This document shows positions 1 through 35,620 of a stretch of 35,620 bases of DNA, piece after piece. The first letter of the stretch is position 1; each line of letters opens with the position of its first letter. The position numbers and the translations under genes are program-made. The stretch is from positions 1-35,620 of IMG/VR virus record IMGVR_UViG_3300042907_000884; one strand, 5' to 3'. Under the pieces are notes generated by a model that saw only the letters and a program-made list of their open reading frames with translations, did not search any database and was not told the origin of the DNA. Source of the DNA: a virus.

Positions 1-1097
1 GGGGCCGGGGCCGGCTGCAGCCAGCCGGCGTGATCGAGGTCGCGATACCGGAAGCCGTCGACCGAACCGATTACGAACGAATCGCCCTGGGCGAGGATCG
101 ATTCCGCGTCCTGGCGAGAAATCCAGAAGCTCCCGTCGGGCTGGTCGGCTGGGTGCTTTTGCCCCCCCACATACGACCCCCAGCTATTGAGAATGAGGAT
201 CCCGTCGCGTGGATTTTTCATTGGGGTGGCGGAACCGGGGCCGTTGTTCGACGCGTACTTCAGAGAGCAAGCAACCATGCAGTGGTTCCAGGGTTGTGCT
301 GAACGACGGCAGAACCCGTCAGCATCGCGATCGCCGGTTGCGAATCCGACGTTGCTGCAAATCGGGACGCACATGCCCGACTCAAGCGCGGCCGTAAGTG
401 ACTCCCAGTCCTCGCAGAGTGCGACCGACCGGGCGGTGTGGTCACGCCCCAGCTTTGCGAGGGACGACGGCACGCCGGCGTTGCCCCACTGGCGCGATCG
501 GTCGATCGAGTAGGCCGTGAGGTCGATGTCGCCGTAGACCTGGCGATAGAGGATCCCGCCGACCGTCTGGTCCCTGCACCGCCCCGATACCCAGCGTGCC
601 GCAGCACCGCCGTAGGAGCCGTCGGAGAATCCGGCGTTGGTCACCGGCGGCATCCTGCCGGCGGTCCTCGAGCCCCCATAGATTGGCTCGGTCGCCACAA
701 TCAGCGGGCATTCAGCCAGCCCGCCAGCGACGTGGTCGACACACTGGCCGATGTACGACCCCATGGCCCAGCCGAACGACACGCACGTCCCGGCACTGCC
801 CTGGTTCCACGGGCCGAACGGCTTCCCGTACCGCTGCCGGTGGCAGCGGTCGGCGAACCGGTAGAGGTAGGCATCGTGACCCTTCGCCCCGGCAATGACC
901 TCGGCCCCGGCTTGGCGGAATAGCGGCTGGTCTAGTTCGCGGAGGAACTCCCGCGTGCCCTCCGGGTTTGCCACATAGCCGAAGTTCGTCTCGACTTTGT
1001 CGGCCAGCTTGGAGACGTACCGTGAAACCACGGTCCCCAACACCGCCGCAAACACGACGAACGCGACTGCAGACCACGACCAATCACTTCGCCGCAT
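1..1097 (-). CDS. Membrane-anchored papain-family (C1-like) cysteine protease, 3' end cut by window edge
   Basis: The frame is open from the ATG at 1097 to the window edge (365 codons visible), so the C-terminus is missing. Residues about 8-28 form one hydrophobic segment (WSWSAVAFVVFAAVLGTVV), a signal anchor or uncleaved signal. The papain catalytic set is visible: Gln99 and Cys105 in NQGSAGTCVSFG, with the same Q-to-C spacing of six as papain Q19/C25; His272 in NHCM; and Asn304 in the hallmark LNSWGSYVGG. Known family role: peptide-bond hydrolysis by a Cys-His-Asn triad. The start has GGGGAGGG about 9 bases upstream and overlaps the preceding gene by 14 bases. It follows two membrane proteins, the place where phages usually keep holin and endolysin. 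A lytic or cell-envelope role is inference; virion or host-protein processing is possible. Many extra cysteines suggest disulfides and an extracytoplasmic catalytic domain. Confidence 0.85.
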   Translation of the reverse strand, partial: MRRSDWSWSAVAFVVFAAVLGTVVSRYVSKLADKVETNFGYVANPEGTREFLRELDQPLFRQAGAEVIAGAKGHDAYLYRFADRCHRQRYGKPFGPWNQGSAGTCVSFGWAMGSYIGQCVDHVAGGLAECPLIVATEPIYGGSRTAGRMPPVTNAGFSDGSYGGAAARWVSGRCRDQTVGGILYRQVYGDIDLTAYSIDRSRQWGNAGVPSSLAKLGRDHTARSVALCEDWESLTAALESGMCVPICSNVGFATGDRDADGFCRRSAQPWNHCMVACSLKYASNNGPGSATPMKNPRDGILILNSWGSYVGGQKHPADQPDGSFWISRQDAESILAQGDSFVIGSVDGFRYRDLDHAGWLQPAPA

Positions 1098-1638
1098 CGG
1101 TTGCCGCCCTCCCCAGGTCGCGGTAGGCGACGACCCACGCCGTTCGCTGCTCGGCGGTCAGCGGTCCGCCATCGGTTCCCACGGCCGCGTCGAGATACTT
1201 GGCGATCGCGTCGCGGGCAACCGGTTGCCGGTCGCCGATCGAAATACCCCGGCAGCGGAGGATCCTCGTTCGCTTCCGCAGCTCGTCGACCGCGACGCCG
1301 GTGGAGAGGTAGCCGTCCGGCTTGCCGGATGAAAACTCGATCTCGTCGGCCAGCTCCGAACATAGGGCACCTATGAGCGATGCGTCCTCACTGGCTGTCT
1401 CTCCGGAGAACAAGCCGGCCAGCGACAGCGGACCGGCGTCGGGGGACGGCGTCGGCCCAGGGCCGGGGGACGCCGGCGGCATGATCCCGTATGCGATAGC
1501 CGCGGCGACCAGCGCGATGCCGGCGTAGTGACGGGGCGTGAGTTTGGCGGCGGCGGCCTTCGCCTTCGCGGCGAATGGCTGAAGGTGCGGCCAGCCCCAG
1601 GCTGCCACCGCTGCGAGGATCAAGAGAGTAGGAATCAT
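1084..1638 (-). CDS. Two-helix membrane protein with Pro-rich linker, lysis-cassette position
   Basis: 184 aa. A hydrophobic N-terminal segment (about 2-16) and a second one (about 38-54, HYAGIALVAAAIAYG) are followed by a Pro/Gly-rich linker (about 54-68) and a soluble C-terminal domain of about 110 aa that contains Cys, Arg and Asp but no motif I recognise. The ATG overlaps the stop of the preceding gene as ATGA. It is followed, with a 14-base overlap, by the papain-like protease. The topology resembles phage spanin or holin accessory proteins, but I have no sequence-level evidence for either. The function is unknown; a role with the neighbouring membrane protein and protease is inferred from tight coupling only. 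Confidence 0.75.
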   Translation of the reverse strand: MIPTLLILAAVAAWGWPHLQPFAAKAKAAAAKLTPRHYAGIALVAAAIAYGIMPPASPGPGPTPSPDAGPLSLAGLFSGETASEDASLIGALCSELADEIEFSSGKPDGYLSTGVAVDELRKRTRILRCRGISIGDRQPVARDAIAKYLDAAVGTDGGPLTAEQRTAWVVAYRDLGRAATDAAK

Positions 1639-2009
1639 GCGAGCCTCACGAGTGGCAGGATTTGTTCGACCGCCCCGGACGCGAGGGCAAGCACGAGGAG
1701 CCGGACCGGGCCGCGGGCGAGGCCCCAGATCGGCCAGAGAACCAGCGGCACGCAGCGGTCGGCGACGGCGTCGAACAGCCGGCCAGCTCCGTCGAGCACC
1801 GCGGCCTTCTTCTGGTCACCCGTCATGCTGGTGACAGCGTCTAGGGCTGCGACCGCCAGGTGAAGGAGAGCGACCAGCAGCTCACCGAACTCGGCCCAAG
1901 TGAGACCATCGCCAGCCGCCGATCGTGCGGCGCTGATGAAGGCGTCGACCTTCGTGAGCACGCCCCCCGGGGCGGCCTCGGCGACAGCGATCGGTGCGTC
2001 CGAGATCAC
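1635..2009 (-). CDS. Small hydrophobic protein, holin-like by position
   Basis: 124 aa, starting at GTG 2009, which overlaps the previous stop as GTGA and has GGGGA about 7 bases upstream. Hydrophobic stretches lie at about 44-62 (LLVALLHLAVAALDAV) and about 86-116 (a Leu/Val/Ala-rich run containing PLVLWPIWGL and LLVLALASG). The segment between them is polar and has DQKK. Two membrane segments, small size and position directly ahead of a second membrane protein and a hydrolase fit a holin. No holin family signature is recognised, so holin is an inference from layout. Confidence 0.7.
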   Translation of the reverse strand: MISDAPIAVAEAAPGGVLTKVDAFISAARSAAGDGLTWAEFGELLVALLHLAVAALDAVTSMTGDQKKAAVLDGAGRLFDAVADRCVPLVLWPIWGLARGPVRLLVLALASGAVEQILPLVRLA

Positions 2010-2476
2010 GAGTATGTCCCCACGCCAACCGCCGTCACGTCGACGCCGTAGGTGCCGGTCACAGACGTGGCGAACGCCAGCGTGCCGCCGGTGATGCCGC
2101 TGCCGTAGTCCGCGACGTGCAGTTGCCCGCCGACGCCAACCCGCACGCCCGAGATCCCGGGGTGCGTCACAGTAAGGAACCCTCCGGTCGGGCCGGTCGG
2201 AACCTGGACAAGCAGCTCGCGGACGGTGGCGACGTTGGCGGTCTGGAGCGTCCCGAGGACCGATCCGGTGATGCCGGTGGTCGACATTGAGAAGCCGGCT
2301 TGTGTGCCGGTGAGCGACTTCGACGCGGCGACGTTGGCTTGCCCCACGCCCGTGCCGTTGGAGATCGCACGCGACGTGCGATCCTCACCCGAGGCAGAGT
2401 AGTCGGCGACCGACTGCGAATCGGAGAGGGACCAGGCGAGGCGCGTCGTGCCGGCGACTGTCAGCGAGGTGGACAT
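2006..2476 (-). CDS. Small Gly/Thr/Ser-rich virion protein, probable fibre or tip component
   Basis: 156 aa with almost no Cys, low charge and a beta-rich composition. It contains recurring TG-type turns (TTGITGSVLGT, PTGPTGGF, TGTYGVD) like those in the tail-tip genes at 6458-7526. The ATG at 2476 overlaps the previous stop as TGATG. It is the last structural-looking gene before the membrane proteins and protease. No known domain recognised; tail or fibre assignment rests on composition and position. Confidence 0.7.
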   Translation of the reverse strand: MSTSLTVAGTTRLAWSLSDSQSVADYSASGEDRTSRAISNGTGVGQANVAASKSLTGTQAGFSMSTTGITGSVLGTLQTANVATVRELLVQVPTGPTGGFLTVTHPGISGVRVGVGGQLHVADYGSGITGGTLAFATSVTGTYGVDVTAVGVGTYS

Positions 2477-2715
2477 CAGTGGATTTTCCCTTCTTCGTGG
2501 AGCTTGGTGGCTTCGGCAAGCGTCATGCCGGAGCGGATCGCGAGGTACTCAAGGAATGTCAGCGGTCGTCGGCCCGGGGGCGTACTCGTGATCGAGCCGA
2601 TGCCGGCCCGGCGTGTCGGTTGGTAGTGAACATGGCTGCCGCCCTCCTCCGGTGCCGACAGCGGTTCACGCCCTCGGCCGGTAGTGCGAAACAGCCATTC
2701 ATGCGTCTGTGCCAC
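2476..2715 (-). CDS. Small hypothetical protein
   Basis: 79 aa, starting at GTG 2715 with an AGAGGA ribosome-binding site 5 bases upstream. The N-terminal half is basic and polar (HEWLFRTTGRGRE). The C-terminal third looks like a short helical domain (LTFLEYLAIRSGMTLAEATKLHEEG). No family recognised. It directly precedes, with a one-base overlap, the Gly/Thr-rich virion protein. Confidence 0.6.
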   Translation of the reverse strand: MAQTHEWLFRTTGRGREPLSAPEEGGSHVHYQPTRRAGIGSITSTPPGRRPLTFLEYLAIRSGMTLAEATKLHEEGKIH

Positions 2716-2748
2716 GTCGGTCCTCTACTGCCATTGTACGCTTGTTCA

Positions 2749-3345
2749 CTAGTCGGTCCGGTCCATGACTTCGTACAGGCACGCGGCATAACCGGCGATG
2801 TCCACGGGGCCGTCGACAGTGGCCCCCGGCCCCCTGAACCTGGCGACCTTATCGAGGATCATGACGACGGCCCAATCGGCCTCGGTCAGCGGCCGCTTCA
2901 GCACGTCGGCGAACGCCGCGTTGAACATTCCGACCGTCCTGGCGAAATGCTTTTGCGGTCCGCCGTACTTCGGCCGGCGATCGCGGATCACCTCGGCCGT
3001 TTTCTCGCAGAGCTGCTCGGCCGGGGTCTTGTCGAGCCGATCGCAGTCGGCACCGTAGACCGCCCGCGTGATCGGCTCGTGGTCCGGGGATATCTGGTCC
3101 TGCCGGTATTTCTTCCACGCTGCTTCCAGCATTGCCCCGCCAGCCTCTTTCTCTCGGTTTGCTTCCAGCATCCGTTCCCTTTCTTTTATCAATCTCACGG
3201 TATGTGCCGCGAGATTTCCCGATGTTCCACACCATTGCCCCATGAATCGACGTGCATCGCGGAGGGCGGTCGCGATGTATTCCTCGGAGAGCGGTTCGCG
3301 ATACGAAACCTCTGCCGCAGATTCTTCGGGCATAGGTTTCGTCAC
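2749..3345 (-). CDS. DUF6378-like protein, related to all-alpha NTP pyrophosphohydrolases
   Basis: 198 aa. The GTG at 3345 overlaps the phosphoesterase stop as GTGA and has GGAGG 7 bases upstream; longer upstream frames lack this signal. The N-terminal half is helical and charged (ERERMLEANREKEAGGAMLE). The C-terminal about 90 residues carry the pattern I associate with DUF6378: an Arg-Tyr-Gly motif (RRPKYGGPQKHF), a helix ending in LTEADWAVVMILDKVAR, and a final VDIAGYAACLYEV. That family resembles MazG-type dNTP pyrophosphohydrolases; catalytic activity is not shown by the sequence. The pairing with a phosphoesterase gene suggests nucleotide handling, but the position near tail and lysis genes is unusual. 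Confidence 0.75.
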   Translation of the reverse strand: MTKPMPEESAAEVSYREPLSEEYIATALRDARRFMGQWCGTSGNLAAHTVRLIKERERMLEANREKEAGGAMLEAAWKKYRQDQISPDHEPITRAVYGADCDRLDKTPAEQLCEKTAEVIRDRRPKYGGPQKHFARTVGMFNAAFADVLKRPLTEADWAVVMILDKVARFRGPGATVDGPVDIAGYAACLYEVMDRTD

Positions 3346-4529
3346 GCCGGCACCTCCATCCGGGGACCGGCGACGTGCATGGCAGCCAGCCCGCCAGCCT
3401 CGTCGTAGATGAACAACTCCATCGCCCGACGCTGGCCCAGCCAGCCGTTCACGGCGTGGTAATCGTCTGCCGGCCCGAGCGACGGCGCGACCCGCACCAG
3501 AACCCCATCGAGGGTTTCGATCGGCCGTGACCACTCGGCCGACTGGTGGTGGAGGTGGCCGGTGTGGATCTCTCGGTAGGGGCAGCGGGCCCACGCCTTG
3601 GCCGCCTCGATCGCCATGAGCTGAGGCAGCTTGCGTTTAGCCCGATGCCCGTGGACGAACCCCAGAAGATTGCGGCCGTGGTCGAGATACTTGCGGGGCG
3701 TGAACTTCTCGTCGATGCGGACCCGACCGCCGGACTGGTAGCGTTCGACGAGCAACCGATGCAGGGCCCACGTCAGCGTCTCGTCGTGGTTGCCGTTGAC
3801 GATAACCACGTCGGCCGGTGCGATGCCGCTGGCATCATCGACCACGCCGATGATGGAGTCGGTGCCGACGCCGATCATCTTCTGCAGCCGACCGTCACGC
3901 TCGAGCGGCGTGCCGCTGGTGGTGGTCCCGGCCGGAGAATCGTAGTGCATCAGATCGCCAAGCATCCCGACGGTCATGCGGGCCGGTCGGTATCGAGCGG
4001 CCAGCTCCAGCAGCTCGCGGGATGCGTCGGCGACCAGTTGGGCCGCGATGTCGAGATCGTAGTCGGCCTCGCCGGTCGTGCCCTCCCAGCAGTATTTTCC
4101 GAAGTGAGTGTCGGCCACGACGAGCACTGCCCACGGCCCAGACTTTGACTTCGGCAGCGGCTTCGCCTTTACCCGCCGGCCAGCCAGCGCCGACGCGATC
4201 ATCGCCTCAACGCACTCGCGGACGCCGGGGCCGGGCTTAGGCTTCAGCCGCACGAACACGCGGAACAGCTCGGTCACCTCCGGCCGCCCGGTCTCGCGGT
4301 TGACGCTCATCCCCTCCCATTTGGTCGCTTCACTCTGTGCCACCTGGTATAGCTCAAGGTCAGCCTCGATATGCCTCAACAGATCCTCGACCGTGCGGAT
4401 CGTCCGCGAGACGCTCCGGGCCTCGACGTTGTCGCCCTCGGTGCGCCTGGTCACATGCTCGGCCTCGGCCGCCGGTGAAGGCTGCGGAAGGCTGGCGACC
4501 ACGTCAGCTATTAGCGGCCGTCGAGCCAT
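3342..4529 (-). CDS. Calcineurin-like metallophosphoesterase
   Basis: 395 aa. The full set of metal-binding motifs is present in order: D140-x-H142 (VVADTHFGK), GD191-192 (MLGDLMHYD), GNHD 246-249 (VNGNHDE), H293/H295 in FVHGHRAK, and GHLH 324-327 (HTGHLHHQ). This family uses a two-metal centre to cleave phosphoesters and includes nucleases such as Mre11/SbcD and many phosphatases. Residues 1-130 form a phage-type N-terminal extension without known domain; they contain an acidic helical stretch (VEDLLRHIEADLELYQ). The start at 4529 overlaps the small HTH gene by 19 bases, and the stop is shared with the DUF6378-like gene. Substrate unknown: DNA ends, nucleotides or cyclic nucleotides are all possible. 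Confidence 0.9.
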   Translation of the reverse strand: MARRPLIADVVASLPQPSPAAEAEHVTRRTEGDNVEARSVSRTIRTVEDLLRHIEADLELYQVAQSEATKWEGMSVNRETGRPEVTELFRVFVRLKPKPGPGVRECVEAMIASALAGRRVKAKPLPKSKSGPWAVLVVADTHFGKYCWEGTTGEADYDLDIAAQLVADASRELLELAARYRPARMTVGMLGDLMHYDSPAGTTTSGTPLERDGRLQKMIGVGTDSIIGVVDDASGIAPADVVIVNGNHDETLTWALHRLLVERYQSGGRVRIDEKFTPRKYLDHGRNLLGFVHGHRAKRKLPQLMAIEAAKAWARCPYREIHTGHLHHQSAEWSRPIETLDGVLVRVAPSLGPADDYHAVNGWLGQRRAMELFIYDEAGGLAAMHVAGPRMEVPA

Positions 4530-4753
4530 CTGGTCACCGTAGAGGAGTGTGCGCTAATGCCGCGGTCAGCGAGAGTCTTTGCAATGGCTTTTGCCAGCCC
4601 GGTCTTCGTTGCGCTGATCCGGCCGGCACGAAACTCGGACCGGATCTCCTCGACCTCGGCGAGAATGTCCGGCGGCAGCACGTCGGCAAAACTCTGCCGC
4701 GTCCGCCGTGGCAGATTCGTCAGCACGTCCTCCAGCAAACCCGGCTTCGCCAT
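4511..4753 (-). CDS. Small HTH-like protein
   Basis: 80 aa. GGAGG stands 4 bases before the ATG. The C-terminal half (KTGLAKAIAKTLADRGISAH then STVTRWLDGR) reads as a helix-turn-helix: a helix with LAKAIA, a turn, then a recognition-like helix with Ser-Thr-Val-Thr-Arg-Trp. The N-terminal part is an acidic/basic helix (LPPDILAEVEEIRSEFRAGR). It could be a transcription regulator, or a DNA-binding partner of the phosphoesterase encoded next. A small terminase subunit is a further possibility, because none was identified near the large subunit, but position speaks against it. The upstream gap holds the repeated TTGAC motif. Confidence 0.7.
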   Translation of the reverse strand: MAKPGLLEDVLTNLPRRTRQSFADVLPPDILAEVEEIRSEFRAGRISATKTGLAKAIAKTLADRGISAHSSTVTRWLDGR

Positions 4754-4783
4754 GCCGCCTCCGTACTAGCCAGTTTGCGGATA

Positions 4784-4801
4784 GGTGTACGGGTGTCAAC
4801 C
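4784..4801 (-). promoter_or_regulatory. 18-base TTGACA-containing motif, copy 1
   Basis: On the minus strand this reads GGTTGACACCCGTACACC. It contains a perfect -35-type hexamer (TTGACA) and overlaps the stop of the zinc-ribbon gene about 30 bases before the HTH gene. The only other copy, with one mismatch (G for A), lies at 25756-25773 before another operon. A convincing -10 box at the right spacing is not present (CAAACT at 16 bases is weak), so it may be a phage-specific promoter element or an operator. Confidence 0.4.
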
Positions 4802-5128
4802 GCTGTTTTTTTCGGCTTCAACCGGCCCCCACTTGCCCACTGGGCACGACTGATCCGCCCAGTGCAGCTTGGATATGTAGGCCCGTTCGCGGCTGATGCC
4901 GCAGCCGCATTTAGTGCAGACGTTGGCAGCGAAATACTCGCACGCCGTGCAGATCGCGTGGCGGGCGGCCACCTGTTCGTCGGTGCAGCGGGGGGCACCG
5001 GCGGCGACGTGCGACACCGCGGCCTTAGCGAAGTTGCCCATCCGCTCGAGCAGCGGGGGGGGCTCGCTGCTAGCACGCGCGGCCCGGCGGGCATTGACCT
5101 CAGACGCTGCAAGGAGCCTGGATTTCAA
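4796..5128 (-). CDS. Zinc-ribbon-like Cys-rich phage protein
   Basis: About 110 aa from a TTG at 5128 (29-base overlap with the gene before it); an ATG at 5041 would give 81 aa. Neither start has a strong ribosome-binding site, so the start is uncertain. The C-terminal half carries CTACEYFAANVCTKCGCG and a later Cys (DQSCPVGKWGPV), a CxxC...CxxCxC arrangement expected to bind zinc. The preceding helix (CTDEQVAARHAICTACEYF) fits a small phage family I recall from tail-tip regions, ending in SCPVGKWGP. Function unknown; a structural zinc in the virion or an assembly role is possible. Confidence 0.75.
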   Translation of the reverse strand: MKSRLLAASEVNARRAARASSEPPPLLERMGNFAKAAVSHVAAGAPRCTDEQVAARHAICTACEYFAANVCTKCGCGISRERAYISKLHWADQSCPVGKWGPVEAEKNSG

Positions 5129-6461
5129 ATCGGATCCGCGGTGCTGTAGCTCCGCAGCCGCCAGTGGAGTCTTGTGGGTAGCCAATTGATCGCTCCATGG
5201 TTGGTTCGCCGATCGGGACGGGGTCGCCTGCTGAGATGTTCCCGCAGTTCTCCGGGGCCGCATACGTGTCAATCGTGCCGGCCCATTGGTCCACCGTAAA
5301 TGGGCCGCCGCATATTTTAATCGTCTGATGCACGACGTACCACGCGGTCACCGGCGGGCTGACGTTGTTGTCCGATTCGCAGTACAGGTCCAAATACTGC
5401 TGCTCCAGCGTTTGCGTATTGGGGTTGTCGGTGCGGTAGAAAAAAAACTTGTACGGGTTGACGATCGTCCCAATGCCGCCCTGATGCTCGTAGTACAGCA
5501 GATCGTTGGTTACCGGGTCGGTGACCGACATCAACTCAGGCGTGCCTAAAACAAACTCTGGAGTTTCGCCTCCCCAGAACACCCTGGTGTTGCCCTCGCC
5601 GATCGGAACGTCGCAATCCGCCGGGACGCTGCGGCACGTTGGGCGGGAGGTGATGCGGAAGGTGGCGTTAAACTCCTTGTCTATGATGCTTTGAAGCAAG
5701 TCTTCGTATGGGCCAAACTGGAGTATGTCGTTAGTCTGGTCGTAGTCTCCGAACGAAGTAGTCTCAAGCGATAGAGTAAACTCAAGCGGAGTTGTGATTG
5801 ATTTTTGTTTAGCGTTTTTTCTATAAAGATCTGTGTTATTGCAAACCCTGTCTCCAACTTTTTGACACTCGTCGTATGAAATCTCAACGGTCTTGAATCT
5901 GGTTCGTGTAAAACTGAAATCTGATTCCGATTCAGAACTAAGCTTCTGCATATAAACGCCCGCTACAACGTCAAGAAGTATTTTTGATGCGTTGAATAAA
6001 TCTTCCATAATGCACCGCACTCGTGCCTCATATCGCACGGCAGCTCTGACGCCATAAATAATTCCGGCTTCTGGCCTTTTTATCACGTCGGTGTTGACAG
6101 CCGAAAGAAGGCCCCATCCACCTACCCATGCGTCGTACCGCTGAACATACGACCCGTCGCTGCATGGCAGCCCGCCAACTCCGCTAGTTTCACCCGGACA
6201 ATCTAGTACTCCAGGGTAGGGTTCAAGCACTGATGCAATCGACGATCCAATAGTGGTGCGGGTCTGATAGTCAGCGCAGCCTGGTCGCGTTGAAACGCTG
6301 CACGTCTCTGGCAAAATGACTTCAATATTGTATTGGCAGTAGTCCGGACACCAGCATCGTGGCGGCGGCGGATTCTCGCAGCAGCACTTCTGGCTGCCAG
6401 CGATGAGCCCGCCACCAACCAGCAACGGCTTCCCGTCCTTGAGTCGGATCTCCACGCTCAT
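5100..6461 (-). CDS. Cys-rich tail-tip/fibre-region protein
   Basis: 453 aa, ATG overlapping the previous stop as ATGA. The N-terminus has a dense Cys/Pro cluster (KCCCENPPPPRCWCPDYC, about residues 25-42), and further Cys are spread through the chain (over 20 in total), suggesting disulfides or metal sites. No enzyme motif seen. The C-terminal part has aromatic-rich beta-type sequence. The stretch 5680-6080 is clearly richer in A/T than its surroundings, with runs such as TTTTTTCTA, hinting at recent recombination in the middle of the gene. It is the last large gene of the tail module, where receptor-binding proteins are often found; that role is inference. Confidence 0.75.
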   Translation of the reverse strand: MSVEIRLKDGKPLLVGGGLIAGSQKCCCENPPPPRCWCPDYCQYNIEVILPETCSVSTRPGCADYQTRTTIGSSIASVLEPYPGVLDCPGETSGVGGLPCSDGSYVQRYDAWVGGWGLLSAVNTDVIKRPEAGIIYGVRAAVRYEARVRCIMEDLFNASKILLDVVAGVYMQKLSSESESDFSFTRTRFKTVEISYDECQKVGDRVCNNTDLYRKNAKQKSITTPLEFTLSLETTSFGDYDQTNDILQFGPYEDLLQSIIDKEFNATFRITSRPTCRSVPADCDVPIGEGNTRVFWGGETPEFVLGTPELMSVTDPVTNDLLYYEHQGGIGTIVNPYKFFFYRTDNPNTQTLEQQYLDLYCESDNNVSPPVTAWYVVHQTIKICGGPFTVDQWAGTIDTYAAPENCGNISAGDPVPIGEPTMERSIGYPQDSTGGCGATAPRIRFEIQAPCSV

Positions 6462-6796
6462 GTGATCTCCAACGACGACACCACCACCTCAAGCCGGTCA
6501 GCCGCCGACGCCAGAGCGGACACCGAATCCCCCTGCCGCACCGCCAGCGGAGCCGATAGCACCTCGAGCCTGGTGCCGGTCGCCACGTTGACGTTGGCCG
6601 CGAGGGCGTAGCCTGTGGCTCCTTGGTGCAACCGCACCGTTACCGCTGCGGCGTTGGTGAGATCCACATTGGCGACCGAGATCGACCGGATCAGTGTCAC
6701 CCCTGTGACGCCGGTGGTTCCGGTCACGCCCGTGGCGACGTAGGTGGTGCCAGTGGTGGAAAGCCGGTAGCCCCGGCTGGCGAATGCTTCTGGCAT
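6458..6796 (-). CDS. Small beta-rich tail-region protein with TG repeats
   Basis: 112 aa, ATG with TGAGG 5 bases upstream. A short repeat of Gly-x-Thr triplets (ATGVTGTTGVTGVT, about residues 21-34) is followed by a beta-rich domain with alternating Val/Ala/Thr and Leu. Neither Cys nor catalytic motifs are seen. The overlap with the next gene is ATGA. It fits a small structural adaptor or capping protein near the tail tip; no family recognised. Confidence 0.7.
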   Translation of the reverse strand: MPEAFASRGYRLSTTGTTYVATGVTGTTGVTGVTLIRSISVANVDLTNAAAVTVRLHQGATGYALAANVNVATGTRLEVLSAPLAVRQGDSVSALASAADRLEVVVSSLEIT

Positions 6797-6803
6797 GAGA
6801 ACC

Positions 6804-7526
6804 TCAGAGAAAGTAGCTGGTGGCGTAGGACGGGTTGCCGGAGCACTCGGTCACCGTGAACCACTTCAGGCCCGTGTCGCACCCGCTTGACCCGGTGGCG
6901 GCCTTGCCGTGGCCGAGAAGCTGGTCAGCGCCGGTGGAATGTCCGGCGATGGACTCTGACATTCGCTCGGTGCCGAACATCAACAGTGCCCACGGCGTGC
7001 CCGGGCCGGTGGTGCCGGTGGGTATTGGCCCCGTGGCCCCAACCCATACGATCCGGAACGGGCCGGAGTCGGCCGACTCCATGTAGCCGATCTCGTTTGT
7101 CTTTGGCTTGGCGTATTGGTGACCGGTGCATCGCATCTGCACCTTCGCCTGCACAACCCCGTTGATCGCCCCCTGGCCGATCTCGCCGGCCGGGATCGGC
7201 TCGACGGCAATGGCATACGACTTCGTGTCCGCGGACCCGAGGCCAGGCACCACGCCCACCACGCCGGGCCACGACTCGAACGAGTCCACGTCTGGGCCGG
7301 TGACTCCGGTCGGTGTCTCGAGCAGTGAGTCGATTTGCAGCACGCCCCACCGCTCCAGAGTGCCGGTGGTAAAGTTTTTCATCCGCACAGTGAAGTTGGT
7401 GCGGGGGAAATCGGCAGTCTCGCCGACCGCCCGCGGGTGAAACTTCACCTCCTCGACGAGCTTGTTCCACGTCGACGCGGCAATCTTCACGGGCTGGCCG
7501 GGCCGGACGTGCCTAAGGGGGTTCAT
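6804..7526 (-). CDS. Tail-region structural protein with N-terminal phage motif
   Basis: 240 aa; start overlaps the preceding stop as ATGA. The N-terminus (LRHVRPGQPVKIAASTWNKL) is of a type common in phage tail and fibre genes: a short stretch telling of placement next to a virion attachment domain. The middle is beta-rich, and the sequence contains collagen-like TGVTGP and GATGPIPTGTTGPG stretches. The C-terminus has two Cys near Trp-Phe-Thr. A tail-fibre or tip role is inferred from composition and position. Confidence 0.75.
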   Translation of the reverse strand: MNPLRHVRPGQPVKIAASTWNKLVEEVKFHPRAVGETADFPRTNFTVRMKNFTTGTLERWGVLQIDSLLETPTGVTGPDVDSFESWPGVVGVVPGLGSADTKSYAIAVEPIPAGEIGQGAINGVVQAKVQMRCTGHQYAKPKTNEIGYMESADSGPFRIVWVGATGPIPTGTTGPGTPWALLMFGTERMSESIAGHSTGADQLLGHGKAATGSSGCDTGLKWFTVTECSGNPSYATSYFL

Positions 7527-8539
7527 GCCTTCCCCTTTGCGTCGTCATTCATCGGCTGCGTGAACGTATTCCCGCCGACCAGGTAGAACCGCGGCCAGAA
7601 CGTCCCGATCTCAAGGTCGTCGAAATCCTTCCGGCGGTGAACCTGGTCGACGTAGACGTACTTCGCACGCTTGACCGGAGAACCACCAGTGCTGGCGTCG
7701 CCGTACTGGACCCACATAAAATCTTGGCCGTCCTTCTTGGCGACGGTCACGTTCCCGATCTTAAAGTTTTTGCGGTTCGCAGTCGCCGTGAACGAATAGG
7801 AAACCGGAACCATTGTCGATGATCGGTTGGTGTCGAACTTCGCCCCGAGGAACAGCACCTCACCGGCGAAGAACGAACGAAAGGGCTTATCGTTCACCGC
7901 CCCACCCATGTCGTGCAGCTTGATGCCGTATGGCGTACTCAACCCGGGGTCGCCTGCCGCCGTCGTGCTGGTCGCACCGGGCTCGCTGCCGTTGACGAGA
8001 TACCACGCTGGCACAAGCCACGTCTCGGTCCACGAAAACGACGGGACCGCCACGTCGATGCCGCCGACCCTGCCGCCGGACACGTTGATGGCACCCTCGG
8101 AGTCCGGGGCGGTCTCGCCCTCGGCCGCATAGCCCGTGCAGATTGGCTCTTCCCCGTCGTCGTCTACCCACGCCGTCGTGATGTGCTCGGTCTTCGTGGA
8201 CGTGTCTACGGACAGCCCGGCCGGGATCATCTTTACGCCGCCCGGGCCTTCAATCCCGAACTCGTCCGGGTAAGCCTGGATGCCGGCATTGCCGTAGGTG
8301 GCCTCGATCTCATACCACCCGTTGCCGACCGGCCGCGGCACCAGGCTGGTGCGGACGTGGCCGTCGTAGTAGAGGGGGGCGAGTTCCGCCGCCTTCGTCT
8401 CGGCAGCCGCGTAATTCTCGATTGAGTGGACGAGCCACCGCATCGAGACATCGCGGGACATCAGCCCATCGGTGCTGGTGGAGACCTGGCCGGACCCGGA
8501 GTCGATCCGTTCGATTACTTCTGGGGGCAGTGTGGGCAT
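7523..8539 (-). CDS. Tail protein encoded directly after the tape measure
   Basis: 338 aa from the ATG at 8539 (GAAAG 7 bases upstream); a longer in-frame start at 8575 would run back into the tape-measure gene. The protein is acidic, Gly/Asp rich and beta-rich, without transmembrane segments. Position just downstream of the tape measure is where siphoviruses encode distal-tail or hub proteins. I recognise no Dit or Tal signature, so the specific role is open. Confidence 0.75.
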   Translation of the reverse strand: MPTLPPEVIERIDSGSGQVSTSTDGLMSRDVSMRWLVHSIENYAAAETKAAELAPLYYDGHVRTSLVPRPVGNGWYEIEATYGNAGIQAYPDEFGIEGPGGVKMIPAGLSVDTSTKTEHITTAWVDDDGEEPICTGYAAEGETAPDSEGAINVSGGRVGGIDVAVPSFSWTETWLVPAWYLVNGSEPGATSTTAAGDPGLSTPYGIKLHDMGGAVNDKPFRSFFAGEVLFLGAKFDTNRSSTMVPVSYSFTATANRKNFKIGNVTVAKKDGQDFMWVQYGDASTGGSPVKRAKYVYVDQVHRRKDFDDLEIGTFWPRFYLVGGNTFTQPMNDDAKGKA

Positions 8540-8549
8540 CAAAATACTT

Positions 8550-10448
8550 TCAGATGAATGCGACGCCGGCCCCATAGCCCTCGGCCATCTTGCGGAGCAG
8601 GCTGTTTGACTCCTCTGTAGCCATAGCCGTTCGCTCGGCAGCGGAGATCAGATCTCGGTCACTGGTGGCCGCGACACCAGCGGCAGCCACCGGGCCGCCC
8701 GAGGCGATCCCAGCCCGTAGGCCCGCGGCGTTGGGGACGACCCGTCCGGCATTCACCAGCTCCTCGACGCCGGCGGCGGTACGGGCAGTGTTGGCCGCCG
8801 TCTCTTCGGCTACCGAGAGGGCCGGGCCGATGGCGAGCCGCGAGGCGACGCCACCAAAGAATGTGCCGAGGGTTTCGCCGGTGCCCATGCCGGCCCCGCC
8901 GCCCATCATCGAGCCAGCCCGACCTAGCGGGGTGCCTCTGTCGCTTCGCCGAATCGGGCGGCGGTTGTTTGCCTCCCTTGCGTTTGATTCTTGCTCAAAT
9001 GCAGACAGTTCCTGCAAGACGAGGAAACCACCAATGGCCGCAGCAGCGCCGGCAATCCAGCCGATTCCCGGGATCGCGAACATAGCCAACCGCAGTTTGC
9101 CGAAGGCCGCGGAAAGCCCCACGATGGCGACACTCCACGACGTGGTCAGGCCAGTTGCCGTCGCCGTGTAGGTGATGTATCCAGCTAGCGCGAAGTTGAC
9201 GGCCTGGAGCAACGCACCGACTCCGAGCACCGCGACGCCGACAGCAAACAGGCCGCCGGTGAGCCCAGCCATAACTACGGTCAGGCCGGGCACGCTGGAA
9301 ATAAGTAGCGAGTTTGTGTCGATAAGAAAGATTGCGGCGTCAGCCGCCCGGCGGACAGCCTTTGTAAATCCTCCGTCGGCAAAAGCGATCGCCAGCCGCT
9401 CAACAACTGCCTTCAAGGATTCACCCACGCCCGTCAACTGTGACATGGCAATCTTGAACTTTTCTGCCACTGTGCGGGACATACTCATAGACCGAGCCAT
9501 GGCGTCAAAGCCTTTTATGCCCTGCTCCGCAAACGCATGGATCACGCGAATGCCGCGAACGTCGAACACGTTGACGAGCGCCTGGTTCGTGAGCATCGCG
9601 TCACGGGCTGACTTATCCATGCCACGCATCGAATGAGCAAAAATCTCTGCGATCTGGCTAATCGGCAGGAGTTTTCCCTGCTGATCTACCAGCGATTCCA
9701 TCGAAATACCAAGACTCGCGAGCGCCTCCCTTGCCTCGTTCGTGGGGGCGAGCAACTTTACCAGCAACGTCTTGATGCCGGTGCCAGCTTCCTCCCCCTT
9801 GATTCCGTACCGGGCGAGAATCGCTATCCCTTGCGACAGCCCGAACAGTGATTGGTTCGTGCCTTTCGCAACGCTCGCCACAAGGGCGAACGATTCGATC
9901 ATCGCGGCGATCGACGTTTCGCTCGAGTCGGCGGCAGCAGACAGCGTGTTTGCCGCATCCTCGGCGCTCCCGCCGAAAACGTTCATTGCGACTTTCATGA
10001 ACTCGGCAGCCTGGGCGGCCTCGACGCCGCTGACCTGGGCGAACTCAACAGCCGACTTCCCGGCACCACCCAGAGCCTCCTCAACCGTCATGCCGGCCTT
10101 GATTAACAACGTGAACGACTGAGCGATTTTGGTCGCCGAGATGCCCATGGTGCGGGACAGCCGCAGGGCCTCCGCACGAACCCGGGCCAGCCCCTCGTCG
10201 GAAAGGTCGGCCGTGGCCCCCTTCAGCTCTAGGAGCGAATCCTGGAACGTGGCGGCAGACTGTGCGGCCAGGAGCATCGGCAGACCCATTGCGGCCCCGC
10301 CGATCGCCATGCCCGTGCCGGCCCGCTTGAGCGTGCCCGAAAGCCGGACGATCGAGTGCTGAGTCTTTTTCAGCGTTGTCGTGAACTTGTCGTCGTTCGC
10401 CGAAATCTCGATGAATGCCTTTCCGGCCCGTACTGCTCCAGCACTCAT
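8550..10448 (-). CDS. Phage tail tape measure protein, TP901 type
   Basis: 632 aa. Residues about 85-300 carry the TP901-core pattern: Ala/Ser-rich helices with RLSRTMGISATKIAQSFTLL, AAEFMKVAMNVFGGSAEDAA, and RYGIKGEEAGTGIKTLL. A hydrophobic region follows (about 370-480, with VPGLTVVMAGLTGGLFAVG and AVAVLG-like stretches), as in most tape measures. Known role: it sets tail length, helps tail-tube assembly and may take part in DNA entry. At roughly 0.15 nm per residue the tail would be near 95 nm. The ATG overlaps the chaperone stop as ATGA. The length is short for this protein type but complete. Confidence 0.93.
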   Translation of the reverse strand: MSAGAVRAGKAFIEISANDDKFTTTLKKTQHSIVRLSGTLKRAGTGMAIGGAAMGLPMLLAAQSAATFQDSLLELKGATADLSDEGLARVRAEALRLSRTMGISATKIAQSFTLLIKAGMTVEEALGGAGKSAVEFAQVSGVEAAQAAEFMKVAMNVFGGSAEDAANTLSAAADSSETSIAAMIESFALVASVAKGTNQSLFGLSQGIAILARYGIKGEEAGTGIKTLLVKLLAPTNEAREALASLGISMESLVDQQGKLLPISQIAEIFAHSMRGMDKSARDAMLTNQALVNVFDVRGIRVIHAFAEQGIKGFDAMARSMSMSRTVAEKFKIAMSQLTGVGESLKAVVERLAIAFADGGFTKAVRRAADAAIFLIDTNSLLISSVPGLTVVMAGLTGGLFAVGVAVLGVGALLQAVNFALAGYITYTATATGLTTSWSVAIVGLSAAFGKLRLAMFAIPGIGWIAGAAAAIGGFLVLQELSAFEQESNAREANNRRPIRRSDRGTPLGRAGSMMGGGAGMGTGETLGTFFGGVASRLAIGPALSVAEETAANTARTAAGVEELVNAGRVVPNAAGLRAGIASGGPVAAAGVAATSDRDLISAAERTAMATEESNSLLRKMAEGYGAGVAFI

Positions 10449-10717
10449 ATGATGTCTTTCAGCTCCTCGCTGCTGATCGTTTTCACCAACTGCTTCGTGC
10501 GGTCACGCATGGGGTGAATCTCGGCAGCGTCATACGGTCGCGGTCGCTTTTTGGGGTCTCGGTGGATCTCTGCTAGTTGGGCGAGGAGGCTACTGGTGTG
10601 GTTCCACAGTTCTCGCTGCCGGCCTTTGACTGCGGCGAGCAGCTCGCGGAGGGACCAGGGGCCGGGGTGGACGCCGACGACGCCGGCGAGTTCGTACCCG
10701 AGGCACCAGATGTCCAC
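10445..10717 (-). CDS. Tail assembly chaperone, second (T-like) frame
   Basis: 90 aa from GTG 10717, which has GAGGAG 8 bases upstream inside the preceding chaperone gene. The frame is -1 relative to that gene. Protein-like sequence begins at DIWCLGYELAG and continues through PGPWSLRELLAAVKGRQREL and HRDPKKRPRPYDAAEIHP, a pattern I know from phage genes between the tube and tape measure (LRELL...HRDPKK...P). Third-position GC switches from the upstream frame to this one at about 10717. In lambda-type phages the T segment is made by -1 frameshifting from G; here either frameshifting or independent initiation could apply. The stop overlaps the tape measure as ATGA. Confidence 0.75.
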   Translation of the reverse strand: MDIWCLGYELAGVVGVHPGPWSLRELLAAVKGRQRELWNHTSSLLAQLAEIHRDPKKRPRPYDAAEIHPMRDRTKQLVKTISSEELKDII

Positions 10718-11139
10718 CGGGCCAGCTCCTCGTCGATCGCCGCCTCGATCTCCGGCATCCTCTCCTCCACCGCCTTTTCCGCCGCCGCGTCGACCTCCCG
10801 CACCTTCTTCACTGCCACCGTCAGGATCTTCTGAACGCGGGTCGGGCAAAAAAAAACCATCTCGTCGAGCAGTGCGTTGTAGGAAGCCTCGAGCGTCTTG
10901 CCGTCGAAGGCCCCGTAGAACGCCTCCGGCGTCAGGTTTCGGGCCACGGCCTGCGGCTCGACCATGCACCAGATCACCTGGCCGAGCACGAACGGGTCCG
11001 ACAGTTGCTCGAGGCTCTTCCGCTCCTCGGTGGCAAGGTCGAAGAGCGACACGCCGGTGTGTGCCTTCACGCGGGCGTAGGAAGCGTAGGTCGCCACCAG
11101 ATCCCAGGAGCGGTCGGCGTTGTCTTGAAAGGTGTGCAT
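10573..11139 (-). CDS. Tail assembly chaperone, first (G-like) frame
   Basis: 188 aa. The first about 140 residues are helical with a coil-like acidic/basic end (VKKVREVDAAAEKAVEER), the expected look of a G-type chaperone; residues after about 142 are low-complexity Ser/Pro/Ala (TNSPASSASTPAPGPSAS) and coincide with the overlapping downstream frame. A run of nine T on the minus strand (10856-10848) lies in GTT TTT TTT TGC and is a candidate -1 slip site. GGGAGG lies 10 bases before the ATG. Known role: such chaperones bind the tape measure during tail assembly. The N-terminal half matches no further motif. Confidence 0.75.
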   Translation of the reverse strand: MHTFQDNADRSWDLVATYASYARVKAHTGVSLFDLATEERKSLEQLSDPFVLGQVIWCMVEPQAVARNLTPEAFYGAFDGKTLEASYNALLDEMVFFCPTRVQKILTVAVKKVREVDAAAEKAVEERMPEIEAAIDEELARWTSGASGTNSPASSASTPAPGPSASCSPQSKAGSENCGTTPVASSPN

Positions 11140-11595
11140 TTAGTACGACCCTCCCGATCCGGGCGGGGGCGTCCAATCCGGTATTGGCGGGGCCTGGTAG
11201 TTCCACTCGCGGAGTTCAAATCGTGGGATCACGGCGTCGTTCAGGGGTTCGTCTCCGTCAATGCCGTGGATCGTGAAAGGCCGGCTGATGTCAAACAGCC
11301 CGCCCGTCAGCTCAACGTCAAGGATTCGCGGAAGGTAAAAAACGGAACTTCCGACCTCAGTCCTCTCCCATCGATTCGCAAACAGAAGCCTCGCCTTGGC
11401 AATGTCTGGAAACGAAAACATGATCTCGTAGGTTCGCCCGACGACCACCGTCGACGACCCGTACCCGTTGAACCCGGATGCGTCGACCTCGGTCACCGAC
11501 TCGCGAACGCTGACATCGGACACGCCCTTGATCTCGGTGCCCTCGATCGTGAGGACGCAGTTCGTCCCGAGAACGTAGGTAATGGGCGCCGGCAT
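11140..11595 (-). CDS. Tail tube-like structural protein
   Basis: 151 aa. Beta-rich with a start TYVLGTNCVLTIEGTEIKG then VTEVDASGFNGYGSSTVVVG, resembling tail tube proteins, which begin with a strand pair followed by a threonine/valine-rich sheet. Located directly upstream of the chaperone genes, as is the major tail protein in siphoviruses. GGGAGTG is 4 bases before the ATG. The C-terminus is Pro-rich (PPIPDWTPPPGSG). With its neighbour at 11615 it forms a pair of similar small beta-rich proteins; I cannot say which is the major tube subunit. Confidence 0.7.
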   Translation of the reverse strand: MPAPITYVLGTNCVLTIEGTEIKGVSDVSVRESVTEVDASGFNGYGSSTVVVGRTYEIMFSFPDIAKARLLFANRWERTEVGSSVFYLPRILDVELTGGLFDISRPFTIHGIDGDEPLNDAVIPRFELREWNYQAPPIPDWTPPPGSGGSY

Positions 11596-11614
11596 CAGTC
11601 ACTCCCAAACTGGA

Positions 11615-11980
11615 TTAGGCGACCTGCGCCCCAGCCAGCCGCTTGAGCGTGATGCTGTATTCGATCGCACCGTCCACGACCTGCGGCTCGCCGATGTTGT
11701 TGACGTAGTAGAGGCCAGTGGAGAGGCTGCCCGTAACGCCGATCGACACGACGCCGGTGCTGTGAATGCCCGCCGTGTGATCGAAGCAGACCACCTCGAC
11801 AGTGGTGTTCCAGCGAACGGGCACGAACTCTTGGATGTAATCGCTCCCCCTGGTCGTCACCTCGGCCTCGGCTGCCGTCTCGCGGGTGATCGTGACATCC
11901 TTTACGTTCGCGTTGGTGATCGTCGTCCCGAACGTAAAAAGTTGGTCTTTGCCGAGCTTGTATGAGTGTGCGACTGGCAT
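11615..11980 (-). CDS. Tail tube-like small beta-rich protein
   Basis: 121 aa. Pattern of strands with Thr/Val (VKDVTITRETAAEAEVTTRG then FVPVRWNTTVEVVCFDHTAG) typical of a tube or capping-ring beta fold. AGGAG is 11 bases upstream of the ATG. The gap upstream contains an extended -10 element (12031-12039). It sits with the second tube-like gene between the tail-completion and chaperone genes. Major tail protein or tail-associated ring protein are the likely options; the assignment is from composition and order. Confidence 0.7.
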   Translation of the reverse strand: MPVAHSYKLGKDQLFTFGTTITNANVKDVTITRETAAEAEVTTRGSDYIQEFVPVRWNTTVEVVCFDHTAGIHSTGVVSIGVTGSLSTGLYYVNNIGEPQVVDGAIEYSITLKRLAGAQVA

Positions 11981-12030
11981 GGTGCGGCATTCTCCTGTGC
12001 GGTTTCGGCGGCGACCGCCACCTGAACGTC

Positions 12031-12039
12031 AGTATACCA
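12031..12039 (-). promoter_or_regulatory. Extended -10 promoter candidate before the tail tube genes
   Basis: The minus strand reads TGGTATACT, an extended -10 (TGnTATACT) with five of six TATAAT matches, 51 bases before the ATG at 11980. It lies in a 64-base gap, otherwise uncommon in this tightly packed block. No good -35 hexamer stands 17 bases upstream. Weak to moderate support. Confidence 0.3.
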
Positions 12040-12044
12040 GTTTG

Positions 12045-12833
12045 CTATCCCCGGCTGACCGTGAAACCGGACCGGGAACCGGCCGAACTCTTGAACTGGC
12101 CGGCGAAAGCCTTGGCGATCGATCCGTTGGAAATACAGAACTCCATAGCCGGTTTCATAAACGGCCGTGCCGGGTAGGTGGTCGACTTGTGCTCGAACGA
12201 CCGCATCGGCCGCCATCGCGATTGGTCGCGTGGCATCTGCCCGGCCGGCAGCTTCATAATGATCGGGCTTCTCATACCGCCCCTCAGCGTCTTGATCTGC
12301 GGGATGAAAGCCCACGTCTTGAGTTTCAGCGTCCCGCCGAACTCGTGGAGGTAGGGGATCATGCGACCCTTCTTCGACGGGCCGACAACGACGGAGTGCG
12401 TCGATTGGTCGTAGTAGTACCAGAGGTTGCGGCGGAAGCCGAGGTAACTGGCCTGGTGCCCAAACTCCGGCGTGTGCGTGAACGGCGGCGAGCCAGCCGG
12501 TGAAGGCTTGGGATTCTGCACCTCGCGGATCACTCGCCTCCCAAACTTCCCGCTCTGCACCCAACTCTTCCCAAGGACTCCCATCTGCATTAGCGTGCTT
12601 ATGCCGGCCCCGGGGAAGTCTCTCCGGATCTTGGACGGGATCCTCGCCATGCCACGTCTCTTGATAATCCGCCGGACGCGGTCACGAATCAGACCGCCAG
12701 ACTTGAACAGTGCCCGATGATCCATCCCCGACATGGCATCGCGGATTGCTTGCCGGTCAAAGAACAAGTCGATCGAGGCTTTCATCCCGATTGAGGGGAC
12801 GTGCGGAATCATGCCGGGCACGCGAGGAATCAT
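12045..12833 (-). CDS. Tail-completion/neck protein, HK97 gp10-like
   Basis: 262 aa from ATG 12833 with GAAGG upstream. The C-terminal half contains the feature I associate with HK97 gp10-type proteins: a His-Glu-Phe-Gly stretch (YLHEFGGTLKL) and later PARPFMKPAMEF. The N-terminal half is basic with many Arg (RDRVRRIIKRRGMARIPSK). Known role of the family: head-tail joining or tail completion. It is encoded between the terminator-like gene and the tube genes, in line with that. The protein is longer than the usual 110-150 aa of this family, so an extra N-terminal part is present. Confidence 0.75.
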   Translation of the reverse strand: MIPRVPGMIPHVPSIGMKASIDLFFDRQAIRDAMSGMDHRALFKSGGLIRDRVRRIIKRRGMARIPSKIRRDFPGAGISTLMQMGVLGKSWVQSGKFGRRVIREVQNPKPSPAGSPPFTHTPEFGHQASYLGFRRNLWYYYDQSTHSVVVGPSKKGRMIPYLHEFGGTLKLKTWAFIPQIKTLRGGMRSPIIMKLPAGQMPRDQSRWRPMRSFEHKSTTYPARPFMKPAMEFCISNGSIAKAFAGQFKSSAGSRSGFTVSRG

Positions 12834-12835
12834 GG

Positions 12836-13294
12836 CTATACCTTCGCGTTGGCGTAGCGGTAGGTAACGGATATATCGGCCAGGAAGACCCTGGCCCCCG
12901 TCACCTGGTCGCGGTCGTAGGTCACCAGATTGGTGACGTTCATCCACGCGACGCCCGGCGGCATCGTGGTCTCGCCGGCCGGCAGTTTCTTGGATCGGAT
13001 CGCGTCCACGATGTTCGTCCGCAGCTCGACCAGGTCGTCGATCTCGGCGTCGGACGCCATCCGCTTCCCGACGACAACATGAATGTCGATCTCAAACAGG
13101 TCAGCCCCGTGAGTGTGCGGCGTGACCTGGGTTTCCCCCGGGACCACCGACACTTTGAGGTCGGACAGTTCCTCGGCCGTGTAGTCGGGGACGTATGACC
13201 GGACGGCGTCAACGGACGTGATCGCCCCGTCAAACCGTGCGAGCGAAAGGCTGCCGGCGAGAGAATCGGCAATGAGTATTTCGATGGCTTCCAT
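12836..13294 (-). CDS. Tail terminator-like/minor tail protein
   Basis: 152 aa. Alternating strands and helices: an N-terminal helix (EAIEILIADSLAG), a central strand pair (DLFEIDIHVVVGKRM), a helix (IDDLVELRTNIVDAIRSKKL) and a C-terminal strand (VFLADISVTYRYAN), which is the layout of tail-terminator proteins of the lambda gpU/HK97 gp10-neighbour type. TAGGACG lies just before the ATG. It is the first tail gene after the sugar cassette. The match is to fold layout and position, not to an explicit motif. Confidence 0.65.
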   Translation of the reverse strand: MEAIEILIADSLAGSLSLARFDGAITSVDAVRSYVPDYTAEELSDLKVSVVPGETQVTPHTHGADLFEIDIHVVVGKRMASDAEIDDLVELRTNIVDAIRSKKLPAGETTMPPGVAWMNVTNLVTYDRDQVTGARVFLADISVTYRYANAKV

Positions 13295-13301
13295 TTTCGT
13301 C

Positions 13302-14354
13302 CTACGGTTTGGGGCCGTCCTCTACCACCATTCTCTCAATCGCCGACACGTTCTCCGCGTGCCGCGGCTCGCCCGGGTTCCGCCGGGCAGCCTCCCGGGC
13401 GTACTCCAGGGCCTCCGCGTACAGCCCCAGCTCAAACGCCGCGGAGTAGGCGAGGTCGGCCGACAGGTCGCCGTAGGCCGCCACGTCGCTGGTGTGCGTC
13501 ATGTTCTCGCGATCGCAGTGGAACGCTTGCCGAGCCCAGTAGAGGGTCGCCACGGCGTCACGCTTCTGCCAGCCCATTTGGGCGACGTACAGGTGGGCCT
13601 CCGGCTCCGTCGGGGCCTCGAGCATGGCGGCGAGGATATGGCTGTTCGCACCGCCTTGATCGAGTCTCGCCAGCGACCGGCGGGCGTGTGCCCGCTCATT
13701 GGGAGCACCGCCCGGCATCTTGAGGTAGGACGCGAACGCCGGCCCGGCCCGCTTGTCTCCGGCGTAGTCCAGCTCCCGCGCGTAATACCAGTGCATCCGG
13801 GCGTCGGTCGGATTCTCCTCGACCGCCCGCGTCAGCAGTTCCAGATCGCTTTTGTGAACCTTCCCCGGCTCGCGGTGATGGCGGATCACGACGTTGTCGG
13901 CGAAGGTCTGCACGTCGGTCCCCCACCACCGCACCAGGCCCTCGTGCGTGGCCCCGGTCCACCGGTAGCCATGCCGCGAGTGGATGCGGTCGCACCGGAA
14001 GCAGAAGTCTTTCGACCACCAGTAAGGGTATCGGAGTTTCGTGGTTTCTGGCGTCCACGCGGTCTCCAGGGCCTCCCGCCAGCCGGGGTCGAGGGCCTCG
14101 TCGAGATCCAGTCGGATAGCAACCTCCGCGTCGGCCGGGACGTGCATCAGCGAAAGGTTGTGCGCGTCGTCCCATCGCCACGGGATCGGGGCACCGCGGG
14201 CCACCGTCACGCCGGCGGCCTCGAGCAGCTCCACGGTGTTGTCGGTGCTGCCGGTGTCGGTGACCACCCGCACGTCGGCATCCCGGCAGGATGCTTCCCA
14301 CCGCTCGACGTTGGCGGATTCGTTCCTGGCGAGGGCGTAGATGGCGATCTTCAT
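13302..14354 (-). CDS. GT2-type glycosyltransferase with C-terminal TPR-like region
   Basis: 350 aa. The N-terminal GT-A fold is clear: start MKIAIYALARNESANVERW, the nucleotide-sugar motif VVTDTGSTDNT (residues 31-40), and a D-x-D at D83-D85 in RLDLDEALD, which binds the divalent metal and sugar nucleotide. The family transfers sugars from NDP-sugars. Residues about 170-340 are helical with pairs spaced like tetratricopeptide repeats (ENPTDARMHWYYARELDYAG, AFELGLYAEALEYAREAARR). ATGA overlap with the methyltransferase. In a phage structural region this suggests glycosylation of a virion protein or modification of a host surface glycan; the target is unknown. Confidence 0.88.
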   Translation of the reverse strand: MKIAIYALARNESANVERWEASCRDADVRVVTDTGSTDNTVELLEAAGVTVARGAPIPWRWDDAHNLSLMHVPADAEVAIRLDLDEALDPGWREALETAWTPETTKLRYPYWWSKDFCFRCDRIHSRHGYRWTGATHEGLVRWWGTDVQTFADNVVIRHHREPGKVHKSDLELLTRAVEENPTDARMHWYYARELDYAGDKRAGPAFASYLKMPGGAPNERAHARRSLARLDQGGANSHILAAMLEAPTEPEAHLYVAQMGWQKRDAVATLYWARQAFHCDRENMTHTSDVAAYGDLSADLAYSAAFELGLYAEALEYAREAARRNPGEPRHAENVSAIERMVVEDGPKP

Positions 14355-14911
14355 GTGAGGATCGCCCCCTTCCTCAAGCCGTCATCGAAATACTCCACCG
14401 TCCGGGCTTGCTCGCGGGCAAACGTCTCCACCGCGGCTCGCACCTCGCGGTTGTCCACGTCGTCGGCGAGGATCACCCGGCTGCCGGCCACCAGCCGGAG
14501 ATCGGCGAGAGCCCCGGCGTAAGAGTGGTCGCCATCTATGTGGGCGAAGTCCGCCGGAGGAAGCGACTGGATCGCGTGGGAGTCGACCACGACCAGGTCG
14601 GCGTCGATGCTGTGCTTCTCAACCAGCCGTCGCCAGTGGGCAAGGCAGTCGTAGGAGTCGGCATCCATCGCCCCGTCGATGCAGAGGTAGTGGGCACCGG
14701 GGGCCGCGGCCTCGAATGTCAGCAGCGAGTAGCCGCAGCGGGTGCCGATCTCGATAACGCTGGCGGGCTTGTGGCGGCGGAAAATCTCGCCCTTCATGGC
14801 GTAATGAAAAATCACCCGGCTGTCGCAGCCGAACCAGTCATCCTCCCGCCAGTTGCTCTCCAGCAGCTTGCGAACGGCGTCGGTCCATGCCAGCGATGCG
14901 GTCACTCCCAT
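14351..14911 (-). CDS. Class I SAM-dependent methyltransferase (Methyltransf_24-like)
   Basis: 186 aa. Motif I is SVIEIGTRCGYSLLTF (E54-G60), followed by CIDG (78-80) and the conserved FAHIDGDHSYAGALADL (D126, D128-H129), which is characteristic of small sugar- or cephalosporin-hydroxylase-type methyltransferases. It uses S-adenosylmethionine; acceptor unknown. The start overlaps the propeller gene by 10 bases and the stop overlaps the glycosyltransferase start as ATGA, so the three are co-translated. The likely acceptor is a sugar added by the neighbouring GT2 enzyme (inference). Confidence 0.88.
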   Translation of the reverse strand: MGVTASLAWTDAVRKLLESNWREDDWFGCDSRVIFHYAMKGEIFRRHKPASVIEIGTRCGYSLLTFEAAAPGAHYLCIDGAMDADSYDCLAHWRRLVEKHSIDADLVVVDSHAIQSLPPADFAHIDGDHSYAGALADLRLVAGSRVILADDVDNREVRAAVETFAREQARTVEYFDDGLRKGAILT

Positions 14912-15963
14912 GCGTCACCCATGATGTTGAGAACGTCGCCGATCGGGAGGTAGGCCAGCCAAGCCTCGGCGTCCCGCACGCCGAACGATGCGACGAGCGT
15001 GCCCTGGCCGCTGACCGCGAGGCCGGCACAGAACTCGATGCTCCGCGTTTCACGAAACGCGAAAGCCGGGGAGACCCTGGTGATCCGCCAATCCTGGCCC
15101 TCGTCGAACATCACGAACCGGTGTTCGTATGCCCGGCGACCACCGGAGACAGCCACCTCGTGGACTATTCCCCACCATAGGCCCGGAGCCCAAGGGTGCT
15201 CGACGAGCTGCGAGCCGCCGCGGAATCCGCGGGCCACCAGCGGGGCCTCGGCGTGGGCGGTGACCGTCCAATCGTCGCCGTCCTCGCGGACGAGGCACGT
15301 CCGGCCTTGGTGGCTGCAGCTGTAGAGCCACTCTCGCCGGCCGGTAATCGGCATCCAGTTTTTCTCGTGCCGGCCGCTGACGGTGTCGTGGCAGCGGAGG
15401 TCGTGGATCTTGTCGAACGTCTCCAGCTTCCCGACGCCGATCCGGCACGTCCCGTCGCGTCCCGCCCAGTTTCGGATCGTGGCCGATGCGATCAGCTCAC
15501 CCTCGACAGAGTTGAGCCGCACGTCCTCGAGCCCCTCGACGGGGAAGCCGCTGGCCTCGTAGTCGGCGGCCCAGTAGCGTGCGTGCCCGCCGCCAGGCTC
15601 GGCGAGGCAGTTCAGCGTGCGGATCGCCTCGCGGTCCTCTGGCGGGATGACGTATCGGCCATCGTCGTCGATCGAATAGTTGCTCGACCGCACGTTGACC
15701 AGCAACCGGTCACCGTGACTCACGACGCACGGATTGAACAGCGACCAGCCGACACGGGCCGGGGGCACGTCGATCTGCGTGAACTCCGCGGCCACGCCCT
15801 GGTCGGATAGCGTCTGCGTGTACCAGGTGCGATTGGATCGCACCCGCTCCTCTTTCTCCGCGGAGAGCGGCAGCCGCAGAAGCCGCTCGCAGCAGCGGCG
15901 GCCGACCTCGTGCTCGCCGCAGTGGTAGGCGTGGGCCGCGACGCGATGGAGGTGTTCAATCAT
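14902..15963 (-). CDS. Five-bladed beta-propeller protein, GH43/GH130-like
   Basis: 353 aa from ATG 15963, with AGGTG 9 bases upstream; a GTG at 15975 is an alternative. After a short helical N-terminus containing a TPR-like stretch (AYHCGEHEVGRRCCERLLRL), the chain shows propeller-type blades: FNPCVVSHGDRLLVNVRSSN, EGLEDVRLNSVEGELIASAT, KNWMPITGRREWLYSCSHQG and SIEFCAGLAVSGQGTLVASF. The order (NP, EDxR, EKNW, SIEF/CAGL) is what I know from GH130-like proteins and from the propeller proteins often found next to phage and virus glycosyltransferases. It may bind or cleave glycan. It is the first gene of the sugar cassette; activity is not demonstrable from sequence. Confidence 0.8.
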   Translation of the reverse strand: MIEHLHRVAAHAYHCGEHEVGRRCCERLLRLPLSAEKEERVRSNRTWYTQTLSDQGVAAEFTQIDVPPARVGWSLFNPCVVSHGDRLLVNVRSSNYSIDDDGRYVIPPEDREAIRTLNCLAEPGGGHARYWAADYEASGFPVEGLEDVRLNSVEGELIASATIRNWAGRDGTCRIGVGKLETFDKIHDLRCHDTVSGRHEKNWMPITGRREWLYSCSHQGRTCLVREDGDDWTVTAHAEAPLVARGFRGGSQLVEHPWAPGLWWGIVHEVAVSGGRRAYEHRFVMFDEGQDWRITRVSPAFAFRETRSIEFCAGLAVSGQGTLVASFGVRDAEAWLAYLPIGDVLNIMGDAWE

Positions 15964-15975
15964 GCCGGTGTTCAC

Positions 15976-16040
15976 CTGTTCACCGGTAGCCTACCCAAAT
16001 GGGCGGAGCCGTAAACCCCGGATTTTCGCGAGGCAGTCCA
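15976..16040. other. 65-base gap before the sugar cassette
   Basis: No gene. On the minus strand TTTACG is followed 16 bases later by TAGGCT, which together would make a weak promoter, and the segment GGTGAACAGGTGAAC gives a short direct repeat near the start of the propeller gene. These signals are too weak to call a promoter. Confidence 0.2.
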
Positions 16041-16358
16041 CTAGCTCACAGGGCTAGGAGACTCTGGCAGGAGGGCGACGGCGTCGGCCAGCGGGATGAT
16101 CTCCACGTTCGCCATCCACTCCGGCGTCAGGTGCGGGATAGCCCATGCCAGGATGCCGCCCTCATGCAACTCCGACAGGAGATGCCCGCCCATCATCCAG
16201 CGTTCATCGGTCAGTTGCTGCCCGCCAGCGACATGGCGAGGGTCGCCGTGTTCTTGCTGGATCGCGTACCACTCGGCAGCGGTCGCGTAGTCGTAGACGA
16301 GTGCGAGGTCTTTGCACTCGTCGTAGGGGACGGGGAGCGTCAGGTCAGCGAGTGTCAT
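16041..16358 (-). CDS. Small hypothetical protein after the LamG-like protein
   Basis: 105 aa, ATG overlapping the LamG-like stop as ATGA. Contains Trp/His-rich parts (ERWMMGGHLLSELHEGG, LAWAIPHLTPEWMANVEII) and an acidic/aromatic N-terminus (PYDECKDLALVYDYATAAEW). No family recognised. Tight coupling suggests a chaperone or attachment partner of the large protein, similar to other phage fibre gene pairs, but this is inference. Confidence 0.65.
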   Translation of the reverse strand: MTLADLTLPVPYDECKDLALVYDYATAAEWYAIQQEHGDPRHVAGGQQLTDERWMMGGHLLSELHEGGILAWAIPHLTPEWMANVEIIPLADAVALLPESPSPVS

Positions 16359-18649
16359 GCTCTGCTCATGGAGGTTTGAAATGCAGCCAGTGCGTTGTAG
16401 TAGTTCGTCGCTTGTGTGGCGTCCATCGACACTCCGAGCGAGTATGCGAAGACAGGAAACGCAACAGGTAGCGTCAGGGTTCCGTTTCTATTGCCGCCAA
16501 ACACATAGAACTCGTTTGCGTGCGGTGCAACAACGACGGAGGCGGTTGAGTTGGCGATTGAAGATCCGTTGCTGTACAGATCAACTCGCGTAGAAGATGA
16601 CCGATTTACCATCTTCAGGCCCGACACGTTTGCTGGGGTGGACCCAACAAAAGTGGTTTTTCCCCAAGCACCGTGCGTGCTGGCAGTCCGCTCTTGAATC
16701 TCAAAATCGTCAGCGTCGTTGTCGGAGCCACCAAGAGCGATACGGGTTGACGCGACCGTGCCAGTACCTCGCCATATGGCGGCATGGCCTGTCAGTCCTC
16801 CCGCGAGTTGATTACTCGCCAGACCTGTCTTGAGGTACTTCGTTGATCCATCCCCAACCAATCCGCCACTCTCCGAGAAGTTTGCAGTGACGAACAGCCC
16901 GCCCACGTTCGTATCGGTCGCCCCGCCATACTGCGTCCCGCCCAGCGACGGTCCCCGATAGAGCGGCACCAGTGCGGCGTTTAGATTTGAGCCCGCAAAA
17001 ATGTTCAAACGGTAGAAGCGGTCCCGCAGCGATGCCGACTCCAGTGAGTCGCACAGGGTATTCACCGCCCCCGCCGTCGCGGTACTCACCGTGCCGCCGT
17101 TGGCGTACACGCGATTGATCCAATCTTGCGCGTCGGCGTTGCTGACTTGCGGGGGCAGAGAAATAGCCCATTGAGCCGACAAGTAGCGTTCCACCCGCTG
17201 ACGTTCTGCGGTAGTCAGGACGCGGTCGTAAACCAGCACTTGGGCTGCATCGCCAACAAAACTGTAAGCACCAAAACTCGGAAACTCTAGTATCCTCCAC
17301 TCGCTAGTCCATCCAGAGAAGTTCACCGACATCGCCGCCAACGAATATGTCGCAGATGAACTGGCTGTTCGCAAAGCAGCGCGGGTTGCGGCGACGGAAA
17401 CTCCTCGCACTATGTACGACGGGTTGCCGGAGTTTGACGCTGGAGACGAGGCTGACCCAGACTCTGAGGCGTCCATATAATAGGAAGACCCAGCACTCGC
17501 GGTTAGCCAAGAGCCTCCTCCTGAGTAGCGACCAGCGAAAAAGTATGTCCCCGATGTGGAGTTTGTCGGAACGCCCGTCAGCGTCATCGATCTTGAGCCA
17601 TTGACAGTCACTGCCTTCCGGCCGTTGAGCGTTCCCACCAGCGGCCGACTCCCAGCCGTCGCCTGCACCGCGTGCCTGCCGTTTCCCGATTTGTCGGCCC
17701 AGTACCCCACAGGATCGCTGGTCGCGGTGGCGGGAGCGTGGACGCCGGAGATGCCCCACTTGGTCGCGAGGTAGGCTTCGACGCGGGCGAGTTCAGCATC
17801 CGATAGCGACCTGTTGAAGATCACATACTCTGCGATCACGCCCTGCCAGTGGTAGTTAGCGTTGTCGTTGCTGCCAATAGACAACCTTCCAGAGGCAGCC
17901 GCTGTCGTGGCAGGCGGCGAACCTGAAATTGTAACGGTTTGGTTTAGGCCGGACTCGCGGACTGTTAGCGTAGACGCTCCGAGCCGTGACGCAAGCATGG
18001 TCGGCGGAATGATGTAGTTGCTGTATTGCGTTGGATACGCGAATGCGTTAGAGGCGGCGTCTGCATAAAAGCGAACGCCACCGTTGAGCAGAATAAAAAA
18101 ACCGCCACCGCCAGAGTCTCGCGAAACCCCTCTTGGTCCCGTCGCGGAACTCGCTGTCTGCGTCACTACTGCGATGCGAGTCAGGCCGCTCAAGCCAGAC
18201 TGCGATGAGTACGATTCTCGTATGAGCGTATCGTCAATGCCGTCGAACGCGAGTGCGGTTCTGCCGTTGAACGCAGACGCGGTGAGGGCTGGTCGCTGGC
18301 CTGTGCTTGGCGCTGCGACATGGTTTCCAGCAGGACTTTTATCCTGCCAGTAACCAACCAGATCGCCAGCAGAAACGCTTCCCGTCCCGTCACTGTTCTG
18401 CCTCATCGCAGACAGGTCGCCGGAGTCATACCAGCCAACGCACCCCGCGATATCCAGCGGGCTCGCCACCGCCACCACCGGACCCGCGTCTGTGGTGTAC
18501 AGCGAGTCGGAAGACGAGGCGTCTAGCCACAGGGCTAGGCCCTCAATGTCCGTCGGCGAGAACTCCGACGACCGGCGATAGATCGTCAACGGCAGACGGG
18601 TGCGGACGCCGCCTCGAGGAAATGCACGTCGAGTCATATTTTTTGCCAT
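16355..18649 (-). CDS. Large LamG/concanavalin-A-like virion or adhesion protein with internal repeats
   Basis: 764 aa. The protein contains two copies of a LamG-like unit. Each opens with a stretch such as PVGYWADKSGNGRHAVQA or LVGYWQDKSPAGNHVAAP, continues through a ...RPxLxx...NGRxAxxxxG section, and closes with VIFNRSLSDAELARVEAYLA or VLVYDRVLTTAERQRVERYL followed by a Trp-x-Ile-Ser. An earlier segment repeats the W-D-A-S-type opening (GLALWLDASSSDSLYTTDAG and CVGWYDSGDLSAM). The last about 230 residues are a third, diverged jelly-roll domain ending in ATNYYNALAAFQ. Known role of such domains: binding of carbohydrate or other ligands. Among head genes, it is most likely a capsid or neck decoration or adhesion protein. 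Confidence 0.85.
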   Translation of the reverse strand: MAKNMTRRAFPRGGVRTRLPLTIYRRSSEFSPTDIEGLALWLDASSSDSLYTTDAGPVVAVASPLDIAGCVGWYDSGDLSAMRQNSDGTGSVSAGDLVGYWQDKSPAGNHVAAPSTGQRPALTASAFNGRTALAFDGIDDTLIRESYSSQSGLSGLTRIAVVTQTASSATGPRGVSRDSGGGGFFILLNGGVRFYADAASNAFAYPTQYSNYIIPPTMLASRLGASTLTVRESGLNQTVTISGSPPATTAAASGRLSIGSNDNANYHWQGVIAEYVIFNRSLSDAELARVEAYLATKWGISGVHAPATATSDPVGYWADKSGNGRHAVQATAGSRPLVGTLNGRKAVTVNGSRSMTLTGVPTNSTSGTYFFAGRYSGGGSWLTASAGSSYYMDASESGSASSPASNSGNPSYIVRGVSVAATRAALRTASSSATYSLAAMSVNFSGWTSEWRILEFPSFGAYSFVGDAAQVLVYDRVLTTAERQRVERYLSAQWAISLPPQVSNADAQDWINRVYANGGTVSTATAGAVNTLCDSLESASLRDRFYRLNIFAGSNLNAALVPLYRGPSLGGTQYGGATDTNVGGLFVTANFSESGGLVGDGSTKYLKTGLASNQLAGGLTGHAAIWRGTGTVASTRIALGGSDNDADDFEIQERTASTHGAWGKTTFVGSTPANVSGLKMVNRSSSTRVDLYSNGSSIANSTASVVVAPHANEFYVFGGNRNGTLTLPVAFPVFAYSLGVSMDATQATNYYNALAAFQTSMSRA

Positions 18650-18665
18650 GCTGATGTTTCCTCGG

Positions 18666-19556
18666 CTACGCCAGGGCCACCGTCACCGGCGCGGACCTCG
18701 GCCCTTCGCCCACTGAGTTGACTGCCGAAACCTCGACGTTGTATCCCGTGAAATTGCCTTCAAATTGGTAGTACGTGCTGCTGACGATATTGTCTGGCGT
18801 GACGTAGTCGTTATCAAAGTACACGCGGTATTCAGTGATGGCAGCCCCGCCGTTGCTGGTCGGTGCTTGCCACAAGACGTTTGTCCCGACTTCACTCGGA
18901 TCGAAATATGCCCCAGCGATTGTCGGAGCACCTGGCACCGACGTGATCGTCACCGGCGAACTCTTTGCCCCCTCGCCGATCGCGTTCACCGCCGACACCC
19001 GGACTACCGTGCCACCCGAAAACGTCCCGACACTCGTCGTCAGGGGGGCCGTCACGGTCTCCTGAAGCACGTCGCCGGCGTAGACCCTGTAGGAGGTCAC
19101 GACGTACTCGCCGGTCACGACGGGAGCCGTCCACGTCACGCGAGGGCCACTGACGACTGCGAGAGCGGTCGGCGGTCCGGGAACGGCCGGAGTGCGGGTA
19201 GATGGTCCCTCGGTCACCATCGTGTGAATCCGCCGTAGAGTCTTATTCCGATCTGACCACCGCCAGTGATGCTCGGCCCCCGGCGGGATCATCACCTCGT
19301 ATGTAAAGCCGCCGGCTACGATCCTGTCGCCCCTCTTCGGATCTTGGGCAAGGTCCGTTGTGTCAACGAAAAAATCCTGCGTCTCCGTCCGGAGCATCTG
19401 GCCGGCGGCATCTATCGACTCCCACCGGCCGACCACGACGGTCGCCCGCACTGTCCGCGTGGTGCCGATGGCCGGCTGATACGACACCTCCGTCGCGAGG
19501 TGCTCGCGCCGCTGCGACCCAAACCACGTCTCGCCGAGGGCGATCATGTCCTGCAT
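18666..19556 (-). CDS. Head-tail adaptor domain fused to two fibronectin type III domains
   Basis: 296 aa. Residues 1-115 resemble a small head-tail connector, with a beta-rich segment (TRTVRATVVVGRWESIDAAG) and FVDTTDLAQDPKRGDRIVAG. Residues about 120-205 and 206-296 are two FN3 modules, each beginning with a Pro-Gly (PGPPTALAVV, PGAPTIAGAY) and closing with the FN3 signature VVRVSAVNAIGEGAKSSPVT or YNVEVSAVNSVGEGPRSAPV. Ig-like domains on phage virions are common and are thought to aid weak binding to surfaces. A fusion to the adaptor places them at the neck. The ATG has only a weak ribosome-binding site (GGTG); an in-frame ATG three codons later is possible. Confidence 0.75.
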   Translation of the reverse strand: MQDMIALGETWFGSQRREHLATEVSYQPAIGTTRTVRATVVVGRWESIDAAGQMLRTETQDFFVDTTDLAQDPKRGDRIVAGGFTYEVMIPPGAEHHWRWSDRNKTLRRIHTMVTEGPSTRTPAVPGPPTALAVVSGPRVTWTAPVVTGEYVVTSYRVYAGDVLQETVTAPLTTSVGTFSGGTVVRVSAVNAIGEGAKSSPVTITSVPGAPTIAGAYFDPSEVGTNVLWQAPTSNGGAAITEYRVYFDNDYVTPDNIVSSTYYQFEGNFTGYNVEVSAVNSVGEGPRSAPVTVALA

Positions 19557-19573
19557 GTGTCACCAGTGCGAGA

Positions 19574-19611
19574 GGGGCGGGCGCGGCCGATAGCGTGGCC
19601 GCACCCGCCCC
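19574..19611 (-). terminator. 15-bp hairpin after the DUF2190-like gene
   Basis: Left arm 19574-19588 (plus GGGGCGGGCGCGGCC), loop 19589-19596, right arm 19597-19611. The arms pair fully if one G-U is allowed. It lies 16 bases past the stop of the DUF2190-like gene in a 70-base gap. No U-run follows on the minus strand, so it may be an attenuator, an RNA-stability stem or an incomplete intrinsic terminator. Confidence 0.5.
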
Positions 19612-19626
19612 CTTGCGTGGGGTCGG

Positions 19627-19950
19627 TCACGAGGGCCAGAGCAGCACCGCCACCTGGCGATCGGCCACCAGTCGGGGACGGGCCAGGTAGCCCGCGGTGA
19701 CACCGGTCGTGGCGTCGAACACGCCCGACGCGGCGTACCACCGAATGGCCGAGCCTTGGGCACCGGTGATACCGGTTGCAGCCACCGAGCCGGTCACGAC
19801 ACAGTTGGTGTGAACGGCACCAAGCTCGTTGGCGACGATCGGACGATCGGCGACCGTCACAAGGCCGCCGAGGACGACGATTTCGCCCGCTGCCACGCCC
19901 GTCGTCGGGGTGTAGTCGAGCTTGTTTCCGTCTGCGTAATAACTGGGCAT
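19627..19950 (-). CDS. DUF2190-like capsid decoration protein
   Basis: 107 aa. AAAGG lies 7 bases before the ATG. The sequence (GVAAGEIVVLGGLVTVADRP then NELGAVHTNCVVTGSVAATG) and the end (VTAGYLARPRLVADRQVAVL) follow the DUF2190 pattern of small Gly/Val-rich head proteins that are encoded just after the major capsid protein and often decorate or stabilise the capsid. The gene is bracketed by strong GC hairpins on both sides, which suggests it is made as a separate, high-level message. Also contains a TGITGAQG stretch. Confidence 0.8.
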   Translation of the reverse strand: MPSYYADGNKLDYTPTTGVAAGEIVVLGGLVTVADRPIVANELGAVHTNCVVTGSVAATGITGAQGSAIRWYAASGVFDATTGVTAGYLARPRLVADRQVAVLLWPS

Positions 19951-19993
19951 CTGAGAACCTTTCGTATCGGGAGTATGGAGTTTGAGAGCCCCA

Positions 19994-20018
19994 GCCGGCG
20001 GGTTGGACCCCCGCCGGC
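19994..20018 (-). terminator. 9-bp hairpin between the capsid gene and DUF2190-like gene
   Basis: Arms 19994-20002 (GCCGGCGGG) and 20010-20018 (CCCGCCGGC) pair perfectly with a 7-base loop. It sits 21 bases past the major capsid stop in an 89-base gap. No U-run follows, so termination is likely partial or the stem protects the capsid message. It mirrors the hairpin after the next gene. Confidence 0.4.
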
Positions 20019-20039
20019 CGGGCACGAATCACATTACGA

Positions 20040-21905
20040 TCAAGCGGTCGCCATCCGGTAGCATCCGCGAGACTCAGCCTTGGCAACGCCATAGCTGAAA
20101 TGACCGCGGACCTGGATGCCGAGCTGATTGAAATCGGCGTCGGCCTGCTGGACCGTGGGGAGCCTCTGGCCGTTCAAGAAAGCGACCTCCATGCAAGGCA
20201 GCTCGGCCGGGTTGGCGACGAGCCACCAGGTCGATGAACTCGTCAGGTAGGACGAGGGCACAACCTGGAACCGACCAGCGAACACGTTCACGTTTCCGCG
20301 GGTCACGCTCTCGCCCGTGATGAGCACCGTCGATCCCATCATTTCGTCGGCGGTGATCTCCAGGTCCGGTGGGACGAGGATCATCGACGGCGAGATGCCC
20401 AACGGGTTACCGTCGGGATCGGTCAGTTTCTTGTACGAAGTCACCGCCGTCTTCAGCGACGAGATCGCCAAGGCGTTGCCTGCCGCGGCCGTCTCTTTCT
20501 GAAAGAACGTCGAGTTGTTCAACTGAAACTCGGTCCAGAAATCCTTGTTCAGCTTGACCGCGGCACCGCGGCCCAGCCTGGATGGCACCTGGGTCAGAGC
20601 ACCCAGGTCGTCGTTCACGATGTCGACCATCGTGATGCTGGACATGCGGCCTGTCAGCTTGGCCTTGATCGTCCGCGTCTCGTCGGAGGCGTCGGCCGAC
20701 TTCAGTTCGCCGCTGGGACCGAGATCCTCAAACTCGAATCCACCGTTGAGCCGCACGCCCGTGACCGTCTTGTAGTCACTGACGCTTCGGATCGACGCGA
20801 TCATGTCCCACGTCGACTCGACGGCGTTGTAGCCTTGCAGCAGGAACTTGCCGTAGGTCGCCGCGAGCACGTTGCTGATGCTGTGCGTGGCGAACCCGGC
20901 GGCTTGCACCTGGGGGAACGCACCGGCGAGCACCTCGCGGATGTTGCCGTCGTGGATGCGAGCCGGACCGGTGTAGCCGTTCCGGCGGGCAGCCTCGATC
21001 AGCACCTCCTGCAGCGACGTGTGGTTTCGCCGCCGGTCAGCCGCCTCGAGGGTCTTCTCGTCGAAGACCTTCTCGACGTTGGCGAGACCGCCAGCGAGAC
21101 ACAACGCCGCCTCCACCACCTTCGGCGCGTTGGCCGCGGCGGCATCGACGACGTGGATCGCAGGAGCCGACGGGCGAGAAGCCCGGACCTCCGCGACCCG
21201 CTCCTCTCGCATCCGCTGCATCACGATCTCGGCGACCTCGCCGGCGATCAGGCTGGCACTGTCACCGCCAGCGGTGGCGACGATGGGCTTCGGGTCCGCG
21301 GCGACAATCGCCGTGGCTTCCGTCGTTGGCACGGCGGCCTCGACGGGCTTCTCGTTGAGCTGCTCGCTCATAGTGGAAACCTCACTCGCCTCGGCGGCGA
21401 TAGCCGCGGACGTTTGACCGTCCGCACCGAACAGGACCACGCTCGTTTCGCGGAGAACCGCCCCACGAGCAACACTGATTGGGCCGGAGAACTCGCGACC
21501 GTTGACTGTCACGCTGGCTCCCGCGGCGATGTTTTCGATTGAGCCCACGTCGGCGCCTATGCTCGCTTGCAGCGGCACGCCGGCCTTCGCGAGAGCGATC
21601 AGCTTGTCGCCGGCCGGCGTCCCGCGAATCAGTTCGCCGCGGAGCACGAGCTGGCTGCCGTCGTTGGTGGATTCCAGACTCCGGCCGATCACGCTGTCGA
21701 GCATCGACATCTCTTTGCCGTGGGCGTAGAGAATCGGGATCGGCCGCGAGGCGTCGATCTGGGCGAGGTCGACGACCAGCGGATTCCTCGACCACCCCTG
21801 GCGGATCGACGCCCCGGTGTAGGCCAGCAACTCAAAAGTCGGCGTCGCGGCCTCGTCGGCCGCTTGCACGTTGAGCGTGGCGGATAGTTCGATGCGGTTG
21901 TTCAT
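20040..21905 (-). CDS. Prohead protease/major capsid protein fusion
   Basis: 621 aa. Residues about 20-165 are a prohead protease domain: PIPILYAHGKEMSMLDSVIG contains the likely catalytic His62, VPLQASIGADV the likely Ser115, and LRETSVVLFGADGQTSA closes the domain. Residues about 170-290 are a charged helical linker (REERVAEVRASRPSAPAIHV) that could act as internal scaffold. Residues about 290-621 are the capsid part, resembling the Mu gpT type: YKTVTGVRLNGGFEFEDLGP, SITMVDIVNDDLGALTQVPS and the C-terminal FNQLGIQVRGHFSYGVAKAE. The protease is known to cleave capsid precursors and itself during maturation. Fusion products of this kind are known in phages. Start chosen at ATG 21905 because it overlaps the portal stop as ATGA. 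Confidence 0.9.
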   Translation of the reverse strand: MNNRIELSATLNVQAADEAATPTFELLAYTGASIRQGWSRNPLVVDLAQIDASRPIPILYAHGKEMSMLDSVIGRSLESTNDGSQLVLRGELIRGTPAGDKLIALAKAGVPLQASIGADVGSIENIAAGASVTVNGREFSGPISVARGAVLRETSVVLFGADGQTSAAIAAEASEVSTMSEQLNEKPVEAAVPTTEATAIVAADPKPIVATAGGDSASLIAGEVAEIVMQRMREERVAEVRASRPSAPAIHVVDAAAANAPKVVEAALCLAGGLANVEKVFDEKTLEAADRRRNHTSLQEVLIEAARRNGYTGPARIHDGNIREVLAGAFPQVQAAGFATHSISNVLAATYGKFLLQGYNAVESTWDMIASIRSVSDYKTVTGVRLNGGFEFEDLGPSGELKSADASDETRTIKAKLTGRMSSITMVDIVNDDLGALTQVPSRLGRGAAVKLNKDFWTEFQLNNSTFFQKETAAAGNALAISSLKTAVTSYKKLTDPDGNPLGISPSMILVPPDLEITADEMMGSTVLITGESVTRGNVNVFAGRFQVVPSSYLTSSSTWWLVANPAELPCMEVAFLNGQRLPTVQQADADFNQLGIQVRGHFSYGVAKAESRGCYRMATA

Positions 21906-23674
21906 GCGTCGGCGTCCTGAGTTTCTCGCTTGTAGACACCCTCGGCCCACGAGCGACCGGCGTCACCCCCCCACAGAAGCCACGAAATTTCCGCATTAGA
22001 GGGCGGATTCTCGCCGTGATTTTCCTTGTAGGCCGAATGCCTAGCGAAGAACGAGACCATCCGCCCGATCGTGTCGAGCGAGAGAGATCGGCCATTGGCA
22101 ATGTCCCGGGCACGAGCCACGCCGATCGCCGTGCCGCCACGCCCGTACTCGCGTCGTAACTCCAGACCGCGGCGGGCCGCGTCACGAGCAGCTTGCGGGG
22201 GCCGGTAGCCGTCTTCGGCCTCGATGCCGTCCATGTCGTCGTCGGCGGCCATTGCCTCCGGCTGGGCGGAAACGCCCAGGTCTCGCTCCATCTGTCGCTC
22301 GATCGACCGCTGCCGGAGGACGACCCGCCAGTCGCGGCCACGCTTGGCACAGACTTCGGCGAGGCTCGCCATGTTGCCGCCCACCATTGCGGCGTCGGCG
22401 TCGGCTTCCTTGAGTGGGTCGACGTGCTCAAATCCGTCCCACACCCACGTCCAGTTCCATGCCGCGAAGGGCGGGAGACCGCGGGGGATGAGCCCGGGGA
22501 CGGCGACGGCTTCGTCGAGCCACGAGTAGAGGAGCGGGTCGAGGAACGTGCGTTCCATGTCGGACCGCTCGACCGCGATTCTCTTGCGATACACGAGGTA
22601 ATCGCCGCGCATCGACGAGTAGTTCGCGGAGCTGGAATCGAGGGAGGCCACGATATAGGGCATACCCAACGCGGCCGCGATCTCGTTGATGAGCCGACGC
22701 ACAAATGCGTCGTGACTCGAGGTCGGATGCTCGGCCCGCATCTGGACCGGCTCCCAGCCGTCGGGGGCGGCGATCGCCATACCGCGGACGATGGGCATCG
22801 TTTCCAGCGTCTCGAGGCTGGCGGCCCCGGACCCGTCGGCCGGCATCGTCGTCTTGAGGATCGCGGCGAACGAGGCAGCCGTCTCGGCCGCGGTCACCAC
22901 GGCGAGCGTGTACCGGCGAAGCAGAGCGAACAGCTCCAGGGCCGGAGCAATCTCCGGCACGCCGCGATGCTGGCCCGGGCGAGTCGCGTGATACCAGTGG
23001 CAGACATAGTTCGCGTCGATCCAGTCGCCATCGAGCAGGAACGCTTGCGAGAGCGATCCCGGGTGCCGCTTTGAGATCCAGTAGTCGGTGACGTTGCCAT
23101 CGGCGTCAAACCGAACGCCGTCAACGTCATGCTCGGTGCTGTAAAACCCGGCCGGCGACATGACCTGGTCGGCCTCGACCAGTTTGAGGTCGAGCTGCAC
23201 GCCGCGGAGTCGGCGGTTGCTGGTCTTCAAGCCGAAAACCTCGCCGTCGCTGATCTTGGCGGTCTTTGAAATCCGCAACTTCTTCGCGAGGTCGATCGTG
23301 TCGGCCCAATCGGAGACAGCATTCTCGACCGAACGGACCGCTTCGGGCGACACGTCGGGGCCGAGGTCGAGCTGTAGCCGGGGGCCGGTGCCGACCAGGT
23401 CGTTGCTCCAGGTGCTCGCGATGCCCGCGGCGTAGGAGTTATTCCTCAGTTCGTAGCGTGCCCGGTTGCGAAGGATCTGCCGGATCGCCGGCTGGAGACT
23501 CGCGTCCGCAGAGAGGTGGTCGGAGCTGGCCCAGTGATTGCGGTTGAGGTCGCTCGTTTGGGCGGCGTCGTACTTAGCCCGCACCATCGTCGCGAGCGCG
23601 GCCTTCTGGGCGTCGACCGTCGCTTGGAGCGACGATCGCCTAGAGCCGCCGAAAATGCTACCGAGAATGCCCAC
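21902..23674 (-). CDS. Lambda-type portal protein with extra C-terminal domain
   Basis: 590 aa from GTG 23674. The portal core is shown by RARYELRNNSYAAGIASTWS (about 70-90), FALLRRYTLAVVTAAETAAS and SANYSSMRGDYLVYRKRIAV near 355-375 with DMERTFLDPLLYSWLDEAV after it, all features of the lambda gpB family. It forms the dodecameric ring at the capsid vertex. The last about 80 residues (AARRGLELRREYGRGGTAIG, RMVSFFARHSAYKENHG, SWLLWGGDAGRSWAEGVYKR) are an additional domain that I know as an appendage of phage protease and portal genes. GGGGG stands about 10 bases upstream. The stop overlaps the fusion gene as ATGA. Confidence 0.92.
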   Translation of the reverse strand: MGILGSIFGGSRRSSLQATVDAQKAALATMVRAKYDAAQTSDLNRNHWASSDHLSADASLQPAIRQILRNRARYELRNNSYAAGIASTWSNDLVGTGPRLQLDLGPDVSPEAVRSVENAVSDWADTIDLAKKLRISKTAKISDGEVFGLKTSNRRLRGVQLDLKLVEADQVMSPAGFYSTEHDVDGVRFDADGNVTDYWISKRHPGSLSQAFLLDGDWIDANYVCHWYHATRPGQHRGVPEIAPALELFALLRRYTLAVVTAAETAASFAAILKTTMPADGSGAASLETLETMPIVRGMAIAAPDGWEPVQMRAEHPTSSHDAFVRRLINEIAAALGMPYIVASLDSSSANYSSMRGDYLVYRKRIAVERSDMERTFLDPLLYSWLDEAVAVPGLIPRGLPPFAAWNWTWVWDGFEHVDPLKEADADAAMVGGNMASLAEVCAKRGRDWRVVLRQRSIERQMERDLGVSAQPEAMAADDDMDGIEAEDGYRPPQAARDAARRGLELRREYGRGGTAIGVARARDIANGRSLSLDTIGRMVSFFARHSAYKENHGENPPSNAEISWLLWGGDAGRSWAEGVYKRETQDADA

Positions 23675-23676
23675 GC

Positions 23677-23886
23677 TCAGTGTGCCCCCGGGTACACGCA
23701 CTGCGCCAGACGCAGGGAGCCGAACGGGCTGCCGGACGACTGCGTCCGGGCCTTCAACACGAACTCTGCGGCCGCCACCTGGCGGTCAAGCTCGTGCTGC
23801 TCCACCTCGCCCGCGTCGGTGCGGGCACGTCTCGGCTGGGCGAGATTTGCTGCGATCGCGTCGATCACGTCGGAGTTGTCGGACAT
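23677..23886 (-). CDS. gpW-like head-completion/connector protein
   Basis: 69 aa, GGGAG 6 bases before the ATG at 23886. Features: an N-terminal helix (SDVIDAIAANLAQPRRARTD), the central Glu-Val-Glu-Gln-His segment (AGEVEQHELDRQVAAAEFVL), and a closing GSLRLAQCVYPGAH. Small proteins of this type stand between terminase and portal in lambda-like phages (gpW) and complete the DNA-filled head. Placement right before the portal supports this. The sequence match to gpW itself is loose. Confidence 0.7.
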   Translation of the reverse strand: MSDNSDVIDAIAANLAQPRRARTDAGEVEQHELDRQVAAAEFVLKARTQSSGSPFGSLRLAQCVYPGAH

Positions 23887-23900
23887 GGTGAACTCCCGGT

Positions 23901-23925
23901 GGTAGGGACGCTTCGCGTCCCTACC
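23901..23925. repeat. Perfect 11-bp palindrome with three-base loop
   Basis: Plus strand GGTAGGGACGC, then TTC, then GCGTCCCTACC. On the minus strand the loop is GAA, a stable turn. It lies between the 27-codon ORF and the ribosome-binding site of the gpW-like gene. No U-run follows. It could be a terminator stem, a repressor-type site, or one copy of a dispersed palindromic element; there is no second copy in the window. Confidence 0.55.
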
Positions 23926-23955
23926 AACAGTGTACCAATGTTCACGCAACTAGCG

Positions 23956-24039
23956 TCACAGGAACTCGATGAACGGGTGATCGATGTCCGACTCCGCGTC
24001 CACCTCATCCCAAAACTCATCGTCTAGGTAGGCTGGCAT
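23956..24039 (-). CDS. 27-codon ORF with strong ribosome-binding site
   Basis: Encodes MPAYLDDEFWDEVDAESDID followed by seven more residues ending in FL. AAGGAG lies 9 bases before the ATG, better than for many larger genes here. Very acidic (about 11 Asp/Glu in 27). It lies between the unknown gene at 24112 and the gpW-like gene and fills the gap in the operon. Too short for any family; could be a real micro-protein or a leader peptide. Confidence 0.5.
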   Translation of the reverse strand: MPAYLDDEFWDEVDAESDIDHPFIEFL

Positions 24040-24111
24040 GGCGGGTCTCCTTGCCGCCATTTTACCCTACCGGTACATGCGTTCAGTACCGACGACACTG
24101 CACACCAAATG
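24040..24111. other. 72-base gap
   Basis: No gene. On the minus strand it holds TAAAAT near 24060, which could act as a -10 box, and the ribosome-binding site of the 27-codon ORF. No matching -35 is visible. Confidence 0.2.
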
Positions 24112-24360
24112 TCACTTTTCGACTGTTTCTGTGCGGTTGTTTTCTTGCACCAAAACTTGACGTAGCCGCTCCACCTCGGCCGCGAGCCGGTGGATCATGC
24201 ACCTCTCATGCCTCGGCCACAGGTGGCACTCCGGCGAGTGCGTCCCGACACGATCCTCCTGCATCGATCGCCACTGCCGATAGTCGGCCAGGATGTCGTG
24301 AGGTCGTTTGCGACCGATATCATAGTCGATGATTATTGCGTCGGCTTTATCGTTCAGCAC
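24112..24360 (-). CDS. Small hypothetical protein, start uncertain
   Basis: 82 aa from GTG 24360 (GAGG about 9 bases upstream) or 102 aa from TTG 24420. Acidic/basic mix with a His/Cys patch (SPECHLWPRHERCMIHRL) that could bind metal, followed by a coil-like C-terminus (EVERLRQVLVQENNRTETVE). No family recognised. The region upstream contains two mini-ORFs in the other frame that lead into it by overlapping stops and starts. Confidence 0.5.
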   Translation of the reverse strand: MLNDKADAIIIDYDIGRKRPHDILADYRQWRSMQEDRVGTHSPECHLWPRHERCMIHRLAAEVERLRQVLVQENNRTETVEK

Positions 24361-24436
24361 GGGGGTATACCTCGCGCATAGCGGGCGCAACCATTTCAAA
24401 TCCGCTCGGGTTCGCGGCAAGTGTCAGAGTCGATCC

Positions 24437-24652
24437 TCATGAAAGCCTCTTCAGCAACGCGACGAGCGTTGCGTCAACGCCATATGGCCCACCAGTGCCA
24501 AGGTAGTACGCTATCGCCTCACGCTCCTCATCGGTCAGGATGTCCGCGTTTGCCGCATTGTCCGGGCTCGGACAATCGGCTTTTGCGGACAACGGCACCG
24601 TTTCGCGGCCCTCTAGCGCACCGTTTCGCAGCCGGTCGCTCACGTCAGTCAC
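24437..24652 (-). CDS. Small hypothetical protein
   Basis: 71 aa from GTG 24652, overlapping the preceding gene by 8 bases; a second GTG three codons later is equally possible. The C-terminal half looks ordered (LTDEEREAIAYYLGTGGPYG then VDATLVALLKRL). No family recognised. Confidence 0.55.
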   Translation of the reverse strand: MTDVSDRLRNGALEGRETVPLSAKADCPSPDNAANADILTDEEREAIAYYLGTGGPYGVDATLVALLKRLS

Positions 24653-24863
24653 CCGTCCACCGCTGGTTTATCACGCCCTCGTCCGCGATCTCCGCGTCGG
24701 GCGTCGGTTGAACTCGCCCCAACGTGTAGAGCAGCGTTTCCGAGACCTGGAACCCCAGGATCTCGTCCACCTCCTGCCGCCGCTCCGCTACGAGGCCCAT
24801 CAACCATTCCAGCGACGAGGCCGGCATCGGCTTTGTGTTCGCGTACTGTTCGATCGCTTCCAC
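24645..24863 (-). CDS. Small helical hypothetical protein
   Basis: 72 aa from GTG 24863, chosen because AAGGAG is 7 bases upstream and the start follows the preceding stop at once. Sequence is helical (SSLEWLMGLVAERRQEVDEI then SETLLYTLGRV). No family recognised. Confidence 0.6.
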   Translation of the reverse strand: MEAIEQYANTKPMPASSLEWLMGLVAERRQEVDEILGFQVSETLLYTLGRVQPTPDAEIADEGVINQRWTGD

Positions 24864-24867
24864 GATG

Positions 24868-25122
24868 TCACTCCTTTTGCCACCGGACGGTGATGTACGT
24901 TCCAACAAAAGCCCCTGCCGCCAGCGGCACGACATACGCCGGGTTCGCCGCGTAGGTCACGACACCGAACGCCAGCAGCGAGTAGATCACCGACGACAAG
25001 GCAGCGGCCCGAACCGCCCGCCGGTCACCGACCGCGATGATGTAGGCCGCATACAAAACGTCAATGAGGACGTATGTCGCGAACACCAGCACGGCAGTGA
25101 CCGGCGAGAAGTCGGAGGACAT
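24868..25122 (-). CDS. Small membrane protein
   Basis: 84 aa. Start 25122 overlaps the previous stop as TGATG. Three hydrophobic stretches: about 7-28 (VTAVLVFATYVLIDVLYAAY), about 36-52 (VRAAALSSVIYSLLAFG) and about 57-75 (AYVVPLAAGAFVGTYITV). The pattern is compatible with a holin-like or accessory inner-membrane protein. It follows two secreted proteins, so this may be a small envelope-targeting group (inference). Confidence 0.65.
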   Translation of the reverse strand: MSSDFSPVTAVLVFATYVLIDVLYAAYIIAVGDRRAVRAAALSSVIYSLLAFGVVTYAANPAYVVPLAAGAFVGTYITVRWQKE

Positions 25123-25358
25123 CACTGAGGCTCGCCGTGGCAGGAAGCCTTGGCGGCACGCTTGGCCGCTCGAGCATCCTGCCGGACGGTCTGCCGGGCC
25201 GCGATCCGCTGGGCCACCGTCAACCGGCCGTGGCACGACGCCGTGGCACCGTGGCAGCCGGCGACGGCTGCAGCGGGCTCCGGGGACGCACCAGCGAGAG
25301 CGACACCGACGAGGCCGAGAAATGCGACCATTGAGAAGCAAAGAATCAGACGAAACAC
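25122..25358 (-). CDS. Small secreted protein with CHG motifs
   Basis: 78 aa from GTG 25358, with AAGGA 8 bases upstream. Hydrophobic N-terminal segment (FRLILCFSMVAFLGLVGVAL) ends near ALA-GA, a typical signal peptidase I site. The mature part carries three Cys-His-Gly motifs (GCHG, SCHG, SCHG) around a basic helix (RIAARQTVRQDARAAKRAAK). CHG motifs suggest metal or haem binding, or disulfide use; not a standard CxxCH haem site. I recall such motifs in small planctomycete proteins. Function unknown. Confidence 0.65.
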   Translation of the reverse strand: MFRLILCFSMVAFLGLVGVALAGASPEPAAAVAGCHGATASCHGRLTVAQRIAARQTVRQDARAAKRAAKASCHGEPQ

Positions 25359-25387
25359 GATCACCGTCCTTTCTGGGAAGAGAGAAA

Positions 25388-25702
25388 TCACCGACCATAC
25401 CGGCGGCACGCCCACCAGCGGCCGTGGCCGAACGCCACGCCCTGGTCGATGACGGGCCACCCGTTTCGCGAGTAGCAGCAGTTACTGAGAGCTGCGGCCG
25501 GGGTTGGGCCGGAGCCGCACCCCTCAAACCCTCGGTTGCCGCCGTGGTGGCCCACGCGGCCCTGCCGGGCTTGGATCTCCGCGACGCCCTGTGCCGTCGA
25601 GGTGGTGCTGACCATCCGACACTGACCGTTCGCACAGGTCCGCACGTCCTGGCCGACGGCGGCGCTGCAAACGAGAACCACGAGAAGCGTAAGAAATCGC
25701 AT
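25388..25702 (-). CDS. Small secreted Cys-rich protein
   Basis: 104 aa with a signal peptide (MRFLTLLVVLVCSAAVGQDV, cleavage near AVG-QD). GGAAAA precedes the ATG by 5 bases. The mature part has six or more Cys and a C-terminal block with GFEGCGSGPTPAAALSNCCY then PVIDQGVAFGHGRWWACRRY. That block resembles a small secreted family I recall from planctomycetes (EGCGSGPTP...NCCY...W.ACRRY). Presence directly after the terminase gene suggests a moron-type gene carried by the phage. Function unknown. Confidence 0.7.
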   Translation of the reverse strand: MRFLTLLVVLVCSAAVGQDVRTCANGQCRMVSTTSTAQGVAEIQARQGRVGHHGGNRGFEGCGSGPTPAAALSNCCYSRNGWPVIDQGVAFGHGRWWACRRYGR

Positions 25703-25755
25703 CGTGTTTTCCTTTCGGAATGAGGTGCAATCGAACCGTCCGCATTCTGCCCACT

Positions 25756-25773
25756 GGTGTACGGGCGTCAACC
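25756..25773 (-). promoter_or_regulatory. 18-base TTGACG-containing motif, copy 2
   Basis: Minus strand GGTTGACGCCCGTACACC, identical to the motif at 4784-4801 except for one base. CAGAAT, 16 bases further on, is a possible -10 box. It lies in the gap between terminase stop and the secreted protein gene, so it could start a separate message for the small-gene group. Confidence 0.45.
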
Positions 25774-25778
25774 TCAGC

Positions 25779-27902
25779 CTACCTACCCATCTTGTCAATC
25801 AGCGCGGCACGTCGGGCCGCCATCTCCTCGCGGGTGATTGTTTTCCGCGGAGCGGCACGCGGCGGCTCGGCACCGACCGCAGACAGGCCGGAGAACGACG
25901 CCGCGACCGCCGCACCGACGCAACAGTCCCACCAGTGGTTGTCGCGACCAGGTATCTGCCGCCACTCGTCGACGATCCGCATCTTCGACTCAACCCGCAC
26001 TGGCGTCTCGGCACTCATCTGCTCGGCAAGCATCTCGTGCTGGCCGGCATGGATGGTGAACGCCAGCGGATCTCCGACCGGCAGCTTGCATCGCGTCGCC
26101 ACGAAAGTCTTCCACGCATTTGTGTCGTAGAGAACGTGGCGCTGTTTCTGAATCGTCGAGGTCCGCCAGTTGGCACCGATCCTCTCGCCGCGATCCACCG
26201 CCTTGTCGCTGATACTCTGGCCCGACGCACCAACAAATCGCCCGTGGGTCGGCAGCACCCGCGGCCCCCACGACGATCGACGTGCGAAGTCTCGCACCAC
26301 CCCATGCGTCTGCGCCCAGTTCGCGTCCACGAACAACTGGCCGACCCGGAGAACCGCGTCGTCGTTCTCGCGGTTGATCTCCCGGCCGAGGATCATCGAC
26401 GCCACCGACTCCAGCCCCGCGTGGATCGCGGCCTCGAGGGCCACGCCACCGGCCGCAGACACGAGAGTCTTCTTGGCGTCGCGTAGCGTGTAGTACGCCC
26501 GACCCTGCTCCGGGTACGCCCCGTAGGCCACGAGGTGCCCGCGGAGTTGGCTGCCCCACGCCACGACCGCCCAGTACAGGAGCTTTTCCTGCACGTCCAC
26601 GAATGCCGTCAGCGTGTCGCACCCGCGTGGGCATACCCACCTTGGTATTTCGAGAACGCGACCGCGGAGATCCTCTGCGGTGACGCCGAGGCTGGCCGCC
26701 TCGTCCTTGATCGGGCTCTGCTGAAACTCTGAAGCGAACACGTCCGCACCGTCGTCGATCAGCGCGTTGTATGAGTGTTGAATCGCGGAGTGTTCAGCGT
26801 CGGGGTCGAAGCACGACGCCCAGGATACTTCGCAGCCGGCGTCCATCGCGGTGCGGTTCGCCAGGTAGAACTCGTTTGCAGCCTTGTGGGCACGGGCTTG
26901 GTCGCCGGGAATGTCCTTCGCGAAGGTGCATCGCAGATCGCGATAGCGGCTCATCCATAGGTCGTCGTGGCCGTCGGAGAACTTGCGGACCATCGGGATC
27001 CGCTCGCCCTGCCACGCCGGGAACCGGCTGGAGTCGAGGAGCTGGTCGACCATGTCGCCGGTCGAGATCACCGTGGCGTTGACCACGCACGCCATGCTGC
27101 GGGTGTGGCCGGCGAGTTTCATCACCGACTTCGTCAGAATCTCCAGCCGGTAGGAGCACTGCACCGGAGACCGGGCCGACTCGCGAGTCTGTGGGTCGTC
27201 CACGATCGTGAAGTCCGGCCGGAGCTGCCGGCCGTCCGGAGTCTTCCAACGAAGACCCAAGATCGATCCGGTGAGCCCGCGGCTCATGATGATCGACCCG
27301 GACGAAGGCGAGCCCTTGATCGCCGGCATCACCAGCGTGTCCTTGCGCCACCCGATATGAGTCCGCTCGCCGTTGTACGTCTGCGAGTTGCAGCGTTGGG
27401 CCTTTCCCTCCAGGCACCGGACCGGGTGGCAGACTTCGGGGAAGTCCTCAAAGAGGAGGTCGTTGTCGGATAGCTCGGTGCGGACGGAGTTGATCGCCTT
27501 GTCTGCGAGGTCCGATTCTGCGGCGAAGATGCCGCCGAACTTTCGGTGGCCGTAGAGGATCGCCCACAAGAGCGCGTTCTCACTCACCGTCGATTTGGCG
27601 AAGCCGCGGTACACCGCGTTAATGAATCGGCCGCCGCCGATGATGCAGTCTTGGATGCGGGCGATCACCCGCTTGTGGTCGGGCGAGAATGGCGAGAGAC
27701 CGGTCGAGTATGGGAAGTAGGTGGTGAGGAAAAGCTCAAGGTCGAGCCGGCAAGACTCGCGGCGGGCCACGTTCACGATCGGCGGGATCTCGCCGATGTC
27801 CGCGCCGCGGCGGGTCCGCTCGCGGCCGCGCTCGATGGTCTGCTCACGCGCACGCTCGGCGGCCGCGACTTGCTGCTCAGGTGCGGATTTGGGTCTAGCC
27901 AT
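25779..27902 (-). CDS. Terminase large subunit, GpA-type
   Basis: 707 aa from ATG 27902. The ATPase domain holds a Walker-A-like YRGFAKST (98-105), a segment GIFAAESDLADKAINSVRTE, and Walker B FTIVDDPQ (231-238, D235-D236). The nuclease domain begins near CDTLTAFVDVQEKLLYWAVV with catalytic Asp436, includes LFVDANWAQTHGVVRDFARR and ends with DNHWWDCCVG, as in lambda gpA-like enzymes. It cuts and packages phage DNA. No small subunit (Nu1-like) is recognised beside it. Ribosome-binding site is weak (GAGG about 8 bases upstream). A basic, Glu/Arg-rich N-terminal 35 residues could mediate oligomerisation. Confidence 0.93.
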   Translation of the reverse strand: MARPKSAPEQQVAAAERAREQTIERGRERTRRGADIGEIPPIVNVARRESCRLDLELFLTTYFPYSTGLSPFSPDHKRVIARIQDCIIGGGRFINAVYRGFAKSTVSENALLWAILYGHRKFGGIFAAESDLADKAINSVRTELSDNDLLFEDFPEVCHPVRCLEGKAQRCNSQTYNGERTHIGWRKDTLVMPAIKGSPSSGSIIMSRGLTGSILGLRWKTPDGRQLRPDFTIVDDPQTRESARSPVQCSYRLEILTKSVMKLAGHTRSMACVVNATVISTGDMVDQLLDSSRFPAWQGERIPMVRKFSDGHDDLWMSRYRDLRCTFAKDIPGDQARAHKAANEFYLANRTAMDAGCEVSWASCFDPDAEHSAIQHSYNALIDDGADVFASEFQQSPIKDEAASLGVTAEDLRGRVLEIPRWVCPRGCDTLTAFVDVQEKLLYWAVVAWGSQLRGHLVAYGAYPEQGRAYYTLRDAKKTLVSAAGGVALEAAIHAGLESVASMILGREINRENDDAVLRVGQLFVDANWAQTHGVVRDFARRSSWGPRVLPTHGRFVGASGQSISDKAVDRGERIGANWRTSTIQKQRHVLYDTNAWKTFVATRCKLPVGDPLAFTIHAGQHEMLAEQMSAETPVRVESKMRIVDEWRQIPGRDNHWWDCCVGAAVAASFSGLSAVGAEPPRAAPRKTITREEMAARRAALIDKMGR

Positions 27903-27922
27903 TGCCGTGCCTCGCGTACGAA

Positions 27923-28789
27923 TCAGTTTCCACAGTACCCCTCGCACTCGTCTTGGAATCCAGCAAACAAATGACGCTGGCCGCTCTTTTCGTCGGCTGG
28001 CCGTAGGTCAACCTGCTCTAGCGGCACGCACGACTTGTGCAGGAATCGATGGGCATCAAGGCCCGTCCCGGTGCGGCATACCTTGTCGATATGAAGGGCA
28101 CGATCCCAGCCTTTCGGGTCTTCGTCACGCAGTCGCCGCCATTCATCATTGGACTTGAACGGGCAAAACACGCACGCGGAACGTGGCACCTCGTAGTGAA
28201 GTCGTTGCTTGAGGTACGCAATGCAATCCCCGCGAGTCATCTGCATATCCCACAGCGGGAAATGCACCCTCCAGTTGGATGGCTTTGCGAGAAATCGCTG
28301 CTTGACTCGAATCACCCGTTTGGGCTCATCAAATGACAGACCCATGTACTGGTGGACAATGACATCCTTCGGCAGCGGCCTCCCGAACTGCCCGCCGCAA
28401 TGCTCACGGATCAGCCGCTCAATCGGTTTCACCTTGAAGTCGGCCGTGCATTGCCGCTGAATGATGCCTTTGTCACCGGTCTGCGGATTCAGCGTGTAGG
28501 CCGGAATAGAAATGAAGTGCCCGCCATCAGTTCGCTTGTTCCCGTTTACGTCCGAACCTTGATCCAGGGCGTCTCCGAGCCTGCCTGCCGTGGTCACGAT
28601 GATCGGAGGCCCGCCAAGAGTCTTGAGGTAATCGAGGTGCTTGTAGACCTCGTCAGGTTCTTCTTGAACGTCCGCGAAGATCGCAGCGTCGAACCGTGGC
28701 ACTTCTGGCTCGTCGCCGTCCATGCTCATCAAATAAAGGGCGGTGGATTGCACGCCAGCGCCAAGATTTAGGAAGTGATGCTCTGGCAT
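27923..28789 (-). CDS. PAPS-reductase-like PP-loop protein (phage type)
   Basis: 288 aa from ATG 28789, with GGGGAGG about 9 bases upstream; a longer start at 28807 lacks a good site. The PP-loop is FLNLGAGVQSTALYL (6-20), a variant of SGGxDS with Gln-Ser in place of Asp-Ser. Further marks: FADVQEEPDEVYKHLDYLK, RQCTADFKVKPIERLIREH, CVFCPFKSNDEWRRLRDEDP, and a terminal ECEGYCG. These match a phage family annotated as phosphoadenosine phosphosulfate reductase, although sulfate reduction is unlikely in a phage. Cysteines could hold an Fe-S cluster. ATP-dependent thiolation or base modification is an inference; its neighbours are two DNA methyltransferases and RuvC. Confidence 0.85.
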   Translation of the reverse strand: MPEHHFLNLGAGVQSTALYLMSMDGDEPEVPRFDAAIFADVQEEPDEVYKHLDYLKTLGGPPIIVTTAGRLGDALDQGSDVNGNKRTDGGHFISIPAYTLNPQTGDKGIIQRQCTADFKVKPIERLIREHCGGQFGRPLPKDVIVHQYMGLSFDEPKRVIRVKQRFLAKPSNWRVHFPLWDMQMTRGDCIAYLKQRLHYEVPRSACVFCPFKSNDEWRRLRDEDPKGWDRALHIDKVCRTGTGLDAHRFLHKSCVPLEQVDLRPADEKSGQRHLFAGFQDECEGYCGN

Positions 28790-28790
28790 T

Positions 28791-29264
28791 TCAGTTGCCT
28801 CCCCCATGCCTCGCGTACCAGTGTGCGAGGAGTGCCGCGTCGGCCCGCCCGTCGTCCTTCACGCGGGCGAACAGCTCCGCGTGCCGCGGCCAGAGTCGAC
28901 TCGCCACCAGCCGGTGCTCGCCCTTGTCGCGGCTGACGCCGACGGCTTTCGTCCACGACTGCGGGCGGACCAGCGTCAGTGGGTATCCGAGGGCAGAGAT
29001 CACGCCCTCGACCAGACCGAAGCCGCGGCCGAAAGAGAATGCACTGGTCGCCCCGGAACCTTGAACGCCCTGGACGTGCTCGAGGACGACGTGGTTGGGC
29101 TGGAAGGGGAAGCCACGTTGCACGAGGTGGGCCAGCCGGGCCGCGTCGATCACACGCTTGCCGCGGACCTCCGCGACCGGCATATCGAGGACGTGGAGGC
29201 CCTGGTCGGAGACCAGGGCGAGAGCGCCGCTGAGGCCGGGGTCGATGCCGAGGATGATGGTCAT
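28791..29264 (-). CDS. RuvC-like Holliday junction resolvase
   Basis: 157 aa. Start ILGIDPGLSGALALV (Asp8), then VVLEHVQG (Glu62), and a final DDGRADAALLAHWYARHG (Asp138, Asp142) give the four acidic residues that bind two metals in RuvC-type nucleases. It cuts branched DNA during recombination or clears branches before packaging. ATGA overlap with the cytosine methyltransferase; AAGGTG is 5 bases upstream. Length is typical of the family. Confidence 0.88.
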   Translation of the reverse strand: MTIILGIDPGLSGALALVSDQGLHVLDMPVAEVRGKRVIDAARLAHLVQRGFPFQPNHVVLEHVQGVQGSGATSAFSFGRGFGLVEGVISALGYPLTLVRPQSWTKAVGVSRDKGEHRLVASRLWPRHAELFARVKDDGRADAALLAHWYARHGGGN

Positions 29265-30466
29265 TGCGTCACCTTGCTTTCAACCATTGCGATCCGCTCG
29301 CCAATCCACCGCATCACCGGCACGGCCATTGAGTTGCCCAGCGCCCGGTATCGCGGCCCGTCTGCGGCGGGCTTCTTCCGGTACTCCACCAGCGTGTAAT
29401 CGTCTTGGAAGCCTTGCAGCCGCTCGCACTCGCGGGGAGTGAGGCGGCGGACGGCCATTGCCTGCTGCACGCCGCAGTAGCCTTGGCCTGGCTTTCCGCC
29501 ACCGCTCGCAAGGGCGTGGGGCGGATCAACGTAATCGACCTCTCCACGCTGGTTTTCGCGGAACGCCACCACCGTCGTCGCCCGCGTGTCTCCTTGGTCA
29601 AAGCAGCTCATCGTCGGGCTGACTTCGCCCGGCACCCACGACTCGTCGTCGGTGGTGCTTTGGGCTCGCTTGGATTTGGTAAAGGCTAAGATGCCGCCTT
29701 GCTGGCCTTTGTCACAGTTGAGCGTCCGGGCGTGGTCGATGCAGTGTTCGCTGTTGGCTTGGTCGCCACCTCTCCAGATCGGCCCTTCACCAAGGGCGTT
29801 GAGCGGCTGCCCGTTGTCTCCGACAAATGTGTATTGCTGTTCTTTTGCGCTTGCCCCGCCAGTGCTTGCGCTAAGCGCTCTGGCAACTGACGCCCCCGTC
29901 TTTCCGCGCGTCGGAGGATTCCCGAACACGCTTTCGCGCTCAAATAGTACCGCTGCGGCACGTCGCCAGTCTCCAAGGTGGCCGACAACGAACACACGAC
30001 GGCGACGCTGGGCGACTCCATGCCATTGAGCGTCAAGAACGCGGTAAGCGAACCCATACCCGAGTTCGCCCAACGCCCCGAGGAAGGTTCCAAAATCCCG
30101 TCCTTTGCCGCTACTGAGGACGCCCGGCACGTTTTCCCAAACGATCCATTTGGGCTGCATGACAGCAGCAAGCTGGACGAATCGGAGGGCCAGGTTGCCA
30201 CGCGGGTCGGCCAATCCGCCTCGAAGCCCGGCAACGCTGAATGATTGGCATGGGGTTCCTCCGACCAAAAGCTCAACTGGGCCGTAGCCATTCAGCATCT
30301 CCTCTGTGATCTTGGTCATGTCGCCGACGTTCACAAACCCGAACCGCTGCTCAACAACGGCGGCCGGAAACGGTTCGATCTCGCTCGTCCACCGGCACTC
30401 CCACCCCAGCGGCTGCCAGGCGACGTGAGCCGCACCGATGCCATCGCACACGCTTGCGTAGTTCAT
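29261..30466 (-). CDS. C5-cytosine DNA methyltransferase
   Basis: 401 aa. Motif I SVCDGIGAAHVAW (6-18), motif IV GGTPCQSFS with catalytic Cys73, motif VI VWENVPGVLS (ENV 111-113), motif VIII QRRRR (153-157), and C-terminal RYRALGNSMAVPVM (motif X) are all present in order. The region about 190-330 between VIII and IX/X is the target-recognition domain. It transfers methyl from SAM to C5 of cytosine in double-stranded DNA; in phages this often protects against host restriction. GGAGGTG precedes the ATG and it overlaps the LexA-type gene. An additional ORF is nested in its +1 frame. Confidence 0.93.
   Translation of the reverse strand: MNYASVCDGIGAAHVAWQPLGWECRWTSEIEPFPAAVVEQRFGFVNVGDMTKITEEMLNGYGPVELLVGGTPCQSFSVAGLRGGLADPRGNLALRFVQLAAVMQPKWIVWENVPGVLSSGKGRDFGTFLGALGELGYGFAYRVLDAQWHGVAQRRRRVFVVGHLGDWRRAAAVLFERESVFGNPPTRGKTGASVARALSASTGGASAKEQQYTFVGDNGQPLNALGEGPIWRGGDQANSEHCIDHARTLNCDKGQQGGILAFTKSKRAQSTTDDESWVPGEVSPTMSCFDQGDTRATTVVAFRENQRGEVDYVDPPHALASGGGKPGQGYCGVQQAMAVRRLTPRECERLQGFQDDYTLVEYRKKPAADGPRYRALGNSMAVPVMRWIGERIAMVESKVTQ
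29686..30291 (-). CDS. 201-codon ORF nested in the +1 frame of the cytosine methyltransferase
   Basis: The frame starts at ATG 30291 inside codon 59 of the methyltransferase and ends at 29686. GAGGAG stands 7 bases before this ATG, a strong ribosome-binding site for an internal start. The protein has a plausible N-terminus (MATAQLSFWSEEPHANHSAL) and conserved-looking central parts (WANSGMGSLTAFLTLNGMES, TLETGDVPQRYYLSAKACSG, ILRRAERRGRQLPERLAQAL). I recall highly similar hypothetical proteins from other phages, always in this overlap, but cannot check. After about residue 150 it is Ser/Thr-rich and less convincing. Either a real overlapping gene or a by-product of conserved methyltransferase sequence. 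Confidence 0.45.
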   Translation of the reverse strand: MATAQLSFWSEEPHANHSALPGFEADWPTRVATWPSDSSSLLLSCSPNGSFGKTCRASSVAAKDGILEPSSGRWANSGMGSLTAFLTLNGMESPSVAVVCSLSATLETGDVPQRYYLSAKACSGILRRAERRGRQLPERLAQALAGQAQKNSNTHLSETTGSRSTPLVKGRSGEVATKPTANTASTTPGRSTVTKASKAAS

Positions 30467-30690
30467 TCTCGCACCTCCACCACCCGAACCGTCCTGGCCC
30501 GCCCCTCGTCCCACGTCACCCTCCCGTCGCGACGCAGCCGCCACAACTTTTGCTGAACGTCGGAATGGATCGACCCGATGACCGCAGCGATCTCCCGCAT
30601 GGTCGGCGGATAGCCGCGCTCCGCGGTCAGGTCGACGATCGCGTCGATGACAGCGAGCTGCTTCGGGGTGGTGGTGGTGGCGGTCGTCAT
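30463..30690 (-). CDS. LexA-type winged-helix protein
   Basis: 75 aa. The segment TPKQLAVIDAIVDLTAERGY, followed by PPTMREIAAVIGSIHSDVQQ and KLWRLRRDGRVTW, matches the LexA N-terminal DNA-binding domain almost throughout (Gly-Tyr-Pro-Pro-Thr and the recognition helix). There is no peptidase domain. ATGA overlap at both ends: with the replication-like gene before it and the methyltransferase after it. A small regulator of phage or host genes, possibly acting on LexA-type operators (inference). Confidence 0.78.
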   Translation of the reverse strand: MTTATTTTPKQLAVIDAIVDLTAERGYPPTMREIAAVIGSIHSDVQQKLWRLRRDGRVTWDEGRARTVRVVEVRE

Positions 30691-31547
30691 GCGGGGCCTC
30701 CGGCGGTTGCGCGTTGCTTGTCGATCGTGGCTTGGAGTCTTGCGGCGTCGTCGCCGCTCCACCCGACGGCCCGGGGCCGCTCGTCGGTCGCAGGGGCACC
30801 CTTGGGGGTCTTCGGGGCGTCGTACTGCCCGCCCAGCACCTTGGTCACGAACCCTTCAGCCGTGAACTGGTGGAGCGTCACCGGGCTATCGAAATACCGG
30901 CAGCCGGCCAGCCGGGGGATCGCCTCCAGGGCGGCGGCCAGCCACCCGTCCTGGACGATGACCTTCGGGGCGTGATCCGGTGGGCGGGGAGACTTCCAGG
31001 TGCTACGGCGGGTCGCCGGTCCTGCCCCGGTGTTCCATGCCGCCCGAAGGGCTTCCCATGCCTCTCCTGGCGAAGCCTCACGCGGAGGAGGAGGAATTGT
31101 CCTCTCTCTCCTCTCCTCTCCTCTGCGACGATCGGGCGTCGGACCTTCCGACGCACCGGCGTCGGAAGCCCCGTTTGGGCGTTTTCGCCCGGGATTTCGG
31201 TCCTCGTGGGCCCGTGAACGGTCGGATTGCTGCATTCTCGACTTGGCACACTGGCTGAACCGCCGATCCCATCCGGGGACGGCCACGGTTCCACCAGCCT
31301 CGTCGATATGAAGCCACCCGACTGCCGCCACGGCAAGCCAGAAGGACTCGTCTGCCCCGCACGTTCGCACCAGCCGCGGTAGGGTCATGCGGGCCGACCC
31401 GTCGGTGCAGTGAAGCGACGCCCACCCCCACAACTTCCAGAGACGGAAGCAGACGACCTCGACCGGTTGCCCGGTCGTGTCGATCAGCTCCTGCACCTCC
31501 GGCTTGAGGTCGAGGGCGAGGTCAACTGCTAGCCATTCACCGGCCAT
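30687..31547 (-). CDS. Replication-protein-like gene (phage O/DnaD-type layout)
   Basis: 286 aa from ATG 31547, with GGGAG 7 bases upstream. The N-terminal about 90 residues (EVVCFRLWKLWGWASLHCTD, LAVAAVGWLHIDEAGGTVAV) resemble the winged-helix start of phage replisome-organiser proteins. A basic/acidic linker with NGASDAG and RRGEERRERTIPPPPREASP follows. The C-terminal part (KVIVQDGWLAAALEAIPRLA, CRYFDSPVTLHQFTAEGFVT) is compact. It could recruit helicase or primase to the phage origin. The assignment rests on layout and place among replication genes, not on a clear motif. Confidence 0.6.
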   Translation of the reverse strand: MAGEWLAVDLALDLKPEVQELIDTTGQPVEVVCFRLWKLWGWASLHCTDGSARMTLPRLVRTCGADESFWLAVAAVGWLHIDEAGGTVAVPGWDRRFSQCAKSRMQQSDRSRAHEDRNPGRKRPNGASDAGASEGPTPDRRRGEERRERTIPPPPREASPGEAWEALRAAWNTGAGPATRRSTWKSPRPPDHAPKVIVQDGWLAAALEAIPRLAGCRYFDSPVTLHQFTAEGFVTKVLGGQYDAPKTPKGAPATDERPRAVGWSGDDAARLQATIDKQRATAGGPA

Positions 31548-31998
31548 AGGTGGACTCCCATTTCCATGCCATGTGCCTGTCTGCCTTGCACACTGGCAGG
31601 AGGAATCCACGCCCGGTGTGCGTCCTATTTTCGGCCTCGCGGCAGTTGCCCTGTTCGTGGATATTGCGAAGCGTCTGTGTCGCAAACACCCAGAACGTCG
31701 AGTAGTCGCCTATGGCAAGTAGCCACGGATTCGTGGCGTGATAAATCCCTGACGGAATCATCTGCTCGTTGACGTTCGCCCTCTCCATGATTTCAACGAA
31801 CAGGTTTCCGGTATTTCGGAACTCCCTGTCGAACTTGACCTCGACGCCAGTCATGCTCTCGCCGTGGGCGACTTGGTATTGCCGGCTTCTGTAGCCTCCA
31901 GCAACTAGTTTTCGCTCGTGGAGCATCGTGTCGAACACGAAGTCCTCAAACTCCTTCGCATCTTCGAGGTTCGACCTGTAGTTATCGTGCAGCGGCAT
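31537..31998 (-). CDS. Possible PD-(D/E)XK nuclease-fold protein
   Basis: 153 aa from ATG 31998 with GGGGGA upstream (17-base overlap with the MT-A70 gene). The segment TGVEVKFDREFRNTGNLFVE (about 53-72) shows an E-x-K pair after a strand, as in PD-(D/E)XK nucleases, with EFEDFVFDTMLHERKLV before it as the helix that usually carries the first Glu. A metal-dependent DNA cutter, such as a phage nicking enzyme or nuclease, is plausible. Activity is not proven and the first Asp is not identified with certainty. Confidence 0.5.
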   Translation of the reverse strand: MPLHDNYRSNLEDAKEFEDFVFDTMLHERKLVAGGYRSRQYQVAHGESMTGVEVKFDREFRNTGNLFVEIMERANVNEQMIPSGIYHATNPWLLAIGDYSTFWVFATQTLRNIHEQGNCREAENRTHTGRGFLLPVCKADRHMAWKWESTYGR

Positions 31999-32935
31999 CG
32001 ACTTGGTTCCCCCATGACTGCCACCCGTCGCGAGACCGCCTCGCAAACAGTTCGACGTGCGTTTCGTCACCAAGCGGATAGAGCCGCTCAATCAGTTCGT
32101 AAAAGCGGTCCGGCTTCCGAGAGTGCTTCGTCCGCTTCTCGGAGATCACGCTGGGGTCTAGCGTGTCGACTGACGGGACAAACGAGCCGCGCGTCGCCAC
32201 CAAGAGCAGTTCGTGACGAACGTCGTTGTAGTGGCCGTTGAATCCCTTCAGTTTGTCCCACACGAACTGGGCCTTGTAGGTGAAGCCCCACGCCTCAACC
32301 ACGCGAACGGCCTCGACCAAGAGTGGAGCGGTTGCCCACAGGAAGAGAACGGAATCGGTCGCGGCCATCCCGCGGACCGGCAGGCCGCAGATCGCGTCGA
32401 TTGACATGGTCGGGTACTGCGACTCGGCCGAGCCTGACTGCTCGTCGTTTGTCCGCTTGTCTCCGTACTCCCACGGAGGGTCGGCGTAGATCACGCGGTA
32501 GACGCCTTCCGGCAGCGGAGGTGCGGCTGCCGCCTTGATCTCGCGAACCCGCTCGCGGAGCTGCTTGACGGTGGCATCCTCGGCTTCAGCCCACGCGAGC
32601 AACTCGGCCGCGTCATCGCGGCCAGCCACCGACTCGTGATGGCCGTAGGTCAAATGGTCTTGACGACAAGACCTTTCGATCGCACGGTCGACCCACGCCG
32701 CCTGCTTCGCCGTCTGATATGCAATCCCAAAAAGCTCGCAGGCCTGGTCATGCTTGCCACGCTCAATGTAGCCCTCCTGGTCGCCAGCGTTCAGCCAAGC
32801 GCCGATGGCCCACATCCGCCCCTTCTCGGCTCGCGCTATCGTCCTGCCCACCTCCTCCCACAGTTCTCGCGTCCACCCGTCGTGAACGACTAGCCCTGTC
32901 TCCGTTATCTCGTAGCCTTTTTGACGCTCGCTCAC
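31982..32935 (-). CDS. MT-A70-family adenine methyltransferase with ParB-like N-terminus
   Basis: 317 aa from GTG 32935, chosen because GGAGGT lies 5 bases upstream and the start overlaps the preceding stop as GTGA. The C-terminal half holds the DPPW motif (152-155, VIYADPPWEYGDK), TDSVLFLWATAPLLVEAVRV and the closing KPDRFYELIERLYP...HVELFAR that defines the MT-A70 group. It methylates N6 of adenine in DNA using SAM. The N-terminal about 140 residues are helical and contain LTYGHHESVAG...LLAWAEAEDATVKQLRERVR, the pattern found in ParB/KorB-type regions, which could give sequence-specific DNA binding. With the C5 enzyme it gives the phage two kinds of base methylation. Confidence 0.9.
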   Translation of the reverse strand: MSERQKGYEITETGLVVHDGWTRELWEEVGRTIARAEKGRMWAIGAWLNAGDQEGYIERGKHDQACELFGIAYQTAKQAAWVDRAIERSCRQDHLTYGHHESVAGRDDAAELLAWAEAEDATVKQLRERVREIKAAAAPPLPEGVYRVIYADPPWEYGDKRTNDEQSGSAESQYPTMSIDAICGLPVRGMAATDSVLFLWATAPLLVEAVRVVEAWGFTYKAQFVWDKLKGFNGHYNDVRHELLLVATRGSFVPSVDTLDPSVISEKRTKHSRKPDRFYELIERLYPLGDETHVELFARRSRDGWQSWGNQVDAAAR

Positions 32936-33282
32936 GTCGCACCTCCAGTTGATTTCCAAAGCCGTGCCCCCGCCGTCCCGTGACCCTTACGCCGGGCCGC
33001 GAACCCGACAGACACGATCTTGTTTTGCTTTGCCAGCCCAGCGAAAACGCTGCCGAACGCCCGTGCGTCGTGCGGCACCAGGCCCAGACGCTGGCAATGA
33101 TCCACCAGCTCCTCGCCGGTCATGGCACGCCCGCTCCTCGTGAGGGCCTCAAGGATCGCCGCACGGGCCGCGCCGGTGTCGAACGCCGCCACCCGCACCG
33201 CCTTCGCCGTGCAGGCCGCCGCGGGCTGCGAGAACAGCGGGAGTGCCGAGATCGCGTCGTCGCTAGACCATGACGCAGTCAT
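32932..33282 (-). CDS. Small winged-helix-like protein
   Basis: 116 aa from ATG 33282 (ATGA overlap with the previous gene). After a polar N-terminus the segment AARAAILEALTRSGRAMTGE, ELVDHCQRLGLVPHDARAFG and VFAGLAKQNKIVSVGFAARR reads as a winged helix: three helices then a wing. The C-terminal KGHGTAGARLW is a basic tail. Likely a DNA-binding regulator or replication accessory protein; no family recognised. Confidence 0.65.
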   Translation of the reverse strand: MTASWSSDDAISALPLFSQPAAACTAKAVRVAAFDTGAARAAILEALTRSGRAMTGEELVDHCQRLGLVPHDARAFGSVFAGLAKQNKIVSVGFAARRKGHGTAGARLWKSTGGAT

Positions 33283-33413
33283 GCCACCACCCCGCCGCGG
33301 CCCTCGACCGCATCCGCGATCAGATCGACGGTCACGTCCGCCGACTGGTCGCCGGACTCCCATGCCGCGACGATCTGCTTCACCACCGCGATCACGACAA
33401 CGTCATTTGCCAT
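33279..33413 (-). CDS. Small hypothetical protein
   Basis: 44 aa from ATG 33413, chosen because GGAGG is 7 bases upstream. Contains MANDVVVIAVVKQIVAAWES then DVTVDLIADAVEGRGGVVA. Short, mostly hydrophobic/acidic; no function assigned. Confidence 0.6.
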   Translation of the reverse strand: MANDVVVIAVVKQIVAAWESGDQSADVTVDLIADAVEGRGGVVA

Positions 33414-33549
33414 TTGCAGACCTCCATGCCTCAAAACAATCACTCGTGTACGCACCCATCCGTAGGTTGTGCCGCGTGACGTGCGGCGGCCGGTCGGAGT
33501 CACTGGTCAACTGGCGGGAAGATTCGCCACCCAGCCCCCGGCTGCGGAG
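33414..33549. other. 136-base gap
   Basis: No gene. The minus strand has a TTGACC near 33505 but no matching -10 box. It contains the ribosome-binding site of the gene at 33279. I see no hairpin of more than a few bases. Confidence 0.2.
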
Positions 33550-33849
33550 TTATGTCGCGACCACCGCTTGCGCTCTCCCCGCAGCCGATGAAGAGGCAGC
33601 CGCTTGGTTACCGGCTGGGAGCGGCCGGAGTTTCGCGAGAACGTCCTGGAGGTTGGCTATCTGCTTCTGAACCTTGATTGCCGCTGCCTGGTCCGCGGCA
33701 TCCGCGGTCGGGCAGAAGCGATCCGCCAACTCGAGGTCGGTGAGGTGCGTTCTTTTGACATAGGTCAAGTTGCCGACGACCACGGTTTCGCCGCTGAATC
33801 GGTAGATTTCGCCGTTGGGGAAGACGTGGGTTTGGTACAGGGTTGCCAT
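33550..33849 (-). CDS. Small hypothetical protein of the replication region
   Basis: 99 aa, AAGGA 8 bases before the ATG. Start LYQTHVFPNGEIYRFSGETV followed by VVGNLTYVKRTHLTDLELAD is beta-rich; the middle is a coil (AIKVQKQIANLQDVLAKLRP) and the last 25 residues are Ala/Ser-rich. No family recognised. It follows the ssDNA-binding gene and could be an accessory to it. Confidence 0.65.
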   Translation of the reverse strand: MATLYQTHVFPNGEIYRFSGETVVVGNLTYVKRTHLTDLELADRFCPTADAADQAAAIKVQKQIANLQDVLAKLRPLPAGNQAAASSSAAGRAQAVVAT

Positions 33850-33875
33850 GATGGTTTTCCTTTTTCTGGAATGGA

Positions 33876-34364
33876 CTAAAACGGGATGTCGTCGCCGCTG
33901 GCACCGGTCGCCGCGTCGGCCTTCTGCGTGGCGGTGCGGTTGGCTCGAGGAGCCGCTTCTGGCTTATGTGCAGCCGCCACGGTTCCGGTCGCCGGCATGA
34001 AGCCGTTGACGTAGACCCGCTGGTTGCCGTCTTGGTCCAGCACCGGTTCGCCATCCTTGACCGCCCGCTTGGAGGAGATCGCGACGACCTGGCCGGCGAT
34101 CGAGTCGTCGATCTCCGAATCCCACGCCCGGCCCAGGGCCGCGTTGAGATCCATGACCGTCCGCTGGTCGCGCTTGTTGTCAGGGGAAAGCCACTTCTCG
34201 ACCTGGTCGTAGGAGTCGTTCACGTCGCGGAGGACGAGGACGGCAAACTCCTGGCCGGTCTTCTTGCTCGTCACGCTCTTGACCTTGACGATCTCCACGT
34301 CGTGCTCGCCGTCGGGCATCGTGCTGGCTGCAAAATCCTCGTCGTTGAACTTGTCGAACTTCAC
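33876..34364 (-). CDS. ssDNA-binding-like protein with SSB-type C-terminal tip
   Basis: 162 aa. GTG start overlaps the preceding stop as GTGA, with AGAGGTG just upstream. The N-terminal about 110 residues are strand-rich (GEHDVEIVKVKSVTSKKTGQ then EFAVLVLRDVNDSYDQVEKW), consistent with the OB-fold-like phage DUF669 type. A basic/Ala-rich linker leads to the end GASGDDIPF, which matches the conserved acidic-hydrophobic SSB C-terminal tip (D-D-I-P-F) that recruits SSB partners. It sits one gene below the RecA/Sak4-type ATPase, the usual place in phage recombination modules. ssDNA binding itself is inferred. Confidence 0.75.
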   Translation of the reverse strand: MKFDKFNDEDFAASTMPDGEHDVEIVKVKSVTSKKTGQEFAVLVLRDVNDSYDQVEKWLSPDNKRDQRTVMDLNAALGRAWDSEIDDSIAGQVVAISSKRAVKDGEPVLDQDGNQRVYVNGFMPATGTVAAAHKPEAAPRANRTATQKADAATGASGDDIPF

Positions 34365-34558
34365 GTCGTCACCTCTGGGTTGTAGGGCTTGGTACTGATC
34401 TTCACGATTCGATCGGCGTCGCCGACGAGGGCGTCGTCGATGATTGACTTGGCACGGTTGAAACTCACCGCACCACGCTTGAACGCGGTGGCGGTGTCCT
34501 CGACGATCTGCATGGCCGCCGCATGGCGGGCCTCCTCGTCACGTTCGACCTGGTTCAT
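34361..34558 (-). CDS. Small helical hypothetical protein
   Basis: 65 aa. GAGGAGG lies about 7 bases before the ATG, which overlaps the ATPase stop as ATGA. Helical and charged (NQVERDEEARHAAAMQIVED then AFKRGAVSFNRAKSIIDDAL). No family recognised. Being locked between the ATPase and SSB-like genes suggests a partner of the recombination machinery. Confidence 0.6.
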   Translation of the reverse strand: MNQVERDEEARHAAAMQIVEDTATAFKRGAVSFNRAKSIIDDALVGDADRIVKISTKPYNPEVTT

Positions 34559-35472
34559 GCGGGAACCTCCTCTGGGGTGATTGCGTCCGCCCGTTCATTG
34601 AGCAGGTCGCAGAGCGTGTTCGCCTGCTCCTGGGTCAGCTTCCCGCTGCCGAGGGCCACGTTGACCGCAACCTGGAGCGTGCCGATCTCCTCGTTCGTCT
34701 CGGCCTCCGCGATCCGGTCCCGCCAGCCCTTGGGCTTCGGCGTCGAGGTCGGGGCCGGAACGTCCGCGAACAGCGGGGCGAGGCCCTCAATGCCCATGCC
34801 AATCTCGGCGGGAAGCCCGTATCGGTTTTTGGCGTCCCATGCCGCTGACCGCTCGCAAAACAGCCGACGCTCCTTGCCGCCGCGACCGCGGAGCTTGCCG
34901 TCGTCGCCCTCCACTACCCGCGTCTTGAAGTTGGCAAAGAGAACTGCGTCCGCCCACTCAAGGAGCTTGGGGGCGACCTTGGGCCGCATCTTGAGTTCGT
35001 AGCGGTCGTAGGCTTCCTCCAGGTCTGGCGGCGAAACTCGCTTTACCACACTGTGAGCCACGAACACGACGTGGATGCCACGCTCAACGAGAGCACTGCA
35101 GTCAGCGAGCATGGCGGAAAAGTTCTTGGCGATCAGCACACCGCCGTGGCCGTAGGGGAGGTCGTCCGGGTGCCGCTGCTTCTCGTCCTTGCTGGCGAGG
35201 TAGAGGCACAGAAGTTCCTCGGCCCAGTCGCCGGAATCCACGATGATCGACTGGTAGCCCATCGGGTCTCTGGCGAGATCAATCAGCGTGCCCTTCAGGG
35301 CCATCCAGTTGTCGATCTGCACGCGGTGGCAGTCAATCATCCGAGACCCCTTCTCGGTGTCGAGAATCAACGGATTAGGAAACGATGCCGCCAGCGTTGT
35401 CTTTCCAACGCCTGCCGGCCCGTGAATCACGCACTTCGCCGCCGCTCGTTGAATGCCCTTCGTGATCTTCAT
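34555..35472 (-). CDS. RecA/Sak4-type AAA ATPase (AAA_24-like) of phage recombination
   Basis: 305 aa from ATG 35472; the ribosome-binding site is GAGGGAG and the ATG overlaps the gene before it. Walker A is HGPAGVGKTTLAASF (Lys24 in GKT), Walker B YQSIIVDSGDW (76-83). The order and the segment AHSVVKRVSPPDLEEAYDRY match the phage nucleotide-binding AAA_24/Sak4 group, RecA-like ATPases that work with SSB in single-strand annealing or strand exchange. The C-terminal 60 residues (TSTPKPKGWRDRIAEAETNE) are an additional tail that could bind partners. The SSB-like protein follows one small gene below. Confidence 0.88.
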   Translation of the reverse strand: MKITKGIQRAAAKCVIHGPAGVGKTTLAASFPNPLILDTEKGSRMIDCHRVQIDNWMALKGTLIDLARDPMGYQSIIVDSGDWAEELLCLYLASKDEKQRHPDDLPYGHGGVLIAKNFSAMLADCSALVERGIHVVFVAHSVVKRVSPPDLEEAYDRYELKMRPKVAPKLLEWADAVLFANFKTRVVEGDDGKLRGRGGKERRLFCERSAAWDAKNRYGLPAEIGMGIEGLAPLFADVPAPTSTPKPKGWRDRIAEAETNEEIGTLQVAVNVALGSGKLTQEQANTLCDLLNERADAITPEEVPA

Positions 35473-35620
35473 GTCTTGACTCCCTCTTTGTGCGCCCACT
35501 CTTCCAACTGCCTCACGGCCGTGCGGACCATCCGCACGTCACCGTCAAAACTCCTGCTATAGCCCTCGACCGCACTGACACTCGTGAGCATCAATCGTGC
35601 GGCCCGGAGCAACTTCAACG
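35469..35620 (-). CDS. Partial gene at the right edge, C-terminal end only
   Basis: The frame is open from the window edge to a TGA at 35469 that overlaps the ATPase start (ATGA). About 49 residues are visible: LKLLRAARLMLTSVSAVEGY, then SRSFDGDVRMVRTAVRQLEE and WAHKEGVKT. The end is helical and charged. Too little to assign; likely a small protein of the same operon. Confidence 0.6.
   Translation of the reverse strand, partial: LKLLRAARLMLTSVSAVEGYSRSFDGDVRMVRTAVRQLEEWAHKEGVKT

Follow-up and report, generated by a model that had tools for sequence, protein, structure and literature searches.

We found that the C5 cytosine DNA methyltransferase gene of the analyzed phage sequence almost certainly contains a second gene, which lies wholly inside the methyltransferase gene on the same strand and in its +1 frame, and that a homologous frame is preserved by selection in the methyltransferase genes of many unrelated phages, including phage P1. 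The analyzed sequence (referred to as the window) is a 35,620-base IMG/VR virus record that holds one copy. We consider the dual-coding nature of the locus to be very well supported by the comparative sequence evidence, whereas translation of the second frame, its origin by overprinting and its function are inferred.

The nested open reading frame

The methyltransferase is encoded at 29261-30466 on the minus strand (401 aa; PF00145, E=1.2e-53; phrog_116, E=3e-89). The nested ORF occupies 29686-30291 on the same strand and counts 201 codons: it starts 175 nt after the methyltransferase start, in methyltransferase codon 59, and ends near codon 260. Its ATG (30289-30291) is preceded at a distance of 7 nt by a GAGGAG ribosome-binding site (30299-30304). 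The neighbours on the same strand include an MT-A70 adenine methyltransferase, a LexA-type DNA-binding domain just upstream and a terminase large subunit further downstream. The ORF, its ribosome-binding site and the possibility of a dual-coding locus had been put forward in an earlier note, and our results support that proposal, except that the full length of 201 codons was over-stated, as only about the first 148 codons are constrained (see below).

We first asked whether the nested ORF could be a chance long ORF, left open by GC-rich codon use, with an apparent conservation that is merely the shadow of the conserved methyltransferase. Many long spurious ORFs exist in the window, and resampling of synonymous codons from the gene's own usage left the interval open with P=0.02 and gave a +1 run of at least 201 codons with P=0.06, so that the length alone is weak evidence. 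However, the same test gave P of 0.001 or less for the interval in relatives of 38-40% GC (0/2000 for two of these loci, L056 and L062) and 0-0.4% in AT-rich relatives of the window-like clade. Moreover, of 29 control loci with unrelated PF00145 methyltransferases, the 11 that could be scored (the motif filter missed the rest) all lacked the motif and had a median longest +1 run of 73 codons. Together with the selection and conservation analyses described in the following, we regard the chance explanation as refuted, provided that the alignments are correct.

Conservation among relatives

A scan of viral contigs with the nested protein recovered 309 related stretches, of which the best 80 were read, and the nested proteins of P1 and of an Oscillospirales phage used as queries gave 160 more. 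In all 244 loci of these sets (four GenBank phages included), which cover three clades (window-like, P1-like and clostridial) at 38-66% GC, the nested ORF lies in the same +1 frame of an open methyltransferase frame. A genome scan yielded 80 prophage-type loci in Proteobacteria, Acidobacteria, Planctomycetes, Bacteroidetes, Actinobacteria and others, all inside methyltransferases, one of which (L359) is rearranged. Within the GenBank phages hits were found in Vibrio, Mycobacterium, Escherichia, Caulobacter, Pectobacterium, Streptococcus, Faecalibacterium, Akkermansia and other phages. In P1-like dmt the nested ORF encodes 164 aa, and of 529 plasmid records with a match, mostly P1-like, 518 cover at least 80% of the query. 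A standalone copy was sought in the scans of viral contigs, in the genome scan and in the phage and plasmid collections, and none was found among those examined. Candidates with an uninformative annotation (Oscillospirales and Monoglobales phages, CobraSix, MA12, JK004 and zjk6) all proved to overlap a methyltransferase.

To avoid a bias toward the nested frame, relatives were also collected via the methyltransferase. When selected by the whole methyltransferase protein, 40 of 42 relatives carried the nested domain, including all at 57% identity or more. The two exceptions (L286 and L287, from base 1501; 49% identity to the methyltransferase of the window) have a nested frame that is still open (165 codons) but a C-terminal domain that has diverged (LAPYFLTTRAGGGISRRLRSKG), possibly a derived or decaying version. 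When selected by the methyltransferase N-terminus, upstream of the overlap, the nested domain was present where the contig contained a complete methyltransferase; the exceptions were truncated contigs, one damaged gene (L558), and 17 P1-like genes in which an intein pushes the nested region beyond the scanned range. Several of the latter contigs also appeared in the nested-protein scan with an intact nested frame (for example, L493 and L097 come from one contig). In these P1-like phages (L493-L508 and L513; e.g. L493 from base 1801) the intein-like insertion in dmt lies just upstream of the nested gene and exactly at the catalytic cysteine of motif IV (GGTP/CFTAGHMVL...YILNGAVVHN/CQAFSIAG, slashes marking the boundaries), so the catalytic Cys would be the +1 residue of splicing. 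One further locus, L598, has a broken methyltransferase frame and an intact nested frame, which may be a sequencing error.

Selection on the nested frame

Disjoint pairs of sequences in the window-like, P1-like and clostridial clades were scored for changes that are synonymous or non-synonymous in each of the frames. For the nested frame dNN/dNS was 0.42 [0.33-0.55], 0.32 [0.19-0.52] and 0.29 [0.20-0.40] within the overlap, against 0.82, 0.88 and 0.94 in the same frame outside the overlap and 1.3-1.6 in the third frame. The dNN/dSN of the methyltransferase frame in the overlap was 0.2-0.35. The methyltransferase changes that are synonymous there but not in the nested frame fell from 0.50 to 0.17, from 0.10 to 0.04 and from 0.61 to 0.13, i.e. 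2.5- to 5-fold. In P1-like dmt the third codon position, normally the freest, varied less (0.053) than the first (0.075), which is the wobble position of the nested frame, the reverse of what is seen outside the overlap (0.176 against 0.084). The strong reduction of synonymous methyltransferase variation across about 450 nt could in principle also reflect a constraint on the nucleic acid (RNA structure, codon usage or a DNA site). Although RNA structure was not tested, we consider this very unlikely, because the constraint distinguishes between synonymous and non-synonymous changes of the nested frame, the nested wobble positions are the freest in P1-like dmt, and conservation is at the amino-acid level across very different GC contents.

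A sliding profile showed that synonymous variation drops across the nested ORF and recovers at its stop in the P1-like and clostridial clades, and at about codon 148 in the window-like clade. The constrained part in the window thus comprises codons 1-148 (29848-30291), with a synonymous methyltransferase variation of 0.03-0.19 against 0.28-0.38 just downstream. By segment, dNN/dNS in the window-like clade was 0.40 for codons 60-105 and 0.30 for codons 105-148, but selection could not be demonstrated in this way for the first 60 codons (0.7, wide intervals), where fewer synonymous changes were nevertheless observed, and the N-terminus therefore is only loosely constrained. The last 53 or so codons (149-201; 29686-29847) form an unconstrained run-on in this phage (dNN/dNS 0.94 [0.75-1.16], dSN 0.78), in line with a stop position that varies among relatives. 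Selection was strongest on the C-terminal domain (0.30, 0.36 and 0.17 in the three clades). This domain (residues 100-148; 29848-29994; LSxxLExxxxPxxYxLSxKACxGILRRAExRGKxLPxxLxxAL) contains nested residues that are invariant across window-like, P1-like and clostridial phages. Over this domain, 180 distinct nested sequences averaged 72% identity against 50% for the methyltransferase frame of the same bases, the nested frame being more conserved in 99.5% of 10,063 pairs. As that set was gathered by nested-frame motif, the excess is somewhat inflated, but the dNN/dNS test does not depend on that motif in the same way. Part of what looks like methyltransferase conservation near the target-recognition region is thus really conservation of another protein.

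Potential translation initiation

The arrangement of start sites favours internal initiation. In the clostridial clade an in-frame TGA is followed at once by a purine-rich Shine-Dalgarno-like stretch and then by a constant ATG, and in the window-like clade GGAGGAG, AAGGAGTGG or AAGGAATGG precedes the start although the encoded methyltransferase residues differ, and the start keeps its place. In the P1-like phages the start is located further downstream in the methyltransferase and is preceded by a stop, 1-2 codons before the first start, and by a Shine-Dalgarno that is only moderate. An alternative would be that the second frame is reached by ribosomal frameshifting from the methyltransferase N-terminus, to give a hybrid protein. 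Indeed, in one relative (L039) the methyltransferase N-terminal part lies in the nested frame, and in some loci (such as L160) the nested frame is open far upstream. Given the stops that precede the starts in the clostridial and P1-like clades we consider frameshifting very unlikely, although no search for a slippery site was made.

The predicted protein

The predicted product counts about 135-170 aa (201 in this phage because of the run-on tail) and consists of a probably disordered N-terminus rich in Ser/Thr/Pro (31%), followed by a small basic domain that is predicted to be helical (mean net charge +3.7 over 179 sequences). A first AF2 model of the full-length protein was mostly under 50 pLDDT, but AF2 with 106 sequences of the C-terminal domain gave three short helices, the last two above 90 pLDDT; a fold is predicted for only about 45 residues. 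No significant match was found among solved structures: the best PDB match, a chain of a transcription initiation complex, reached Z 3.1 and Foldseek against the PDB gave no significant hit. Likewise, no credible family was found in Pfam (none at E<=1), NCBIfam or PADLOC, and a lone PDB sequence hit at E=0.49 was dismissed. The only family that covers the nested protein is PHROG 16143 (139 positions), which matches residues 52-121 of the nested protein of the window (E=8.3e-10) and the nested proteins of several clades (3e-8 for L037, 9e-10 for L062 and 5e-5 for L081). It appears to be the same family, probably built from nested ORFs that were called as genes, and its label 'DNA methyltransferase' is probably a mistake caused by the overlap.

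Origin and putative role

PF00145 was found in 37 of 60 Pseudomonadota genomes but the nested profile in only 6 of 398, and we therefore infer that the methyltransferase is older and that the nested gene arose by overprinting in one phage methyltransferase subfamily. The same evolutionary logic, with an origin inferred from phylogenetic distribution, has been applied to tymovirus p69 within the replicase methyltransferase domain (PMC8227390), although that case concerns a plant RNA virus and an unrelated methyltransferase. Nested phage genes as such are known, as in phiX174 and in the lambda Rz/Rz1 spanin genes (spanin diversity is treated in PMC6139136), where Rz1 appears to be a fully nested same-strand gene with its own start, both frames seem to be selected and the arrangement is probably widespread in tailed phages. 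Rz1 is, however, a lysis lipoprotein in a lysis gene, whereas the gene reported here lies in a DNA-modification gene and has no membrane or lipoprotein features that we could see. We found no description of this particular overlap in the open-access literature that was searched, which did not include subscription papers and preprints, so that priority is not established. The P1 record (AF234173), in which Dmt is annotated as bifunctional, likewise carries no annotation of a nested gene.

The function that we tentatively consider most likely is that of an accessory of the modification step, which binds the co-expressed methyltransferase or its DNA and tunes or protects modification during infection. 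It is about equally likely that the function is unrelated to methylation (for example that of a regulator or an anti-host protein) and that the gene is tied to the methyltransferase only because it was born there. Overlapping genes cannot easily separate and known nested phage genes vary in function, and the functional link rests on co-occurrence, which overprinting alone would also produce. On the other hand, not one standalone copy was recovered among the loci examined, although phages recombine freely, and the gene was retained beside methyltransferases as different as the window-like, P1 Dmt and clostridial ones. CRISPRi in P1 scored the dmt genes as non-essential (PMC10695390), so an essential role in laboratory growth is unlikely. 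It remains possible that a hitherto undescribed and very widespread protein family exists only as a second frame inside C5 methyltransferase genes of tailed phages, from P1 to clostridial, mycobacterial, Caulobacter, Vibrio and Roseobacter phages, and acts as a dedicated partner or regulator of phage DNA modification, in which case these genes would encode a two-protein system in one stretch of DNA.

Database records of the nested protein

Standard annotation misses this gene family because it overlaps an obvious enzyme, and where one of the two frames is picked by chance the databases carry 'hypothetical' or mislabelled proteins. The earlier note had mentioned recurring hypothetical phage proteins in the same overlap, and these indeed exist. 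In vB_EcoM-813R1 (L249, 3001-3492) the nested protein is the annotated gene (WMM35488.1), because the methyltransferase frame is interrupted there. In Mycobacterium phage Thibault (L442:6539-8340, gp102-gp105) the methyltransferase is split by an HNH endonuclease insertion, and gp104 (81 aa, annotated as hypothetical) is the nested-frame protein, which remains open downstream of the insertion. Thibault gp104 was also recovered when the domain model was compared by Foldseek with viral models, next to BFVD A0A8S5LZA8 of Podoviridae sp. ctDgT26, a 521-aa protein annotated as methyltransferase that matches the nested C-terminal domain model in its annotated frame (41% identity) and may represent a frameshift or a true fusion.
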